From Methylobacterium oryzae (GTDB lineage Bacteria; Pseudomonadota; Alphaproteobacteria; Rhizobiales; Beijerinckiaceae): a DNA stretch of 64,000 nt. Positions 1-64,000 of this stretch are shown here, one piece after another. Positions within the stretch are counted from its first letter, which is position 1; each line of letters starts with the position of its first letter. The notes beneath the pieces were generated by a model. It was not told where the DNA came from. It ran no database searches and saw only the letters and a program-made list of their open reading frames with translations. The position numbers and the translations under genes are program-made. The stretch is taken from assembly GCF_021398735.1 (NCBI RefSeq), contig NZ_CP090349.1:4607001-4671000 (forward strand), in the 5' to 3' direction.

Positions 1-942
1 ATCACCGACCAGGGGCGCGTGGTCGACACCGCGAACGGTCAGATCAGCCACAGCGAGGGCCAGGGCTACGGCATGCTGCTCGCCGTGGCGGCCGGTGATC
101 GGGTCAGCTTCGAGCGGATCTGGGGCTGGACCCGGGCCAATTTGATGGTCCGCGGCGACGAGTTGCTGGCGTGGCGCTGGTCACCCGACAAGCGTCCGGC
201 GGTCAGCGACATGAACAACGCCACCGACGGCGACATCCTGATCGCCTGGGCGCTCACCGAGGCGGCCGAGGCCTGGAACGAGCCGAGCTACCGGACCGCC
301 GCGCGCCGGATCGCCATCGAGTTCGGGCGCAAGACCATCCTGTTCCGGGACCCGCACGGGGCGCTGCTGCTGCCGGCGGTCTCGGGCTTCTCGGCGCGGG
401 AGCGCCCGGACGGTCCGCTGATCAACCTCTCCTACTGGATCTTCCCCGCCTTCCCGCGCCTCGCCCTCGTCGCGCCGGAATACGACTGGGCGGCCCTGAC
501 GCGCAGCGGCCTCGCCCTGCTGCGGCAGTCGCGCTTCGGTCCGAGCAACCTGCCCACCGAGTGGATCTCCGCCAAGGAGGCGCCGCGTCCAGCGACCGGC
601 TTCCCGCCGCTGTTCTCCTACAACGCCATCCGGATCCCGCTCTACCTCGTCTGGGCGGGACTGGTGCGGCCCGACGACCTCGCGCCGTTCCAGGCCCTGT
701 GGTCGGGCGCCGATCGGGAACGGCTGCCGATCGTCGACACCGGCGACGGGCGGAAGGTCGAGTGGCTCACCGAGGCCGGCTACATGGGGCTCCCGGCCCT
801 GGTGGCCTGCGCCCTCGACGGGACGCCCTTCCCCGAGGATGCGCGCGGCGACATCGGCAACCAGAACTACTACCCGGCCACTCTGAGCCTCCTCGCCCTG
901 ACCGCGGCCCGCATGCGTTACCCGTCATGCCTGAAGTCCTGA
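1..942 (+). CDS. bcsZ: Endoglucanase, glycoside hydrolase family 8 (BcsZ type), 5' end outside window
   Basis: A periplasmic cellulase that trims glucan during bacterial cellulose synthesis. The reading frame is open from the first base, so the N-terminus lies upstream. The visible part carries the GH8 acid motif HSEGQGYGM (the Glu is the expected proton donor, near base 55) and the GH8 signature ATDGDILIAW with its conserved Asp residues. An Asn/Tyr-rich end (GNQNYYPATLSLLAL) is also present. The stop codon lies 16 bases inside the next gene, so the two are co-transcribed and probably translationally coupled. A TPR protein and a BcsN-like protein follow, which supports a cellulose operon whose bcsA/bcsB genes would lie upstream. 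Family assignment is firm; the role in cellulose synthesis rather than degradation comes from context. Confidence 0.9.
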   Translation: MTDQGRVVDTANGQISHSEGQGYGMLLAVAAGDRVSFERIWGWTRANLMVRGDELLAWRWSPDKRPAVSDMNNATDGDILIAWALTEAAEAWNEPSYRTAARRIAIEFGRKTILFRDPHGALLLPAVSGFSARERPDGPLINLSYWIFPAFPRLALVAPEYDWAALTRSGLALLRQSRFGPSNLPTEWISAKEAPRPATGFPPLFSYNAIRIPLYLVWAGLVRPDDLAPFQALWSGADRERLPIVDTGDGRKVEWLTEAGYMGLPALVACALDGTPFPEDARGDIGNQNYYPATLSLLALTAARMRYPSCLKS

Positions 943-2936
943 CCGGTCGTCCGCCGGCACGCCTGCGACCGGCCGCGCCCTGCCTCCTGATGCTGGCGCT
1001 GTCCACCGCGCCGGCCGCCGCGCAGGTCGACGCGCGACCCGGTCCCGCGCCGCAGTCTCCCGCCGCGCCGACACGGTCCGAGCCCCGCATCGTCTACGGC
1101 GACGGCCCGCGCGCGCCGGCGATCCTGGCCGACCCGGCCACGTCGCGCACGACCGACATGGTCGACGAGAGCGCGCTGCGCTACTACGCGGCCCAGAAGC
1201 AGACGACTCGGATGAAGGCCGAGATCGCCCGCCTGAAGCGGCTCTATCCCGGCTGGAACGAGCCGCCGGACCTCAACGCGCTGCAGCCGAGCCCGCCCGA
1301 AGAGGCGCCCCTGTGGGACCTCTTCACCGCGGGGCGGTTCGACGACCTCCGCGCGGCGATCGTCGCGCGCAGGTCGATCGACCCCGCGTGGCAGCCCTCC
1401 GAGGAGCTCGCGCGCAAGCTCCGCCGGGCCGAGTTCCGGTCCCGGATCACGGCGCTCACCGGCAAGGACGCCGACGCGATCATCGACCTCTACCGCGCCG
1501 ATTCCGGCGCCCTCGATCCGCTCGACGTCCAAAGCATCTGGATGGTCGCCGACGCCCTGGGCGATACCGGCTCGGGCGACGAGGCCTTCGAGCTCTACAA
1601 GTCGATCCTCGACGGCAACGCCGATTCCGGCGTGCGCCTCGCCACCATCCAGAAGGCGATGGCGCATCTGCGCATGGCGCAGGCGGAGCGCCTGATCGAG
1701 ATGGGGCACCGGGGCGCGAACGGGGCCTCGGAATTCGACGCGATCCGCCTCGACATCACCCGTGCCCGGATCGCGGCCTTCCTGCACGAGGAGAGCGCCG
1801 AGACCCCGACCCCCGCCGATCTCGCGGCCTTCCAGGCCGTCGCCCGCAAGAGCGGCGATCCCACCCAGACGAGCCTCCTCGGCTGGTACGCCTACAAGCG
1901 CCGCCAGTTCCGGGAGGCGCTCGAATGGTTCAAGCAGGCGATCGCCCGGGGCGGCGACGCGATGGTCGCCCACGGGCTCGCCCTGACCCTGCGCCAGCTC
2001 GACATGGCGCGCGAGGCCGAGGAGGTCGCCTACGCGTGGCGCGACAAGTTCGTGGGCAACGAGCTGCTCTACATCGACATCCTGGAGCAGAAGCTGACGC
2101 TGCCCCGCCCGCCCGCGATCGAGCCCGCGCGCATCGCCCGCTACGCCCAGGTCGTGACGGCCTCCACCTCGGGCGAAGGCGCCCAGGGGCTGGCGTGGTA
2201 CGCCTACAATTCCTGCCAGTTCGACACGGCGCTGGAGTGGTTCCAGCGGGCCGTCGCCTGGATGCCGAGCGAGGGGACCGTCTTCGGCTACGCCCTCACG
2301 CTGCAGCGTCTGAAGCGGCAGCGTCCGTACCTCGAGGTCGTGAACCGCTACGACGGCCTCTTCGCGAAGGTGGTCGACCTGCTGTTCCGCGAGAATGCCG
2401 GCGGGTCGCCGCTGCCCTGCGACCCCGTGCCCGCCGCCGCCGGGCCCGCACCCGGGCGGCACGCCGCGCCCGCGGCGCGGGTCGAGACGCCGCCGATCAA
2501 CCGGGTGCCGCGGCCGGACCTGCCGCCGGCCGGCGCGGACGCCAAGCCCCTCGCCGTACAGCGCAACGAGTTTCCCCTGGCGGTCTCCATGGAGAACGCG
2601 CTCCGCTACCCGCCGCCGGGGCTCGTGCGGGTCCTGGCCGAACCCGTTCCCGCGGGGACCTACGCCCGCGAGCCCGCGACCCCGGCGCCGCCCCTGGTGG
2701 CCCGGCGCGTGCCCGGCGCGGGCCCGATGCCTTATGAGCGGTTCGGCTACGCCCTGCTCCCGGACTATCGCGGCGTCGACAAGCCCGAATTCCTGTCGCC
2801 GCCCGCCGCCGGGACCCTGTGGCAGGACCAGCAGGCCGAGCGCGGGCGACCCGAGAATTCCGAGGCGAAGCGGTTCCAGCTGCCCGCGCGCTCGGCCTAC
2901 GACACCTCCGCCACGACCGAGCGGACCACCCCGTGA
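927..2936 (+). CDS. Cellulose-operon tetratricopeptide-like secreted protein
   Basis: A predicted periplasmic or exported protein of 669 residues. The ATG at 927 is followed by a signal-peptide-like stretch (residues about 10-31, CLLMLALSTAPAAAQ). Helical TPR/Sel1-like units are visible around residues 316-350 (GWYAYKRRQFREALEWF) and 421-455 (AWYAYNSCQFDTALEWF). The C-terminal third is proline-rich. Overlap with bcsZ on one side (16 bases) and with the bcsN-like gene on the other (GTGA) indicates one operon. TPR proteins of cellulose operons usually form part of the secretion or scaffold apparatus (BcsC type), but no outer-membrane beta-barrel is evident here. The role is therefore inferred from context. 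Confidence 0.75.
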   Translation: MPEVLTGRPPARLRPAAPCLLMLALSTAPAAAQVDARPGPAPQSPAAPTRSEPRIVYGDGPRAPAILADPATSRTTDMVDESALRYYAAQKQTTRMKAEIARLKRLYPGWNEPPDLNALQPSPPEEAPLWDLFTAGRFDDLRAAIVARRSIDPAWQPSEELARKLRRAEFRSRITALTGKDADAIIDLYRADSGALDPLDVQSIWMVADALGDTGSGDEAFELYKSILDGNADSGVRLATIQKAMAHLRMAQAERLIEMGHRGANGASEFDAIRLDITRARIAAFLHEESAETPTPADLAAFQAVARKSGDPTQTSLLGWYAYKRRQFREALEWFKQAIARGGDAMVAHGLALTLRQLDMAREAEEVAYAWRDKFVGNELLYIDILEQKLTLPRPPAIEPARIARYAQVVTASTSGEGAQGLAWYAYNSCQFDTALEWFQRAVAWMPSEGTVFGYALTLQRLKRQRPYLEVVNRYDGLFAKVVDLLFRENAGGSPLPCDPVPAAAGPAPGRHAAPAARVETPPINRVPRPDLPPAGADAKPLAVQRNEFPLAVSMENALRYPPPGLVRVLAEPVPAGTYAREPATPAPPLVARRVPGAGPMPYERFGYALLPDYRGVDKPEFLSPPAAGTLWQDQQAERGRPENSEAKRFQLPARSAYDTSATTERTTP

Positions 2937-3922
2937 GGCGCGCGGCGATCCGTACGGCCCGGCTCTGCGCCCTGGCGTGTCTCCTGCTGCCCGCCGTCGC
3001 GCGGGCGCAGACGGTCCCGGTCCTGACCCTGCCCGGCGCCGGGACGCTGACCGCGGTGATCGAGACGCGCGAGCGCGACGGGTTCGACCAGCGGCTGCGC
3101 TATGCCGGCGGCGACGGTCGCAACCACGCCGAGATCGCCCTGCGCCGGGAGACCGCCGACCTGCTCCTCGCCTTCCCGCCGCGGCTGGCCAAGCCCAGCG
3201 AGTTCGGGATCGCGGGGGAGATCGCCGTCCGGTTTCCCGGGCAGGCGATGACGGTGCGGCCGCCGCTGCGGAACGCCTACGGCCCGGTGGGCATCGCGCT
3301 CGGCGCCGACTGCCTCTACGCGTGGCAGTGGATCGAGGGCGGACGCGGCGTCGCGTCCGCCGGCGGGCAGCCGCCCGCTCTGTTCCAGGCGGAGCCGCTC
3401 GCGCGCCGCGCGATCTCCCTGCGGATCCGGCTGTGCCGCACCGCCGAGGCCAGCCTCGGCGACCTCGTGCGGGCGGTGGAGGGCCTCAGGATCGCCCTGC
3501 CCGGCATCCGCCCCCCGCTGGTTGTCGCGCGTGTCCCGCCGCGTCGGGTCGCGCCGCGGGCCGCCGTCCGCCGCCCGAGCCGGCCGCCCGCGGCCGAGGC
3601 ACGCCGAGACGAGGTTCCGCCGGTGCGGACGCCGGCCGCGTCACCGCCGCAGGTGCCCGTGGCGTCGCCCGTCGCACCACCCGCGGCGCCGCCCGTCGCG
3701 CCGCCGGCACCGTCCCCGAGCGCCGGGGCGCCGGATCAGAAGCGCTACATCGTGCCGCCGACCCCCCAGACCCCCGCACCGGTGCTGACGGAGCCGGGCG
3801 GCCAGCGCTACATCACCGAGGGGAGCGGCAGTGGGATCGCACCGAAGCCGGCGCCGGGGCAGGCCCCCGGCGAGACCTTCTTCCGCGACCTGCCGCCGGA
3901 GGCCTATCGGCCGCCGAACTGA
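2933..3922 (+). CDS. bcsN: Cellulose biosynthesis protein BcsN-like
   Basis: A 329-residue secreted protein beginning at a GTG that overlaps the stop of the preceding gene (GTGA). The N-terminus has a signal peptide (ALACLLLPAVARAQ). Residues about 25-200 resemble BcsN, a small family confined to alphaproteobacterial cellulose operons: an Ile/Val-rich strand with TRERDGFDQ, then RNAYGPVGIALG and CLYAWQWIEG, then an arginine-rich strand SLRIRLCR. The C-terminal third is a low-complexity Pro/Ala linker ending in SGIAPKPAPGQAPGE, which is probably disordered. The biochemical function of BcsN is not established. Assignment rests on remembered family motifs plus position behind bcsZ. Confidence 0.7.
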   Translation: MRRAAIRTARLCALACLLLPAVARAQTVPVLTLPGAGTLTAVIETRERDGFDQRLRYAGGDGRNHAEIALRRETADLLLAFPPRLAKPSEFGIAGEIAVRFPGQAMTVRPPLRNAYGPVGIALGADCLYAWQWIEGGRGVASAGGQPPALFQAEPLARRAISLRIRLCRTAEASLGDLVRAVEGLRIALPGIRPPLVVARVPPRRVAPRAAVRRPSRPPAAEARRDEVPPVRTPAASPPQVPVASPVAPPAAPPVAPPAPSPSAGAPDQKRYIVPPTPQTPAPVLTEPGGQRYITEGSGSGIAPKPAPGQAPGETFFRDLPPEAYRPPN

Positions 3923-3957
3923 GTTCAGGTCCGGGCGCCCGCCTCGGATCTGAGCCG

Positions 3958-4299
3958 TCAAAGCACGAAACGCCCGAGCTCGTTCGCCGGGAAGGTTCGG
4001 AAGCGCCGGTATCCGCCCTGCACGGCCTGGGCGAGGGACGCGACGCCCGCGAGATCGCCCGCCTCGGCCCTGCGGGAATCCGCTTCGGTCAGGACGAGGC
4101 CCACCGTGATCGAGACCGCGCTGATCGCGACCGGCACGGCGAGAACGTGTCGGCCGGTCAGCCCGTCGGAGGCGACCACGTCGACCGCGTAGAGGCTGAA
4201 CAGGTAGGCGCGCTCCGCGATCAGCGTCCGCGCCTCCGCCAGGACGTAGCGCGGCTCCTCCCCCGGCACCCGGCGATATCGGGAGATGTCCGGTGCCAT
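3958..4299 (-). CDS. Hypothetical protein downstream of the DUF2336 gene
   Basis: A 113-residue predicted protein with an ATG start and a GGGGGAG stretch just upstream. It lies 41 bases behind the DUF2336 gene on the same strand. It has a hydrophobic middle (residues about 55-75, VLAVPVAISAVSITVGLVLTE) that could be one membrane segment, preceded by an Arg/Glu-rich N-terminus. No family is recognised. It may be the last gene of the transglycosylase/DUF2336 operon. Confidence 0.5.
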   Translation of the reverse strand: MAPDISRYRRVPGEEPRYVLAEARTLIAERAYLFSLYAVDVVASDGLTGRHVLAVPVAISAVSITVGLVLTEADSRRAEAGDLAGVASLAQAVQGGYRRFRTFPANELGRFVL

Positions 4300-4340
4300 C
4301 GCTCCCCCGAGCGCCGAGCCTTGGCGGATCCAGGCGGCGA

Positions 4341-5852
4341 TCAGGCGGCGATGCGCTCCGGCTTATCCTCGCTCGCGGCCGGCTCCGGCCCGGCGGGGTC
4401 CCGGCTGGCGCGGAAATGATCGAGGATGCTGTCGCCCAGACCGTCGAGCACGAGGTCGGTCGCGGCCTGGACCTCCGGGTCGACCTCCTCGGGCCGGTAC
4501 CAGGCCAGGATCTGCTCGGGCAGCGCGTCGAGGATCGCGCCCACCGGGTTGACCGGCTCGGCCTCGGCAGGGCCGTCCGCGGCGTCGGCGATCGCCACGA
4601 CGACCGGGGTCGCCGTATCGCTCTCCTCCGCGAAGGCGGTCCGGCGCTGGCTCTCCAGGGCGGCGCGCCACGCGGCGTCGGCGGCCTCGGCCTCCCGGCG
4701 GGCGGTCTCGCGCGCCAGTGCCTGGGCGGCGATGGCGCGGGCCACCTCGCGCGCCTCGTCGCGGGCCGCCTCGGCCTCGTAGCGGTTGAGCAGCGTGATG
4801 ACCGGGTGCATCTCCGGATCCGACAGGTCGCCGCAGGCTCCGATGGCGGATTCGATGAGGCGCCGCGACAGGCCGGTGCCCCGGACCGGGGCCGCCGCGC
4901 GGGCGAGTTCCTGCCAAGCGGAGAGCGCCGCCTGCATCGCCGGCAGGAGCGCTTCGGGCAGCCCGGCGCGGTCGTGCAGGTCCGCGAACAGGCGCGGGTC
5001 GCGCATGGCCCGGGCGACTCCGGCATGATCCTGCCCCGACAGGTCGGCCAGGGCGGCGAGCGCGAAGTCCGTCCGGCCCGAGAGCACGGCGCGCAGGATC
5101 AGGCCCGCGGTCAGCTGCCGGGTCGCGCGCAGGTGCGTCACCAGCCGCGTCACGGCGGCCGCGCCGAAGCCCTCGCAGGCCTCGAGCGCGACGCGCTCGC
5201 CGGCCTCGCGGCTCATCCGGTCCAAGCGCTCGGCGCCGAGCCAGGCGCGGTCGGTGACGAAGCCGGTGAGCGCCCGCGCCACCGCGATCCCGAGGGCGTG
5301 GCGCACCTCCGGCGGCAGGTCGGCGCGGGCGAGGAGCGCCTCGCGCAGGGCGGCCTCGTCGCCGCGGCGCTCGATCATGCGCAGCATCCGGCCCGCGGTG
5401 ATCTTCGCCGTCGGATTGGCCGCGAGTACGACCAGCGTGTCGGTCTCGCCGATCTCCGCCAGGGCGCCCGCGACCGCGTGCGAGAGGTGGTGCCGGGCGG
5501 CGATCACCGCGCGGGTGGCCTCGTCGCCGAGGGCGGCCGCGTCCACGAGGTCGGCGTCGGTGAGGACCGGCGAGCGGGCGAGCACCGGCCGCGCCACCTC
5601 GGGAACGTCGGAGGACAGAGCGACGACCAGCGGGCGCGGCGCCCGCGCCGAGGCCGCGCAGGTCTCGGCGAGCGCCCGGCGCACCAGCGGCGACGGGTCG
5701 TCGAGGAGCGCGAGCAGCGCGGTCTTGGCCTCCCAGGCCGCGTCGGCGCCCAGGTCGCCGTAGAGGTAGGTCCGGGCCAGCGTCGCGGTCGCCTCGGCCC
5801 GGCGCTCGGCCGAGGCGTCCTGCGTCCAGGCCAGAAAGTCGCGGATGATCAT
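4341..5852 (-). CDS. DUF2336 domain-containing protein (HEAT-like repeats)
   Basis: A 503-residue soluble protein of the alphaproteobacterial DUF2336 family, made of alpha-helical HEAT-like repeats of unknown function. The start is MIIRDFLAW, whose ATG overlaps the stop of the upstream transglycosylase (ATGA), so the two are probably translationally coupled. Repeats are recognisable as helix pairs such as DDPSPLVRRALAETCA and SSDVPEVARPVLARS in the first 200 residues. The C-terminal half contains an Ala/Glu/Arg-rich helix (residues about 335-375), then an acidic tail. A longer frame upstream of this start runs antisense or out of frame to the transglycosylase and is not real. Confidence 0.8.
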   Translation of the reverse strand: MIIRDFLAWTQDASAERRAEATATLARTYLYGDLGADAAWEAKTALLALLDDPSPLVRRALAETCAASARAPRPLVVALSSDVPEVARPVLARSPVLTDADLVDAAALGDEATRAVIAARHHLSHAVAGALAEIGETDTLVVLAANPTAKITAGRMLRMIERRGDEAALREALLARADLPPEVRHALGIAVARALTGFVTDRAWLGAERLDRMSREAGERVALEACEGFGAAAVTRLVTHLRATRQLTAGLILRAVLSGRTDFALAALADLSGQDHAGVARAMRDPRLFADLHDRAGLPEALLPAMQAALSAWQELARAAAPVRGTGLSRRLIESAIGACGDLSDPEMHPVITLLNRYEAEAARDEAREVARAIAAQALARETARREAEAADAAWRAALESQRRTAFAEESDTATPVVVAIADAADGPAEAEPVNPVGAILDALPEQILAWYRPEEVDPEVQAATDLVLDGLGDSILDHFRASRDPAGPEPAASEDKPERIAA

Positions 5853-6970
5853 CGACCGCTCCGGGGGGCGAACAGGCTGGTCCTGCTGCCGGACATGGAC
5901 GCCGCGGCCGCGAGGTCCGCGGGTCGGCGGGGCGGCAGCGGCGGATTGAGGAGGGCGGCGCCCGGCGGCGTCGCCGCCGGTCCGGCCGTTGCGCCCATGA
6001 CGGCACCCGTGATGGCACCCGTGACGGCGGGCTCCGCGATGGCGACGCGCGGTGGCGGCTCGGCGTCGGAGCGCGGGAAATAGGTCGGCGCCGCGTGCTG
6101 CAGCGGCGCGGCGCTGTTGCGCGCCTGCCAGAGACGGGCCGCGGCGTCGGAGGCCGCGCCGCGCTGGTCCGTCTGGAACAGGCTGCGCAGGTCCGAGGTC
6201 CCGCCGAACGCGGTCGCCGCGCTGGCGTAGGCCGAGACGGCCTGCGGCGCCGCGGCGCCGTCCTGGCGCAGGCCGGTCAGGTCGGTGGCGGCGGCGCCCT
6301 GGGCCGCCGCCGAGAGGCTGGCATAGAGTTCGGCAGCACTCCGCGGCCGGCCGGCGCGGTCGTAGAACAGCGCCCGGTTGGCACCGGCCGCCTCCGGCAG
6401 GTCGAGGGCGGCGGCGCGCTCGGGGAAGGCGCGGGCGGTCGAGATCAAAGCGGCCGCGCCCTTCGCGCCCAGCACGTGGGCCGCGTAGAGATCGCCCGCG
6501 GTCGGCTCGCGGCCGAGGGCGCCCGTGAGGGCGTCGGCGTTCTGCTGGGTCAGCGCGCCGGCCAGCGTCGCGGAGATCTTGGGATCGCGGCGCAGGTCGA
6601 GGATCGCCTGCCGCTGGCCCGCGTCGGGAACCGTGTAGGTGCCGTCCGACTGCCGGGTGATCGCGTCGGCCTGCGCCTGCAGGCCGAGCCGCGGCCCGGC
6701 ATTCTTCATCACGCCGAGCCAGGTCTGCTCGATGAACTGGAACAGGCCGGTGGCCGAGGAGGTGCCGGCCTTGGCGGCGGGATCGAGGGCGGATTCCCGC
6801 CGCGCCGTGGCGAGGAGATAGTCGAAGCCGACGCCGCTCGCCGTCGCCCCGTCGCGGATGGCCTGGACCACCGGCCCGGAGGCGGGCGTGCCCGGCAGCG
6901 CCCGCGCCTGGGGCGGCGGGCTCTCCGGTGGGCTCGACGGCGTGGTGAACAGGAACATCCGGGCGGGCAC
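5849..6970 (-). CDS. Lytic transglycosylase, SLT-domain protein
   Basis: A 373-residue peptidoglycan-cleaving enzyme. The SLT fold is seen at residues about 45-135: the catalytic Glu is probably E59 in ARRESALDP, followed by the family motif SSATGLFQFIEQTW at 71-84 and later AAHVLGAKGA. The N-terminus is short and proline-rich, with no clear cleavable signal peptide. The region after residue 180 is Ala/Gly-rich and low in complexity. The gene is coupled by ATGA overlap to a DUF2336 gene. Such proteins occur with flagella and secretion systems, but no such genes are present here. Confidence 0.85.
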   Translation of the reverse strand: MPARMFLFTTPSSPPESPPPQARALPGTPASGPVVQAIRDGATASGVGFDYLLATARRESALDPAAKAGTSSATGLFQFIEQTWLGVMKNAGPRLGLQAQADAITRQSDGTYTVPDAGQRQAILDLRRDPKISATLAGALTQQNADALTGALGREPTAGDLYAAHVLGAKGAAALISTARAFPERAAALDLPEAAGANRALFYDRAGRPRSAAELYASLSAAAQGAAATDLTGLRQDGAAAPQAVSAYASAATAFGGTSDLRSLFQTDQRGAASDAAARLWQARNSAAPLQHAAPTYFPRSDAEPPPRVAIAEPAVTGAITGAVMGATAGPAATPPGAALLNPPLPPRRPADLAAAASMSGSRTSLFAPRSGR

Positions 6971-7047
6971 GGTGCTGGAGACCGCCCGAACCTGCGCCCG
7001 CTATGGTAAACAAGTCCTCAATCGGCCGCGCGCGACCGGTTCCTGTT

Positions 7048-7677
7048 TCAGGACCCGGTGAACTCCCCCGCGCCCTTCGGTCGGCGCATCTGGAAGCGCG
7101 TGTCGGCGGTTGCGTGGAAGTAGTCGAAGTACCCGCCGCGCATGATCGGGTGCATCGCCGCCGTATCGACCATTCCGTCCGCAACGTACCGCTCGTCGAC
7201 GTAGATCGACACCACCTGCCCGATCACCAGGAAGTTCTCCGCCTCCCCGCCCGAGAGGGGCACCAGCGGCACGGTCTGGAGCCACCGGCACTCCAGGGCC
7301 GCCGGCGAGGCGGCCACGCGCGGCGGCCGCACCTTCTGCGAGGGCGCGGTCTCCAGGTTGGCGAAGGCGAACTCGCTCGTTCCGCGCGGCAGCGGCGCCG
7401 AGGAATCGTTCATCCCGTCGCGCAGGTCCCAGGTGGCGAGACTGCAGACGAACTCCCGGCCCTCCTCGGCGAAGGTCATCGCGTCCTTCCGGCCCGAGGA
7501 GGAGAACGCGACCATGTTGTCGGCCACGGCGTTGAAGAACGAGTAGGGCGCGAGGTTGAGCGCGCCCGCGCGGTTCATGGCGCTGATCCAGCCGATCGGT
7601 CGCGGCGCGACGATGGCCTTCAGCGGGTTGTGCGGGAGGGCGCGCGACTCGCGCGGCAGGTCGAGGTCGTAGTGCAC
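7048..7677 (-). CDS. Flavin reductase-like protein (flavoredoxin family)
   Basis: A 209-residue FMN-binding split-barrel protein of the flavin reductase-like superfamily. The motifs APRPIGWISAMNRAGALNLAPYS (in part) and FVCSLATWDLRDGMN are characteristic of these NAD(P)H:flavin or flavin-binding proteins. The GTG start at 7677 is preceded by GAAGGGA seven bases upstream. The gene begins 12 bases after the nitroreductase stop on the same strand, so both flavoenzymes are probably co-expressed. The substrate cannot be told from sequence. Confidence 0.85.
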   Translation of the reverse strand: MHYDLDLPRESRALPHNPLKAIVAPRPIGWISAMNRAGALNLAPYSFFNAVADNMVAFSSSGRKDAMTFAEEGREFVCSLATWDLRDGMNDSSAPLPRGTSEFAFANLETAPSQKVRPPRVAASPAALECRWLQTVPLVPLSGGEAENFLVIGQVVSIYVDERYVADGMVDTAAMHPIMRGGYFDYFHATADTRFQMRRPKGAGEFTGS

Positions 7678-7688
7678 GGCCGGTCCCT

Positions 7689-8252
7689 TCAGAGGTAGGT
7701 GACGATCTCGTCGAGGGCCGGCCGCGGCCGGTCGGAGGGCACCTCGCGCGCCCGGCCGATATGGACGAAGCCGGCGAGCTTCTCGGTGGGCGCGAGGCCG
7801 AGGGCGTCGAGCACGCGGCGGTCGTAGGCGCACCACTCGGTCAGCCACGACGTGGCGAAGCCGGCGGCGTTCGCGGCGATCACGAGGTTCATGGTGGCGG
7901 CACCGGCGGAGAGCACCTGCTCCCAGTCCGGGATCTTCACGTGCGGGCCCGCCCGCGAGACCACCGCGACGACGACCGGCGCGTGGGTCAGGCGGGCGCG
8001 TTCCTGCGCGAGCCGCTCGGGCGCCGCGTCGGGATTGTCGGCCGCGAAGGTCGCCGCGATGACCTCGCCAACCTTCGCCCGGGCCTCGCCGGCGATGACG
8101 ATGAAGCGCCAGGGCGCGAGCTTGCCGTGGTCGGGCACCCGCGAGGCGGCCGTCAGGATGGATTCCAGCTGCGCCCTGTCGGGCCCGGGCTCGTCCAGCA
8201 GCGCCGGCGGCACCGAGCGTCGGGTCTTCAGGAGATCGAGGGTGGCGGTCAT
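7689..8252 (-). CDS. Nitroreductase family protein
   Basis: A 187-residue FMN-dependent nitroreductase of the small YdjA-like type. Visible motifs are RRSVPP near the N-terminus, SRVPDHGKLAPWRFIVI (phosphate/FMN contacts) at about residues 37-53, and GAATMNLVIAANAAGFATSW at about 118-137. Length matches the YdjA subgroup. The start at 8252 gives the expected MTATLDLLKTRRS beginning. It forms a two-gene unit with the flavin reductase and diverges from a secreted-protein gene across a 153-bp intergenic region. Confidence 0.85.
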   Translation of the reverse strand: MTATLDLLKTRRSVPPALLDEPGPDRAQLESILTAASRVPDHGKLAPWRFIVIAGEARAKVGEVIAATFAADNPDAAPERLAQERARLTHAPVVVAVVSRAGPHVKIPDWEQVLSAGAATMNLVIAANAAGFATSWLTEWCAYDRRVLDALGLAPTEKLAGFVHIGRAREVPSDRPRPALDEIVTYL

Positions 8253-8405
8253 GCGCTCCGTCCCGGTATCGCGTCCCGACCGGGATGTGGCATGCGCGGG
8301 CCGCCGGTGGAAGAGCGGCCTTGCCGCCGCCACGGTCGGGAGTCAGAGGCAGGCCCGGACGATCCGGTGTCGCGACCGGCGAGACGAGCAGAGAAGGGCC
8401 GACCG

Positions 8406-9323
8406 ATGCGCATGAGGCTTGCAGCGACCGCGCTGGCGATGCTCGCCGCCGGCCCGCCGGCCGCGCTCGCGCAGCAGGACCCGTTCCAGAACCGGCTCGG
8501 CGGCGCCCTGCCCTCGCCGTCGATCACGACCCCGAACCTGCCGCCGTCCCTGCCCCCGGCCGAGCCGGACGCGCAGCTGTCCCTGTCGGCGCTCCTGTCG
8601 GGACCGGGCACGGCCCTGCGCCAGGGGCTCGCGTGGCGGATCTACGAGGATCGCGGCGACGGCACGCGGCCGTCGATCGTCGCCCGCTCGACCGAGGCCG
8701 AGCCGCATTTCACCCTCGCGCCGGGCGCCTACGTGGCGACCGTGACCTACGGCTTCGCCAGCGCCTCGAAGCGGATCGTGATGGGCGGGCAGCCGACGAC
8801 CGACACGCTGCGGGTGGCCGCCGGCGCCCTGAAGCTCGCGGGTGCGGTGGGCGATCAGAAGATCCCGCCCGGTCAGGTGATGTTCTCGGTCTTCGTCCCG
8901 GTCGGGACCAATTCCGAGGGCCGGCTCGTGCGCGCCGGCATCAAGACCGGCGAGCTGCTGCGCCTGCCGGAGGGCACGTACCACGTCGTCTCGACCTACG
9001 GAGAATCGAACGCGATCCAGCGCGCGGACCTGCGCGTCGAGAACGGCAAGGTCACGGAGGCGACACTCAACCATCGCGCCGCGACGGTGACCCTGAAGCT
9101 CGTCGCCGCCCCCGGCGCCGAGGCCTTCGCGGGCACCGCCTTCTCGGTCCTCACCCCCGGCGGCGACACGATCCGCGAGGCGATCGGCGCCTTCCCGCAG
9201 GTCACCCTGGCGGAGGGCGACTACGTGCTGATCGCCCGCCACGACGGGCAGGTCTACACCCGGGAGTTCAAGGTCGAGAGCGGGCTCGACCGCGACATCG
9301 AGGTCGTGGCGAAGTCCGGCTGA
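8406..9323 (+). CDS. Secreted protein with repeated beta-domain, function unknown
   Basis: A 305-residue exported protein with a signal peptide (LAATALAMLAAGPPAALAQ). After a proline-rich linker it shows three related beta-rich segments, each with a loop of the form 'APGAY / PEGTY / AEGDY' followed by strands: residues about 98-125, 190-220 and 272-300. The intervening strands (GQVMFSVFVP, GTAFSVLTPGG) also repeat. This resembles PEGA or carboxypeptidase-regulatory-like beta-sandwich repeats, but no family name can be assigned with confidence. It is conserved-looking rather than a spurious frame, given its strong signal peptide and codon use. Confidence 0.7.
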   Translation: MRMRLAATALAMLAAGPPAALAQQDPFQNRLGGALPSPSITTPNLPPSLPPAEPDAQLSLSALLSGPGTALRQGLAWRIYEDRGDGTRPSIVARSTEAEPHFTLAPGAYVATVTYGFASASKRIVMGGQPTTDTLRVAAGALKLAGAVGDQKIPPGQVMFSVFVPVGTNSEGRLVRAGIKTGELLRLPEGTYHVVSTYGESNAIQRADLRVENGKVTEATLNHRAATVTLKLVAAPGAEAFAGTAFSVLTPGGDTIREAIGAFPQVTLAEGDYVLIARHDGQVYTREFKVESGLDRDIEVVAKSG

Positions 9324-9353
9324 CGCTCCCGGGCCGACGGCTCGGCGTCGTTC

Positions 9354-10241
9354 TCAGGCGAAGCGCCGCGCCAGCGCCACGCAGGCGGCCACGGCCAGGG
9401 CGGCGGCGATCATGGCGGGCTCGATGTGCTCGCCGAGGACCAGCGCGGCCACGCCGAGGCCCAGGAACGGCTGCAGCAGCTGCAGCTGGCCGACCGACGC
9501 GATGCCGCCGCGCGCCAGGGCGCGGTACCAGAACACGAAGCCGATGAGCATGCTGAACAGCGCGACGTAGCCGAGTCCCGCCCAGGCCGGCAGCGGGATC
9601 GCCGCCAGCTCGGCCGGCCGGAGCAGCAGCGCGAGGGGCAGGCTCACGGGCAGCGACAGGACGGTGGCCCAGGCGATCACCTGCCAGCCGCCCAACCGGC
9701 GGGCCAGGACGCCGCCCTCGGCGTAGCCGAGTCCGCAGAGCAGGATCGCGGCCAGCATGAAGGCGTCGCCGGGACCCGGCGGACCGTCGAGCCCCCGCGC
9801 GGCGAAGCCGACCGTGACCAGCGCGCCGGTGATCGAGAGCAGCCAGAAGACCGGTGACGGTCGCTCGCCGGAGCGCAGCGCGCCGAACAGGGCGGTGGCG
9901 AGGGGCAGCAGGCCGACGAAGACGGTGCCGTGCGCGGCGCCGACCGTGCGCAGGGCCAGGGCGGTGAGGAGCGGGAAGCCGACCACGACGCCCGCGGCCA
10001 CGATGGCGAGCGCCGGGAGATCGGTGCGCCGCGGGCGCGCCTGCCGGAGCGCCAGCAGGGCGGCCGCGCCGGCGAGGCCGGCGAGCGCCGCCCGGGCCGC
10101 GCTGAGGAACAGGGCGTCCATGCCGGTCAGCGCGAGGCGCGTCGCGACCAGCGACGCGCTGAAGATCGCGACGCCGATGAGGCCGTCCACCCAGGCGCCG
10201 GTCGCCGGTCCGCGCGTCGTCTCGATCACTCCCCCCGCCAC
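9354..10241 (-). CDS. EamA-family drug/metabolite transporter
   Basis: A 295-residue integral membrane protein with about ten hydrophobic helices arranged as two EamA repeats (halves split near residue 145). It is typical of the DMT superfamily of inner-membrane exporters. Motifs include ARAALAGLAGAAALLALRQARP in the first half (in part) and GYVALFSMLIGFVFWYRAL in the second. The GTG start at 10241 has GGGAGGGG six bases upstream. The substrate is unknown. Confidence 0.85.
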   Translation of the reverse strand: MAGGVIETTRGPATGAWVDGLIGVAIFSASLVATRLALTGMDALFLSAARAALAGLAGAAALLALRQARPRRTDLPALAIVAAGVVVGFPLLTALALRTVGAAHGTVFVGLLPLATALFGALRSGERPSPVFWLLSITGALVTVGFAARGLDGPPGPGDAFMLAAILLCGLGYAEGGVLARRLGGWQVIAWATVLSLPVSLPLALLLRPAELAAIPLPAWAGLGYVALFSMLIGFVFWYRALARGGIASVGQLQLLQPFLGLGVAALVLGEHIEPAMIAAALAVAACVALARRFA

Positions 10242-10520
10242 GGCTGTCCCCTCCCGATACGTGCGGGTCCCGGCATGCCGTGCCGGGGCGCGGTCGGCCA
10301 GGAACGGTGGGGGCGCGGCCGGGCAATCTGTCCCGGTCGATCTTCGATACAGTTGGCCACCCCGTTCACCGCGTCGGAGCCTCGTGAGGGGTGTCGCCGC
10401 GCGGGTCGTGCGCCGGCCGAAGGTTCCATGTTCCGCGCATTAACATTTCCGTGCAGTCGCGGAACGATGCGCCCGAGGCGGCCATTTCAGACCACCCATA
10501 CCGGGCCACTGGAGTACACC

Positions 10521-10919
10521 ATGCGCCGCCTCGTCATCGCCGCCTTCGCCGCCGCCGCCCTCGCCGGGCCCGCGCTCGCCGCCAACGAGGCGCCGCAGAC
10601 GGTCGCGCCCAAATTCGAGACCGTGCCGCAGGACGCGGTGCTCAGCTACAACCTCATCGGTCTCAACGTGACCGACGCGCAGAACAACACGGTCGGCGAG
10701 ATCAAGGACCTCGTGATCGATCACGGGAAGCTGGCCGGTTACATCGTCTCGGTGGGCGGCTTCCTCGGCCTGGGCGAGCGCTACGTCGCGGTCTCGCCGA
10801 GCTCGATCGCGCTGGGCTACGACGCCGACGCGAAGAAGTGGAAGGCCATCATCGGCGCCAGCAAGGACCAGCTGAAGGCGGCGCCGGAGTTTAAGTACGA
10901 GGGCAAGTTCAAGCGCTGA
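10521..10919 (+). CDS. PRC-barrel domain secreted protein
   Basis: A 132-residue periplasmic protein with a signal peptide (AAFAAAALAGPALAA). A single PRC-barrel domain follows (residues about 45-115), marked by LIGLNVTDAQNNTVGEI and GGFLGLGERYVAV. PRC-barrel proteins with signal peptides are common in Methylobacterium-type genomes and are often stress- or envelope-associated, but no specific function is known. The gene is monocistronic, with a GC-rich stem-loop just after the stop. Confidence 0.85.
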   Translation: MRRLVIAAFAAAALAGPALAANEAPQTVAPKFETVPQDAVLSYNLIGLNVTDAQNNTVGEIKDLVIDHGKLAGYIVSVGGFLGLGERYVAVSPSSIALGYDADAKKWKAIIGASKDQLKAAPEFKYEGKFKR

Positions 10920-10931
10920 GGCACACCGCCG

Positions 10932-10954
10932 CGGCCGGGCCCAGCGCCCGGCCG
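10932..10954. terminator. GC-rich stem-loop between convergent genes
   Basis: Perfect 9-bp stem (CGGCCGGGC / GCCCGGCCG) with a 5-base loop, lying between the ends of the PRC-barrel gene and the small gene on the other strand. There is no T tract, so it is a candidate bidirectional terminator or mRNA 3'-end stabiliser only. Confidence 0.45.
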
Positions 10955-10970
10955 ACCCGGCGCCCCGCAC

Positions 10971-11213
10971 TCAGACGGAGGCGTCGAGGGCCTGTCGCGC
11001 CAGGCGGGCGACGAGGGCCTCCCGCTTGGCCTGGCGCAGCACGATCCGCGCCGCGGCCCGCGCGTTGGACGCGCGCAGCTCGGCCCGCGGGCCGCCGTCG
11101 CGCAGGGCGCGCCACGCCAGCGCGCGGAACCAGCGGACGTTGGCCAGCGCCGCCGCCCTGCGGCTCAGCGGCCCGCCGACATCCAGCGGCTTCTCGAGTG
11201 TTCCGGACGTCAT
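10971..11213 (-). CDS. Small basic hypothetical protein
   Basis: An 80-residue predicted protein, very rich in Arg, Ala and Leu. The ATG at 11213 gives MTSGTLEKPLDVGG, followed by an amphipathic helical region. No known domain is visible. Codon use fits the neighbourhood, but composition alone could also arise by chance in GC-rich DNA, hence the modest confidence. Confidence 0.45.
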   Translation of the reverse strand: MTSGTLEKPLDVGGPLSRRAAALANVRWFRALAWRALRDGGPRAELRASNARAAARIVLRQAKREALVARLARQALDASV

Positions 11214-11494
11214 GGTCTCGATCCTGAAGCGCGACTCGCCGCTTGTCCGATTATGGAACAACAGATGGCGATTCCACGGGAGCTGAGCAATAGTGTTGCC
11301 AACGTGAACTTTTGAATCGAGCGCGAAGACTGCGCATCCACGAAATGAGGTAGTCCCGCCCCGGGACGGCACCGGGCGACGGGGCGCCGCGCGGCAGGCG
11401 ATCCTGCGGGAACGCCGCGGCGGGGACCCGACTTCCCGCAACGGGAAGCCGGTGCGGCGCCGATCCGGGCCGGTCGATCTGGAGAGCCGGTCGC

Positions 11495-11989
11495 GTGCCG
11501 ACGATTTTCGATGCCCATACCTTCGCCCTCACGGCGCATGCGGGTCAGCTCGACAAGGGCGGCGAGCCGTGCATGCGGCACCTGGAACGCGTTGCGAACG
11601 CCGCCCAGACCCGGGCCGGTCACGCCCGACTCATCGACGGGCTCGACATCGACCCGATGCGAGTCATGCAGGCGGCGCTCCTGCACGATGTGCTGGAGGA
11701 CACGCCGCGTACGGCGGCGGACCTCCGCGCCGCCGGCTTCGAGGCCGACATCGTCGAGACGGTGACGCTTCTCACGAAGCCGCAGAGTCGGATCGCGTAT
11801 TCCGAGCGGATCACCACCCTGATCGCGGCCGGCAACCTCGCCGCGCTGCTGATCAAGATGTCCGATACCGAGGACAACCTCTGCCCGACCCGGATCCCGC
11901 CCAACGCCGCGTTCCTGCGCGAGCGCTACGCGACGGCGTTCGAGCGCCTGAAGGCGGCGGCGGCGGCGCGCGGGTACACCGGCCGCTGA
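11495..11989 (+). CDS. HD-domain metal-dependent phosphohydrolase, (p)ppGpp hydrolase-like
   Basis: A 164-residue single-domain HD protein. The metal-binding motifs run in the order expected of the SpoT/MESH1-type hydrolase fold: His15 in HAGQ, a second His near residue 29, His64-Asp65 in ALLHDVLEDT, and a late Asp in KMSDTEDN near residue 122. There is no synthetase, TGS or ACT domain. It therefore resembles a small stand-alone alarmone or nucleotide hydrolase; the actual substrate is inferred. Start is GTG. Confidence 0.75.
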   Translation: MPTIFDAHTFALTAHAGQLDKGGEPCMRHLERVANAAQTRAGHARLIDGLDIDPMRVMQAALLHDVLEDTPRTAADLRAAGFEADIVETVTLLTKPQSRIAYSERITTLIAAGNLAALLIKMSDTEDNLCPTRIPPNAAFLRERYATAFERLKAAAAARGYTGR

Positions 11990-12098
11990 GCACCAACCCA
12001 GGCGGGGAACATTCGCGCGAGCGTCCGGTAGATGATGCAACGCCCGGGCTGACCGCCGAGGTTCCGGACCCGGGGATGTGAGTGCCGGAGAAGCGCCG

Positions 12099-12305
12099 AT
12101 GACACCGTCGACCCGTTCACCCGCCGCGATCAGCGACGAGGGGCGCCACGCCCGCGACCGCGGCGATCCGATCACCGCCAACCCCTATCCGGCGGATTCG
12201 GAATCCTGGGCCACCTGGGATCGCGGCTACCGGATGCCCGACGAGCAGGCGCGCGCCGCCACCCCGGCTGCGGTCCGGGAGGACGCGCCACCGGAAGCAT
12301 CGTGA
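12099..12305 (+). CDS. Small Rmf/CrpP-like protein (tentative)
   Basis: A 68-residue soluble protein. The ATG at 12099 is preferred because GGAGAA lies six bases upstream; a GTG at 12078 would add seven residues. The central motif GRHARDRGDPITANPYP, followed by ESWATWDRGYR, follows the 'G..A...G....NPY....W..GY' pattern of ribosome-modulation-factor/CrpP-like small proteins. The match is by eye, so function is only suggested. It sits among other very small genes. Confidence 0.55.
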   Translation: MTPSTRSPAAISDEGRHARDRGDPITANPYPADSESWATWDRGYRMPDEQARAATPAAVREDAPPEAS

Positions 12306-12425
12306 TCCGGGACCCGTGCCGGCCGGTCGGCGACGCGGTCGGAACAGCGGCGGTGGCGCGGGGTTGCCCGCACGACCGGTAACGGCTCCGCGAGAGCGAT
12401 TGCCGGACCGAGAGGGAGATCCGCC

Positions 12426-12683
12426 ATGAAGGTCACGAGTCTCGCCATCGCCGCCCTCCTCGCGGCCGCGATTCCCGCCACGGCAGCCGAGAATGCCGGC
12501 AGCGCGACCAGCCGGTCGGGCACGGCCAACAGCACCGGCCCGAGCGACGCGGGGTCCGGCTCGACACCCGGCGCCGCCGGGAGTGGCCCGTCGACCGGCT
12601 CGATGAGCCGCTCCGGTACGACGAACAGCACCGGCCCGAACGATGCCGGATCCGGCTCCAAGCCGCCGGCCGGCGGCCGCTGA
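12426..12683 (+). CDS. Small secreted repeat protein
   Basis: An 85-residue exported protein with a clear signal peptide (LAIAALLAAAIPATAAE). The mature part is almost wholly Gly/Ser/Thr/Asn/Pro. It contains two copies of an 18-residue unit, SRSGTANSTGPSDAGSGS and SRSGTTNSTGPNDAGSGS, separated by a short GAAGSG linker. The ribosome-binding site GAGAGGGAG lies before the ATG. It is probably a disordered surface or periplasmic peptide; function is unknown. Confidence 0.65.
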   Translation: MKVTSLAIAALLAAAIPATAAENAGSATSRSGTANSTGPSDAGSGSTPGAAGSGPSTGSMSRSGTTNSTGPNDAGSGSKPPAGGR

Positions 12684-12706
12684 CGGGACCGCGTCGCGCA
12701 GCGAGC

Positions 12707-12754
12707 GGCGCGGAGATCCTGTTTGGCGATATCGCCAAACAGGATCTCCGCGCC
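12707..12754. repeat. 48-bp perfect palindrome
   Basis: Two 24-base arms with no spacer, centred on GATATC at 12728-12733 and including GTTTGGCGATATCGCCAAAC. Every base pairs. It lies between the stop of the secreted repeat protein and the start of the small lipoprotein. It could form a long RNA hairpin at the junction (terminator or processing site), a DNA cruciform, or a protein-binding dyad. There is no T tract. Confidence 0.9.
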
Positions 12755-12777
12755 CTCACACGCTACAGGGAGGATCC

Positions 12778-12927
12778 ATGTCGGCACGCACCCGCATCTC
12801 ACTCGCCGCTCTTCTGCTGCTCGGCCTCGCCGCCTGCGACGACAAGCAGGCGCAGAACAACACGCCGACGAAACCCGACTCCACCAAGATGGAGCCGCAA
12901 TCGGCGCCGAACACGCAGAAGCGCTAG
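12778..12927 (+). CDS. Small lipoprotein
   Basis: A 49-residue predicted lipoprotein. The signal peptide ends in a good lipobox, LGLAAC (Cys20), followed by a short charged mature part (DDKQAQNNTPTKPD). The ribosome-binding site AGGGAGGA lies just before the ATG. The gene begins 23 bases after the 48-bp palindrome. No family is recognised. Entericidin-like or other tiny outer-membrane lipoproteins have similar layouts, but no specific homology is claimed. Confidence 0.7.
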   Translation: MSARTRISLAALLLLGLAACDDKQAQNNTPTKPDSTKMEPQSAPNTQKR

Positions 12928-13112
12928 AGCCGTTCCCGAACGGGGCAGGTGCGGACGGGGACGCTCGCCTAGCCGCCGCTGTTCGTTACGCGGGTCCGTT
13001 GCCTCTGTGGCGGAGGCCACACGTCTCTGCGGCCCGACCGGGGAACCCGGTCATCCGGACCGTCGCGACACCTCCGGGGTCGGCACCGGCGACGGCCGGG
13101 CATCCCGGGCAG

Positions 13113-13301
13113 TCAAGTCCGGATCGGCGAGGGACTTGTCTCGGATTGGCCGGTGGTTGCGCCGGTCGGCGGATCGCCGGACGGGTCGGCGATCAGCGGT
13201 ACGGCGGCGCCGAAGCCGAGAGCCGCCTCGACGAGGATATCGTCGAGCGCGTCCGCGACCCACACGGCGCCGTCGAGGACGGATGTCAGGATTCGAGTCA
13301 T
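13113..13301 (-). CDS. Small hypothetical protein
   Basis: A 62-residue predicted protein. The ATG at 13301 has an excellent GGGAGGGAGG site five bases upstream; a GTG two codons earlier is less well placed. The first 40 residues (ILTSVLDGAVWVADALDDILVEAALGFG, in part) are hydrophobic with regularly spaced acidic residues. The tail is rich in Pro, Thr and Ser. A 21-bp-stem hairpin lies directly before its ribosome-binding site. Function unknown. Confidence 0.5.
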   Translation of the reverse strand: MTRILTSVLDGAVWVADALDDILVEAALGFGAAVPLIADPSGDPPTGATTGQSETSPSPIRT

Positions 13302-13314
13302 CTGCACCTCCCTC

Positions 13315-13361
13315 CCGCATCCCGGGTCGCCGCCGCCGGACGGCGGCGACCCGGGATGCGG
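13315..13361 (-). repeat. 21-bp perfect hairpin in a leader
   Basis: Arms 13315-13335 and 13341-13361 are exact complements with a 5-base loop (CCGGA); the stem contains CCCGGGTCGCCGCCG. The hairpin lies between two small minus-strand genes and its proximal arm reaches the Shine-Dalgarno region of the 13113-13301 gene. It is a candidate attenuator, terminator or stability element. No T tract follows on either strand. Confidence 0.85.
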
Positions 13362-13387
13362 TCTTCAACCGGTTCGCACCCGCCGTC

Positions 13388-13504
13388 TCAGACGAAGTGC
13401 ATCGGGAGGGCACGGTCCAGGATCTCGACGTAGGTCCCGGCGAGAACCGCGACGGTGGCGGCGGCGACGGCCGTGGCGAGGGCGAAGCGGGCAACGAGGG
13501 TCAT
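13388..13504 (-). CDS. Single-pass small membrane protein
   Basis: A 38-residue predicted protein with one hydrophobic helix (LVARFALATAVAAATVAVLAG) and a short polar C-terminus (EILDRALPMHFV). The ATG at 13504 has GGAG upstream. Alternative starts upstream would add a polar leader without support. Proteins this short are easily missed. The composition is convincingly transmembrane, but there is no family assignment. Confidence 0.5.
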   Translation of the reverse strand: MTLVARFALATAVAAATVAVLAGTYVEILDRALPMHFV

Positions 13505-13590
13505 GGAAGTCTCCATCAGGTCCGCGACTGTGTTCGCGGTGTAACCCTGATGTAAGCTCAAGCTTTCCCCGCCGAGGTGCTGCGGCACAC

Positions 13591-13629
13591 CCCGGCGATG
13601 AACTGGCCGGAGCGGCCTATATCGCCGGG
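13591..13629 (-). terminator. Hairpin downstream of the chemoreceptor gene
   Basis: Outer 9-bp stem CCCGGCGAT / ATCGCCGGG enclosing an inner GGCC / GGCC stem. It lies 17 bases past the chemoreceptor stop on the minus strand. There is no T tract, so this is a tentative call. Confidence 0.4.
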
Positions 13630-13645
13630 CTCCTCAGTCGGCGCG

Positions 13646-15334
13646 TCAGGCGGCGCGCACGGTCGCGAGGAACCGACCGACCTCGGCGGACAGGTGCTCG
13701 GACTGGCGTGACAGCTCCGAGGCCGCGCCGAGAACCTGGCTCGCCGCCGCGCCGGTCTCCTCCGCGGCGCCGGCCACGCCGGCGATGTTGCTGGTCACCT
13801 CGCCGGTGCCCTGCGCGGCCTGGGTGACGTTGCGGACGATCTCCTGCGTCGCCGCGCCCTGCTCCTCGACGGCGGCCGCGATCGAGGTGGCGACGCTGTT
13901 GATCTCGCGGATGCGCCCGGTGATCGTCCCGATGGCGGAGACCGCCTGACCGGTCACGCCCTGGATCCGGCCGATCTGACTGGAGATCTCCCCGGTCGCG
14001 CGGGCGGTCTGTTCCGCCAGCGCCTTCACCTCGGAGGCGACGACCGCGAAGCCGCGGCCCGCCGCGCCCGCGCGGGCGGCCTCGATCGTGGCGTTCAGCG
14101 CCAGGAGGTTGGTCTGACCGGCGATCGAGGAGATCAGGCCCACCACGTCGCCGATCTTGGCGACGGCGCCGCTGAGTTCCTGCACGAGGGCGCCGGTCTC
14201 GTCCGCCTCGCCGGCGGCGGAGCGGGCCAGCTCGGCCGAACCCTGGACCTGGCGCCCGATCTCCTGGACGGAGGCGCCGAGTTCCTCGGCGGCGGCCGCG
14301 ACGGTGCTGACGTTCGAGGCAGCCTCCTCGGCGGCGGCCGCGACCGCCCCCGACTGCGCCGAGGTCTGGCCTGCCATGGCCGACATGGAGCCGGCGGTGG
14401 CCTGCAGCTCGGTCGCGGAGGCCGAGACCTGCCCGACGATGCCGCCGACCGCCGCCTCGAAGCTGTCGGCCATCTGGCGCATGCCGATCCGGCGCTGCTC
14501 CTCGGCGGCGAGGCGCGCCTGCGCGGTCTCGGCCTCCAGCGCCTTCATCTGGATAAGGCCCTGCTTGAACACCGCGACGGCCGACGCGATGGTGCCAATC
14601 TCGGTCTTCTCGCCCTGATGCGGGATCTCGGCCGACAGGTCGCCGGCGATCAGCGCCTGCATAGGCCGCACCACAGCGGCGATGCCGCGGGTGACGCCGA
14701 GGACGATGATCACGCCCGACAGAACGGAGACCGCCACGGCGAGAGCGATCGCGACGAGGCTCACCGTCCAGGTCTCGTTGAAGACAGCGGTGCCCTGGGC
14801 CTGCGCGGCATCGGCGCCGGCGTTGTTAATGGCGATCAGCTTCTCGAGGGCCTTGGAGGCGGCGCGGCGCGGGATGAGGCCCTTCGTCTCGTAGAGCTGA
14901 TAGGCCTCGGTCTTCTTCCCGGCCCGCGACAGGTCGACGACGTCGTTGCGCACCGCCTTGAAGGTCTGAGATTCGTGGTTGAACGCGTCGAAGAGCGACC
15001 GCTCTTCGGGTGAGCTGAGCAGGCCCTTGTAGACCGCGACCCGGTCGGCCAGCTTCCTGTCGAAGCTGTCCATATCCTTCTCGATGCTGGCGAGCAGCGC
15101 CGGATCGGTCGCCTGCGTGTGCCGCAGGAGAAGGCCGCTGCTGCGGGCGGTCAGCGTGTCGATCTCGCCCAGCGCCCGGATGCTCGGCAGCCAGTTCGTA
15201 TCGATCTCAACCGCCTGCTCGCGCAATTTGCGCGTACTCACGAGCCCGAGCACGCCGAGCCCGATCACGAAAACGGTCAGGACCGAGAAGGCCACGACCA
15301 GCTTTGTACGAATGGAGACACTCTGTAGCGACAC
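13646..15334 (-). CDS. Methyl-accepting chemotaxis protein (transmembrane)
   Basis: A 562-residue chemoreceptor. In order: TM1 (about residues 10-32), a periplasmic four-helix-bundle sensor of 4HB_MCP type (33-185), TM2 (about 190-213), a HAMP segment (about 214-266), and a long signalling coiled coil. The conserved hairpin tip is [18 protein letters not shown]. The start is a GTG at 15334. It is monocistronic, with no che genes nearby, so it would act on chemotaxis proteins encoded elsewhere. The ligand is unknown. Confidence 0.92.
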
Positions 15335-15561
15335 GGCGGCCTCGACGGAGCCGAATAGAACAATTCTGCGGCTGCACGACGCACGATTAGCGAAATGTAT
15401 TTAATATCCGCTAATCAGACCTTCCCCTGACTCGCGGGCTGTCGCTCGCCGTCTCACGGAGGGATGCCGGTTTCGCGGCTTGGATCTCCGCGGCGGCGCC
15501 CGCGCGGACGCGGGGCGGCACCCGACGGGCTCGCCCGCGCCCGAGGCGCCTGCCGGTGTGC

Positions 15562-16059
15562 CTATCTGGCCGCCGGTTGGGGCATCTTCACGATCTTGCC
15601 GTCGGGCAGGATGATGTCGCCCGGGCTCTGTCCGGCCGCGCAGGGACCGATGTAGGTGGCGTCGATCACCATCTGGCGTCGCACGGGCTCCTTGGCGTTC
15701 GGCATGCCGGTCAGCGTCGTATCCACCTCCATGTGGATCTTGCTGTTGAAGTCGCCGCTGATCTCGGTCGTGCCCGCGGCCGAGATCGGGCCGAGCTTGC
15801 ACTCGGTCTCGCCCTTGTAGCCGGTGCTCGTCTTGACGATGGTGCGCTTCGCGCAGTTCTGGCCGCCCCCGAACGCGGCCTGCGCGATCTGATCGGTCTT
15901 CTCGTCGATGCATTGACGCGCGGTCGTGTTGCCGTCGGGCGACGTGGTCTTGCTCTCCCACAGGCCGGCCTTGCGTGCCGGCAACGTCTCGGCGGAGGCC
16001 ACACTGGTCATCGCGGACAGAATCGCCGCAATCCCGATACCGACGGTACGTGCTCGCAT
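15562..16059 (-). CDS. DUF3617 family secreted protein
   Basis: A 165-residue exported protein with a signal peptide (IGIAAILSAMTSVASAE). The mature part has the DUF3617 layout: RKAGLWESKTTSPDG, then QCIDEKTDQ, CAKRTIVKTSTGY, and CKLGPISAAGTTEISGDF. Three or four conserved cysteines probably form disulfides in the periplasm. The function of the family is unknown. It is monocistronic. Confidence 0.85.
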   Translation of the reverse strand: MRARTVGIGIAAILSAMTSVASAETLPARKAGLWESKTTSPDGNTTARQCIDEKTDQIAQAAFGGGQNCAKRTIVKTSTGYKGETECKLGPISAAGTTEISGDFNSKIHMEVDTTLTGMPNAKEPVRRQMVIDATYIGPCAAGQSPGDIILPDGKIVKMPQPAAR

Positions 16060-16271
16060 GGATGATCCCTGGCTCTGACGCGACTCAGGCGCCGCAACGG
16101 GGCGTGGCTAACCGATGCGATACAGGCGAACAAGTCGATCCTGGACCAGCGTTCGCTCCGGAACACTGGAGGGGATCGGCACTTCGGCCGCGGATACCCG
16201 GCTTGAGCGGTCCGAATGCCGGGATGACCGAGGGGAGGTTTCGCCCGGGTTTGACCGGATGATGATCCGAC

Positions 16272-17540
16272 TCACACCGCCCGCTTCAGGCCGACCGCAC
16301 CGGCGCCGAGACGCGCCTCGATCACCTGCACGATGTACTCGGCGTCGCGGCCGACCGCGCCGAAGCGGCCCGAGCCCCACGTGTTCAGCCAGGGCAGGCC
16401 GATGAAGGAGATGCCCGCCTCGGCCGTGACGCCGCGCCTGTGCTTCGGCTGGCCGGCGCCGTTGAACACGGACGCGTCGAGCCACCGGAAATCCGGCGCG
16501 AAGCCGATGCACCAGACCACGCTGGCGATGCCGGACCCTTCGAGGGGGAGCGCGGTGACCGGCTCGCCCGGCTCCCAGACCGGCGCGTAGCGCGCCTGGA
16601 CCGGCGCCGCGATGCCGGCCGCGTCGATATGGGCATCGATGGCCGCGTTGATGCCGTTGTAGGTCCGGTCGGCCTGGTCGAGCGCGGGCCGGAGGTTGTC
16701 CCGGAAGCGGAGCGCGCCCGCCGCGTAGTCCTCGAGGACGCCGTAGAGCGCCATGCCCTCCAGGGCGAAGCGGCGCAGGTCGATATCCCGGCCGCCGTCG
16801 CGACCGGTCACGTAGTGGTTGGTGTTGTCCCGGACACCGTCGCGCAGCGGGTGATCGTCGACGGTCTTCTCGTAGTAGCCCATGTCGGCGAGCCACGCGA
16901 CGACGTCGCGGCCGCGGTAGAAGCGGGCGCAGCGGGGTGCGTCGCCCACGGCGAGATGTACCTGCCGTCCGGCGAGATGCAGGTCCTCGGCGATCTGCGC
17001 GCCGGACTGCCCCGAGCCGACGACCAGGACCGCGCCGTCGGGCAGCTGCGCCGGGTTCCGGTACTGATTCGAGTGGATCTGGGTGATCGCGGGCGGCAGC
17101 TTCTCGGCCATGCGCGGGACGATCGGCGTGTGGTAGCCGCCGGAGGCCACCACGATCTCGTCCGCGGTGTAGTCGCCCTCCGAGGTCCGGACCGCGAACA
17201 CGCCGTCGTCGCGCCGCGCCACGCGCGTGACCGCCACGCCCTCGCGGAGCGGCGGCCTCACCTTGGCGACGAAGGCCTTCAGGTAGGCGACGATCTCGTC
17301 CTTCCTCATAAACCCGTCCGGGTCCGGCCCGTCGTAGGGGTGGCCCGGCAGGTCGCACTGCCAGTTCGGGGTGACGAGGCAGAACGTGTCCCAGCGCTGC
17401 GTCGCCCAGGTGTGCGCGGCCGTGTGCTTCTCGAAGACGAGGTGCGCGATGCCGCGCTGCTTCAGGTGGTAGCTGACCGAGAGGCCGGCCTGGCCGCCGC
17501 CGACGACGGCGACGGGAACGTGACGGGTCGTTGTCGTCAT
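16272..17540 (-). CDS. nitH: Nit1C flavin-dependent oxidoreductase (MSMEG_0569 family)
   Basis: A 422-residue FAD-dependent monooxygenase-like enzyme. It has an N-terminal FAD Rossmann motif ([10 protein letters not shown], about 11-20) and a second dinucleotide motif ([10 protein letters not shown], about 167-176), the layout of flavin/Baeyer-Villiger-type monooxygenases. It is the last gene of the Nit1C set; its ATG overlaps the stop of the glycosyltransferase gene by four bases. Nit1C clusters are linked in the literature with nitrile/cyanide assimilation and, in cyanobacteria, nitrogen starvation. The exact reaction of this member is not known. Confidence 0.85.
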
Positions 17541-18718
17541 GGCTGCAACTCCGTGAAGGCTGCCGCGCCGCGGGCGCAGGCGGCGTAGGCGTCGCGGTGA
17601 CGCGTCGCGCAGGCGCGCCAGGAATGGGCGGCCGCGCGCTCCAGCCCCGCCGCCCGCAGGCGGGCGCGGGTCCGCGGTTCCAGCGCCGCCGCCATGGCGG
17701 CGGCGATGCTGGCGGGGTCGGCGGGGTCGACGAACAGCGCGTCGGCCGGCGTCAGGTACTCGGTGAAGGGCGGCCGGTCGGAGACGATCGCCGGCGTTCC
17801 GCAGGCCATGGCCTCCAGCACGCAGAGGCCGAACCCCTCGGTCCAGGACGGGAAGGCCAGCAGGTCCGCGGCCCGGTAGAGCGCCGGCATGTCGGCCTGC
17901 GCGACGGGCCCCGTCTCGATGACGGCCGCGCCGAGGCCCACCTCCAGACCCGCGGCGACGAGGGCCGCGCGGCAGCGTTCGCGGTAGCCGGCGTGGTCGA
18001 GGAGCGAGGCTCCGCCCGCGACGACGAGCTGGGCATGCGGGTGGCGCGTCCGCAGGCGCGCGAACCCCGCGATGATGCCGAGGCTGTTCTTGCGCTCCTC
18101 GAGGCCGCCGACGCTGAGGACGATCGGCCCCGCGCCGAGCCCCCAGCGCGCCCGCAGAGCCGCGTCGCCCTCCGCGGCCGCGGGGCGATAGACCGACAGG
18201 TCGACCCCGTTGCCGACGATCCCGGCCTCGGCGCCGATCGCGTCCCGAATCCAGTCGGCCCACAAGCGGCTGACGCAGAGCAGCCGGCCCGCCTCGCGGA
18301 TCGCGCGGTCCTGCCAGCCCGCGAGGACGGGGTCGGCGAAGCTGTCGACGTGGTGGACGGTCCGGACGAAGCCCGGGATCAGGCGCCGGTGCTTCAGGGT
18401 CGCGAGGGCGTTGCCGCCGATGCCGTCATGGGCGTGGAACACGTCGAAATCGCGGGCCGCCGGGCTCGCGAAGTGGCGCAGGTAGTCGTGGATGCGGGTT
18501 CGTACGAGGTCGGTCGTCCCGCCCGCGACCGGCTCGGCGGCGACCGCCACGGTCGCGCAGGACGCGTCTCGGAAGAACCCGCGGACGGACGGGTCGGGCG
18601 CGTGGACCACCGCCGCGTGACCGAGTTCGCACAGGGCCTCGGCGAGGGCGAGGCAGTGGGCGACGCCGCCGCGCGGGTTGGTGGAGTGGGTCAGGAGGGC
18701 GACGCGCAGCGGCTTCAC
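17537..18718 (-). CDS. Nit1C glycosyltransferase (MSMEG_0565 family)
   Basis: A 393-residue GT-B fold glycosyltransferase. The N-terminal half begins [19 protein letters not shown], with [14 protein letters not shown]. The C-terminal donor-binding half has [11 protein letters not shown] and the GT4 signature [20 protein letters not shown], with the EX7E glutamates. The GTG start overlaps the stop of the AIR-synthase-like gene (GTGA). The set of neighbours identifies it as the Nit1C-associated glycosyltransferase. Its sugar donor and acceptor are unknown; a product that is a glycosylated small metabolite is possible. Confidence 0.85.
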
Positions 18719-19710
18719 GGCGTCGCCCCCAGGCCGTCCCTGCCGCAGCCGATCAGTGGGCCGGCGGCGAAGTCCCACACGATGGCCTCGGCGCCCGAGG
18801 CGTCCCGCACCCGGACGGCCCGGCCGGCGTCGAGGCTCCCGATCCGGGCCGCCGCGATGCCGCGCTCGGCGAAGCGCGCGGTGACGGCCGCCGTGCGGTC
18901 GGGGCGGACGCTGACGAGGTAGCCGAAGCTCGGGAACGCCGTCAGCCAGCGCGTGAGCGGGACGTGGTCGGGCCGCGGGATCGCGTCGAGGTCGATGACG
19001 CCGCCGACGGCGGAGCATTCGAGCAGCATCAGGGCCGTACCGACGACCCCCGCCATGCTGATGTCCTTGGCGGCGCCGGCCAGGCCGTCCTCGGCGAGGC
19101 CCGGCAGCAGGGCGAGATCGCCGCGCAGCCGCGCGCCCGGCGCGCCGGTGGAGGCGTCCCAGTAGGGGTGCGGGTCGCGGAAACGCCCGCGCAGGTCGAT
19201 GGCGGCGACGAGGTCGTCGCCGGGCGAGGCGTCGAAGCTCGTCAGCAGGCGCGGTCCCGCCCGGCCGAGCACCGCGACCGCGAGGTTGCCGGCGGCCGCG
19301 CGGGTGTTGGTGTGGCCGCCGACCACCGGGACGCCGTAGAGCGCGGCGGCGTCGGACAGGCCGGCCAGGATCGGGTCGGCGGTCCCGGCCTCCCGGGCCC
19401 AGAGGGCGTCGACGACGGCGAGCGGGCGCCCGCCCATGGCGGCGACGTCGCTCAGGTTGACCATGATCCCGCAATAGCCCGCGAAGTACGGATCGTCGGC
19501 CACGAAGCTGTCGAGGAAGCCCTCGATGGCCAGCAGCAGGTGCCCGTCGCCGTCGGGGATCGCCGCGCAATCGTCGCCGACCGGCACGGCCGCGTGCCGG
19601 CTCCCGAGCCCGAGCCGCCGCACCACCGCGTCGATGTCGCGCTTGTGGCCGACCCCGCGGGCCTCGCGGATCTGGCGGGCCAGCGCCCGGACGTCGATCC
19701 CGGCGGTCAC
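18715..19710 (-). CDS. nitF: Nit1C AIR synthase-like protein (Sll0787 family)
   Basis: A 331-residue member of the PurM/AIR synthase-related ATP-binding superfamily. The N-terminal half contains VGDDCAAIPDGDGHLLLAIEGF and MVNLSDVAAMGGRPLAVVDAL (both in part), the Gly-rich and Asp metal/ATP sites of PurM-like proteins. Later come GHTNTRAAAGNLAVAVLG and AAKDISMAGVVGTALML. Starts at GTG 19710 inside a GTGA overlap with the acetyltransferase gene. By analogy it would activate a carbonyl or amide with ATP, but no substrate is known. Confidence 0.87.
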   Translation of the reverse strand: MTAGIDVRALARQIREARGVGHKRDIDAVVRRLGLGSRHAAVPVGDDCAAIPDGDGHLLLAIEGFLDSFVADDPYFAGYCGIMVNLSDVAAMGGRPLAVVDALWAREAGTADPILAGLSDAAALYGVPVVGGHTNTRAAAGNLAVAVLGRAGPRLLTSFDASPGDDLVAAIDLRGRFRDPHPYWDASTGAPGARLRGDLALLPGLAEDGLAGAAKDISMAGVVGTALMLLECSAVGGVIDLDAIPRPDHVPLTRWLTAFPSFGYLVSVRPDRTAAVTARFAERGIAAARIGSLDAGRAVRVRDASGAEAIVWDFAAGPLIGCGRDGLGATP

Positions 19711-20249
19711 GCGGCCCTGCGGAAGGTGAGGAGGCCCTGCTCGGGATCGTGCATCGGCGGGTAGGCCGCGAGGTCCGCCTCCATCAGGCGGTGGGGCCGC
19801 CCGTGCAGGTCCAGCGCGTCGAGGCTCTCCCAGTGCAGGGCCTCGAACAGCGCGACGTTGCCCTCCTGGACGTGCGCGAGGAAGCGGGTGCAGCCCCGCG
19901 CGTGGGCCGAGGACACCGCGACCCGGATCAGGCCGGTGCCGAGGGCGGCGGCGCTGCGGAACGGTTTGGCGACGGCGAGGCGCGAGCCCCACCACGTTCC
20001 CGGGCGCGCGCCGTCTTCGTGGATCCGCACGGTGCCGACGACGGCGTCCGCGTCGCCGCCGAGCGTCGAGAGGGCGCAGACCGGGATGGCGTGCGCGTCG
20101 ATCGCGTCGCGATCGTCCGCACTGAAGATCCCCTGCTCCGCGCAGAAGACCTGCCGCCGCAGGGCCGCGCAGGCGCGCCGCTCCCAGGGCGCGACCGCGA
20201 ACTTCACCCGGAAGTGGCTGGGCCGGTACGGCGGAACGGGGTCGAACAT
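19707..20249 (-). CDS. nitE: Nit1C N-acetyltransferase (MSMEG_0567/Sll0786 family)
   Basis: A 180-residue GNAT-like protein. It starts FRVKFAVAPWERRACAALRRQVFCAEQGIF (in part), where the Arg..Arg..F..EQ pattern resembles autoinducer-synthase/GNAT folds. The acyl-CoA region is GSRLAVAKPFRSAAALGTGLI, with VGTVRIHE before it. Its ATG shares one base with the stop of the radical SAM gene (TGATG). The family is named for induction under nitrogen starvation in cyanobacteria. The acyl acceptor is unknown. Confidence 0.85.
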   Translation of the reverse strand: MFDPVPPYRPSHFRVKFAVAPWERRACAALRRQVFCAEQGIFSADDRDAIDAHAIPVCALSTLGGDADAVVGTVRIHEDGARPGTWWGSRLAVAKPFRSAAALGTGLIRVAVSSAHARGCTRFLAHVQEGNVALFEALHWESLDALDLHGRPHRLMEADLAAYPPMHDPEQGLLTFRRAA

Positions 20250-21418
20250 CAGGCCGCCTCCCCCGCGCGCTCGTAGGTGGAGAGCGCCGAGCAGGCGCCG
20301 CACCGGCCGCAGCCGGCCTTGATGTCGGTGGAGCGCAGGTTCGCCCGCCCCAGCATCTCCGCGAGCGGCTTCAGGACGGCGTGCATGAAGTCGTGCCCGG
20401 GGGCCGGATGGCTCTCCAGCGGCGTGCCGGAGATCGGCACGAAGGGCACCACGAACGGGTAGACGCCCATCCCGATCAGCCGGTCGGCCATCGCGAGGAT
20501 CGCCTCCGGCGCGTCGCCGAGGCCGGCGAGGATGTAGGTGGAGACCTGGCCGCGCCCGAAGACCGGGACAGCGGCCGCGAAGGCGTCGTAGTACCGCTCC
20601 AGCGGCACGCCCGCCTTGCCGGGCATGATCCGCGCCCGCACCTCGGGCGTGACGGCCTCGAGATGCATGCCCAGCGCGTCGATGCCTGAGGCCTTCATCC
20701 GCTCGAACCAGCGGTCGTCGTCGGGCGGCTCGCACTGGGCCTGGATCGGCAGGTCGACGGCCGCCTTCACCGCGAAGGCGCTCTCGCACAGGATCGCGGC
20801 GCCGCGGTCGGTGGCGTTCGGCGTGCCGGTGGTCATGACCATGTGCTTCACGCCGTCGAGCAGCACGGCGGCGCGGGCGACCTCGGCGAGCTGCTCGGGC
20901 GTCTTGCGGGCCACCGTGCGGCCGGCCGCCAGAGACTGGCCGATCGAGCAGAACTGGCAGGTCTTCGCGCGGCTCTGGTAGCGGATGCAGGTCTGCAGCA
21001 CCGTGGTGGCCAGCACGTCGCGCCCGTGCAGGACGGCGATCTTCGCGTAGGGCACGCCGTCGAAGGTGGAGAGGGCGTAGAAGCGCGGGCGGCCCGGGAA
21101 GGTGACGTGGCCGACCACGACGCCCGCGTGCTCGATCACCGCGATCCCGTCCGCGTCCGGCGGGCGCACGAGGAAGGGCGAGTCGAAGGCGGCCTCGGTG
21201 TGGACCGGCACCATCACGGTGCGGCCCGCGATGGTCATCGCCTTGTGGTCCGAGGGGCCGGCGCCGCCGCGGCGGCTCGGCGCGCCGGCGCGGCTGTCGG
21301 CGAGCCTAACGCCGCAGGATTGCAACGCGTTGATCAGGCGCTCCGTCGGCATCCCGATCAGGCCCGTCGGGGCCGGCGGGGATATGGGACGGCGCGTCGG
21401 AAGCGGGCTGCTGCTCAT
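20249..21418 (-). CDS. nitD: Nit1C radical SAM protein (MSMEG_0568/Sll0785 family)
   Basis: A 389-residue radical S-adenosylmethionine enzyme. The cluster motif is [14 protein letters not shown], i.e. C-x9-C-x2-C rather than the classical C-x3-C-x2-C. A further cysteine group, CGRCGACS, lies at the C-terminus and could hold an auxiliary cluster. The N-terminal [17 protein letters not shown] is typical of the family. An ATG at 21352 ([17 protein letters not shown]) fits the family N-terminus better and would shorten the overlap with the nitrilase gene. The reaction is unknown; association with the nitrilase suggests it modifies the nitrile's precursor or product. Confidence 0.88.
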
Positions 21419-22382
21419 GGTCGGGGCTCCGGGGGGCGGTCTGCGAACGGGCCGGCCGCTGCACGAAGGCGGCCGGGCGGTCGTCGTGGAGCAGGCTGAG
21501 GAGTTCCGGCCGCGCGTAGTGGCCGACCGAGTCCATCATCCGCTTGCGCTTGGTCACCAGCGCGAGATCCATGTCGGCGATCAGGATGCCCTCGCCCGGT
21601 CCCAGGGGATCGGCGAGGTGCTTGCCCTCGGGCGACACGATGGCGGTGCAGTTCCCGCCGCGGCAGGCGCCGCGCAGGCGCTCGTCCGGGCAGACCTGCG
21701 CGACCTGCGCGTCGGTGAGCCAGCCGGTGGCGTTGACCACGAAGCAGGCCGCCTCCAGGGCGTGGTGGCGGATCGTCACCTCCATCTGGTCGGCGAAGAT
21801 CTGGCCGACGAGGGAGCCCGGGAACTGCGCGGCGTGGATCTCCTCGTGGCCCACCATCAGGGCGTAGCGGGCGAGCGGGTTGTAGTGCTCCCAGCAGGCG
21901 AGCGCCCCAACGCGGCCGACCGCCGTCTCCACCACGGCGAGGCCGGCGCCGTCGCCCTGCCCCCAGATCATGCGCTCGTGGTAGGTCGGCGTGATCTTCC
22001 GGCGCTTGAGCTTCAGGGCGCCGTCCGCGTCGAAGATCAGCTGCGCGTTGTAGAGCGATCCGTGGTCGCGCTCGTTGACCCCGACCACGATCACGGCCCC
22101 GTGGCGCCGCGCGGCCGCGGAGACCGCCTGCGTCGCCGGACCCGGCACGGCGACCGCGCGCTCGTAGAGGCGCAGGTGCTCGGGCCCCTGGAGCGCGGGC
22201 GGGAGAACGAACGAGAAGTACGGATAGTAGGGCACGAAGGTCTCGGGGAAGACCATGAAGCGCGCGCCCTTGGCGGCGGCCTCGTCGACGGCGTTGAGCA
22301 CGCGCTCCAGGGTGCCGTCCGGGCGGTCGAGGTCCGGCGCGATCTGGATCGCGGCAGCCCGCACGATCCGGGTCTCTGACAT
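21306..22382 (-). CDS. nitC: Nitrilase, Nit1C type (Nit6803-like)
   Basis: A 358-residue nitrilase-superfamily enzyme, expected to convert a nitrile to the carboxylic acid and ammonia. The catalytic triad is visible: Glu47 in FPETF, Lys129 in [13 protein letters not shown], and Cys163 in [18 protein letters not shown] is characteristic of true nitrilases rather than amidases. The C-terminal 45 residues are Pro/Arg/Asp-rich and overlap the start of nitD. The adjacent nitB, nitD-F and nitH define the Nit1C cluster, where the nitrilase has been shown in Pseudomonas to be needed for cyanide assimilation. Confidence 0.93.
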
Positions 22383-22451
22383 GGGTGGTCCTCCGGCTGA
22401 GCCAGCGGCTGCGCGCGTCGCGCGCGGCCGCCGGGGGCGTTGGCGCGGCCG

Positions 22452-22934
22452 TCAGACGGTCCAGGTGTCGATGATCACCGCGTTGTCGCGCTTGTGCAGG
22501 AGGATGCAGTCGAGCACGTCGAGGGGGTTGATCATACGAATACCCTCGATGAAGGCCGCCTCGCTGTGCCCGTACAGCGCCTGTGTCGAGAAGCGGCAGG
22601 CGTAGACCTTGCCGCCCTCGGCCATGAACTTCTCGAGCTGGTTGTTGAAGTTGAGATGGCCCGGGAACGCCTCGTCGCCGAGCCGGGGGAACCCGCGCTG
22701 GACCCCGAGGGTGATGCCGGGGCCGTAGAGCAGGATCGAGGTCTCGAAGCCCTTGCGCTGCAGGCGGGTGGCCTGGAGCAGGTTGACGAGGCCGATCGAG
22801 CCCTCGAACGCCACGGTGTGGAAGGTGACGAGGGCCTTCTGGCCGGGTTCGGCCTTCACGTCCTCGAAGACCTTCTCCTCGTAGTCGACCAGGACGTCGC
22901 CCTTCTTGTGCGGCTCGCGGTTCACGGCAGGCAT
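22452..22934 (-). CDS. nitB: Nit1C nitrogen-starvation protein (MSMEG_0572/Sll0783 family)
   Basis: A 160-residue soluble protein with [20 protein letters not shown] and [20 protein letters not shown] (both in part), features of the Sll0783 family (DsrE-like fold expected). In Synechocystis the homologue is strongly induced by nitrogen starvation and affects polyhydroxybutyrate accumulation. It is the first gene of the seven-gene minus-strand Nit1C operon. A GAGGAG ribosome-binding site lies before the ATG. The biochemical role is unknown. Confidence 0.88.
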
Positions 22935-23293
22935 TGCTCACGCTCCTCGATGGTCTGACCGGCGGCAGGGGGGGCTGCGCACGTTCAGACAGTCGGATGG
23001 CAAGCCATGTGCCAGATCGGAGCCGTCAGGAATGCATTCAATAACGCGCCCTGCGATGCATACAATGATACGATCAATTGAGCGAAGTCGATCCGCTCGG
23101 TTCTACTCGACGACGCACAATTCATCATCAGGATTTGCGCACGTCGTCGCCAGATGACGCGCGCTTCGGCGACGAGTATTGTACGCATTGCACGCATCGG
23201 TCGCGCCGTGATAGGCCGTCACGCGCCCGGTACGGCGCTTGCAAGCCATACAATCGATCATTGATCGGTTTTCAGGTCGCGGGTGCTGGACGG
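22935..23293. promoter_or_regulatory. Divergent Nit1C / mocR control region
   Basis: A 359-bp non-coding region separating the Nit1C operon (minus) from the MocR-type regulator (plus). It holds three copies of a C[AG]TACAAT octamer: 23059-23066 and 23247-23254 on the plus strand and 23178-23185 on the minus strand. The two plus-strand copies are each followed within about ten bases by CGATCA. The phrase GCAAGCCAT occurs twice (23000-23008, 23241-23249). These are candidate MocR operator repeats; TACAAT could alternatively be a -10-like element. The region is visibly richer in A/T than its flanks. Confidence 0.5.
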
Positions 23294-24733
23294 ATGAAGG
23301 CTGGCGGGCGGGGAGGACGGTCGGTCGACCGGGGCGACGCGGCCGGTATCTGGACGCCGGACCTCAGGCGCTGGGGCAAGCCCCATTACCTAGCCATCGC
23401 GGACGCGCTGGCGGACGACATCCGGACCGGCCACCTGCTTCCGGGCACGCGCCTGCCGACCCAGCGCGCGCTCGCCGCCACGCTCGACCTCAACTTCACG
23501 ACCGTGTCCCGCGGCTACGTCGAGGCCCACAGGCGCGGCCTGATCGAGGGCCGGGTCGGTCGGGGCACCTTCGTGGTCGACCCGGCGGACGCCGCCCGCA
23601 CCGCTGGGCCAGCCCTTCCCCGGCGGCCGGGACCGGTCGACTTCACCATGAACCTGCCCCCGGAACCCGACCTGCCCGGCCTGCGGGCCCGCATGCGGTC
23701 GTCCTTCGCGGAGCTCTCGGGCGATCTCGCCGACCTCCTGCGCTACCAGGGCTTCGGCGGGACGGAGGCGGACAAGGAGGCCGCGCTGCGCTGGCTCGCG
23801 GGTCGCGGGATCGCGGCGGCGCGCGAGCGCCTGCTGATCTGCCCCGGCGCGCACAGCGCCCTGTCCAGCATCCTGGGACAGGTCGCGCAGGCGGGCGACA
23901 CGATCTGCGCCGAGCGAATCACCTATCCGGGTATCCGGACCCTCGCGGCGCACCGGGGCCTGCGCCTCGTCGGCCTCCCGATGGACCGCCACGGGCTCGA
24001 CCCCGACGCCTTCGCGGCCGCCTGCACGCGGGGAGCGCCGAAGGCCCTCTACCTCAATCCGCTGCTGCAGAACCCGACCACCGCGACCCTGTCCCGTGCC
24101 CGGCGCGAAGCCGTCATCGCGACGGCCCGCCGCTACGCGGTCACCATCATCGAGGACGACGCCTACGCGCGCATCTGCCCGGCACCGCCGCCGAGCTTCG
24201 CCGAACTGGCGCCCGAGATCACCTACTACGTGGCGGGCGTCGCGAAGTGCCTGGGCGCCGGCCTTCGCCTCGCCTTCCTGATTGCCCCGAACGCGCGGGC
24301 CGCCCTGCCCCTCGGCGACGCCCTGCGCGCTGCCACCGTGATGGCGTCGCCGATCTCGACCGCGCTGACGACGCGCTGGATCACGGACGGGACGGCGGAC
24401 GCCATCGTGGATTTCGTCCGCGCCGAGTCGGCCGCGCGCCAGAGCCTCGCGGCCGCGCTGCTGCCCTCCGAGGCCTACGTCGCGGACCCGCACGCCTTCC
24501 ATGTCTGGATCACCCTGCCGGCGGGATGGACGCGCTCGGCCTTCGCCAGCCATGGCCGCGCGGCGGGTCTCGGGGTGGTCGGCAGCGACCCCTTCTGCGT
24601 CGCGGGGACGCCGCCCGAGGCCGTCCGCCTCTGCCTCGGCGGCCCTTCGACCCGGCAGCAGATCGCCCACGGGCTGGAGAGGCTGGCCCACGCCCTGGAC
24701 GGCTCGCCGGCGCTGGCCTCGACCTACATCTGA
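23294..24733 (+). CDS. MocR-type regulator (GntR wHTH fused to class I aminotransferase domain)
   Basis: A 479-residue transcription regulator. The N-terminal GntR winged helix (about residues 28-95) contains HYLAIADALADDIRTGHLLPG and LPTQRALAATLDLNFTTVSRGY (both in part). The aminotransferase-like domain (about 115-470) binds pyridoxal phosphate, with the expected Schiff-base lysine in VAGVAKCLGAGLRL and the aspartate region EDDAYARI. MocR proteins sense an amino compound or PLP and usually control the adjacent divergent genes. Position makes it the probable regulator of Nit1C. The ATG at 23294 is chosen over upstream starts that lie inside the control region. Confidence 0.88.
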   Translation: MKAGGRGGRSVDRGDAAGIWTPDLRRWGKPHYLAIADALADDIRTGHLLPGTRLPTQRALAATLDLNFTTVSRGYVEAHRRGLIEGRVGRGTFVVDPADAARTAGPALPRRPGPVDFTMNLPPEPDLPGLRARMRSSFAELSGDLADLLRYQGFGGTEADKEAALRWLAGRGIAAARERLLICPGAHSALSSILGQVAQAGDTICAERITYPGIRTLAAHRGLRLVGLPMDRHGLDPDAFAAACTRGAPKALYLNPLLQNPTTATLSRARREAVIATARRYAVTIIEDDAYARICPAPPPSFAELAPEITYYVAGVAKCLGAGLRLAFLIAPNARAALPLGDALRAATVMASPISTALTTRWITDGTADAIVDFVRAESAARQSLAAALLPSEAYVADPHAFHVWITLPAGWTRSAFASHGRAAGLGVVGSDPFCVAGTPPEAVRLCLGGPSTRQQIAHGLERLAHALDGSPALASTYI

Positions 24734-25173
24734 CGGAGCCGGCCGCGTCCCTTCGACCGGGCGTTAGGTCGGTCGAATCGTGTCGTTGCGTGGCATCCAG
24801 CCGCATCGCGCCGCGGCGCGCCGATCCGGCGGCGAAGACCAGAAATCCTATTCTCCGTAAGCATATGAACTTCCGTGCAACCTGAGATCATGACGGCGCC
24901 GGATCTCGGTGTCGAAATCCGTACCCTCGATTGTATTTTCCACGAGCACTGAGATCGAAGATTGCGTAAAAATTTACTGCTCTGGTAGTTTTGAACTATC
25001 CCAGACCTTCTAAATCTCGAACTATTGTGCCGTTCAGATTTAAGTCATCGTTCACGATTGTGCGCAATCATTATGCGAGGCCGTCATGCCGTGACAGTAA
25101 ATCAGCGGCAGATCCCAAGCAGAACCGCGTGTTTGCACTCGGGATCCCGGCAATGACAAGAAGGGATGGGATC
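24734..25173 (+). promoter_or_regulatory. AT-rich leader of the PAS chemoreceptor gene
   Basis: A 440-bp stretch with no supported gene. The part at about 24890-25090 is strikingly AT-rich for this genome, including runs such as GCGTAAAAATTTACTG. It probably contains the promoter of the downstream chemoreceptor; no convincing -35/-10 pair could be fixed. The palindrome CGGGATCCCG lies at 25140-25149 just before the first possible start. Confidence 0.35.
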
Positions 25174-26658
25174 ATGCTCGGCGCCCTGCGCGGTCGTGAA
25201 GGTCTGGCGGAGAAATTCGATGCCCTCGACCGCTCACAGGCCGTCATCGAGTTCGAGCCGGACGGCACCATCATCACGGCCAACGCCAATTTCCTGACGA
25301 TGATGGGCTACGCCCTGCCCGACATCCGGGGCCAGCGTCACGCCCTGTTCGTGGAGGCGGCGCATCGGGAGACACCCGCGTACCACGCCTTCTGGGACGC
25401 CCTGCGGCAGGGCACCTGCCAAGTGGCCGAGTTCAAGCGGATCGCCCAGGGCGGCCGCCACGTTTGGGTGCAGGCGAGCTACAACCCGGTGCTCGACCGC
25501 GCGGGCCGCGTCGTGAAGGTCGTCAAGTTCGCGTCCGACATCACGGCGCAGAAGCTGCTGATGCTCGACTACGCCGGTCAGATCGCGGCGCTGCACCGGT
25601 CGCAGGCGGTGATCGCCTTCGATCCGGCCGGCACGATCCTAGACGCCAACGGCAACTTCCTCGAGACGATGGGCTATCGCCTGGAGGAGATCCGGGGCCA
25701 GCACCACGGCGTGTTCGTGGACCCGGCCGAGCGGTCGTCCGCCGGCTACCGCGCGTTTTGGGAGGGCCTGGGCCGGGGCGAGTTCAAGGGCGGCGAGTTC
25801 CGCCGCATCGCCAAGGGCGGCCGCGACGTCTGGATCCAGGCGACCTACAACCCGATCCTCGATGCCAGCGGATGCGTCCTGAAGGTGGTCAAGTTCGCCG
25901 CCGACATCACCGCGCAGGTCCGGGAGCGCCACCGGCGCGTCGCGGCGCAGCGGGCGATCGGCGTCGACCTCGACGCGATCGGCACCGCCGTCGAGGGCGC
26001 CAGCCGCCGGACCGCGGAGGCCGTCGACCTCGCCGGGCGGGTTTCCGGCGACATCCAGAGCGTGGCCTCCGGCGCCGAGGAACTGTCGGCCTCGGTGGGC
26101 GAGATCAGCCAGCAGGTCAGCCACGCGGCGCGGATGGCCGGCGAGGCCGTCGAGCAGGCCCGGCACACCAGCACGATCGTCGAGGGCCTGAGCGGGCAGG
26201 CGGCGCAGATCGGCGACGTCGTGACCATGATCCAGGGCATCGCGGCCCAGACCAACCTGCTCGCGCTCAACGCCACGATCGAGGCGGCCCGGGCGGGCCT
26301 CGCCGGCAAGGGCTTCGCGGTCGTGGCCTCGGAGGTGAAGGCGCTCGCCGAGCAGACCGCCAAGGCCACGGATCAGATCCGCGACCAGATCACCACGACG
26401 CAGGCCACCACGCGCGAGGCGGTGTCGGCGATCGGCTCGATCCAGGGCACGATCCGGGCGCTCGACGAGATCTCGGCGGCGATCGCGGCGGCCGTCGAGG
26501 AGCAGTCGGCGGTGACCCAGGAGATCTCCGGCAGCATGCACACGGCCTCCCGCGGGGTCGGGACCATCGCGGGCGGCATGGCGGCGATCGCGCGGGCCAA
26601 CGAGCAGGTCGACGCGGCCACCCGCCAGGTCCGGGAAGCCGCGCGCGCCGTCGGCTGA
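25174..26658 (+). CDS. Soluble PAS-PAS methyl-accepting chemotaxis protein
   Basis: A 494-residue cytoplasmic chemoreceptor without transmembrane helices. Two tandem PAS domains (about residues 18-135 and 140-257) are close duplicates: [21 protein letters not shown] and [21 protein letters not shown] (in part), each ending with a '[13 protein letters not shown]' exit. The signalling domain follows, with the tip [21 protein letters not shown] domains of this type often bind haem or flavin and report redox or energy state. The ATG at 25174 has AAGGGA seven bases upstream; an in-frame ATG at 25153 is possible. Confidence 0.92.
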
Positions 26659-26829
26659 GGTCGCCCGCCCCGGTTCCGGGCGCGCACCGGCGCTCGCGGG
26701 TCGCCGCGACCGGTTTCAGACGGGCGGAATCGCCAGCCGGCCGCTTTGGCCCGGACAGGCCGCCCATGATAGCGAGGGCGCGGCTCCGATGCCGGCCCGG
26801 GTCGGCGGCGCGACGCGCGGGAAACGACC

Positions 26830-27648
26830 TTGGCGGCGATTTGGCTGACGGCCCTGATCCGGGCGCTGACCTCAGGGACCGTGGTGGTGCTCGCCTCCGT
26901 CCTGGCCGAATGGCTGGGACCGGTCTGGGGCGCGCTCGTCGTCAGCCTGCCGGTCTCCGCGGGGCCGGCCTACGTGTTCATGGCGATGGAGCACGACGCC
27001 GCCTTCGTGGCCGGGGCGGCCCTGAACGGCTTCGCGGCGAACGCCGCGACGGGCCTGTTCCTGATCGTCTACGCCCACCGGGCTGCCGGCCGGGACATGA
27101 CCGCCACCCTCGGGCCGGCGATCCTCGCGTGGCTCGCGGCGGCCCTGCCGGTCTCGGCACTCACCTGGACGCCGACGACGGCGTTCCTGCTGAACGCCCT
27201 GGTCTACGGGGCCGGCGCGCTCTCGACCCGGCACGTCGTGCGCGCGACCCTCGTGCGGAGCACCGTCGTCGCGCGGCCGCGCCCGCTGGATCTGCTGATC
27301 CGCGCGAGCGCCGTCGCGCTGTTCGTCGCGGCCCTCCTGGCGCTGAGTACGGCGCTGGGCCCCGCCAGGACCGGGGTCATCGCCGCCTTCCCGGTCACGA
27401 TGACGAGCGCCTTCGTCATCCTCCATCGCCGCATCGGCGGGGCGGCGATGGCGCGGCTGGCGAGCGTCGCGATCCGCGGGGTGTTCGGCTTCGGCCTGAC
27501 CTTGCTGACACTCCACCTGATGATCCAGCCCTACGGTGCCGCGCTCGCGCTGACGGTCGCGCTCCTCGTCTCGCTGATCTACTCGGCGGGTCTCCTCGTG
27601 GTGCAGCCCCGTCCCGGTCGGCAGGAGCCCGGCATCGTCACGCGCTGA
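26830..27648 (+). CDS. Integral membrane protein, function unknown
   Basis: A 272-residue protein with about seven hydrophobic helices and a TTG start. Helices alternate with short arginine-containing loops (STRHVVRATLVRSTVVARPRP). The internal symmetry (SGTVVVLASVLAEWLGPVWGALVVSLP near the start against FPVTMTSAFVILHRR in the second half) suggests a transporter or permease-like fold. No family is recognised with confidence. Confidence 0.65.
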   Translation: MAAIWLTALIRALTSGTVVVLASVLAEWLGPVWGALVVSLPVSAGPAYVFMAMEHDAAFVAGAALNGFAANAATGLFLIVYAHRAAGRDMTATLGPAILAWLAAALPVSALTWTPTTAFLLNALVYGAGALSTRHVVRATLVRSTVVARPRPLDLLIRASAVALFVAALLALSTALGPARTGVIAAFPVTMTSAFVILHRRIGGAAMARLASVAIRGVFGFGLTLLTLHLMIQPYGAALALTVALLVSLIYSAGLLVVQPRPGRQEPGIVTR

Positions 27649-27700
27649 GGCGCGCCGTCCGACCGCGACCTCGTCGCCAGGGCGCAGCCAACGAAGCGCC

Positions 27701-28414
27701 TCAGAAGCCATCGTCCTCCCGCTGCAGGGCCCGCTTGCGCCAGGCCGTGAGCAGGCTGGCGAGCGCGTCGGGATCCAGCCCGTAGCTGTCCGGCAGACCC
27801 GCGTTGCGCCCGATCAGGTGCCGGTTCATCGCCCCGAGGCGCGTCGCGCCGGCGTTCGCGTCATCGAAGGTCACGAGGCGTTGTCCCGAACCCGGCATGG
27901 AGACCGGCTCGAACACGCTCACGTCACGCCACCGGACGTGCCGCGCGCGGCCCAGCTGCACGACGGTGAAGCCCGTCTCGTCGAGGTGCAGCGCCGAGCC
28001 GCGGATCGCCGTCAGGATGAGGAAGGGGACGCCGCCGAGGAAGAGCGCGACGCCCGGCCAGAGCAGCAGTTGCATCGCCGTGGAGGGCGCCTCGTGCAGC
28101 ACCATCCAGAGCGTGACGCCGCCGAAGCCGGCGGCCATCAGGGCCAAGAACAGGAGTTTCCGCACCGAGGCGCGCAGGATCACGGGGCCGGGGAACTGCG
28201 CCGCCAGCGACCCCGCCGACCGGCTCTCGGATTCGAGCAGGTCCGGCCGCAGCTGCCACACGGCGACGGCCGCGCACACGCCGAAGAACACCGTTGTCGT
28301 GACGCCGCCATCCGCGCCGGTGGCGATCATCCCGAGGCCGGCGGCGACGAAGAGGAGGCTGATGCCGAGCAGCAGGACGTTCCGGCCACGGTCGCCGCGC
28401 GCGAGTTTCAACAC
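27701..28414 (-). CDS. Membrane protein with PH-like cytoplasmic domain (tentative)
   Basis: A 237-residue protein with four hydrophobic helices: two near the N-terminus (LLLGISLLFVAAGLGMIATG; VFFGVCAAVAVWQL) and two in the middle (LLFLALMAAGFGGVTLWMVL; LWPGVALFLGGVPFLILTA). A soluble domain follows, beginning LHLDETGFTVVQLGRARHVRW, which has the look of a PH-like or STM3941-type membrane-associated domain. The GTG start has GGGCGGGG upstream. The gene converges with the membrane protein at 26830-27648. Confidence 0.65.
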   Translation of the reverse strand: MLKLARGDRGRNVLLLGISLLFVAAGLGMIATGADGGVTTTVFFGVCAAVAVWQLRPDLLESESRSAGSLAAQFPGPVILRASVRKLLFLALMAAGFGGVTLWMVLHEAPSTAMQLLLWPGVALFLGGVPFLILTAIRGSALHLDETGFTVVQLGRARHVRWRDVSVFEPVSMPGSGQRLVTFDDANAGATRLGAMNRHLIGRNAGLPDSYGLDPDALASLLTAWRKRALQREDDGF

Positions 28415-28502
28415 GATCGCCCCGCCCTCCCGCGACGCCGATGGCCGGTGTGGCCACCCGCTTCCGAGACGCGACCATACAGGCCGCGCCGCGAGGCGGC
28501 GA

Positions 28503-30290
28503 TCACGCGCGCCGCGCCGTGTGGCCGCTCTCGCCCAGCATCGCCAGCACCTGCGCGGCCCCCTCCTCCGGCGCGATGCGGGACGTGTCGAGGAGCGGCA
28601 CCCGCAACTCCTCCGCGAGCGCCCGATAGCCGGCGATCCGGGCCTCGGTCATGTGCTCCGACGGGTTCGGGACGCCGCGCGCGACCATGCGGGCGATGGT
28701 GGTGGGACGGTCGGCCCAGCACATGACGGTGAACGGGCGCGGCTCCCAGCCCGGACGAAAGGCCGGCGAGAGGAGCTGCGAGGCGGTGAACCAGTGCCGG
28801 TCGAACACGACCGGTCCCGGCGGGGCGTTGGCGATCGCCGCCGCCACGGCCGCGTGCGCCACGTCGTCGGCCAGCACGTGCTGCCCCGTCCGGGCGAGGT
28901 GGACCAGGATGGCGCCGACCGGACCGCTGAACGGGTTGAGCACCGTGGCGCCGAGCGCCTCGGCGACGTGCCGCGCGATACTCGACTTGCCGGAGCCGTC
29001 GAGCCCGTCGACCGCGAGCGCGATCCGCGAGGCCTGGGCGGCCTTCTGCTGGGCCCGCGTCAGGTTCGAGGGGTAGATGCGGCCCTCGCGACGGCCGTGC
29101 TCGAGGTAGTGCAGCTGCCCCTGCCACGCGTGCTCGAACAGCGCCGCGAGGTCGGCGTGCAGCCGGATATAGCCGAGGGCGTCGAAATCCTCCGGCAGGG
29201 GCCCGTCCCGGCTCGCGAGGTCGGCGAGGCGCAGCGCGGTCTCGCGCGGCGGGCCGGACGGGCGCACCGCATCGGTCCGGCCCGCCCGCAGCGCGATCGC
29301 CTCCGCGACGACGGCGAGCAGACCGTCCGCGTAGGTGTCCCAGTCGAGCGCCCGGATCCGCGCCCGTCCCGCCTCGGCCCGGGACGCGGCGCCGGCCGGA
29401 TCGGTCGCGATCCTGTCCACGGCCTCCGCGATGGCCGCGCCCAGCGCCGCGTCCGGACCGTCCGGCACCACCAGGGCCGTGACGCCGTCCTCGGCGAAAG
29501 CCAGCGTGCCGTGCACGGTCGAGACGAGCGGCGTGCCGCAGGCCATCGCTTCCGCAGCCGGGTTGCACCAGCCGGCATGCGCCTCCGCGCTGCAGAACGC
29601 GTCGAGCCCGTGATACCACGCGGGCAGGTCGGACTCGGGCAGCGGCCCGTGCACGACGAGGCGGCCCGACGCCACCAGATCGGCGCGCGCGCCCACCAGC
29701 CCCCAGTCCGGCCGTCCGAACCAGTGCAGGGCCCACGCGTCACCGAGCTTGTCGAGCGCCGCGAGCTGCGCGGCGGGGCGCTTGTTGGCGATGCCGCCGA
29801 GCCGGCGCCGCGCGCCGCGCGCGGGCGGCGAGACGGGCGGCGCGAACAGCCCGCTATCGACCGCACCGACGAGGCGCCGCCACGGCAGGCCGAGGGCCTG
29901 GAGGGCGGCGTCGTCCCAGTGGTCGTTGTTCGCCACGACGAGGTCGGGCGCGAGGGTCCGCGTGACGCGCGCGTAGGCGTCGCGCCGCACCGGCGCGTTG
30001 AGGAGGTGCTGGATCCGGGCGCCGAAGTTCGGGGCCCGGAGGTCCACGAATCCCTCGATCGTGGCATCCGGGAAGCCGCCGCCGGGCACCATGACGGCGT
30101 CCCAGCTCGCGCGCGCGGCGTCCTCGCGGTGCAGGACTGGCAGCCGCGTCTCGAACCCGTCCTCGCCGGTGCCCAGAGTCAGGTACGCGAACGCGTGACC
30201 GCGACGCGCGAGCACCCGCCCGACCCGCTCGAACCGGAGCAGGCCGCCCGTCAGCGCCAGGTGGTCACAGGCGACGAGCAGCCGCATCAC
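28503..30290 (-). CDS. Glycosyltransferase-P-loop kinase fusion
   Basis: A 595-residue fusion. Residues about 1-330 form a GT-B glycosyltransferase: MRLLVACDHLALTGGLLRF at the N-terminus and, in the donor domain, [23 protein letters not shown] with the EX7E-type signature. Around residues 385-412 is a short 'LHYLEHGRREGRIYPS' motif, a repeat often found between glycan-modifying domains. From about residue 420 comes a nucleoside/thymidylate-kinase-like P-loop domain with GLDGSGKSS (about 428-436) and FDRHWFTASQL. It is coupled by ATGA overlap to the methyltransferase-like gene. It probably acts in cell-surface glycan synthesis; the kinase substrate is unknown. Confidence 0.8.
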   Translation of the reverse strand: MMRLLVACDHLALTGGLLRFERVGRVLARRGHAFAYLTLGTGEDGFETRLPVLHREDAARASWDAVMVPGGGFPDATIEGFVDLRAPNFGARIQHLLNAPVRRDAYARVTRTLAPDLVVANNDHWDDAALQALGLPWRRLVGAVDSGLFAPPVSPPARGARRRLGGIANKRPAAQLAALDKLGDAWALHWFGRPDWGLVGARADLVASGRLVVHGPLPESDLPAWYHGLDAFCSAEAHAGWCNPAAEAMACGTPLVSTVHGTLAFAEDGVTALVVPDGPDAALGAAIAEAVDRIATDPAGAASRAEAGRARIRALDWDTYADGLLAVVAEAIALRAGRTDAVRPSGPPRETALRLADLASRDGPLPEDFDALGYIRLHADLAALFEHAWQGQLHYLEHGRREGRIYPSNLTRAQQKAAQASRIALAVDGLDGSGKSSIARHVAEALGATVLNPFSGPVGAILVHLARTGQHVLADDVAHAAVAAAIANAPPGPVVFDRHWFTASQLLSPAFRPGWEPRPFTVMCWADRPTTIARMVARGVPNPSEHMTEARIAGYRALAEELRVPLLDTSRIAPEEGAAQVLAMLGESGHTARRA

Positions 30291-31984
30291 GGGGTTCCTC
30301 TGATGAGACGCAGGAGGCGAAGGGACAGGCCGCTGCCGTCACCGGCTGAAGCGCGGCGGGCGTCGAGGGTGTCCTGGAGGTGGTCGCGCGCGCGGTGCAT
30401 CTCGGCCGCGTAGGCGATCACGCGGTCGGTGCGGCGGACGCTTTCGCGCGCGGCGGCCTCGTGCGCGGCGGCGTCGGCGGCGCGCGCGGCGCGCAGGGCC
30501 GCGTTCTCCTCGAGCAGCCGCGCGATCTCCGCGGAGGCCTCCGCGAGCGCAGCGCGCGGATCCGCGTCGATCCGGGTCTCTTCGCCGACCGGCAGGCGCG
30601 TCGCCGCCGCCCAGTCCAGGCCGCGCTCCGTCACCCGGTCGCTGACGATCGTCTGGAAACGGCTTTCCCGGGCCAGCCGGTCGGCGAGCTGCGCATCGTC
30701 CAGAGCCAGCCCGAGTCGCGGCAGCAGGGCGCGCAGGGCATCCAGAAGGGTCAGCGTGGACAGCCCGCCGGGACGCCAGTCTCGCGCATCGGTCAGCGCG
30801 TTGACCAAGCCCCGCACGGCGAGGTGGCCAGCGTCCAGAGGGACCCCGAGCTCCCATTCCAGGTCTATGAACGTGCCGTCGGCGCCCGAGACGAGATTCT
30901 TCGGGATGGCGTCGAGGGCCGGTCCCGGGAGGATCGTCTGGGTCTCGAGCAACGCTCCCGCCGCGAAGCGGCGCGAGACGGCTTGAAGCCACGTTCCGGC
31001 CCAGGCGGCGACGGCGTCCGGGCACCAGCCTTCCCGCGCCAGCCGCGCCTCGAGAACTTCAGACCAGAGGGAGCCCGGCACGTAGGTCTCCGACGGCAAC
31101 AGGTTCGTGACGCCTCGAACCGCGGCGGGAAGGTCGGGATACGCGCGCGCGCGGCGCACCGCGATCTGCGACCCGGCCTCCGCGAAGGTCACCAGCCGCT
31201 CGAATTCCGGCCGGCGGCGCAAACCCGCGTGGATCGCCAGCCGGTCGTCCGGCGGCAGCGGCTCCGCCGATGCCGCGATCACGAAGGCGGGCGCCAGATC
31301 GCCGATGAGCCCCTGCTCCGCCACCGTCGCCCAGGCGCGCCGCGGCGAGAACAGCGCGCCCGCGCGGGCTGCCGGATCCGGCCCGGCCGCGCCGATCGCG
31401 AGCAGTCCGGGATCGAACCCGCCCGGCCGCGCGAGGCCCCGCTCGGCGATGAAGCTCACGGGCTCCTCCCGCCCCGGGAACGGGAACCACCATTCCTGAT
31501 AGGCCAGGCCGCGGGCCTGCAGGGACCGTTTCAGGCCTGCCCGCGTGGGCAGCCGGAGGCCGTCCGACCTGAGGCGTCCCTCGAGGCTCGGGAAGCCGCG
31601 CTGCCCCACCGTCTCGGAGCCCGCAGCGAGTCCGTGGAGCGAGAGGGCGTTGTCGATGACGAGGATCAGCCGCCCGCCGGGCCGCAGCCGTTCCTGGGCC
31701 CAGGCGATCGTCGCGTCGAGCGCGTCCCGGCCCCCGTCGTCGCGACACGACAGCAGCCCCGTCAGCACGACGCCATCGAAGAGGGTGGAAGCCGGCAGGT
31801 CGGCGCCATCCGCCGTGGTGACGAGGGTGGCGTCGGAAGCCCAGCGCGCGCGGCTCCCCGCGTCGGGCTTCGGGCCCAGCAGCAGGAGCGTGCCGGTCAA
31901 CCACGGCAGGAAGGGGCGCAACGCCTCGGCGCAGGGCTCGCGCGGCGGGTGCGGCGCGCCTATTGCCACTTCATCCCGTGCCAT
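30287..31984 (-). CDS. Methyltransferase-like protein with C-terminal coiled coil
   Basis: A 565-residue protein. The N-terminal 150 residues resemble a class I SAM-dependent methyltransferase in the later strands (TLFDGVVLTGLLSCRDDGG, then RLRPGGRLILVIDNALS). The motif I glycine loop is replaced by LLLLGPKPDAG, so binding of SAM is uncertain. A middle region lacks recognisable motifs. Residues about 470-540 form a strong Ala/Glu/Arg coiled coil. The gene is the first of a two-gene operon with the glycosyltransferase-kinase and diverges from the CgeB-type gene. Confidence 0.65.
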   Translation of the reverse strand: MARDEVAIGAPHPPREPCAEALRPFLPWLTGTLLLLGPKPDAGSRARWASDATLVTTADGADLPASTLFDGVVLTGLLSCRDDGGRDALDATIAWAQERLRPGGRLILVIDNALSLHGLAAGSETVGQRGFPSLEGRLRSDGLRLPTRAGLKRSLQARGLAYQEWWFPFPGREEPVSFIAERGLARPGGFDPGLLAIGAAGPDPAARAGALFSPRRAWATVAEQGLIGDLAPAFVIAASAEPLPPDDRLAIHAGLRRRPEFERLVTFAEAGSQIAVRRARAYPDLPAAVRGVTNLLPSETYVPGSLWSEVLEARLAREGWCPDAVAAWAGTWLQAVSRRFAAGALLETQTILPGPALDAIPKNLVSGADGTFIDLEWELGVPLDAGHLAVRGLVNALTDARDWRPGGLSTLTLLDALRALLPRLGLALDDAQLADRLARESRFQTIVSDRVTERGLDWAAATRLPVGEETRIDADPRAALAEASAEIARLLEENAALRAARAADAAAHEAAARESVRRTDRVIAYAAEMHRARDHLQDTLDARRASAGDGSGLSLRLLRLIRGTP

Positions 31985-32142
31985 ACTTCCTGATTGCCAA
32001 CATTAAATTGCCCGGAATTACCCAATCGCCAAGTGGTTGGGGGAAATTAATCGACGAAATGGACATGCGACAGTTGCGTGTCTACTTACAATTGGCATTA
32101 ACCTGCAATTAAAACTGGCCCGTCTCGCCGAGGTCACGAGGG
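31985..32142. promoter_or_regulatory. Divergent promoter region of the glycan locus
   Basis: A 158-bp non-coding, A/T-richer region between the methyltransferase-like gene (minus) and the CgeB-type gene (plus). It includes GCCAACATTAAATTGCCCGG and a GGCATTAACCTGCAATTAAA stretch near 32094-32113. It presumably drives both halves of the locus; no operator was identified. Confidence 0.45.
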
Positions 32143-33138
32143 ATGAATTTCGTCAGCGCGATCTCGTTGGCCGGGCCGCACGTCCTGGTCACGAGCACCT
32201 TCCCCGATGCGCTCAACAGGAATCCCGGGATCCGGAGCGATCTGGCAGAGGGCTTCGCCGAACTGCTCGGCGCCGAGCGCGTCAGACACACCCCTCTGGA
32301 ACTGGCGGTCGCGGCGGTTCGGGCGACCCGGCCGGATGTCGTGATCGCGGTCGGAAGTCTCGTGCCTGACCTGGCGGATCTGCGCGCGCTTCGGCGGGCC
32401 GCGGACGCCGTGGGTGCCGTCCTGATCTTCTGGCTGACGGACGACCCGTACGAGTTCGACTACGCCTTCAAGGCGGAACTCTACGCCGACATCGTTGTGA
32501 GCAACGATTCCTGGGCGGCGCAGCACTACCGGCACCCCGACGTCCACCACCTGCCGCTGGCCGCGGCGCCCGACCGGCATTTCCGGCCGATCGCCCCGGT
32601 GGCGGAGCGGGAGACAGTCCTGTTCTTCTGCGGCGTCGCCTACCCGAACCGCGTCGCCCTGATGCGCCGGATCGACGATCTCCTGTGCCGGCACGTCGTG
32701 GAGATCCTGGGCGCCGAGTGGCCGGACACGCTCCAATGCGCGGTGAACCGCCGCCTCACGCCGGCGCAGATGGCCGACTACGCCGCGGCGGCGCGGCTGA
32801 CGCTCAACATCGGCCGCGACCTCGACGTGGCCAATCGCCGGCTGTCGCTCCCGCAGGCGACGCCGGGACCGCGCACCTTCGAGGTCGCCCTGTCGGGCTC
32901 GGCGCAGCTGTTCTTCGTCACCGGCCTGGAAATCTGCGCGCATTTCGAGCCGGACACGGAGATCCTGCTGGTGGACGGCGCGGCCGATATCGCGCGCGCC
33001 ATCGAGCGGTCGCTCGACGAGCCCGGCGCGATCGAGGCGATCGCGCGCCGGGCGCAGGCGCGGGCGCTCCGCGAGCACACCTACCGGCATCGCGCGGCGC
33101 GCCTGCTCGACCTGAGCCGCCTGACGGTCCCGGCCTGA
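32143..33138 (+). CDS. CgeB-type glycosyltransferase
   Basis: A 331-residue glycosyltransferase-like protein of the CgeB family. Landmarks are TDDPYEFDYAFKAELYADIVVSND at about 101-124 (in part), FCGVAYPNRVALMRRID, the helix LTPAQMADYAAAARLTLNIGRD, and the C-terminal GPRTFEVALSGSAQLFF that binds donor nucleotide in GT-B enzymes. The same landmarks recur in the first 320 residues of the next gene (TEDPYERE, IGTAWPNRVATL, PRLFETALAGG), so the two arose by duplication. CgeB proteins decorate spore or cell-surface glycans. Confidence 0.8.
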   Translation: MNFVSAISLAGPHVLVTSTFPDALNRNPGIRSDLAEGFAELLGAERVRHTPLELAVAAVRATRPDVVIAVGSLVPDLADLRALRRAADAVGAVLIFWLTDDPYEFDYAFKAELYADIVVSNDSWAAQHYRHPDVHHLPLAAAPDRHFRPIAPVAERETVLFFCGVAYPNRVALMRRIDDLLCRHVVEILGAEWPDTLQCAVNRRLTPAQMADYAAAARLTLNIGRDLDVANRRLSLPQATPGPRTFEVALSGSAQLFFVTGLEICAHFEPDTEILLVDGAADIARAIERSLDEPGAIEAIARRAQARALREHTYRHRAARLLDLSRLTVPA

Positions 33139-33170
33139 TCACGCCGCCGCTGAGACGGACGAGACCGCGC

Positions 33171-36100
33171 ATGTCCGACCTGTCGATCCTGCTGCTCGAC
33201 ACCGAGCCGCAGACCCACAACCGCTACCTCGTGCTCGCCATCGCGGACGCGCTGCGCCGGCATCCCGCGGTCGGCCGGGTCCATGTCGGCGGGCACGGCG
33301 ATGCCCTGGCCGCCTTCGTCGAGCAGGGTCTCGACACGCTGATCGCTTTCGGCGGCGCGCGGGCGCACGCGCCCCTGGTCGGTCGGCTCGCGGGGCTCGC
33401 TCGGACCAGCGTGCTCTGGACCACGGAGGATCCGTACGAGCGCGAAGCGAACGTGCGCGGGTCGGGGGTCTTCGATCTGGTCTTCACGAACGACCTTGCC
33501 ACGGTCCCGGCCTACGGAGGCCGGGCACACCACCTCGCCCTCGGCGCCTCCTCGCTCTTCCACGATCTCCCGGTGCTCGAGGACGACGCGCGCTACCGCT
33601 ACGACCTCCTCTTCATCGGAACGGCGTGGCCGAACAGGGTCGCGACCCTGAACGCGCTCTCGGCCAAGCTGCCGCGGGACGTGAAGTTCAAGCTGGCGCT
33701 GCCGTGGAACGCGCATATCGGTCCGCCGGAGCTGGAGGACGAGGCGCTCGTCACGGACTGGCGCTGCGGCAACCGCGACTTCGCCCTCCTGGCGAACCGC
33801 AGTCGCGTCGTGCTCACCCTGCCCCGGATCTTCTCGGCGGCGCGCGCCGATCAGGCGACCGGTTCGACGCCGCCGCCGCGGCTGTTCGAGACGGCGCTGG
33901 CCGGCGGCTACCAGGTCGTGGTCTCGCCCGAGCCGGAGACGGCCGCCTACTACACGCCGGGCGCCGAGATCGCGCTCTGCGACGACGAGGCCGGTGCGGT
34001 CGAGGCGATCCTGACGGCCCTGACCGAACCGGAGGCCCGCATCGCGCGCGCGCGCGCCGCGCAGGCGCGGACCCGCGCCGAGCACCTCTACGACCATCGC
34101 GTGGCGACGATCCTGGACGCGGTGATCGACCGGCGCCGGACGCAGACGCGCCGGCCCCCCCTCGAACCGTCAGCGCCCCGCACGGTCCTGATGCTCACCC
34201 ACAACCGGATGGGGCATCGTCCCGGCGGCGGGGTCGAGGTCTATCAGGAACTGCTGACCGAGCTCGGCGAGCCGTACCGCGTCCTGTTCCTCTTCTCCGT
34301 CTTCGGCGACGGGCGCTGGTCGCTCCGGCTCGAGGGCCCGGGGATCGCGGAGAGCTTCGCCTGCGGTCCCGTCACGCCGCCGCTCTCGACGGACCCGTTC
34401 GTGGAGGGGATCTTCCAGAGACTGCTGTTCGAGCATCAGGTCGACCTCGTCCACATCCATCACCTGATGCACGTCCCGCTGTCGCTGCCGCTGATCGCGC
34501 GGGCCTGCGGCATACCCACCGTCTACCACCTGCACGACCATTTCCTGATCTGCGAGCGCTGGCTGCTGCTCGATCACACCGGCCGGTTCTGCGACGTCGT
34601 CAATCGCGGGGCGGACCAGTGCGACGCGTGCCTGGTCTCGGGAAACCAGTATCCGCCCGGCTCCAAGGCGCGCCGCGACGGCATGATGACCCTGGTGACC
34701 GACGCGATCGACGCCTTCGTCACGAGCACGCCCGCCACGGCGGAGTACCTCCGGCGCTACTTCCCCGGCATCCCCGCCGACCGGATCGTCGAGATCCCGA
34801 TGGTGGCGCCGAACACCGCGCCGGCCGGGGCGCGGCCGGTGTCCAGGCGCAGGCGCGACGGCGATCGGCTGACCGTGGCGATCCTGGGCAATCTCGCGGC
34901 CCACAAGGGCGGCCAGCAGGCGATCAACCTGATCCGGAGCTGCGAGGCCTATCCCATCCATTTCAAGGTGATCGGCCGCATCGACGACCCGTACCGCGAG
35001 GCGGTCGCGGGCCTCGGACCGGATCAGGTCACCGTGACCGGCGCATACGAGCAGCACGCGATCGGCGGCCTGCTGGCCGGCTGCGATGTCTCGCTGCACC
35101 TCTCGACCTGGCCCGAGACGTTCGTCATCGCGCTGACGGAGGCGTGGCAGGCGGGCCTGGTCCCGATCGTCGCCGATATCGGGGCCCTGGCCGAGCGCGT
35201 CGAGGACGGGATCGACGGGTTCAAGGTCCCGCCGGACGATGCCGGCGCCGTCCGCGCGCGCCTCATCGCGCTACACTACGATCGCGCCCGCCTCTCCCGG
35301 ATGCAGGCCTCCATCGGCCGGAAATCCTTCCCCGACACCGACGGCCACCTCGGGTCGGTCCGCGCCCTCTACGAGCGCCTGATCGAGGCGCGGCCGCTGC
35401 GCCACGGACGGGTTCCCAGCCACCTGCGGCACGGTTTCGACCTGCGGCTCGAGACCCTGGGATACCGGACGAACGCCGCCTCCTGGACCAGCGCGGCGAT
35501 CGCGTGGGATGAGGCGGCCCGAGCGCCGGAGGCGTCGCCCACCGTGATGGCGGCGGCGCGCGCGCGCCCGGTTCCGGAGATGCCCGACGCGTTCCGGCGT
35601 CTAACGCTGAGGCCGGTCCGGCGCAGCGAGTGCGGCTGGAGCCTCGACGTGCTGCGCACGGACGAGCGCCTTAACCGGAGCCTGGATCTCTCGTTGGTCG
35701 TCGCGCGGGCTTCCGTGTTCCTGCGCGGCTGGCTGCACGTCTCGGGGCCGGCGCCGAAGGCGATCTACCTGCGGCTGACGGGTCGCACCGGGACATCGTG
35801 GGTCGCCCTGCAGAGCGATCTCCGTCCGGACGTGGCCAAGTGGTACGGTGAACCCGCCGCCGCGACGTCCGGCTTCACCGGCCAGATCGACGTCGCGGGG
35901 ATGTCCTTCGGACGCTACGCGCTCGCGATCGTCCAGATCGCCGACGGTAGCCTGCGCATCCTCGAAGACGTCGCTTCGATCTTCATCGCCCCCGACACCG
36001 AGCCGCCGGCGCGCTTCGTTCCGGAGCCGCGCCATCTCGTCAGCGGGCCGCCGCACGTCCCGGATCTGCACCACAGCCTGCCGGATGCCGGCGACGCGCT

Positions 36101-36374
36101 CCGCGTGTCGCCGGGGCAGCTCTGGGCCGCGGAAGTCGCGTTCCCCGGGACCGCGCCCCGGCTCGGCAAGGACACGCTGGCGGTGTTTCGCGGCACCAAC
36201 GGTCAGACGTGGCGGGCGCCCGTCCTCAAGATCGACGAGCGGACGGTGCGCATCACCGCCTCCGTCCCGAACATCGATCCGGGCGCCTACACGGTGTCCC
36301 TGGCCGAGCCGCACAACAGGACGTTGCGGACCCTCGCGACGCTGTTCCGCACCCAGGTGGCGCGTTCGGAGTGA
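33171..36374 (+). CDS. Multidomain glycosyltransferase (CgeB-type + GT4 + C-terminal beta domains)
   Basis: A 1067-residue protein with three parts. Residues about 1-320 form a second CgeB-type domain (LWTTEDPYEREANVRGSG; FIGTAWPNRVATL). Residues about 340-740 form a GT4-type glycosyltransferase starting VLMLTHNRMGHRPGGGVEVY, with HLHDHFLICERW, ILGNLAAHKGG and the donor motif WPETFVIALTEAWQAGLVP. The last 300 residues are beta-rich without a known family (FLRGWLHVSGPAPKAIYLRL; AVFRGTNGQTWRAP) and may bind the growing glycan. The gene lies 32 bases after the CgeB gene and is probably co-transcribed. Carrying two transferase modules suggests sequential sugar additions. Confidence 0.8.
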   Translation: MSDLSILLLDTEPQTHNRYLVLAIADALRRHPAVGRVHVGGHGDALAAFVEQGLDTLIAFGGARAHAPLVGRLAGLARTSVLWTTEDPYEREANVRGSGVFDLVFTNDLATVPAYGGRAHHLALGASSLFHDLPVLEDDARYRYDLLFIGTAWPNRVATLNALSAKLPRDVKFKLALPWNAHIGPPELEDEALVTDWRCGNRDFALLANRSRVVLTLPRIFSAARADQATGSTPPPRLFETALAGGYQVVVSPEPETAAYYTPGAEIALCDDEAGAVEAILTALTEPEARIARARAAQARTRAEHLYDHRVATILDAVIDRRRTQTRRPPLEPSAPRTVLMLTHNRMGHRPGGGVEVYQELLTELGEPYRVLFLFSVFGDGRWSLRLEGPGIAESFACGPVTPPLSTDPFVEGIFQRLLFEHQVDLVHIHHLMHVPLSLPLIARACGIPTVYHLHDHFLICERWLLLDHTGRFCDVVNRGADQCDACLVSGNQYPPGSKARRDGMMTLVTDAIDAFVTSTPATAEYLRRYFPGIPADRIVEIPMVAPNTAPAGARPVSRRRRDGDRLTVAILGNLAAHKGGQQAINLIRSCEAYPIHFKVIGRIDDPYREAVAGLGPDQVTVTGAYEQHAIGGLLAGCDVSLHLSTWPETFVIALTEAWQAGLVPIVADIGALAERVEDGIDGFKVPPDDAGAVRARLIALHYDRARLSRMQASIGRKSFPDTDGHLGSVRALYERLIEARPLRHGRVPSHLRHGFDLRLETLGYRTNAASWTSAAIAWDEAARAPEASPTVMAAARARPVPEMPDAFRRLTLRPVRRSECGWSLDVLRTDERLNRSLDLSLVVARASVFLRGWLHVSGPAPKAIYLRLTGRTGTSWVALQSDLRPDVAKWYGEPAAATSGFTGQIDVAGMSFGRYALAIVQIADGSLRILEDVASIFIAPDTEPPARFVPEPRHLVSGPPHVPDLHHSLPDAGDALRVSPGQLWAAEVAFPGTAPRLGKDTLAVFRGTNGQTWRAPVLKIDERTVRITASVPNIDPGAYTVSLAEPHNRTLRTLATLFRTQVARSE

Positions 36375-36429
36375 CGGGAATCACCGGCAAGCCCGGTCTC
36401 GATCCCCCGAGCCGACCCCGGACGTGGGC

Positions 36430-37524
36430 CTACCACGCCTCGACCCGTTCACCGCCGAAGATGCGCGAAGTCGGCAGCTCGAAGATGAAGTAGGGATTGA
36501 GTTGCGGCGGAGCCGCGGCCTCATCCAGGCGGGACTGCTGCTCGGGCGTCAGGACGACCTCGAGGGCGGCGATGTTCTGCGCCAGCTGCTCCGGGCGGCT
36601 CGCCCCGACCAGGACCGAGGCGACGCCGGGGCGCCGCGCGACCCAGGCCAGCGCCACCTGCGCCATCGGTCGGCCGACGTCCGCGGCGACCGCCCGCAGC
36701 ACGTCCACCACCGCGAAGTTCGCCTCGGTGAACAGCATGCCGCCGAAGGGGTTGTCGCCGTTGAGCCGGCCGTCGCTGCCGCCCTCGGCCGCGTCGCCGG
36801 CCCGGTCCGGGAGCGAGCCTGCCGGACCGGCCTGAGCGAGCTTCTCGCGGCCGTACTTGCCGGTCAGCAGGCCGGCCGCCAGCGGGCTCCAGGGCACCAG
36901 CCCGAGCCCGAGGGCGCGGCCCGCGGGCAGCACATCGAGTTCCACGCCCCGGTCGAGCAGCGAGTAGGCGTATTGCAGGCCGATGGGTTCCGGGAGGCCG
37001 TGGGCACGGGACAGCGCGGCGATCTGCGCGGCGTACCAAGCGGGCGCGTTCGAGAATCCGTAATACAGGATGTCGCCGCGCGCGACGGCGTCGGTCAGCG
37101 CCCGGAGGACTTCCTCCGGCGGCGTGGTCCGGTCCCAGACATGGGTCCAGTACAGGTCGATCCAGCCGGTCCTGAGACGGCGCAGGGAGCTCTCGAGACC
37201 GGAGCGGATGTTCCGCGCGCTGTTGCCTCCGGCGAGCGGCGTGCCCTGCGCGCGCGGGAAGCCGGACTTCGTCGCGACGACCAGGCGGTCGCGCAGACCG
37301 CGCGCCGCGATCAGGTCGCCGAGCATCGTCTCGCTCGCACCGCCCGCGTAGACGTCGGCCGTATCGAGGAAGTTGCCGCCCGCTTCGACGTAACGGTCGA
37401 AGATGGCCGCCGAGACCGTCGCGTCGCTGCCCCAGCGGGCGGCGCCGAAGGTCATGGTCCCGAGCGCAAGGGGGCTCACGGCCAGACCCGAGCGTCCCAG
37501 GGTTCGATAGTGCCTCAGATCCAT
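36430..37524 (-). CDS. Aldo/keto reductase
   Basis: A 364-residue NAD(P)H-dependent aldo/keto reductase with the catalytic tetrad in order: Asp and Tyr in FLDTADVYAGG (about 53-63), Lys in VATKSGFP, and His in DLYWTHVWDRT. The C-terminal NADPH-binding segment VLVGASRPEQLAQNI is present. Length is slightly above the usual 320-350. It diverges from a LysR gene across 95 bp and is probably regulated by it. Substrate unknown. Confidence 0.9.
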   Translation of the reverse strand: MDLRHYRTLGRSGLAVSPLALGTMTFGAARWGSDATVSAAIFDRYVEAGGNFLDTADVYAGGASETMLGDLIAARGLRDRLVVATKSGFPRAQGTPLAGGNSARNIRSGLESSLRRLRTGWIDLYWTHVWDRTTPPEEVLRALTDAVARGDILYYGFSNAPAWYAAQIAALSRAHGLPEPIGLQYAYSLLDRGVELDVLPAGRALGLGLVPWSPLAAGLLTGKYGREKLAQAGPAGSLPDRAGDAAEGGSDGRLNGDNPFGGMLFTEANFAVVDVLRAVAADVGRPMAQVALAWVARRPGVASVLVGASRPEQLAQNIAALEVVLTPEQQSRLDEAAAPPQLNPYFIFELPTSRIFGGERVEAW

Positions 37525-37619
37525 CGCCGCACCTCACTGTTGAGGGCTTGGTCGTAGTCCGGCGTCGGGATCGGGATTAGCCGTGGTATTCCGCATGCAC
37601 CTGTGAGCACAGTTCAGGA

Positions 37620-38531
37620 ATGCGGCGCGGCACCCTCGAAGATCTGGCGGCTTTCGCGGCGGTGGCGCGCCATCGCAGCTTCACGCGGGCGGCCGCGGAG
37701 ATGGGGCTGTCGCCCTCCGCGCTCAGCCACACGATGCGGGCTCTGGAGGCGCGTCACGGCGTGCGCCTGCTGGCCCGCACCACCCGCAGCGTCGCGCTCA
37801 CTCCGGCCGGCGAGCGGCTGCTGCGGTCGGTCGGCCCCGCGCTCGAGGACGTCGCGCGCGGGCTCGACGCGCTGGCCGAGTGGCGCGGCGCGCCGTCGGG
37901 GCGGCTGCGGCTGACGACCTTCGCGTACGCCGCGCGGGCGATCCTCGAACCCAGACTGCCCAACTTCCTGATCGACCACCCGGCCGTCTCGGTGGAGGTG
38001 ATCGTGGACGACCCCCTGACCGACATCGTCGCCGCCGGCTTCGACGCCGGGATCCGCTTCGGCGAGACGGTCGAGCGCGACATGGTGGCGGTCCGGGTCG
38101 GACCCGACCTGCGCACGGTGGTCGTCGCGACCCCGGACTACTTCGCCCGTCACCCGCGCCCGGAGAGCCCGGCTGACCTGGAAGCGCATTGCTGCGTGAA
38201 CTACCGGCTCGTCGGCGGCGGTGGGTTGCTGCCCTGGGAGTTCGCCCGCGACGGCCGCGAGATCCGGGTGCGCGCGGCCGGCCAGCTCGTCGTGAACGAT
38301 GGCCGGCTCGCGGCCGCCGCGATCCGGGCCGGTGCCGGGCTCGGCTACATGCTGGAAGACGAGGCGGCCGACGACCTAGCCGCGGGACATCTCGTCCAGG
38401 CGCTGGAGGCGTGGTGTCCGTGTTTTCCCGGCTGCCACCTCTACTACCCCGACCGGCAGGTCACGCCCGCCCTGCGCAGCCTGATCGACGCGCTGCGGTG
38501 GCGGGAGGCGCCGTCGCCTCCCTGCCCGTGA
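37620..38531 (+). CDS. LysR-type transcriptional regulator
   Basis: A 303-residue regulator. The N-terminal winged helix (about 1-60) includes LEDLAAFAAVARHRSFTRAA and LSPSALSHTMRALEARHGVRL (both in part). The C-terminal effector domain has LPNFLIDHPAVSVEVIVDDPLTD (in part). Divergent from the aldo/keto reductase gene, the usual LysR target arrangement. The inducer cannot be inferred. Confidence 0.9.
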   Translation: MRRGTLEDLAAFAAVARHRSFTRAAAEMGLSPSALSHTMRALEARHGVRLLARTTRSVALTPAGERLLRSVGPALEDVARGLDALAEWRGAPSGRLRLTTFAYAARAILEPRLPNFLIDHPAVSVEVIVDDPLTDIVAAGFDAGIRFGETVERDMVAVRVGPDLRTVVVATPDYFARHPRPESPADLEAHCCVNYRLVGGGGLLPWEFARDGREIRVRAAGQLVVNDGRLAAAAIRAGAGLGYMLEDEAADDLAAGHLVQALEAWCPCFPGCHLYYPDRQVTPALRSLIDALRWREAPSPPCP

Positions 38532-38584
38532 GACCGTGCCCGCGTGACAATGCCTGCGAGACCGTACCCGCGGGGCCTCCCCGC

Positions 38585-39463
38585 TCAGGCGCCCCGCCAG
38601 TCGCGGGCGACCTCGCCCGCGAAGTCGCGGTAGCTGCGCGGCCTGCGGCCGAGGAGCCTCGCGAAGTCCGCAACCTCGGCCTCGGTCGCGACGGCGCCAT
38701 CCTCCTGGTAGCGGCGCATCATCACCCGCAGGTCATAGGCGAGCCAGGCGGGGGCGAAGCTCCGGAGCCGCTGCTCCAGCGCGTCGAGATCGTCGCCTCC
38801 GTAGCGGACCGCGCGCCCGAGGGCCTCGGACCAGATCTCCGCCAGGGCGTCGCCCGTCAGGGCGTCCGGCCCGACGACGTCGTAGGTCTCGGCCGGAAGA
38901 CGGTCGGCCGCGCGCTCGCGGCGCAGCAGCGCGTTGGCCGCCGCCTCGGCGATATCGCGCACGTCGACCATCGAGACGCCGGCCTGCCCGAGGGGCACGG
39001 CATACAGGCCGGCCCCGAGAAGCGGCTCCTTCTGGGCGAGGTCGTTCTGCATGAAGTAGGAGGGCCGCAGCACCGTGGCGGGCAGGTCGAGGGCCGCGAT
39101 CATCCGCTCGACGGCGTGCTTGCCGGTGAAGTGCGGGGCATCGACGAAGGCCTCGCTCTTGAAGACCGAGAGATAGACGATGCCGCGCACGCCCGCGTCG
39201 CGGGCGAGGCTGAGCGTCGTGATCGCCTGGGTCAGCTCGTCCGGCGCGTTGGCGACGAGCAGGAACAGGGTGTCGACCCCGACCAGCGCCGCGCGCATCG
39301 CGTCGATGTCGGCGGGATCGCCGCGGGCGGCCTCGACGCCGGAGGGGAATCGCGCCTTCTCGGGCGAGCGGGTCAGAGCGCGCACGGCGGCCCCCGCGGC
39401 GACGAGATGATCGATGACGGCGGAGCCGATGCGGCCCGTGGAACCGGTGACGAGGATGGTCAT
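38585..39463 (-). CDS. NmrA/NAD(P)H-binding atypical short-chain reductase
   Basis: A 292-residue NmrA-like protein with the N-terminal NAD(P) motif VTGSTGRIG (about 5-13) and RPSYFMQNDLA in the substrate region, features of QOR2/NmrA-type quinone reductases or redox sensors. The ATG at 39463 gives MTILVTGSTGRIGS; the frame further upstream is not supported. It diverges from a LysR gene, which probably controls it. Confidence 0.88.
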   Translation of the reverse strand: MTILVTGSTGRIGSAVIDHLVAAGAAVRALTRSPEKARFPSGVEAARGDPADIDAMRAALVGVDTLFLLVANAPDELTQAITTLSLARDAGVRGIVYLSVFKSEAFVDAPHFTGKHAVERMIAALDLPATVLRPSYFMQNDLAQKEPLLGAGLYAVPLGQAGVSMVDVRDIAEAAANALLRRERAADRLPAETYDVVGPDALTGDALAEIWSEALGRAVRYGGDDLDALEQRLRSFAPAWLAYDLRVMMRRYQEDGAVATEAEVADFARLLGRRPRSYRDFAGEVARDWRGA

Positions 39464-39585
39464 GGCGGATCTCCTGGATGCGGGGCGGCCCCGAGCGGGC
39501 CGCCGATGATCCGAAGATGCGCCGTTCCTTTTCTGAGCCATAGTCGGCAAGATCGGGACTGGGTGTCCCGGATCTGGAACAGCAC

Positions 39586-40476
39586 ATGGACCTCGCGGCG
39601 CTCGCCGACTTCAATCTCGTCGCCGGCCACGGCGGCTTCGGCCGCGCCGCCCGGGCGAGCGGGCGGCCGAAGGCGACGCTGTCGCGGCGCGTCGCCGAGC
39701 TCGAGGCGAGCCTCGGGACGCGGCTGATCGAGCGGGGCGAGCGCAGCCTGCGCCTGACAGAGGCGGGGGCGCTCCTCCACGCCCGGACGGGGCCGCTGCT
39801 CAGCGAGATCGCGGAGGCCGGCGCCGTCGTCGGTGGCGGCCTCGACCGACCCCGTGGGCGGCTCCGGGTGAGTGCGCCGCTGCTCCTGTCCGACACGCAG
39901 CTCGGCCGCGTCGCCGCGGACTTCGCCCGCGCCTATCCCGAGGTCGAGCTGGAGATCTCCGCCGAGGACCGGTTCGTCGACCCGATCGAGGAGGGTTTCG
40001 ACGTGATCATCCGGGTCAATCCGAAGCCGGACGAGCGCCTCGTCGGGCGCTGTGTCCTGCGGGACGAGCTCTGGCTGGTGGCGCCGCCCGAGGTCCCGCG
40101 TCCCGAACAGTCGGCCGGGACCGACGCGGCGACCGTGCCGGCGGCGGTGCGCTGGACGCCGCGTCAGGACGAGACGTGGCAGGTCCATGACGGCCGGACG
40201 CGCCGGACCTACGCGCCCGTGCCGGTCCTGCGCCTGTCCTCGCTGCCGATGCTGCGCGACGCCGTGGTGGCGGGCGCCGGCGCGGCGCTGCTCCCGCGCT
40301 CGCTTGTCGGGGGCGACGTGGCGGCCGGACGCCTCGCCTGCTGGGGCTGGCTGGAGGGGCCGCCGACGGAGCTGTGGGCGCTCCACACGTCCCGGCGCTT
40401 GGTCAGTCCCAAGGTGAACGCCTTCGTCGCCCATCTGGCAGCCGCGCTGTCGACGGATCGACCCGCCCGGCGGTAG
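39586..40476 (+). CDS. LysR-type transcriptional regulator
   Basis: A 296-residue LysR protein starting MDLAALADFNLVAGHGGF. The recognition helix lies in RASGRPKATLSRRVAELEASLG (in part), and the effector domain contains RLRVSAPLLLSDTQLG and DVIIRVNPKPDERLVGR. It is divergent from the NmrA-like reductase gene across 122 bp. The arrangement matches YhcS/YafC-type redox- or quinone-responsive regulators, but no inducer is known. Confidence 0.9.
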   Translation: MDLAALADFNLVAGHGGFGRAARASGRPKATLSRRVAELEASLGTRLIERGERSLRLTEAGALLHARTGPLLSEIAEAGAVVGGGLDRPRGRLRVSAPLLLSDTQLGRVAADFARAYPEVELEISAEDRFVDPIEEGFDVIIRVNPKPDERLVGRCVLRDELWLVAPPEVPRPEQSAGTDAATVPAAVRWTPRQDETWQVHDGRTRRTYAPVPVLRLSSLPMLRDAVVAGAGAALLPRSLVGGDVAAGRLACWGWLEGPPTELWALHTSRRLVSPKVNAFVAHLAAALSTDRPARR

Positions 40477-40530
40477 ATCGAGCGTTCGAACCGAGGGGCG
40501 CCGAGCGCGGCGCGCGCGCGGGACGGTGCC

Positions 40531-41484
40531 CTATCCGCATTCTGCCGCACCGCCCCGACGCGGCGCCTCGGGCGAGCCCGGCGGACCCGCCATCGTCCGG
40601 CCGAGCCAGTCCACGAAGGCCGCCGCCGGCCCTGCGGGTGGCAGGGCACGCACGAGAACGAAGTACCGGAGCCCGTTCATGAGGGCCGCGTCGCAGGCGG
40701 GCACGAGGCGCCCGTCGGCGCGATAGGGCGCGACGATCAGCGATCGCCCCAGGGCGATGCCCGAGCCGCCGAGCGAGGCGCGCAGCGCCAGTTGCGCGAG
40801 GTTGAAGTAGAGATTCTGGACGCGGCCGCCCCAGGGCGCCCCATGGACGCCTATCCAGCGATCCCACTCCTCCGAGACGCTCGCGGCCGCCTCCCACGGC
40901 GTCGCGTCGTGGAGCAGCACGACGGCCCCGCCGGGATCCGCCGCATCCCGGTAGGCCGGGGCGCAGACCGGGTAGACCGGCTCGGGATGGTCGAAGACGA
41001 CCGTCGCACTGGGAGGCGGCGCCGGGCCGTAGCGGATCGCGACGTCGATACCGGACTGCGCCATGCGTCCCGGATCCAGGTCGTGGGTCTCCCCGAAGAC
41101 GGCGACGTCGATGTCGGGATGCGTGTCGCTGAAGGCTTTCAGCCTTGGCGCGAGCCATTCCGAGGCCAGGGAGGGGACGCAACTGATCCGCAGCGTCGCC
41201 CGGCCCTCGCGCCGTTCCCCCCGGAGCAGGGCCTCGCCCATCCCGTCGAAGCCGCTCCGCGCCGCGGCGAACAGGTGGTGACCCGCGGCAGTCAGCCGGA
41301 TCTCGCGGGTGCCCCGCTCGAGCAGCGGGTAACCGAGGCGCCGCTCCAGCCGCTGGATCCGCTGCGTGACCGCGCTCTGCGTGACGGCGAGGCGGTCGCC
41401 CGCACGGGCGAAGCCGCCCGCCTCGACCAGGACGCGGAAGAAGAACAGGTCGCCGGCCAGGCGCGCGTCGAGCCTGACGGGCAT
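40531..41484 (-). CDS. LysR-type regulator, DsdC-like by position
   Basis: A 317-residue LysR protein with a helix-turn-helix in RLAVTQSAVTQRIQRLERRLG (in part) and an effector domain including SIDVAIRYGP-type strands (GIDVAIRYGPAPPPSAT). It is transcribed away from the D-serine dehydratase gene, separated by 108 bp, the same geometry as dsdC-dsdA in enterobacteria. It is therefore the likely D-serine-responsive activator. The C-terminal 25 residues are Pro/Gly-rich. Confidence 0.88.
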   Translation of the reverse strand: MPVRLDARLAGDLFFFRVLVEAGGFARAGDRLAVTQSAVTQRIQRLERRLGYPLLERGTREIRLTAAGHHLFAAARSGFDGMGEALLRGERREGRATLRISCVPSLASEWLAPRLKAFSDTHPDIDVAVFGETHDLDPGRMAQSGIDVAIRYGPAPPPSATVVFDHPEPVYPVCAPAYRDAADPGGAVVLLHDATPWEAAASVSEEWDRWIGVHGAPWGGRVQNLYFNLAQLALRASLGGSGIALGRSLIVAPYRADGRLVPACDAALMNGLRYFVLVRALPPAGPAAAFVDWLGRTMAGPPGSPEAPRRGGAAECG

Positions 41485-41592
41485 GCCCGATCATAAGCGG
41501 GCCTAATAGACCGCACCAGAGAATATAATTGGCCGCATGAGCGCCGCTCGCGCAGGGTCGGCGCGGACAAACCGGGCAGGATCGGGAGCGCC

Positions 41593-42882
41593 ATGGCAGC
41601 CGTCGACGGGATGCAGACTCAACCGCCGTGCGACCGGATCCCGGAGGCGGTCAGGCGCGCCAGCCCCACGGTCTGGATGAACCCGGCGCTGGACGCCACC
41701 GCGTCCGTCCTGCCCGGACTCGCGACCGGCCGTGCCGACGTGGACGCGGCCGTGGCGCGCTGGCAGCGGTTCGCGCCGCTCTTGGCGCGCCTCTTCCCCG
41801 AAGAGGGCGCCGGCCGGATCGACTCGCCGCTCGTCCCGCTGGAAGAGCGCCTGTCCCGTGACGTCCTGGACGGCGCCGACGGGCGCGTGCTGGTGAAGGC
41901 CGACCACGCGCTGCCGGTGACCGGCTGCATCAAGGCGCGCGGCGGCGTCTACGAGGTCCTGGCCTATGCCGAGGACCTGGCCGCGCGGGCCGGGCTGCTC
42001 ACCGAGGGGCGATCCTACGCGGCCTTTGCCGACCCGGAATTCCGCGCCCTGTTCGCCCGCCACGTGATCGCGGTCGGCAGCACCGGCAATCTCGGCTTCA
42101 GCGTCGGCCTGATGGGGCGCTCGCTCGGCTTCGCGGTCGAGGTCCACATGTCCCACGACGCCAAGGCGTGGAAGAAGCAGCGCCTGCGCGAACTCGGCGC
42201 CCGCGTCGTCGAGCATCGCGGCGATTACGGGGCGGCGGTCGCGGCGGCCCGCGGCGCGTTCGCCGGCCGCGCGGACGCCCATTTCGTCGACGACGAGGAT
42301 TCCGTCGACCTGTTTCTCGGCTACGCGGCCGCGGCCCTCGACCTTCAGCGCCAGCTCGCGGAGTCCGGGATCGCGGTGGGCCCGGCGCAACCCCTGTTCG
42401 TCTATCTGCCCTGCGGCGTGGGCGGCGCGCCGGGCGGCGTCGCCTTCGGCCTGAAGCTCTTGTTCGGTGACGCCGTGCACCCGGTCTTCGTCGAGCCGGT
42501 CGCGTCCCCGTGCATGCTGGTCCAGCTCGCGGCCGGTCTCGAGCGCACGGTCAGCGTCTACGATGTCGGCCTCGACAACCGCACCGCGGCGGACGGGTTG
42601 GCCTGCGCCTCCGCGTCGATGCTGGTGGCCCGGACGCTCGAGAAGCTGGTGGCCGCCGTGGTCACGGTGCCCGACGACGCGCTGTACCGCTGGCTCAGGG
42701 TGATGTGGACCGAGGCGGGCCTGCGCCTGGAGCCCTCGGCGGCGGCGGGCTTCGCGGCGGCCGGGCGCTTCGCCGCCACGCTGCCCGCGGCGGTCGGCGC
42801 CGCGGCCACCCACGTGATCTGGACGACCGGCGGCGCGCACCTCCCGGCCGAGGAATTCGAGGCGGCCCTCGCCCGCGGTTGA
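41593..42882 (+). CDS. dsdA: D-serine dehydratase (D-serine ammonia-lyase)
   Basis: A 429-residue PLP enzyme converting D-serine to pyruvate and ammonia. The Schiff-base lysine is K114 in LPVTGCIKARGGVYEVL, matching the E. coli DsdA site. The phosphate-binding Gly loop is PCGVGGAPGG (about 276-285). GSTGNLGFSVGLMGRSLG and WTTGGAHLP near the C-terminus also match. Length is close to the usual 430-450. It provides D-serine detoxification and use as a carbon and nitrogen source. Controlled probably by the divergent LysR gene. Confidence 0.93.
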   Translation: MAAVDGMQTQPPCDRIPEAVRRASPTVWMNPALDATASVLPGLATGRADVDAAVARWQRFAPLLARLFPEEGAGRIDSPLVPLEERLSRDVLDGADGRVLVKADHALPVTGCIKARGGVYEVLAYAEDLAARAGLLTEGRSYAAFADPEFRALFARHVIAVGSTGNLGFSVGLMGRSLGFAVEVHMSHDAKAWKKQRLRELGARVVEHRGDYGAAVAAARGAFAGRADAHFVDDEDSVDLFLGYAAAALDLQRQLAESGIAVGPAQPLFVYLPCGVGGAPGGVAFGLKLLFGDAVHPVFVEPVASPCMLVQLAAGLERTVSVYDVGLDNRTAADGLACASASMLVARTLEKLVAAVVTVPDDALYRWLRVMWTEAGLRLEPSAAAGFAAAGRFAATLPAAVGAAATHVIWTTGGAHLPAEEFEAALARG

Positions 42883-42997
42883 GGCGCGCTGGACGTCGGA
42901 TCAAAAACCGAGACCGCGCGGCCGCGGCTCCTGGATCGTGCCCGATCGCCAGGCGATCCGCGGCCGATTCAAAGTGAGGGCCAGACCCGGCCGTCGC

Positions 42998-43249
42998 TCA
43001 CTCCATCAGGTCGGTCAGGGCCCCGATCTCGTCGGCGTTCTTCCAGACCGTCTCGCAGCCGATCACCGTGTCGGTGGCGTCGATCGTAAGCGTGAACGCG
43101 GGGGGCACCCGCTCGGTCCCGACGAGCCGGAGGCGAACACCCCACCGCGACATGTCGTGCACCACGCAGGGGATGGCGGGATGGCCGGCCACCGAGATGC
43201 ATCCGCTCAGGTTGACGGAGACGCGTCGGGCGTTGCGCTGGTTGTCCAT
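42998..43249 (-). CDS. PilZ-domain protein
   Basis: An 83-residue single PilZ domain, the usual receptor for cyclic di-GMP. The N-terminal arginine motif is QRNARRVSVN (residues about 4-13) and the second motif is DMSRWGVRLRL (about 33-43). This is a shortened form of the canonical RxxxR...D/NxSxxG signature, and the second half fits with Ser35 and Gly38. It is a free-standing signalling domain like many in this family; its target is unknown. Confidence 0.8.
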   Translation of the reverse strand: MDNQRNARRVSVNLSGCISVAGHPAIPCVVHDMSRWGVRLRLVGTERVPPAFTLTIDATDTVIGCETVWKNADEIGALTDLME

Positions 43250-43366
43250 AAGTACTCCGCGCTAGAGCGCCGGAGGATAAGCGGCGACCGATCAAGGGCC
43301 GGTTTACGAACTGAACTCAATTGCGCCTAAAATTCGCGTCGAGGTGGCTAATACCGAAGTCTCGAC

Positions 43367-43672
43367 CTACCGATTGGGAAGCCACCGGGAGACGAAGGTC
43401 AGCGGACGCGACGTGCCGGCCCGGCCGTCGGCATCCGCACGCGCGTCCTCGTCCGGCAGCAGCGACCCGATCAGGCGGAGCAGCTTCTCCCGCTCCTCCC
43501 CGGTGAACAGCACGAGGAAGGAACCGAGATCCAGTTGGACCTCCGGCGCGTCATCGCCCGGGGAGTGAGAGACGTAGGGCTGTCCGGTCTGGAGGTCGCG
43601 CATCAGGGCCCAGCGGTCGCCGCCGACGCCGACATGGAATTCGCGCGCTATCCGTGGGCCCTGTTCAATCAT
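43367..43672 (-). CDS. Hypothetical protein
   Basis: A 101-residue predicted soluble protein starting MIEQGPRIAREFHVG. It contains a beta-rich middle (RWALMRDLQTGQPYVSHS) followed by an amphipathic helix (LFTGEEREKLLRLIGSLL). The C-terminus is disordered-looking. No family recognised. It has a GGA-type ribosome-binding site and sits on the same strand as the PilZ gene, 117 bases upstream of it. Confidence 0.55.
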   Translation of the reverse strand: MIEQGPRIAREFHVGVGGDRWALMRDLQTGQPYVSHSPGDDAPEVQLDLGSFLVLFTGEEREKLLRLIGSLLPDEDARADADGRAGTSRPLTFVSRWLPNR

Positions 43673-43963
43673 TGCTCATCCCGCACGCCGTCAACGTGCA
43701 ATTTTCAACGGGATAGAGCGCGCAAACGCCTTGCGATATAACCTGGCTCAAGAATTCACAGGTATCGTCGACTGCAGCCCCACCGGCGCGAGCCGCCGGT
43801 GACGGGATGTCGGCGCGGTCTCGGGCTGGAGGTTGGTGCACTTGCGGCGCAGGATCGCGGACGATCCGACGCCGGACTGACATGCCCCATCTCCGCGCGG
43901 CAAAGGGCGCGTTTTCGGACCGAGAAGGGCGAGCGCTCCGCTCTCGCCCGGTCGGCGCCGGCC

Positions 43964-44251
43964 CTAGCGATACGCGTGGGGGCGTGAGCGCTCGAAGGCG
44001 GCCGCGCAGGCCGTGTCGAAGAGCTTGCAGGGCGGCGGGGCGTCGCCCGGTTCGACGAGCATCGGCTGTCCGCGGATGTCTCCGGTGGCGTGAGCCTGCG
44101 AGTACCGTGACCGCGGGTCGAAGTAAGGATCCGAAGTGTAACTGCTCATGAAGGCGCCTCCTGCCGGCATCTCGCTCTCGGACAGCGCCACGCCGGTCTG
44201 CAGCGACAGTGAGAGCACCGAGACCAAGATCAGCAGACATCGTCTGGTCAT
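43964..44251 (-). CDS. Small secreted protein
   Basis: A 95-residue exported protein. The signal peptide (LLILVSVLSLSLQTGVALS) is followed by a Tyr/Pro/Asp-rich mature part with two cysteines in CKLFDTAC near the C-terminus that could form a disulfide. The ATG at 44251 is chosen because it begins the signal peptide. Function unknown. Confidence 0.6.
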   Translation of the reverse strand: MTRRCLLILVSVLSLSLQTGVALSESEMPAGGAFMSSYTSDPYFDPRSRYSQAHATGDIRGQPMLVEPGDAPPPCKLFDTACAAAFERSRPHAYR

Positions 44252-44841
44252 AGGCCTGCTCCTCCTTGAGCGCACGAGATCGGCAGCGCGGAAGCCGCGC
44301 TCCGGATGTCCTGGATGTGTCCGACGAGACCGCCGCGGGCGTCAGCGGCCGGTCTCTGCGAGCAGGCCCGCCACAACGCGTGCGCGCTTCGGAACAGCCG
44401 CCCGACGGGATCACAGCGTGGCCGCGACGCACTGCCTTCAGCGACGTTGGCGGGTCAGCCCATCTCGACATTCGGAAGATGGCGCAAGCCGAGCACGCAC
44501 TGCAATAAAATAGGCTTTTCAGCAGTGAAAACGAAATTGATTTGAGAAATTTTCTTTAAAATTCGATGCGCGCCCGTCCGGCCGCGGCCTGGGTCGGAGA
44601 CAGTTCAAGCATCGGTTTCGCGACGCACTTTAGAGATCCGCTGCCGCTTTAAGTTTCTTAAACGCGCTTTATTTTGTCGTGCCGAATTCATTCGAAGAGT
44701 GTCTTTGCCAGGACTATAACTTCGGCGTGCCGGGCATTCGCCCTGCCTTCTCTTCGCACACGAGGCTTGATCGGCTCCCAGTTCACGCGGGCATCCCGCG
44801 GGAATGGGAGCCGGGTCACGGCGGGACACCCGACTGATCAC
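44252..44841. other. 590-bp gap upstream of the RND efflux operon
   Basis: No supported gene. About 44505-44560 and 44640-44720 are AT-rich and probably carry the efflux promoter. A small dyad TTTAAG / CTTAAA with a 3-base loop lies at 44648-44662. Nothing else was recognised. Confidence 0.4.
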
Positions 44842-47800
44842 ATGGAACTCGTCCGGTTCGCTCTGAAGTTTCGCAAGAGCTTCTATGTTCTTGCCGTCCT
44901 CATGTTCCTCGCGGGGCTCGGCTCGATCACCGTCGCGCCGAAGGACGTGCTGCCCGCCGTCGATATCCCGGTGGTGGTGGTGGTGTGGACCTATAACGGT
45001 CTCGACGCGACCGACATGGTCCAGCGCATCACGAACTACAGCGAGTTCTCGCTGTCGAGCAACGTGAACAACATCCGCCGAATCGAGTCGACGTCGATCC
45101 AGGGCACGGTGACCGAGCGGATCTACTTCGATTCCGCGGTCAGCATCGATCTGGCGATGACCCAGGTCGACTCGGCGATGAACGCGATCCGCTCGCGCAT
45201 GCCGCCGGGCGTGCAGCCTCCCGTCATCATGCGCTTCTCCGCCTCGTCGGTGCCCGTCATTCAGATGGCGCTGTCGTCCTCGAAGCTGCCGCTCACCAAG
45301 GTCTTCGACTACGCGCAGTACCGGACCCGTCGCCGGCTCGCCGAGGTGCCGGGCTCGACCCTGCCCTCGCCCTACGGCGGCGCGCCGCGTCAGGTCATGG
45401 TCGATCTCGACCCCGGCAAGCTGCGCGCGATCGGCATGACGCCGCTCGATGTCCTGAACGCGGTCCTCAAGCAGAACCTCGTCGTGCCCTCGGGCCTCGC
45501 GAAGATCGGGACGCAGCAATACACGGTGCGGCTGAACTCGAGCCCGCAGCTGGTCGATCAGCTCAACCGCATTCCGATCAAGGTCGAGAACAACCAGCCG
45601 GTCCTGCTGCGCGACGTCGCCCATGTCCGGGACGGCTCGCCCCCGCAGATCAACATCGTCCGCGCCGACGGCCACCACTCCGTCCTGTTGCAGGTCCTCA
45701 AGAACGGCGCGGCCTCGACCCTGGACGTCGTGAACGCCGTCAAGGCCGCCCTGCCGGACATCCACGCGGCCGCGCCGAAGGGCATGACCATCACGCCGCT
45801 GTTCGATCAGTCAGTCTTCGTCTCGGACGCCATCTCCGACGTGGTGCGCGAGGCGGTGATCGCTGCGGGGCTCACCGGTCTCGCCATCCTGCTGTTCCTC
45901 GGCTCCTGGCGCTCGACCATCGTGGTGCTGGTCTCCATCCCGCTCTGCATCCTGACCTCCCTGTCGATCCTGGTTGCTCTGGGCCAGACCGTCAACGTGA
46001 TGACCCTGGGCGGCCTCGCCTTGGCCGTCGGCATCCTCGTGGACGACGCGACGGTCGCGATCGAGAACACCTACCGGATGTTCGAGGAAGGCTTCTCCTT
46101 CCGGCGCTCGGTGGTCGAGGGCGTGGCCGGCATCGCCAAGCCGGCCCTGATCTCCACGCTGGCGATCTGCTCGGCCTTCTCGGCGGTCTTCTTCCTCACG
46201 GACGCGCCCCGCTACCTCTTCGTCCCGCAGGCCGAGGCGGTGGTCTTCGCGATGCTGACCTCCTACCTCCTGTCGCGGACGCTGGTGGCGATCCTCATCG
46301 ACGTCCTGGTCGCCCCGGAATACGCCCGGCATCACGGCCCGGCCGCCGAGGTCGATGGGGCGTCACCACCCCGCCGCCGCTCCGTCCTCAGCCGGATTCT
46401 CCGTGCGCCGACACGGCCCCTCGCTTGGCTGCTTCAATATCCGCTGCGCGGCGCCCTCGCCTTCCGCAACGCGTTCGAGCGCGGGTTCGCGCGCTTCCAC
46501 GCGGGCTATGTCGGCCTCCTGTCCGCGGTGCTCGGGCACCCGGCCCGCGCGCTGTCCGGCGCGCTCGCCGTCGTCGCGGTGACAGCCGCGATCTTCCCCT
46601 TCGTCGGTCAGGACTACTTCCCGCAGATCGAATCCAGCCAGATGACCCTGCATATCCGCACCCGGCCGGGCGAGCGGATCGAGCAGGCGGAGAAGACCTT
46701 CGCGCAGGTCGAGGACGTCGTCCGGCAGGTCGTCCCGAAGGACGAGCTCGGGCTCATCCTGGACAATATCGGCCTCCCCGCCTCGAACTACAACTTCGCC
46801 TTCATGGATGCGTCGTTCGTCGCCTACAATGACGGGCAGATGCTCATCAACCTGAAGGGTGAGCATAAGCCGATCTCCTTCTACGAGAAGCGGCTGCGCC
46901 AGGTCCTGCACCAGGCCTTCCCCGACGACACCTTCTACTTCCAGCCGTCCGACATCATCACGCAGATCCTGAATTTCGGGACCGTCGCGCAGATCGACGT
47001 GCAGGTCTCCGGGCGGCACGATGCCGAGGACCTCGCCGTGGCGCAGGACCTCGTCCGCCGCATCGCGGCGGTCCGCGGCGCCGTCGACGTCCACCTGCAC
47101 CAGATCGTCGACGCCCCGCAGATGTACGTGAACGTCGACCGCAGGCTGGCCTCCGAGATGGGCGTCAGCGAGCAGTCCATCGCGCAGAACCTGAACGTCT
47201 CGCTCTCCGGCTCCTTCCAGGTCAGCCCGAACTTCTGGGCCGATCCCAAGTCCGGCATGCCGTATCAGCTCTGGGTCCAGACGCCGGAGTGGCGCAACGC
47301 CGACATCACGCAGCTGATGAACACGCCGGTCTCGGTGCACACGGACGCGGGTGACAGGCCCGGCATCCCGATCCTGCTGTCGAACATCGCCACGATGCAG
47401 CGGCAGCCTGAGCAGACCGTGATCAACCACGTCAACCAGCAGCCGACCTTCGACATCCTCGCCAACGTCCAGAACGCGGATCTCGGCAGTGTCCGAAACG
47501 CCGTGGACCGGATCGTCGCCGAGGAGCAGGTCAAGCTCCCGGCCCCGGACAAGATCCTCGTCCGCGGCCAGATCGAGAGCATGGAGAGCGCCTTCTCGCG
47601 CATCGAGCTCGGGCTCGGGATCGCGCTGGTGGCGGTCTACCTGCTGCTCGTCCTGAACTACCAGACGTGGGTCGACCCCTTCGTGGTCATCGCCGCCCTG
47701 CCGCTGGCCTTCTGCGGCATCGTGATGAGCCTGTTCATCACCAGCACGGCGTTCTCGATCCCCGCCCTGTTCGGCGCGATCATGTCGGTCGGCGTGGCGA

Positions 47801-48108
47801 GCGCGAACTCGATCCTGCTCGTCACATTCGCCAAAGAGCACCGCGAGGCCACCGGCTGCTCTGCCCGCGAGGCCGCCCTGATGGCCGGCCATACCCGCCT
47901 CCGGCCGGTGCTCATGACCGCCTCCGCGATGTTCCTGGGCCTGATCCCGATGGCGATCGGGTCCGGCGAAGGCGCCGAGCAGAACGCCGCCCTTGCCCGC
48001 GCGGTGATGGGCGGGATCGGGATGGGCACCGTCTCGACCCTGCTCTTCGTCCCCCTTCTCTACACCCTGCTCCGCCGCAACCCGATCAAGCCCCTCGAGG
48101 ATTATTGA
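44842..48108 (+). CDS. RND-family efflux permease
   Basis: A 1088-residue resistance-nodulation-division pump of the inner membrane. It has two 6-TM halves, each preceded by TM1 and a large periplasmic loop. The TM4 proton-relay aspartates are present in VGILVDDATVAIENT (near residue 400). Repeat-2 landmarks include NYQTWVDPFVVIAALPLAF and FGAIMSVGVASANSILL. The start at 44842 gives MELVRFALKFRKSFYVL; a longer frame upstream lacks a membrane-compatible N-terminus. The MFP adaptor follows directly (TGATG overlap). No outer-membrane channel gene is present nearby. Confidence 0.93.
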   Translation: MELVRFALKFRKSFYVLAVLMFLAGLGSITVAPKDVLPAVDIPVVVVVWTYNGLDATDMVQRITNYSEFSLSSNVNNIRRIESTSIQGTVTERIYFDSAVSIDLAMTQVDSAMNAIRSRMPPGVQPPVIMRFSASSVPVIQMALSSSKLPLTKVFDYAQYRTRRRLAEVPGSTLPSPYGGAPRQVMVDLDPGKLRAIGMTPLDVLNAVLKQNLVVPSGLAKIGTQQYTVRLNSSPQLVDQLNRIPIKVENNQPVLLRDVAHVRDGSPPQINIVRADGHHSVLLQVLKNGAASTLDVVNAVKAALPDIHAAAPKGMTITPLFDQSVFVSDAISDVVREAVIAAGLTGLAILLFLGSWRSTIVVLVSIPLCILTSLSILVALGQTVNVMTLGGLALAVGILVDDATVAIENTYRMFEEGFSFRRSVVEGVAGIAKPALISTLAICSAFSAVFFLTDAPRYLFVPQAEAVVFAMLTSYLLSRTLVAILIDVLVAPEYARHHGPAAEVDGASPPRRRSVLSRILRAPTRPLAWLLQYPLRGALAFRNAFERGFARFHAGYVGLLSAVLGHPARALSGALAVVAVTAAIFPFVGQDYFPQIESSQMTLHIRTRPGERIEQAEKTFAQVEDVVRQVVPKDELGLILDNIGLPASNYNFAFMDASFVAYNDGQMLINLKGEHKPISFYEKRLRQVLHQAFPDDTFYFQPSDIITQILNFGTVAQIDVQVSGRHDAEDLAVAQDLVRRIAAVRGAVDVHLHQIVDAPQMYVNVDRRLASEMGVSEQSIAQNLNVSLSGSFQVSPNFWADPKSGMPYQLWVQTPEWRNADITQLMNTPVSVHTDAGDRPGIPILLSNIATMQRQPEQTVINHVNQQPTFDILANVQNADLGSVRNAVDRIVAEEQVKLPAPDKILVRGQIESMESAFSRIELGLGIALVAVYLLLVLNYQTWVDPFVVIAALPLAFCGIVMSLFITSTAFSIPALFGAIMSVGVASANSILLVTFAKEHREATGCSAREAALMAGHTRLRPVLMTASAMFLGLIPMAIGSGEGAEQNAALARAVMGGIGMGTVSTLLFVPLLYTLLRRNPIKPLEDY

Positions 48109-49493
48109 TGACCCGTTTCAACGACGCCCCCGGGAGCGGCGCCGAGGCTGCCGCGCGGGCGCACCAGCACGCGGTCGAGATCGACCCGCTGCGGCAGGAC
48201 GGGGCCGGCGAGGCCCTCGTCCACGCGGTGCCGCCGCCGCCGCGCAAGCGCCCGTTCCTCGTGGCGTTCCTCGCGCTCGGCAGCGCCCTCGGGCTCGGCG
48301 CCTGGCACCATTGGGAAACCTACCAGGCCTCCCTGGAGACCCAGGCCGAGGCCGTGAACTTCGTTCCGACGGTCCGCACCGGGCCGGCGCAGGTGGATGA
48401 CGGGCCCATGACGCTGACCCTGCCGGGCCAGACCGAGGCCTTCGACCATGCCGACATCTTCGCCCGCGCCACCGGCTACATCGCCGAGCGCCGGGTCGAC
48501 ATCGGGTCGCGGGTCAAGAAGGGCGACCTGCTGGTCCGGATCGCCGCGCCCGACCTCGACCAGCAGGCCCGGCAGGCCGAGGCCCAACTCGGCCAGTTCA
48601 AGGCGCAGCTCGCCGTCGCGCAGGCGGATGTGGAGCAGGCCAAGGCCAGCGTGACGCTCGCGAACGTGACCGACGCCCGCACCGCGACCCTGGCCGGACA
48701 AGGCTGGGCCTCGAAGCAGAACGCCGACCAGACCCGCGCGGGGATGCTGACCGCCACCGCGACCCTCGCCGCCGCGCAGGCGAAGGTGAAGGTCGCGGAA
48801 GCCAACATCACCGCCCAGCAGGCGACCGTCGACCGGCTCCGCACGCTGACCACCTTCGAGAACGTCGTCGCGCCGTTCGACGGCATCGTGACCGCCCGCA
48901 AGGTCGATGTCGGCGACCTCGTCCACGGCGATGCCGGCTCCGGGACGCCGCTCTTCACGGTCGACAGCACCGATGTCCTGCGCGTCGCGGTGCAGGTGCC
49001 GCAATCGGCCGCCGTGGGCATCCGCGACGGGGTGAAGGCGCGCGTCCAGGTCGCGCAGATCCCGGACCGGACCTTCGACGGCACGGTCTCGCGCAGCTCG
49101 GTGGCTCTCCAATCCTCGGTGCGGACGCTGGACACGGAGGTCGACGTCGCCAATCCCGACGGAATCCTGCGGCCGGGCCTCTACGTCGCCGTCACTTTCG
49201 CGGTGCCGCGCACGCATCCGCGGGTGATCGTGCCGTCCGAGGCGCTCATCTTCGACGCGGAGGGGACGCGCGTGGCCGTGGTCGGGGCGGACGACACCGT
49301 CCGGCTCCGGCCGATCACGATCGCGCGCGATCTCGGCACGCGCCTCGAGCTGCGCAGCGGCCTCGACAGCGGCGAGACCGTCGTCCTCAACCCGCCCGCC
49401 GGCCTTCAGGACGGCAGCCGCGTCGTCCCCCGCGGCTCCGTCGCCTCTCAGGTCCCGACAGCCAAGCTCTCCGAGCAGGCGAGCGCGGAGTGA
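48108..49493 (+). CDS. RND efflux periplasmic adaptor (MFP)
   Basis: A 461-residue membrane-fusion protein. After a polar, proline-rich N-terminal segment comes one TM helix (FLVAFLALGSALGLGAW, about 48-64). Then the two lipoyl half-motifs (ADIFARATGYIAERRVDIGSRVKKGD, in part; VVAPFDGIVTARKVDVGDLV) flank a long coiled-coil hairpin (about 145-245). A beta-barrel and membrane-proximal domain follow. Its ATG overlaps the permease stop (TGATG), so the pump subunits are co-translated in permease-first order. Confidence 0.92.
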   Translation: MTRFNDAPGSGAEAAARAHQHAVEIDPLRQDGAGEALVHAVPPPPRKRPFLVAFLALGSALGLGAWHHWETYQASLETQAEAVNFVPTVRTGPAQVDDGPMTLTLPGQTEAFDHADIFARATGYIAERRVDIGSRVKKGDLLVRIAAPDLDQQARQAEAQLGQFKAQLAVAQADVEQAKASVTLANVTDARTATLAGQGWASKQNADQTRAGMLTATATLAAAQAKVKVAEANITAQQATVDRLRTLTTFENVVAPFDGIVTARKVDVGDLVHGDAGSGTPLFTVDSTDVLRVAVQVPQSAAVGIRDGVKARVQVAQIPDRTFDGTVSRSSVALQSSVRTLDTEVDVANPDGILRPGLYVAVTFAVPRTHPRVIVPSEALIFDAEGTRVAVVGADDTVRLRPITIARDLGTRLELRSGLDSGETVVLNPPAGLQDGSRVVPRGSVASQVPTAKLSEQASAE

Positions 49494-49669
49494 GGCGCAT
49501 GGTCCAGATCCCTCGCTCCCTTGTAAGCTTCGCCGGCGGGATGACGCAGGTCGGCCGCCGCGACCGAACCGCATTTGACTCCGGCTCCGAAGAGGATAAT
49601 TCCACCTCTCCCTCCGAGCCGCAGGAGACCAGACAGGGCCGGCGAATACAAAATAAGAAGGAAAAACGA

Positions 49670-50350
49670 ATGGCCAGCGTATTGGTAGTCGAGGACGACC
49701 GGCGGGTCGCCGCGGAGATCGGTTCGGCCCTCGCGGAATACGGATTTCAGGTCGACGAAGCCCCCAGTGGCAGCATCGGACTACGCAAGGCCCTGGACGG
49801 TAACTTTGACGTGATCGTGCTCGACCGGATGCTCCCGGAGATCGACGGCCTGTCGCTGCTGACCGAGCTGCGCGCCGCGAAGGTCTCGACGCCAGTCCTG
49901 ATCCTCAGCGCCCTGTCGGCCGTCAACGAGCGTGTCGACGGGCTGCGCGCCGGCGGAGACGACTACTTGGCCAAGCCATTCGAGTTCATCGAGCTGACCG
50001 CCCGCGTCGACGCGCTGGCGCGGCGCAAGATGGCCGCGGAGGCGGTGAACGAACTCGTCGTCGGCGACCTGCGCCTCGACCTGATCGAGCGCGTCCTCCA
50101 CTGCGGGAACCGGGAAATTGAGCTCCTGCCCAAGGAATTCGCGATCATCGAGTTCCTGATGCAGAACGCCGGCACGCTGGTGAGCCGGAAGATGATCTTC
50201 GAATCCGTCTGGGGCTACAGCTTCAATCACCAGTCCAGCGTCATTGACGTCCACATCGGCAAGATCCGCAAGAAGCTCGATCCCGACGGGCTGAACCCGC
50301 GGATCCACACGGTGCGCAACACGGGCTTCATCCTCCGTGCGCCTTCTTGA
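49670..50350 (+). CDS. OmpR-family response regulator
   Basis: A 226-residue two-component regulator. The receiver has the phospho-acceptor Asp in VIVLDRMLPEIDG (about residue 51) and the Lys in LAKPFEF. The OmpR/PhoB winged helix contains SSVIDVHIGKIRKKLDPDG. The ribosome-binding site AAGAAGGAAA precedes the ATG at 49670. It overlaps the start of the sensor kinase by 14 bases. It probably controls the RND pump and itself; the signal is unknown. Confidence 0.92.
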   Translation: MASVLVVEDDRRVAAEIGSALAEYGFQVDEAPSGSIGLRKALDGNFDVIVLDRMLPEIDGLSLLTELRAAKVSTPVLILSALSAVNERVDGLRAGGDDYLAKPFEFIELTARVDALARRKMAAEAVNELVVGDLRLDLIERVLHCGNREIELLPKEFAIIEFLMQNAGTLVSRKMIFESVWGYSFNHQSSVIDVHIGKIRKKLDPDGLNPRIHTVRNTGFILRAPS

Positions 50351-51722
50351 GGTCCGGCGCACCAGCGGATTCCGCGTCGCGTGCCTGTTCTTCGCGACCT
50401 TCGGGACCGCCTCGCTGGCGCTCTCGGGCTTCCTCTACGTCGACACGCGCAGCTACGGCCGCAAGGCCGCGTTCGAGTGGGTCGAGTGGGAATCGAAGCA
50501 CCTCCTGAACCTGTCGCCGCGCGCGCTGCGCGAGCGGATCGACGCGTCCGAGGATTTCGCCGAGGGCGGCCGCCCGCTCGTCCTGTTCGGGCCCGACCAC
50601 GTTCGCCGGGCCGGCGCGCCGATCGCCTTCCCCGACAGGGCGCCGATCGGGAAGCCGTTCATCCTGGCGCAGCCGCTGGATCACCGCAGCCGCACGCTCT
50701 TCAGCCAGCTCACCGAGCTTCCGAGCGGCGAGTACGTGCTGGTCAGCCGCTCGGCCCAGGATCTCCAGTCCCTCGAGAAGGCGCTGGTCGAGACCTTTGT
50801 CTGGGGCATGGCCGCCACCATCGTGATCGGCCTGATCGGTGCCGTCGTGTTCGGCGCCGGCTCGCTGCGGCAGAACGATGCGATCACCAAGGCGGTCGAG
50901 CGCATCATGCGCGGCGACCTGAGCGAGCGCCTGCCGACGCGCGGCGTCTCGGCCGACCTCGCTCACCTCACGCGCGTCGTGAACGACATGCTCGACCAGC
51001 TCGAGCGGCTGATGCTGGAGATCAAGGGCGTCAACGAGAACATCGCCCACGACCTGCGCACCCCGCTGACCCGGGTGGTCGGCACGCTGGAGCGGTCGCT
51101 GCGCAAGGCCGACAGCGTCGCGGCCTTCCGCGCCTTCAACGAGGACGTCCTGGCCGAGGTCAAGAGCATCGTCGTCCGGTTCTCGGCCCTGCTGCGCATC
51201 TCCGAGATGGAGGACCGCCTGCGCCGATCTGGCTTCACCCAGGTCGATCTCGGCCGGCTGCTCGAGGATGCGGTGGAGTACTACGAGCCCCTGGCGATCG
51301 AGCGCGACATCCGACTTCTCTGGGACCGGCCGGACGGCCCGTGCGCGATCGAGGGCGACCGCAGCCTGATCTTCGAGGCGGTGAGCAACCTGATCGACAA
51401 CGCCCTGAAGTTCACGCCGGCCGGCGGGCAGGTGACGGTCGCGCTGCTCCGGAATCCGACGGGGATCCAGGTCACCGATACGGGCTGCGGCATCCCCGCG
51501 GAGGAGCTGAGCGCCGTGCGCGCCCGGTACCGCCGCGGCGCGCTGAAGACCGACAAGAGCGGGTTCGGGATCGGCCTGAGCCTGGTCGATTCCATCGCGC
51601 GGCTGCACAGCGCCACCTTCGACATCGCCTCCGACGGGAGCGGCTGCCGCGTGACCCTCAGCTGGACCCACAGCGTCGCGGGGCACCCGTCGATCGACCT
51701 CCTGCCGGCCGCATCCCTCTGA
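50337..51722 (+). CDS. Two-component sensor histidine kinase
   Basis: A 461-residue membrane kinase with two transmembrane helices (about 12-34 and 150-175), a periplasmic sensing loop, and a HAMP domain (about 178-230). The H box is ENIAHDLRTPLTR with the phosphorylated His, followed by the N box SNLIDNALKF, G1 VTDTGCGIP and G2 FGIGLSLVDSIAR. The GTG start at 50337 overlaps the response regulator. Cognate of the preceding OmpR protein, probably regulating the adjacent efflux pump. Confidence 0.92.
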   Translation: MRLLEVRRTSGFRVACLFFATFGTASLALSGFLYVDTRSYGRKAAFEWVEWESKHLLNLSPRALRERIDASEDFAEGGRPLVLFGPDHVRRAGAPIAFPDRAPIGKPFILAQPLDHRSRTLFSQLTELPSGEYVLVSRSAQDLQSLEKALVETFVWGMAATIVIGLIGAVVFGAGSLRQNDAITKAVERIMRGDLSERLPTRGVSADLAHLTRVVNDMLDQLERLMLEIKGVNENIAHDLRTPLTRVVGTLERSLRKADSVAAFRAFNEDVLAEVKSIVVRFSALLRISEMEDRLRRSGFTQVDLGRLLEDAVEYYEPLAIERDIRLLWDRPDGPCAIEGDRSLIFEAVSNLIDNALKFTPAGGQVTVALLRNPTGIQVTDTGCGIPAEELSAVRARYRRGALKTDKSGFGIGLSLVDSIARLHSATFDIASDGSGCRVTLSWTHSVAGHPSIDLLPAASL

Positions 51723-51740
51723 CGCCGTCGTCACGCCGTC

Positions 51741-51779
51741 GCGCCCGGCCGGTCCCGCATCGCGGGGCGTGCCGGGCGC
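51741..51779. terminator. Nested hairpin between convergent genes
   Basis: Outer stem GCGCCCGGC / GCCGGGCGC and inner stem CCCGC / GCGGG. It sits between the sensor kinase end and the small secreted-protein end on the opposite strand, a candidate bidirectional terminator without a T tract. Confidence 0.45.
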
Positions 51780-51800
51780 GGGGCCGAACCGGGTGGGCGC

Positions 51801-52094
51801 TCAGTAGGCGGGCTGGCCGCGGCGGCGCTCGCGGCTGTTGAGATGGCTCCACTGGCGATTGGCCGGGACGGTCTCGACCGCGCTGGGCCGCTGGATCGCG
51901 GCGCTGTAGCCGGTCGCTCCCTCCCACATGCCGCCCGCCTTGTCGTTGCCCTCGGAGGCGGACCACGCGTCGAGGCCGCTGCCGTTGGTCCGGACGATGA
52001 GGCTGGGATCGATGGTCGCGCCACCGTCCTGAGCGAGAGCAGGTCCCGCGATCAGCATCGCGCCCATCGAGCAGGCGAGGACGATGTTCTTCAT
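51801..52094 (-). CDS. Small secreted protein
   Basis: A 97-residue exported protein with a signal peptide (LACSMGAMLIAGPALAQ). The mature sequence is polar, with SASEGNDKAGGMWEGATGYS and an Arg-rich C-terminus (HLNSRERRRGQPAY). No family is recognised. It is transcribed toward the efflux operon's two-component genes, converging with them, and is unlikely to share their regulation. Confidence 0.6.
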   Translation of the reverse strand: MKNIVLACSMGAMLIAGPALAQDGGATIDPSLIVRTNGSGLDAWSASEGNDKAGGMWEGATGYSAAIQRPSAVETVPANRQWSHLNSRERRRGQPAY

Positions 52095-52346
52095 GATGAT
52101 CTCCCGTTACACAAACTGTCGCTCACCGGCGACGTGGTAGTAAGATGCTGCAATACCCATTTAAACTCTATATTTTATTGCGGAATAATTCTTTCGCTCT
52201 TTGGACGGGCTTCAATCTTGAAACGATTTTTGAATTTCTCGTGGAGGATGGCCTCAGGTCGGCCACATCCCGGTCACCGGGATCGGGGCTTGTGTCGCCC
52301 AGGCCTGACGGACAATCCTGCCCGGCTTGCGCCGGCAGCGAGCACG

Positions 52347-52373
52347 AAAAAGCCGACCGGTTGCCCGGTCGGC
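52347..52373 (-). terminator. Rho-independent terminator
   Basis: Perfect 9-bp stem (GCCGACCGG / CCGGTCGGC at 52352-52360 and 52365-52373) with loop TTGC, followed on the minus strand by five T residues (52347-52351). Ends the candidate small RNA. Confidence 0.75.
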
Positions 52374-52492
52374 GAAGTCGTATGGGTCTGAAGCTCTGGG
52401 TCAGACCGGCCCTGCCCTGGTACCCGGGCCAGCCGCTCTGAAACCATAGCATCCGCTCGGTCGGCGGCGAAGCAAGCCGCTGAAGAGCTGAC
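52347..52492 (-). ncRNA. Candidate small RNA with own promoter and terminator
   Basis: A candidate transcript of about 146 nt on the minus strand. A promoter-like TTGCTT (52522-52527) and ATCTAC (52499-52504) are separated by 17 bases. The 3' end is the T-tailed stem-loop at 52347-52373. Inside, GGTCTGA / TCAGACC (52385-52391, 52401-52407) forms a 7-bp stem, and GC-rich CTGG/CCAG pairs occur around 52416-52432. It does not match known tRNA, SRP or tmRNA cores by eye. The remainder of the 52095-52656 gap holds no gene. Confidence 0.4.
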
Positions 52493-52593
52493 TCTCTTGT
52501 AGATGATTTTGCGACGATCGCAAGCAAAAGATCTTTTATTTGTTGAATATGGCCCAATTTACGAGATAACTTACTTGGCGTTCCAAATAGAGA

Positions 52594-52615
52594 AGCCCGG
52601 CCTTGCGGCCGGGCT
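52594..52615 (-). terminator. Rho-independent terminator of the porin gene
   Basis: Perfect 9-bp stem AGCCCGGCC / GGCCGGGCT with a TTGC loop, 42 bases past the porin stop. The minus strand continues TTCTCTATTTGG, a weak T-rich tail. Confidence 0.7.
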
Positions 52616-52656
52616 CGAGACTGGACGTTGCGCCCGCGAAGGCGCGTCGGATCGGT

Positions 52657-54258
52657 TCAGAAATCCCGCTGCACGCGGAACCGGAATTGGGCCGCATCCT
52701 GCGAATTGACGTAGCGCAGCGCGTTCTTCGAGATGTCCGGCGTGACGCCGCTGTTGAGCGCCGTGCGGATGTACTCGCCCTCGACGCCGATATCGAGATC
52801 CTTCACGGGGGTCCAGATCAGGCTGGCGCCGGTGATCATCTGGTTGTTGCCCCGCAGGATGGGACTCGTGGCGAAGGCCAGGGCATTCGACGCACTGGCG
52901 CCGGCCGGGGCGAAGCCGAAGCCGAGGAGGCCCAGCGCGTTGCGCCCCTTGGAGCTGTAGTCGATCTGCGCGTAGCTGCCGAAGAAGGCCGAGCGCCAGG
53001 CGGGCGACCAGTAATGGAGCAGGGAGGCGACAGCGGAGAACGAGGTCGACAGTTCGAGGCGGCCGGTCGCGGGGTTGAGCACCGCGTCCGCGTAGTATTG
53101 CGCGAACGAGCCGCCGCCGACCGGCGCCGCGCCGAGGGCGTCGTACGGCGCCGTGTAGTTGGAGATGCCCGTATAGGCGATGGCACCCTGCCCGTAGGCG
53201 CCCTGGAGGTAGAGCGTGTCGCCCGTCGCGATGAACGGCAGGTTGACCTTCAGGCCGCCCTGGACCGCCCAGCCGTAGGCGTTCGAGGCGCGTCCCGTCG
53301 GCGAAATGCCCAGGCCGGTCGTGGCGGTGGTGATGCCCGCGACCGTGCTGCCGGCGTCGCCGGCATTGATCTCGTGGACGGCGGCCGAGAGCTGCGCCGA
53401 GCCCCAGGCCTGGTCGATGCGGGCCGCGCCGACGAAGTCCGGCATGCGGCTCTTCTGGGTGACGTCGACGAAGGCGACATTGCCGGGACCGACGACGATC
53501 GGCGCCAGCCAGGTCGAGGGGGTGAACGGGTTGAAGGCGTTGCTGTAGCCCGCGAAGCCGCCACCGGCCGTGAAGGCCCCGACGGCCGAGCCTGTGCCGA
53601 AGATCGGGAAGCGCCGGTAGGTCGGATCTTCCATCGAGGCGGTCAGCGTGATGCCGTTCCCGAGGATCGCCGAATAGGCGAGCAGGTTCGTGCTGAACGT
53701 ATCGGAGCCGGCCGTGCCGCCGATCAGCTCGAAGTCGTGCGCGTAGAAGTCGAAGAAGGAGGACGCGCGGCCCGCGGTGAGCCCGGCGAACTGAATGAAG
53801 GCCTTATCGGCGTTGACGTAGGTCTGCGTGCGCCCGAAGGCGTCGGCGCCGAGGCCCGCGATGGCCAAGCTCTCGCGCTGCCGGGATCCCGAGGTCAGGA
53901 ACGGGCCGCTGCGGTTGGCGACATCGATGCGCAGGAAGGCGCGCAGGGTTCCGTAATCGGTCTGGGTCCGCGAATCGACGTTCAGACGCATCAGGCCGAG
54001 ATAGCCGGTGAGGTCGCCGCCGCCGCCCGTGCGAACCTTGCTGGTCTGATACAGAAAGTCATACCGCGCCCGTCCGGACAGACGAATGCAGGTATCGGTC
54101 CCGGGGATGTAGAAGAAGCCGGCGCCGTAGGCGTTGCAAACGCGTACGAACTCGACCGGCGCAGCCTTAAACGTCGGGAGATCGGCAGCGTACGCACCGC
54201 CGATCGGGATCATCAGGGCCGAGGAGCCCAGTAACAGCGCCTTGATTCTGGTCATCAT
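52657..54258 (-). CDS. Outer membrane porin (Porin_2 family)
   Basis: A 533-residue beta-barrel porin. The signal peptide (LLLGSSALMIPIGGAYA) is followed by the Rhizobiales-porin N-terminus AADLPTFKAAPVEFVRVCNAYGAGFFYIPGTDTCIRLSGRARYD (in part), with the conserved paired Cys. The alternating strands end in a terminal aromatic (RFRVQRDF), as barrel proteins do. It is monocistronic, with the T-tailed hairpin downstream. A TTGACA hexamer (plus strand TGTCAA at 54406-54411) lies upstream and may be part of its promoter. Confidence 0.9.
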   Translation of the reverse strand: MMTRIKALLLGSSALMIPIGGAYAADLPTFKAAPVEFVRVCNAYGAGFFYIPGTDTCIRLSGRARYDFLYQTSKVRTGGGGDLTGYLGLMRLNVDSRTQTDYGTLRAFLRIDVANRSGPFLTSGSRQRESLAIAGLGADAFGRTQTYVNADKAFIQFAGLTAGRASSFFDFYAHDFELIGGTAGSDTFSTNLLAYSAILGNGITLTASMEDPTYRRFPIFGTGSAVGAFTAGGGFAGYSNAFNPFTPSTWLAPIVVGPGNVAFVDVTQKSRMPDFVGAARIDQAWGSAQLSAAVHEINAGDAGSTVAGITTATTGLGISPTGRASNAYGWAVQGGLKVNLPFIATGDTLYLQGAYGQGAIAYTGISNYTAPYDALGAAPVGGGSFAQYYADAVLNPATGRLELSTSFSAVASLLHYWSPAWRSAFFGSYAQIDYSSKGRNALGLLGFGFAPAGASASNALAFATSPILRGNNQMITGASLIWTPVKDLDIGVEGEYIRTALNSGVTPDISKNALRYVNSQDAAQFRFRVQRDF

Positions 54259-55006
54259 ATCCCCGCATCCGACGCCGTGGTCGTGCCACTGCCAGCGTCA
54301 ACCCAATGATCCGCGTTCACGCACGTGTACGGGTCCCGACACGGTGCGACGTCGCAGTATTTTTTGAGAATTGGCCGCTCTATCGCTCGGCAGCTTGACC
54401 GTATCTGTCAAGATTTGATTTTACAAATAAATTGCGATTGCGTTTTTCAACCGAAATTGACTTCCTGAAATTTGTTTTTGTATCTGAATTGATCACGGAA
54501 ATGGGAGCGCGCGGGTGAGGCGAGCTGCGGATCGCGGCCGCGTCGGCTCAGCGAGGCTGGTTGATGGCGCGGTCCATCGCGTGGACTCCGCCGACCGAGA
54601 CCTTGAGTTCTGCGCCGTGGATGTCGCTAGCAGCGATGAAGAGGCATCTGCCGCCCTATCAGGCCTGCTCCCTGAGATCCGGCGACAGATCCCGTGCCGG
54701 CGCTAGGAGACCCTGTCTTCGAGCATTCTTGACTGAGCGCTCTGTCATGACAGGTGGCTGAGGTGCCGCTCTGAGGCCGTACCCTGTCGGCCGCGTCCGC
54801 CTCTCGTCGACGCGCGACCCGAAACAGTTTGCGCCGCGGCGGGGCGGAGCCGCCTTCCCGGCTGACCGACCGAGCCGAGACCGCCGTTAAGCATATCGAT
54901 CAAGAGTTATAGATTGCAAAGCTCGGCTATATCCCGCGGCCGGCATCATGATTTACAAAGTTCTAACGTAGCGCGTCCAATTTGCGGCGACGGTGCGGAG
55001 GATCGA
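54259..55006. other. 748-bp intergenic region, partly AT-rich
   Basis: No well-supported gene. Short open frames at 54515-54761 have atypical codon use and no recognisable product, so they may be remnants. About 54405-54490 is the most AT-rich stretch of the window. It includes the dyad TTGAC / GTCAA (54395-54411), overlapping the candidate porin -35. It probably holds promoters for both flanking genes. Confidence 0.45.
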
Positions 55007-56779
55007 ATGTCGGAACCGCTGACCCTCGCGCCGCATCCGCCCGGCGGAGCCGAGACCGCCCCCGGGTGGCGTAGTACAGCCGCCGCGCAGGTCGACCGGC
55101 ATCCCCGTTCCGATGTCGGGACCATCGTGATTCACTGGGTGGTCGCCATCGCTATGGTGGCGAGCCTGCTCACGGGCCTGCGCATCTCGGCCGACGCGCC
55201 CGTGGCGCGGACCGCCAAGTTCCTGGCGCCCCTGCTTCCGCAAGGTGAAGTCTGGACCGTCCACTTCGTGGCCGGCCTGACCCTGTTCTTCGGAGTCACC
55301 GCCTATCTGGTCTACCTCGTGCGCGGGCGTCTCACGGATCGCAACGGCCTGTCGCGGCTCCGCGCCCTCCGTGTCAGCGGGCGAAGCAAGGCCGCCCGGA
55401 AGGCACGGTGGGGCGGCATCAACGTCGCGCTGCACTGGCTGATCTACGCCGTCACGCTCGTCCTGACAGGCACCGGGGTCGCGCTCTACCTCGGCTATGG
55501 CGGCTGGGTGGTCTGGCTGCACGCCACCTGCGCGCTGGTCGCCCTGGCCTACATCGCGGTCCATACCCTCGCGCACTTCATGTACGGCGGCCTGTGGCAG
55601 CTCCTTCGGTTGTTCCGTCCGGCGGCCCTGGCGGACGATGCGGCGCGGCGGCGGCGACCGCTCCTGGCCGCCGCCATCATCGGCCTCCCCGTCGTCGGCG
55701 GCCTCGCCTTCGCGGACGTGAAGGGCCGCTCCACGCTGGTGATCGACAAGGTGTCGGCCGGGCCCGACCTGTCGAAGCTCCTCGAAGACCCGGTCTGGCG
55801 CACCGCGCGCCCGGTCTCGGTCCGGACGATGCAGGGGGCCAATTTCGGCGGGACCGGTGAGACCACCGTCGAGATCCGCGCCGTGCGCGACGCGACGAAC
55901 GTGTATTTCGCCTTCCGCTGGTGGGACCCGTCGCGCTCGCTCAAGCGCGTCCCGATGATCAAGAAGGCGGACGGCTGGCACCTCCTCGACGCGGACGCGG
56001 CGCGCGCGGACGTGACCGCCTACTACGAGGACAAGCTGGCGGTGATCTTCTCGCGATCCGACGCGTTCGGCAGCGGCGGGTCGACCCATCTCGGCGCCCG
56101 GCCGCTGCCCGACGCCCCCGCCCCGCTCAATGGCCGCGGCTACCACTACACCACCGACGGCAGCTACATCGACATGTGGCAGTGGAAGGCGGCCCGCGGC
56201 GGCATGCTCGGCGTCGTCGAGGACATGCATATCGGTCCGCCCACCGACCCCACCGCCGCCGAGCGGGCCGTGAAGGGCCGCTACCAAGCCGGCTACTGGG
56301 GCGATCCCGGCACCAGCGCGTACCGCTACAACTTCAAGTTCGAGGGTCCGGGCGGCTACGCGGGGGCGGTCGAGCCGCTGCGGCTTCCCAAGGACTGGCA
56401 GGCGACGGTGGCCAGGCTCGGCACCGTGGATCTGGACTTCGATGCCAGCACGTCGCCGGGCTCGGCGTGGTGGATGGTCGAGAAGACCGAGACGGTGCCG
56501 TACTCGGCGGCCGCCGACGCGGAGATCCCGGTCGGCACCGTGATGCCGGGCGTGCTCATGACCGACGGCTATACAGGGGACCGCGCCGGGATCTCGGCGG
56601 CCGCCGACTGGGCCGACGACCACTGGACCCTCGTCGCCGCGCGCAAGATCGCGACCGGCAGCAAGTACGACGTCGATTTCCTGCCGGGAAACACCTTCTA
56701 CCTGTATGTCTCGGCCTTCGATCACACGCAGACGCGGCACACGCGGCACATGCGGCCGGTCGAAGTCTTTCTGCGCTGA
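55007..56779 (+). CDS. Cytochrome b561 / ethylbenzene-dehydrogenase-like haem protein fusion
   Basis: A 590-residue fusion. The N-terminal 210 residues are a four-helix b561-type membrane cytochrome: HWVVAIAMVASLLTGL (about 45-60), WTVHFVAGLTLFFG, ALHWLIYAVTLVLTG, and WLHATCALVALAYIAVHTLAHF, each with a His fit for haem b. Then comes a fifth hydrophobic helix and, from about 270 on, the haem-binding domain of dimethylsulfide/ethylbenzene dehydrogenase gamma subunits (TTVEIRAVRDATNVYFAFRW; WMVEKTETVPYS; AVRHGS-type strands ending TLVAARKIATGSKYD). No molybdenum or iron-sulfur catalytic subunits are nearby. It probably passes electrons between the quinone pool and a periplasmic partner. Confidence 0.8.
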   Translation: MSEPLTLAPHPPGGAETAPGWRSTAAAQVDRHPRSDVGTIVIHWVVAIAMVASLLTGLRISADAPVARTAKFLAPLLPQGEVWTVHFVAGLTLFFGVTAYLVYLVRGRLTDRNGLSRLRALRVSGRSKAARKARWGGINVALHWLIYAVTLVLTGTGVALYLGYGGWVVWLHATCALVALAYIAVHTLAHFMYGGLWQLLRLFRPAALADDAARRRRPLLAAAIIGLPVVGGLAFADVKGRSTLVIDKVSAGPDLSKLLEDPVWRTARPVSVRTMQGANFGGTGETTVEIRAVRDATNVYFAFRWWDPSRSLKRVPMIKKADGWHLLDADAARADVTAYYEDKLAVIFSRSDAFGSGGSTHLGARPLPDAPAPLNGRGYHYTTDGSYIDMWQWKAARGGMLGVVEDMHIGPPTDPTAAERAVKGRYQAGYWGDPGTSAYRYNFKFEGPGGYAGAVEPLRLPKDWQATVARLGTVDLDFDASTSPGSAWWMVEKTETVPYSAAADAEIPVGTVMPGVLMTDGYTGDRAGISAAADWADDHWTLVAARKIATGSKYDVDFLPGNTFYLYVSAFDHTQTRHTRHMRPVEVFLR

Positions 56780-56793
56780 GCCGGGAGCGCGCC

Positions 56794-57831
56794 GTGGCCG
56801 AACGCGTCACCCTCGTCATCAACGGAAGGCGGGTCAGCGCCAGCGCCGGCCAGACCCTGCTCGACGCGGGTCTGGCGGCCGGCCAGGCGATCCCGCACGA
56901 CTGCGCCACCGGGCAGTGCGACACCTGCCGCGTCCGGATCCATGCGGGCGCGGTCGACGATGCGGGGACGCGCATCGGCGAGACCGTGCAGGCCTGCCGG
57001 GCTCGCCTGACCACCGACGCGGTCATCGAATTCGACGAGGTTCCGGAAGCCGTCCGGCGGGCCGGCACCGTGGACCGCGTCGTCGATCTCACCGCCGAGA
57101 TCGTCGAGGTGACGGTCGCGCTGCGCAAGCGGCTGACCTACCTGCCCGGCCAGTATGTCCGGGTCTCCTTCGCCGGGCTGCCCGCGCGGGACTACAGCCC
57201 GACCCTGCGCGCGGACGGCTCGGGCGAACTGAACGAATTGATCTTCCAGATCCGCCGCCAGCCCGACGGCGCGGTCTCGCCGCTGCTCGGCGGCAGGATC
57301 GGACCGGGAACCGCGGTGAAGGTCGAGGGCCCGTTCGGGACCGCCTTCCACCGGCTCGGGCGCGGCCGTCTCGTGATCGTCTCATCGGGCGTCGGCTGGG
57401 CGCCCGCCTGGGCGGTCGCCCGCGCGAGCCGGATGCGTGAGCCGGAGCGCGACCTGCTCGTCGTGGCCGGCGCGCGGCACCCGCAGAATCTCTACATGCG
57501 CCCGGCGCTCGACTGGCTGCGCGCGCGGGGGGCGACGACGGTCCTGACCTGCAGTGGCGGCAACCCGCCTCCGGATGCCCGGCCCGGGCGGCCCACGCTC
57601 CACATGCCGATGCTCACGCGCGACGACACCGTCCTCGCGGCGGGCGCCCCCGAGATGGTCGCGGCTGTCCAGTTCCTCGCCGCGGCGACCGGGGCGACCT
57701 GCTACGCCGATCCCTTCTACGCGGCCGCGCGCGGCGCCGACGGGAGGCCGCCATCCGACACGAACTTCCTGCAGCGCTTCCTCCAGCGCGTCGCGGGTCA
57801 TCGGACCGCTAAAACGGAGCCTGTCGCCTAG
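56794..57831 (+). CDS. [2Fe-2S]-flavin NAD(P)H reductase
   Basis: A 345-residue electron-transfer enzyme. An N-terminal plant-type [2Fe-2S] ferredoxin domain has the cysteines C37, C42, C45 and C68 (HDCATGQCDTC ... QACRARL). An FAD-binding domain has ARDYSPT (RxYS) at about 130, and an NAD(P) domain has SSGVGWAPAWAV. This is the layout of phenol hydroxylase/CDP-6-deoxy reductase-type oxidoreductases. The GTG start has GGGAGC upstream and lies 14 bases after the cytochrome gene, so the two are one operon: NADH could feed electrons to the cytochrome. Confidence 0.88.
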   Translation: MAERVTLVINGRRVSASAGQTLLDAGLAAGQAIPHDCATGQCDTCRVRIHAGAVDDAGTRIGETVQACRARLTTDAVIEFDEVPEAVRRAGTVDRVVDLTAEIVEVTVALRKRLTYLPGQYVRVSFAGLPARDYSPTLRADGSGELNELIFQIRRQPDGAVSPLLGGRIGPGTAVKVEGPFGTAFHRLGRGRLVIVSSGVGWAPAWAVARASRMREPERDLLVVAGARHPQNLYMRPALDWLRARGATTVLTCSGGNPPPDARPGRPTLHMPMLTRDDTVLAAGAPEMVAAVQFLAAATGATCYADPFYAAARGADGRPPSDTNFLQRFLQRVAGHRTAKTEPVA

Positions 57832-57906
57832 CAGATCGTCAACCACACCTTCGGTGTACGGTATCCGGTGACCTCGGGTTAAACACTCGAGGCGCATTCT
57901 CGGGTT

Positions 57907-58716
57907 ATGGCACTGTTATTCACGTCTCTTCGGCGCATCATCGCGGGCGGAATCATCCTCCTGGCCCTGCCGGCCGCCGCGCGCGCGGACGACCTCGCGG
58001 TCGTCGGCACGGGCGACGGGATCGAGATGCTCCAGGCCGTGGCGGCCGCCTACAATGCCGAGAGCGGCGACGCGCGCGTGTCGGTGCCGCCGAGCATCGG
58101 TTCCGGCGGCGCCGTCGCGGCCGTAGGCGGCGAGCGCCAGAGGCTCGGGCGGGTCGCGCGCCCGCTGACCGAGGCCGAGAAGGCCCAGGGACTCGTGGAG
58201 GTGCCGCTCGCCCGCATCCCCTCGGCGATCTTCGTCCATCAGGGCGTCGGCGTCACCAACCTGACCAGCGCGCAGACCGCCGCGATCTTCGCCGGCACGG
58301 TCGACAATTGGAGCGCCCTCGGCGGTCCCGATCTGAAGATCCGCGTCGTCCGGCGCGAGGACACGGACAGCACGCTCACGGTCCTGCGGGCCACCATGCC
58401 GGGCTGGCGCGACCTCGTCCTGACCAGCCGCTCGAAGACCGCGACCACGACCCAGGACGCGATCGCCACGGTGCGGGAGACGCCCGGCGCGATCGGCTTC
58501 GGACCGTACTCGCCGGCGCTCGCGGGCGATCTCGCGGTCCTGACGATCGACGGCCGGGCCCCGCGCGATCCGACCTATCCGAGCGCCGTGACCCTCGCGC
58601 TGATCTACAAGGCCGCCACGCGCGACGCCGCGGCGTCGGCGTTCCTCGCCTTCGCGACCTCCGACCGCGCGGGACAGGTCATGGCGGAGCGGGGCGGCGC
58701 CCCGCTCAGGCCGTGA
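57907..58716 (+). CDS. PstS-like periplasmic substrate-binding protein
   Basis: A 269-residue periplasmic binding protein with a signal peptide (IAGGIILLALPAAARAD). It has the PBP-like core of phosphate-binding PstS/PBP_like_2 proteins: GSGGAVAAVGGERQRLGRVARP, LARIPSAIFVHQGVGVTNLTSAQTAAIFAGTVDNW (in part), and RREDTDSTLTVLRA. There is no ABC transporter alongside. The gene ends in a GTGA overlap with the GGDEF-EAL gene, so it is expected to present its ligand to that protein's periplasmic domain. The ligand is unknown. Confidence 0.82.
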   Translation: MALLFTSLRRIIAGGIILLALPAAARADDLAVVGTGDGIEMLQAVAAAYNAESGDARVSVPPSIGSGGAVAAVGGERQRLGRVARPLTEAEKAQGLVEVPLARIPSAIFVHQGVGVTNLTSAQTAAIFAGTVDNWSALGGPDLKIRVVRREDTDSTLTVLRATMPGWRDLVLTSRSKTATTTQDAIATVRETPGAIGFGPYSPALAGDLAVLTIDGRAPRDPTYPSAVTLALIYKAATRDAAASAFLAFATSDRAGQVMAERGGAPLRP

Positions 58717-61574
58717 CGGGCACCGTCTTCTCGCGTTCCCTGCGCGCGCGCCTCGTCGGCGCCACGCTCTCGACGGCCGCGATCGCGCTGGCGGCGTTGG
58801 TTTTCCTCGTGGTTCTGCGCTCCGGCCAGACGCTCCGCGAGCAGGCGCAGGAGGTCTCGACCTGGTCCGAGGCCCAGCTCTCCGACCGCCTGCTCAGCGA
58901 CGCCAAGCTTGCCGCGGCGCGGCTGCAGATGCAGCGCGAGGACGTCGAGCGGCGCTTCGCCACCATGTCCAAGCGCTGGGACGTCGCGAAGGCGGTCTTC
59001 TCCGGCAACACGGTGGCGGCCTCGGAGCTTCTGCGGCCGGCTCTCGCCCTCGCCGATCTCGACGGCGCCATCGCCTTCGACCTCAATCTCCGCGCCCTGA
59101 CCGCCGACCGCGTCGAGGCGGACCTCCTCGCCGCCAACGCGGCGTTCCGGACGTCGCCCGTCGCGGCGTCCCTGCGGGCCGTGCTCGCCCGCAACGATCG
59201 GGAGCACGCGGACGGGTTCGTGCTGTCGCTGCGCTGGGACGACGCGCTCGCGCGGGCGCTCGCCGCCACCGAGAGCGGCACGGTCGCCGACATCTTCGGC
59301 GAGCCGCTGTTCGACGATTTCGGCGAGGTGATCGGCGGCCTCGTCGGGTACCGGGTCCTGCGCGCGCACGAGCCGACCCTGACGGCGTTCGCGTCCCTCA
59401 GCAACCGCGACGTCCTGATCCTCGCCGACCAGAACCTCCTCTCCTCGGCGGGCTCGGAGGTCTCCAACGCCCAGCTCGGACCCGCGTCGGGCGCTGAGCT
59501 GCACGCCGTGCTCGGCGCCGAGAAGGTCGCGCGCTGCATCCCGCAGCCGCCCGACATACGCCTCTGCGTCGCGGCGCCGCTGCGAGAGCTGCAGCAACTC
59601 ACCGGCAAGGTCGTGGGCATCGGCGAGGAGAGCTCGCGCGCGCTGCTGCGGACGCTCAGCGTCGTCGCCGGTCTCACGCTGTGCCTCGTCGCCGTCGTCA
59701 TGCTCTTCCTGTCGAGCCGGATCACCCGTCCCCTGGTGCGCATCACCCAGACCGTCTCCGAGGTCGCGCGCGGCAACTGGCACGTCAGCGTGCCCGATAT
59801 CGACCGTGCCGACGAGGTCGGCGATATCGCGCGGGCCGTCGTCGTGCTCGAGCATTCCCTCTCGGAGCGCGATCAGCTGCGCGACGACGTGTTCCGGCAG
59901 AACACGGTCCTGACGGAGCGCGAGCGGCAGCTGCAGGAGCAGAACGAGCGCTTCGACGCCGCCCTGAACAACATGTCCCAGGGCCTGTGCATGTTCGGCG
60001 TCCACGGCCGGCTCAAGGTCTACAATTCCCAGTTCTGCCGGATCTACGGGATCGCTCCGGGCGTGCTGGATCTCGACCCGACACAGGATGAGGTTCACCG
60101 GCTCGCTGGTCTCACGGACTGGTCGGCCGCGGAGAGCGGGCCGATCCGCCGGACCCTCACCCGGACGCTGGCCGACGGCCGCTGCATCGAGATCACGGTC
60201 GAGCCGATGGCCGATGGCGGCTGGGTGGAGACCCACGAGGACGTCACCGCGAGCGTCACCGCGCAGGCGCGGATCGCGCATCTCGCGACCCACGACGCGC
60301 TGACCGGCCTCTCGAATCGAGCGCTCCTGGCCGACCGTCTGGCCGCCGCCTTCGCGGACCATGCGGTCGGCGGCCGGGCGGTGACCGTCATCTGTCTCGA
60401 CCTCGACGACTTCAAGGGCATCAACGACACCCTCGGACATCCGGCCGGCGACGAGCTCCTCCGACAGGTCGGCCGCCGCCTCACCGGACTGTGCCCGTCC
60501 GGCGGCACGGTGGCGCGCCTCGGCGGCGACGAGTTCGCGATGGTCCTCTTCGAGGCAGACCTGCCGGACGGCGTCCTCGCCCTGGCGGAGCAGATCCTGA
60601 TCCAGCTCAGGCGGCCATTCTTCCTCGCCGGCCAGTTCGTGTCCGTCGACGGGAGTCTCGGTATCGCCGTCTCCGGCACGGAGGATGCCGACGGCGACGA
60701 TCTCCTGCGCCGCGCCGACGTCGCCCTCTACGCCGCGAAGGCCGACGGCGGTCGGCGCGTCCGCGTCTTCGAGCAGGAGATGGAGGAGCGTCAGAACCAG
60801 CGGCGCTGGCTGGAACGCGAGCTGCGGCTGGCGATCGGCACCGCGCAGATCGAGCTGCACTATCAGCCGCTGTTCGACCTGGCGACGAACGCGGTGACGA
60901 GCTTCGAGGCCCTCGCGCGGTGGCACCACCCGGAACGCGGGATGATCTCGCCCGGCGAGTTCATCCCGGTCGCCGAGGCGACGGGGCTGATCGACGCCCT
61001 CGGCGCCTACGTGCTCGAACGGGCCTGCGCCGATGCCATGACGTGGCCCGGCTCCCTGCGGGTCGCCGTCAACATCTCGCCGATCCAGTTCCGCGAAGGC
61101 AATCTCGACCGTTTCGTCGAGGAGGTCCTGCTGAAGACCGAGCTGCCGAGCCACCGTCTCGAGCTGGAGATCACCGAGTCGGTGATCCTGAGCCAGGATC
61201 AGGCGAGCTTCGAGATGCTGAGCCGCCTGCGCTCCTTAGGCGTGCGGTTCTCGATGGACGATTTCGGGACCGGTTACTCGTCTCTCTCCTCCCTGAACAC
61301 CTTCCGATTCGACAAGATCAAGCTGGACCAGTCCTTCGTCCGGAACCTCCTGGAGAAGGACGAGGCGGCAGCGATCGTCCACGTCGTCGCTGAACTCGGC
61401 CGCAGCCTGAAGATCACGACGACGGCCGAGGGCGTCGAGACCCCGGAGCAGCTGGCCCGGCTGCGGGCGAGCGGGTTCTCGGAGGTCCAGGGCTACCTGC
61501 TGAGCAGGCCGATCCCGGCCGCTGGCGTAGCGGCCTTCATCAACGCGCAGGAGCATATCCACGTCGCGGCCTGA
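58713..61574 (+). CDS. GGDEF-EAL cyclic di-GMP protein with HAMP and PAS domains
   Basis: A 953-residue membrane protein. Residues 10-32 are TM1, followed by a periplasmic double-CACHE-like sensing region to about 305, TM2 (about 310-332), HAMP, and a PAS-like segment beginning FDAALNNMSQGLCMFG. The GGDEF domain has an intact active site (VARLGGDEFAMVLFE) and the EAL domain an intact motif (SFEALARWHHPERG; later TESVILSQDQ and DDFGTGYSSL). Either c-di-GMP synthesis, degradation or both is possible. The GTG start overlaps the binding-protein gene, so ligand occupancy is probably coupled to c-di-GMP turnover. Confidence 0.9.
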   Translation: MTGTVFSRSLRARLVGATLSTAAIALAALVFLVVLRSGQTLREQAQEVSTWSEAQLSDRLLSDAKLAAARLQMQREDVERRFATMSKRWDVAKAVFSGNTVAASELLRPALALADLDGAIAFDLNLRALTADRVEADLLAANAAFRTSPVAASLRAVLARNDREHADGFVLSLRWDDALARALAATESGTVADIFGEPLFDDFGEVIGGLVGYRVLRAHEPTLTAFASLSNRDVLILADQNLLSSAGSEVSNAQLGPASGAELHAVLGAEKVARCIPQPPDIRLCVAAPLRELQQLTGKVVGIGEESSRALLRTLSVVAGLTLCLVAVVMLFLSSRITRPLVRITQTVSEVARGNWHVSVPDIDRADEVGDIARAVVVLEHSLSERDQLRDDVFRQNTVLTERERQLQEQNERFDAALNNMSQGLCMFGVHGRLKVYNSQFCRIYGIAPGVLDLDPTQDEVHRLAGLTDWSAAESGPIRRTLTRTLADGRCIEITVEPMADGGWVETHEDVTASVTAQARIAHLATHDALTGLSNRALLADRLAAAFADHAVGGRAVTVICLDLDDFKGINDTLGHPAGDELLRQVGRRLTGLCPSGGTVARLGGDEFAMVLFEADLPDGVLALAEQILIQLRRPFFLAGQFVSVDGSLGIAVSGTEDADGDDLLRRADVALYAAKADGGRRVRVFEQEMEERQNQRRWLERELRLAIGTAQIELHYQPLFDLATNAVTSFEALARWHHPERGMISPGEFIPVAEATGLIDALGAYVLERACADAMTWPGSLRVAVNISPIQFREGNLDRFVEEVLLKTELPSHRLELEITESVILSQDQASFEMLSRLRSLGVRFSMDDFGTGYSSLSSLNTFRFDKIKLDQSFVRNLLEKDEAAAIVHVVAELGRSLKITTTAEGVETPEQLARLRASGFSEVQGYLLSRPIPAAGVAAFINAQEHIHVAA

Positions 61575-61608
61575 CCGAGCCCCGCAAAGGCCCGTTGGGC
61601 GGCTCGGT
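61574..61608. terminator. Hairpin between convergent genes
   Basis: Stem ACCGAGCC (61574-61581) / GGCTCGGT (61601-61608) with an inner GCCC/GGGC pair. It lies between the GGDEF-EAL and DUF1203 ends. Tentative bidirectional terminator; no T tract. Confidence 0.4.
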
Positions 61609-61617
61609 GGCTCGCGC

Positions 61618-62100
61618 TCAATCGGCGACGCGCTCTACGCGGGACAGGAGGCACCCGGGCCGCGCCGTGTGGATGTTGACGAAGCGGGTGCGCGGATCGT
61701 CGAGGGCGCGGCGGAGCGGAACCTCGGCCTCGCTCCCGGGACAGACCTGCCCGAGATCGTAGAGGCAGAGATGGTCCGCGTCGTAGGCACGGACCGAGAC
61801 CAGCGTGTTCGCGCGGACGATCGGCGCGAGGCCGTCGGCCGCCTCGGCGCGCTTACACTCGTCCGCATGCAGGAAGATCGGACTGGGTGTCCAGTAGATC
61901 CCGCGCGGCTCGGGCAGATCGTAGGATCCGAGCAGCATGGTCTCGCCGGGCCGGCCGAGCTGCAGGCAGTGTCGGCAGGGAAAGCCGCCATCCGCCGTCG
62001 CGACGACCCGACGAACCGGGTTGTCCCGGTCGTCAAGGCCGGTGGTACGGAAGCGATCGGCGGTCTCCGTCGGGATCGGAACGCAGCGATAACGGGTCAT
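61618..62100 (-). CDS. DUF1203 family protein
   Basis: A 160-residue soluble protein of the DUF1203 family. Landmarks are GGFPCRHCLQLG (about 40-51), IFLHADECKRAE and DLGQVCPGSEAEVPLRRALDDPRTRFVNIHTARPGC (in part), with conserved cysteines that could bind zinc. The family fold is known only as a small beta barrel with no assigned function. The ATG at 62100 is the first supported start. Confidence 0.82.
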   Translation of the reverse strand: MTRYRCVPIPTETADRFRTTGLDDRDNPVRRVVATADGGFPCRHCLQLGRPGETMLLGSYDLPEPRGIYWTPSPIFLHADECKRAEAADGLAPIVRANTLVSVRAYDADHLCLYDLGQVCPGSEAEVPLRRALDDPRTRFVNIHTARPGCLLSRVERVAD

Positions 62101-62198
62101 GGTGCACCTCCGGGACGGGGCCCTAAGCTCCGTCCCGGCGCGCCGCATCCCGCTTCTTGCTGCGCAATCCGGAACGCTCCGCGGCCGCCGCGGGCGTC

Positions 62199-63254
62199 TC
62201 AGGCCGGGGTCGCGTCGCCGGCCGCGAGGGCGTGGCAGTACACGTCGACCGCGCCCTTGCCCTTCAGCGTCACCGGGCCGATCGGCCGGACGTCGCGCGG
62301 GTCCGGCAGGCGCGCGAAGGCCTCGCGCGACAGGTGCAGCGCGCACCCGTCGCCGAGGCCCGCGAGCCGGGCGGCGACGTTCACGGTGTCGCCCCACAGG
62401 TCGAAGGTGAACTTCGTCCGGCCGACGATGCCGCCGACGACCGGCCCGATATGGATGCCGCCGCGGATCCGCCAGCCCGGCTCGCCCTCGGCCGCGATCG
62501 CCACCATGTCGGCGGCGCAGCGGATGGCGGCGGAGACCGGGTCGTCGTGCGGCCGCAGCAGGTTGGCCGTGGCCATGAAGGCGTCGCCGATCGTCTTGAT
62601 GTTCTCCAGGCCGCGCGCCTGCGCGACCACCTCGAAGGCCTCCGCGAGTCGCTGGATCTCCGCGACGACGACGTCCGGGCTCTGATCGTGGCACCACGTG
62701 GTGAAGCCGACGAGGTCGATGAACAGGACGCCGACGTCGCCGAACAGCCGCGGCTTGACCTGCCCGGTCTCCATCAGCTCCGCCACGGCCGAGACCGGCA
62801 GGATGGCGTGCAGGAGCTCGTCGGCGCGCTTGCGCTCGCGCTCGATGGTCCGCAGATGCGCGACCTCGCGGTCGTGCGCCCGCTTCCGCTCCAGGCAGGA
62901 CCGGATGCGCGCCTCCAGGATCACGGGCTCGAAGGGCTTCGGCAGGTAGTCGAAGGCGCCGAGCTCGATGCACCGGACGATGCTGCCGATCTCCATGAGG
63001 GCGGAGATCATCACGACGGGCGTGTGGCGCCACGCCTCGTGGGCCTTCATCCGCTCGAGCACGGCGTAGCCGTCCAGGGCCGGCATCATCACGTCGAGGA
63101 GCACGAGGTCGAACGGCTCCTCGCTCAGCCGATCGAGGGCCGCCCGCCCGTTCGCCGCCCGCACGCTGGCGTGGCCGAGGAGCTCCAGCTCCTGCTCCAG
63201 CAGGTCGAGGTTGAAGGGCTCATCGTCGACGATCAGGATGCGGGCTGGCTCCAC
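62199..63254 (-). CDS. Response regulator fused to class III adenylate/guanylate cyclase
   Basis: A 351-residue protein. The receiver (about 1-120) has the phospho-Asp in LVLLDVMMPALDG and the Lys in YLPKPFEPV. After a short helical linker (HDREVAHLRTIERERKRADELLHAIL, in part) the class III cyclase domain follows, with the metal-binding Asp residues in VLFIDLVGFTTW and the substrate motif TIGDAFMATAN plus FDLWGDTVNVAARL. It would make cAMP or cGMP in response to phosphorylation. The GTG start follows a stand-alone receiver gene. Confidence 0.9.
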   Translation of the reverse strand: MEPARILIVDDEPFNLDLLEQELELLGHASVRAANGRAALDRLSEEPFDLVLLDVMMPALDGYAVLERMKAHEAWRHTPVVMISALMEIGSIVRCIELGAFDYLPKPFEPVILEARIRSCLERKRAHDREVAHLRTIERERKRADELLHAILPVSAVAELMETGQVKPRLFGDVGVLFIDLVGFTTWCHDQSPDVVVAEIQRLAEAFEVVAQARGLENIKTIGDAFMATANLLRPHDDPVSAAIRCAADMVAIAAEGEPGWRIRGGIHIGPVVGGIVGRTKFTFDLWGDTVNVAARLAGLGDGCALHLSREAFARLPDPRDVRPIGPVTLKGKGAVDVYCHALAAGDATPA

Positions 63255-63287
63255 GGGTCCTCCCTTCCTGGCGTGAGACGGCCGCGC

Positions 63288-63647
63288 TCAGCCGAGCCAG
63301 TGCTGCAGCTTCGCGAAGAGCAGGTCCTCGTCGACGGGCTTGGTCATGAAGTCGTCGCAGCCGGCGGCCCGCGCGCGGTCCTCGTCGCCGGTCATCGCGT
63401 TGGCGGTGATCGCCATCACGGGGATGGCGGCGGTCGTCGCGTCGGCCTTGATGCGGCGCGTCGCCTCCCAGCCGTCGACGAGCGGCAGCGACAGGTCCAT
63501 GAGGATGAGATCCGGCCGGTGCGCGATCGCCATGTCCACGCCGGCGGCCCCGTCGACGGCGATCAGGATCTCGTACTCGTCCTCGAGCAACTGGGTCAGC
63601 AGATCGCGGTTGAGCGCGACGTCCTCGACGATGAGAATCCGCTTCAT
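63288..63647 (-). CDS. Stand-alone response regulator receiver
   Basis: A 119-residue receiver of the CheY/DivK type. The acidic pocket, phospho-Asp in LILMDLSLPLVDG, Thr/Ser and Lys in FMTKPVDED are all intact. There is no output domain, so it probably relays phosphate from a hybrid kinase to the cyclase or another partner. The ATG at 63647 is preferred because it starts the receiver fold; a GTG at 63707 would overlap the preceding gene. Confidence 0.88.
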   Translation of the reverse strand: MKRILIVEDVALNRDLLTQLLEDEYEILIAVDGAAGVDMAIAHRPDLILMDLSLPLVDGWEATRRIKADATTAAIPVMAITANAMTGDEDRARAAGCDDFMTKPVDEDLLFAKLQHWLG

Positions 63648-63696
63648 GGGCCGGTCCCGGGCGTCGCGGGCCGCCAGGAACGGGTCGTGTCCGACC

Positions 63697-64000
63697 TCAT
63701 CGGTCACCGTCGGCGGTCTCGGTCTCCAGGACCGGCAGCACGCGGCGGACCTCCCGGACCAGGGCGGCGCGATCGAGTCCGCCCTTGTCGATCAGTCCGA
63801 GCACGCGCTCGCGGAGCATGCCGCGCTCGGCGGAGTCGAGGGACGCGGCGGTCAGGACCACGACGGGGATCGACCGGGCGGAGGGATCCGCCTGCAGGGC
63901 ATCCAGGAAGGCGAGGCCGTCCATCCGCGGCATGAGCAGGTCGAGGAGGATGACGCTCGGGCGGGCCTGCGCGATGCGCTCCAGTCCGGCCGCCCCGTCG
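63697..64000 (-). CDS. Receiver-containing protein, N-terminal part beyond window
   Basis: The reading frame is open to the window edge, so the N-terminus is missing. The visible ~100 residues are the C-terminal end of a receiver domain: VILLDLLMPRMDGLAFLDAL (phospho-Asp), PVVVLTAASLDS (Thr/Ser), and the Lys near LGLIDKGGLDR. It ends ETETADGDR. It may be a receiver-ended hybrid kinase or another stand-alone regulator. It lies 49 bases before the next receiver gene on the same strand. Confidence 0.75.
   Translation of the reverse strand, partial: DGAAGLERIAQARPSVILLDLLMPRMDGLAFLDALQADPSARSIPVVVLTAASLDSAERGMLRERVLGLIDKGGLDRAALVREVRRVLPVLETETADGDR

Follow-up and report, generated by a model that had tools for sequence, protein, structure and literature searches.

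Described Nit1C clusters and MocR regulators

Nit1C clusters, which are widespread among bacteria but little understood, were described in 2005 by Podar et al., who left the task of the cluster open (PMC1199592). The published set includes a small protein of about 100 amino acids, NitG or ORF6 (PMC1199592, PMC11049912), and Podar et al. regarded the glycosyltransferase of some clusters as having been inserted between ORF5 and ORF6 (PMC1199592). For Pseudomonas, Nit1C was reported to be needed for the use of cyanide and nitrile nitrogen (PMC11049912, PMC8567248). The genes of Pseudomonas pseudoalcaligenes/oleovorans CECT5344 are arranged as nitA-nitBCDEFGH (PMC11049912), and 3-cyanoalanine induces the nit1C proteins of this NitA-type organism (PMC8567248). 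Among the MocR proteins, EnuR is described as a PLP-binding repressor with sites that overlap the sigma70 promoter at which it acts (PMC8739950). A further MocR is encoded in the cio cluster (nit4) of CECT5344 and, like the one reported here, adjoins a nitrilase-bearing, cyanide-linked cluster (PMC8567248, PMC11049912); it was described for cio/nit4, not for nit1C, and the two are likened by description only.

We analysed a Nit1C operon within 64,000 nucleotides of Methylobacterium oryzae (contig NZ_CP090349.1), and this whole stretch is called the window. NitB, C, D, E, F and H are in the same order as in CECT5344, and a divergent regulator and a link to sigma54 are shared as well (PMC11049912). 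In contrast to CECT5344, the regulator is a MocR protein and not the AAA+ protein NitA, an extra glycosyltransferase is present and NitG is encoded elsewhere. Families and order also agree with the Nit1C of Podar et al., with the glycosyltransferase placed as in Burkholderia and Rubrivivax (PMC1199592), but the cluster of the window is without ORF6/NitG. According to that study, conserved transcription factor sites could not be identified (PMC1199592), whereas predicted boxes and a sigma54 site were found here.

Genes of the operon and the remote NitG

The profile search gave the order nitB-nitC-nitD-nitE-nitF-MSMEG_0565 family glycosyltransferase-nitH, with mocR divergent. All seven operon proteins exceeded the curated NCBIfam cut-off of their own family, and the Nit1C families NitB, NitC, NitD, NitE, NitF and NitH are clustered together. 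Each of the eight genes named in a preliminary description of this DNA was found again at its coordinates:

16272..17540, minus strand: nitH, MSMEG_0569 family flavin-dependent oxidoreductase (TIGR04046, 668.2 bits)
17537..18718, minus strand: MSMEG_0565 family glycosyltransferase, accessory and not the published NitG (TIGR04047, 462 bits)
18715..19710, minus strand: nitF, sll0787 family AIR-synthase-like protein (TIGR04049, 441.8 bits)
19707..20249, minus strand: nitE, GNAT acetyltransferase (TIGR04045, 223.5 bits)
20249..21418, minus strand: nitD, MSMEG_0568 family radical SAM protein (TIGR04043, 606.4 bits)
21306..22382, minus strand: nitC, Nit6803 family nitrilase (TIGR04048, 544.6 bits, cut-off 502.6)
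22452..22934, minus strand: nitB, MSMEG_0572/Sll0783 family (TIGR04044, 277.5 bits, cut-off 109.85; sole match in the genome)
23294..24733, plus strand: mocR, Nit1C-linked, GntR-type DNA-binding domain and aminotransferase fold (PF00392 and PF00155)

The nitC product contains E47, K129 and C163, and its nearest solved structure is 3wuy; for NitD the C-x9-C-x2-C motif was found. The junctions, formerly given as 1 to 47 bases, comprise four overlaps of 1-4 bases, a gap of 69 bases between nitB and nitC and an overlap of nitC and nitD. The latter amounts to 113 bases counted from the first ATG of nitD and to 47 if translation starts at Met23, which may be the real start, as the match to TIGR04043 begins only at residue 31. 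Apart from NitG, and as far as the contigs extend, the gene order was repeated at the 61 mapped places of the genus, with the exception of one locus without the glycosyltransferase. Thus, the operon is more than a chance arrangement. By analogy with Pseudomonas, it would serve the use of cyanide or nitrile nitrogen.

The cluster had been called complete, with all seven Nit1C components. This has to be revised, since NitG (TIGR04042) was not found in it and the seventh gene counted was the MSMEG_0565 family glycosyltransferase. The single NitG of the genome is located 2.9 Mb from the cluster (G000:C1:1690106) and adjoins a second glycosyltransferase of the MSMEG_0565 family; among the loci searched it is closest to the in-cluster NitG of G067 (91%). 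Within the genus, NitG lies in the cluster at 51 of 61 places, is absent at seven and cut at three. A recent transfer of the remote pair was rejected: its flanks align in the 13 loci that were compared with L008, which points to an older, shared position. Membership of the pair in the same regulon was also dismissed: over 450 upstream bases in 20 loci, plus a 21st locus lacking nitB, box scores did not exceed 8.3 bits and all sigma54-like sites had at least two mismatches. Most of these loci share a degenerate CGGCA[CT]G-type element upstream of the pair.

NitB and NitG occur together in all 58 nit-bearing genomes of the genus, and one genome has NitG only. This joint occurrence would suit another task of the operon, namely the formation of a nitrogen-starvation metabolite rather than the degradation of one, with MocR sensing an amino precursor or product and cyanide use as a side benefit of NitC. 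Furthermore, the radical SAM, GNAT, AIR-synthase-like and glycosyltransferase steps exceed one hydrolysis, and binding of GlnR upstream of msmeg_0572 was reported for M. smegmatis (PMC4222082). In contrast, a NitC mutant of CECT5344 fails to assimilate cyanide and reaches lower growth on 3-cyanoalanine (PMC8567248); a product is, moreover, not known to us. We regard a metabolite-forming operon as possible, but doubtful; it is compatible with the MocR-sigma54 control proposed below, and both can be true together.

The divergent MocR gene and its family

The protein encoded by mocR combines the GntR-type N-terminal domain (PF00392) with the aminotransferase class I/II domain (PF00155) of MocR/GabR proteins. 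Lys318 is located at the expected PLP position and is invariant in 15 of 15 aligned rows; judged from knowledge of the family, it is probably the PLP-binding lysine. The neighbours of mocR are nitB and a chemoreceptor gene.

Conservation of mocR beside Nit1C in relatives, set as a test in the preliminary description, was confirmed. Of 110 mapped loci, which are related and not independent counts, 107 have the gene in divergent orientation to nitB; the remaining three comprise one of the NitA type and two that are cut. It was found at 60 of the 61 places in the genus (two of them partial at contig ends; one cut), in 34 of 35 further loci of the order (one cut), in 8/8 loci of the class and in 5/6 further loci of the phylum. 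Hence the layout, previously taken as unusual, is rather the common one in the sampled loci outside the NitA-type gammaproteobacteria. A divergent nitA, encoding an AAA+ sigma54 activator, was not found beside nitB in the window, its place being taken by mocR. NitA stands in the place of MocR in 37 of 80 named loci, which were chosen from at least 560 as those whose NitB is most similar to one of the NitA type; because of this biased choice the proportions are no census, and some of these loci probably come from genomes that are also among the numbered ones (G handles). For Rhizobium lusitanum (L226) boxes and sigma54 site are kept, and no MocR was found within the 20-kb stretch.

The EhuR/EnuR (EutR) regulators of ectoine genes belong to the same MocR branch and also have a lysine at the expected PLP place. 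With the EhuR model the MocR of the window scored 426.2 bits, below the curated cut-off of 480, while five other nit-linked MocRs reached 354-438 bits and the top nit-linked row 453.5. The 31 rows above the cut-off comprised 27 at 562-705 and four at 482-495 bits. No ectoine genes were found next to mocR. For a tree, 64 nit-linked MocRs were selected: those of the window and of AM1, eight from the remaining 60 genus loci, 29 from the 35 loci of the order (a cut locus and five near copies were omitted), ten from the 13 of class and phylum and 15 from the 37 named ones. The length and score cut was passed by 62 of them, and not by L088 and L106. The EhuR group consisted of those members of L282-L307 that passed (25 rows); L308 and L309, although above the EhuR cut-off, were grouped as 'other'. 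A single branch with a support of 96 divides the 62 nit-linked MocRs from the rest of the tree, EhuR included, and none of 500 label shuffles reached as low. On score and tree, the view of the MocR as an EhuR ortholog with ectoine duties was rejected. The nit-linked proteins differ from EhuR/EnuR as a separate tree group below the EhuR cut-off with Nit1C as predicted target, with boxes that are mostly direct repeats, and with sigma54 in place of sigma70.

Predicted control region of nitB

Between nitB and mocR the following elements were predicted:

23000..23014, minus strand: sigma54 -24/-12 promoter TGGCAC-N5-TTGC, exact match, 65 bases before the nitB ATG
23031..23042, minus strand: predicted MocR box 2, ATTGAATGCATT, ending 16 bases upstream of the -24 element
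23055..23066, minus strand: predicted MocR box 1, ATTGTATGCATC, ending 40 bases upstream of the -24 element
23067..23078, minus strand: weak MocR box (4.3 bits), 12 bases upstream of box 1, block partly conserved
23178..23189, plus strand: MocR box in reverse orientation (10.5 bits), conserved block
23243..23254, minus strand: distal MocR box near the mocR start (8.0 bits), conserved block

The contrast formerly drawn with the Pseudomonas activator was incomplete, because the nit promoter is still of the sigma54 type; half of the control region had been overlooked. At its conserved place stands TGGCAC-N5-TTGC, which we take to be the sigma54 promoter consensus. The scans for promoter and box motifs covered 94 loci (L045 and L089, which are cut, were left out). 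An exact promoter match was found in 55 of 60 genus loci and one mismatch in five, compared with no exact match and 9/60 at one mismatch on the opposite strand, and none exact and 13/1200 at one mismatch in shuffles. TGGCA[CT]N5TTGC is located near nitB in 60/60 genus loci and 27 of 34 other order loci, the site being absent in seven. The promoter layout of Methylorubrum extorquens AM1 is the same as that of the window. A loss of the sigma54 site following loss of the glycosyltransferase was rejected, as the class loci L135-L137 lack this gene, yet their sigma54 site shows no more than one mismatch. Transcription of nitB from the predicted promoter would depend on RpoN and an activator.

A different start, from a sigma70 promoter under the MocR boxes and with the sigma54-like sequence inactive, would resemble EnuR, whose sites cover part of a sigma70 promoter (PMC8739950), and a subclade was found that keeps the boxes without the sigma54 site. 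However, TGGCA[CT]-N5-T[TC]GC recurs at about the same position in loci of alpha-, beta- and gammaproteobacteria, amid surrounding sequence that varies, and the opposite strand of the named stretches gave 0/80 matches. An inactive sigma54 sequence is hence very unlikely in our opinion.

The predicted boxes are ATTGWATGSAT-like, form direct repeats spaced 12 or 24 bases and resemble the consensus ATTGTnnnnnnACAAT published for EhuR/EnuR (PMC8739950). They occur together with the dedicated mocR gene. With a motif trained on 34 order loci, a best score of at least 12 bits was reached in 51/60 genus loci (shuffles 1/180). For named MocR-type loci the figures were 10/35 and 1/105 (median best 11.0 versus 2.4), the other 25 remaining below 12 bits, and for NitA-type loci 1/37 and 4/111. 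The distance from box to promoter is 35-41 in 47/60 genus loci, with other distances of the nearest box in 13, and 37-38 in 15/27 order loci. A strict pattern of the box pair gave 13 matches over 111 genomes and none in the control read backwards; ten of these sit 104-129 bases before nitB, and the match of the window is the only one in its own 6.65-Mb genome. Among the nit-bearing genomes of the genus, 48 of 58 gave no match to this pattern.

The boxes of the genus do not overlap the -24/-12 elements, and simple occlusion is therefore not evident. MocR could act as a co-activator: with ligand bound, it would sit on the fixed-distance boxes and attract or place either the sigma54 polymerase or its AAA+ partner; mocR mutants would then be without nit expression. 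This agrees with boxes whose ends mostly keep a nearly constant spacing from the promoter, upstream and not over it, with the little other conservation upstream (footprint of 47 of the 60 genus loci) and with TauR, another MocR, which is termed an activator (PMC5320631). On the other hand, an AAA+ domain is absent from MocR, the related EnuR represses (PMC8739950) and, for the cio cluster of CECT5344, MocR is given as a putative negative regulator, partly from unpublished data (PMC8567248). Co-activation is accordingly judged unlikely.

We consider it rather probable from the sequence features that a Nit1C nitrile-nitrogen operon with a hybrid promoter is present, in which a MocR sensor would gate a sigma54 step that requires an activator encoded elsewhere. 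The inducer, the repression and the activator we infer as follows. Without inducer, PLP-loaded MocR would occupy its boxes and keep nitB and mocR low, perhaps by looping the two box clusters, which are about 190 bases apart. An alpha-amino compound formed from or with cyanide would build an external aldimine with the PLP on Lys318, lifting repression; 3-cyanoalanine or an aminonitrile product would be the first choice. An amino-acid-like, PLP-reactive inducer is a reasonable assumption in view of the intact Lys318 and the kinship to EhuR/EnuR, and a nitrile-containing amino compound is a guess for this operon, made by analogy with the induction by 3-cyanoalanine in the NitA-type CECT5344 (PMC8567248). 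The sigma54 polymerase would then be opened by the AAA+ activator, in the simplest case NtrC under nitrogen shortage, NitC would hydrolyze the nitrile to ammonium and NitG would be provided from the second locus.

The loosest of four simple NtrC palindromes was found in 1/60 genus loci (shuffles 0.2) and stricter forms in none. The loose form was somewhat enriched in the order (7/34, shuffles 0.8) and in named MocR-type loci (5/35, shuffles 0.4), with 0/37 in NitA-type loci; some of the matches outside the genus may be due to the box sequences themselves. In the intergenic region of the window the footprint showed no clear separate enhancer. Another candidate for the activator is a NitA-like protein encoded beside a cyanase gene, by which the use of cyanide and cyanate would share one sigma54 activator. 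This genome encodes one full-length protein of this kind, which aligns to residues 23-640 of the NitA-type protein of L148 (648 aa) with 54% identity (691 bits; next activator 260 bits). Its gene adjoins the cyanase gene, TGGCATN5TTGC was found in the cyanase upstream region, and in seven genus genomes a NitA-like gene shares the contig with the nit genes, at most about 21 kb away from nitB and with like spacing in five of the seven. However, the protein is absent from 22 of 58 nit-bearing genomes, in which a sigma54-type site is still kept, and in a rough scan of 29 NitA-like loci no more than 14 had such a site on the divergent strand. A shared activator thus seems improbable. As general trans activator the NitA-like protein was rejected, its presence in 36/58 nit-bearing and 25/53 nit-lacking genomes not being a significant difference (Fisher p 0.13).

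New here are an exact match to the sigma54 promoter at nitB and predicted MocR-type boxes upstream of it. As the target of EnuR is a sigma70 promoter, control of a sigma54 promoter by a MocR is without precedent found. Our literature search, mostly of openly accessible papers, gave no report of a MocR adjacent to Nit1C or of one acting on a sigma54 promoter; an unnamed regulog of PMC5320631 may include such a MocR. Chances are about even that a distinct PLP-binding MocR subfamily acts directly at a sigma54 promoter, joins an amino-compound signal with general nitrogen control via a box array at fixed distance and is swapped with the AAA+ protein NitA at equivalent Nit1C loci, and, taken together with this, that the mode of control is one not described for MocR proteins in the literature found.

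Control by NitA as in Pseudomonas, the general Nit1C model in the literature found, is corrected by these results. With a MocR gene, a sigma54 promoter and matching boxes in most relatives examined, the trigger of Nit1C becomes directly testable: a dedicated sensor with a predicted operator would allow a reporter for finding the natural inducer, for example in the laboratory strain M. extorquens AM1. If a sigma54 promoter is indeed controlled by a MocR, the knowledge of both would be broadened.

Gene cluster and displaced NitG

The operon and regulator reported in the preliminary description are real: seven operon proteins exceeded the curated NCBIfam cut-offs, and a MocR-type gene lies divergent to nitB. 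Between the two ATG codons there are 359 bases.

Features of the nit region (window positions; all seven operon proteins over curated NCBIfam cut-offs)
16272-17540, minus, NitH
17537-18718, minus, MSMEG_0565-family glycosyltransferase
18715-19710, minus, NitF
19707-20249, minus, NitE
20249-21418, minus, NitD
21306-22382, minus, NitC
22452-22934, minus, NitB
23000-23014, nitB strand, TGGCAC-N5-TTGC sigma54-type site, 65 bases before the nitB ATG
23294-24733, divergent to nitB, MocR-type gene

NitC residues 3-325 align to the solved nitrilase 3wuy, which we take to be Nit6803, and E47, K129 and C163, presumably catalytic, are retained. NitD carries the radical SAM motif C-x9-C-x2-C, a cysteine spacing which is uncommon, and a C-terminal CxxCxxC. 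Chemoreceptor (MCP) genes are found near the operon on both sides (13646-15334 and 25174-26658), the right-hand one with PAS domains.

The cluster had been called complete, but this was wrong. In the cited parts of two reports, the seven-gene Nit1C includes the small NitG/ORF6 (PMC1199592, PMC11049912). NitG (TIGR04042) was not found in the cluster of the window; the single genome copy is located at C1:1690106, where it immediately follows another glycosyltransferase gene of the MSMEG_0565 family. Of the 61 nit places examined in the genus, 51 carry NitG within the cluster and seven (window included) do not; in the remaining three it is cut off. A remote copy was detected in all seven genomes without in-cluster NitG, and in 20 of the 58 nit-bearing genus genomes. 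NitB and NitG co-occur in 58/58 of these, and only one of the other 53 genomes has NitG without NitB. In-cluster NitG likely became dispensable owing to the remote copy, though relatedness of the genomes weakens the count.

The remote NitG of the window's genome (G000:C1:1690106-1690342; L008; L001:1498-1776), beside its glycosyltransferase, occupies a syntenic position in 13 related loci compared. Upstream, a CGGCA[CT]G..ATGCG-type element (GG-N10-GC) is conserved in most of 20 aligned loci. The genus locus L048 lacks the glycosyltransferase and still has NitG between NitF and NitH. At locus L097 NitH follows NitD, and no match to NitE, NitF, glycosyltransferase or NitG was found in the stretch.

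MocR regulators beside Nit1C

NitB was found in 58 of 111 genus genomes, and 41 of 397 genomes of the order passed its cut-off. A divergent MocR was present at 60 of the 61 genus places mapped (two only partly, at contig ends; the remaining one is cut) and at 34 of 35 order loci outside the genus, where the remaining one is also cut. The same holds for 13 of 14 further class and phylum loci, the exception, L148, having a NitA-like AAA+ activator. Thus, MocR beside Nit1C is the rule in the samples examined and not, as previously assumed, unusual; its conservation in relatives, proposed as a check, was strongly confirmed.

Eighty named loci were drawn by likeness to NitA-type NitB and are not a census; NitA adjoins nitB in 37 of them (Pseudomonas, Photorhabdus, Xenorhabdus, Acinetobacter, other gammaproteobacteria) and MocR in 35 (Burkholderiales, Vreelandella, Serratia, Sodalis, alphaproteobacteria, others). 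Neither occupies that place in eight, including two Marinomonas loci with MocR one gene further away and one Pseudomonas locus with NitA at 7.6 kb.

Judged from the protein sequences, the nit-linked MocRs form one group. In a quick tree, rooted for drawing only, a single branch with support 96 separates 62 of them from all other rows. Nearest outside are a 42% paralog in the window's genome, a paralog of M. extorquens AM1 and a Sinorhizobium homolog; the closest named relatives of the window's MocR are Methylobacterium proteins. Lys318 is invariant in 15/15 aligned MocR rows. The ectoine regulator EhuR stands well apart in the tree. With the EhuR model (cut-off 480) the nit-linked MocR rows examined scored below, at 354-454 bits; 31 rows of the homolog scoring exceeded the cut-off, 27 of these at 562-705.

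Related MocRs also occur on plasmids, in 370 records from Klebsiella and 30 from Escherichia, about 42% identical among the matches listed. In L101, L104, L105, L196, L197, L209, L278 and M. extorquens AM1, the neighbourhood of the nit-linked MocR includes a second gene of the nitrilase family. In L226 (Rhizobium lusitanum) a sigma54 site and strong MocR boxes precede nitB, but the stretch has no MocR match; by eye, the upstream gene looks LysR-type instead.

Sigma54 promoter and candidate MocR boxes

Of 60 genus loci, 55 match TGGCAC-N5-TTGC exactly and five with one mismatch; 23 of 34 order loci match exactly. On the opposite strand no exact match was found, and 9/60 genus loci matched within one mismatch. 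TGGCA[CT]-N5-TTGC, 40-110 bases from the ATG, was detected in 60/60 genus and 27/34 order loci and in 30/35 named MocR-type loci. The form TGGCA[CT]-N5-TCGC is typical of NitA-type loci (32/37); across all 80 named stretches, no sigma54-type match occurred on the opposite strand. Thus, a sigma54-type promoter is common to both regulator types.

Seven order loci lack the site: L080, and a set of six (L085, L087, L088, L090, L093, L095) which have a divergent MocR and no glycosyltransferase gene. The class locus L141 likewise lacks gene and site, and forms one subclade with the five of these six that are in the tree. Boxes persist in the six, which belong to the motif training set. This hints at a promoter switch in the subclade. 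Absence of the glycosyltransferase alone was rejected as companion of site loss, as L135-L137 lack the gene yet keep the site.

Motif discovery in 34 order loci, without preset pattern, gave the box motif ATTGAATGCATA. A best score of 12 bits or more was reached by 51/60 genus loci against 1/180 shuffles, by 10/35 named MocR-type loci against 1/105 (median best 11.0 vs 2.4) and by 1/37 NitA-type loci against 4/111 (3.5 vs 3.8). The boxes therefore accompany the MocR gene, more weakly in more distant loci. Same-strand spacings of 12, 11, 23 and 24 bases were among the commonest, in the genus often also 9 and 187-189. The distance between the end of the nearest box and the -24 element is 35-41 bases in 47/60 genus loci and 37-38 bases in 15/27 order loci. 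In a footprint of 47 genus loci, conservation upstream of the sigma54 site covered mainly the boxes and one short block beside the distal box; the leader immediately before nitB was conserved, too.

The strict pair ATTGWMTG-N4-16-ATTGWMTG, which leaves 48 of the 58 nit-bearing genomes undetected, gave 13 matches in 111 whole genomes and none in the backwards-read control. Ten of them precede nitB by 104-129 bases, another is found about 140 bases past nitH in genome G047, and the last two belong to genomes that lack nitB. No second strict match occurs in the window's genome.

Proposed control of nitB

Sigma54 promoters require an AAA+ activator, and the domain search found no AAA+ domain in the window's MocR. 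MocR proteins carry PLP, and the studied relative EnuR is described, in the part of the source used, as a repressor released by PLP-reactive amino compounds (PMC8739950). From these points we infer a promoter with two inputs.

As trans activator NtrC is the simplest candidate. Order loci and named MocR-type loci showed mild enrichment of a loose NtrC-like palindrome, whereas genus loci did not. A NitA-like activator is encoded next to a cyanase gene in the window's genome, and the cyanase gene has a sigma54-like site of its own; presence of this activator does not track nit1C in genus genomes. In the stretch L229 (L229:1456-3348 and L229:661-1149) a NitA-like PAS/AAA+ sigma54 activator is divergent to cyanase (cynS), with a TGGCATN5TTGC site. 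In seven genus genomes a NitA-like activator shares a contig with nit1C, at no more than about 21 kb from nitB.

In M. smegmatis, GlnR binds upstream of msmeg_0572 according to the cited part of PMC4222082; thus, the family is under nitrogen control there as well. An excerpt on CECT5344, the Pseudomonas pseudoalcaligenes strain, describes induction of nit1C proteins by 3-cyanoalanine (PMC8567248). Because of this, 3-cyanoalanine is the first candidate inducer, with caution, as that cluster is NitA-type.

New findings are a sigma54 promoter for nitB, a candidate operator for MocR, one common group of Nit1C-linked MocRs and a NitG displaced from the cluster. At the nitB promoter, MocR with an amino-compound signal would provide one input, and a trans activator signalling nitrogen shortage would provide the other.
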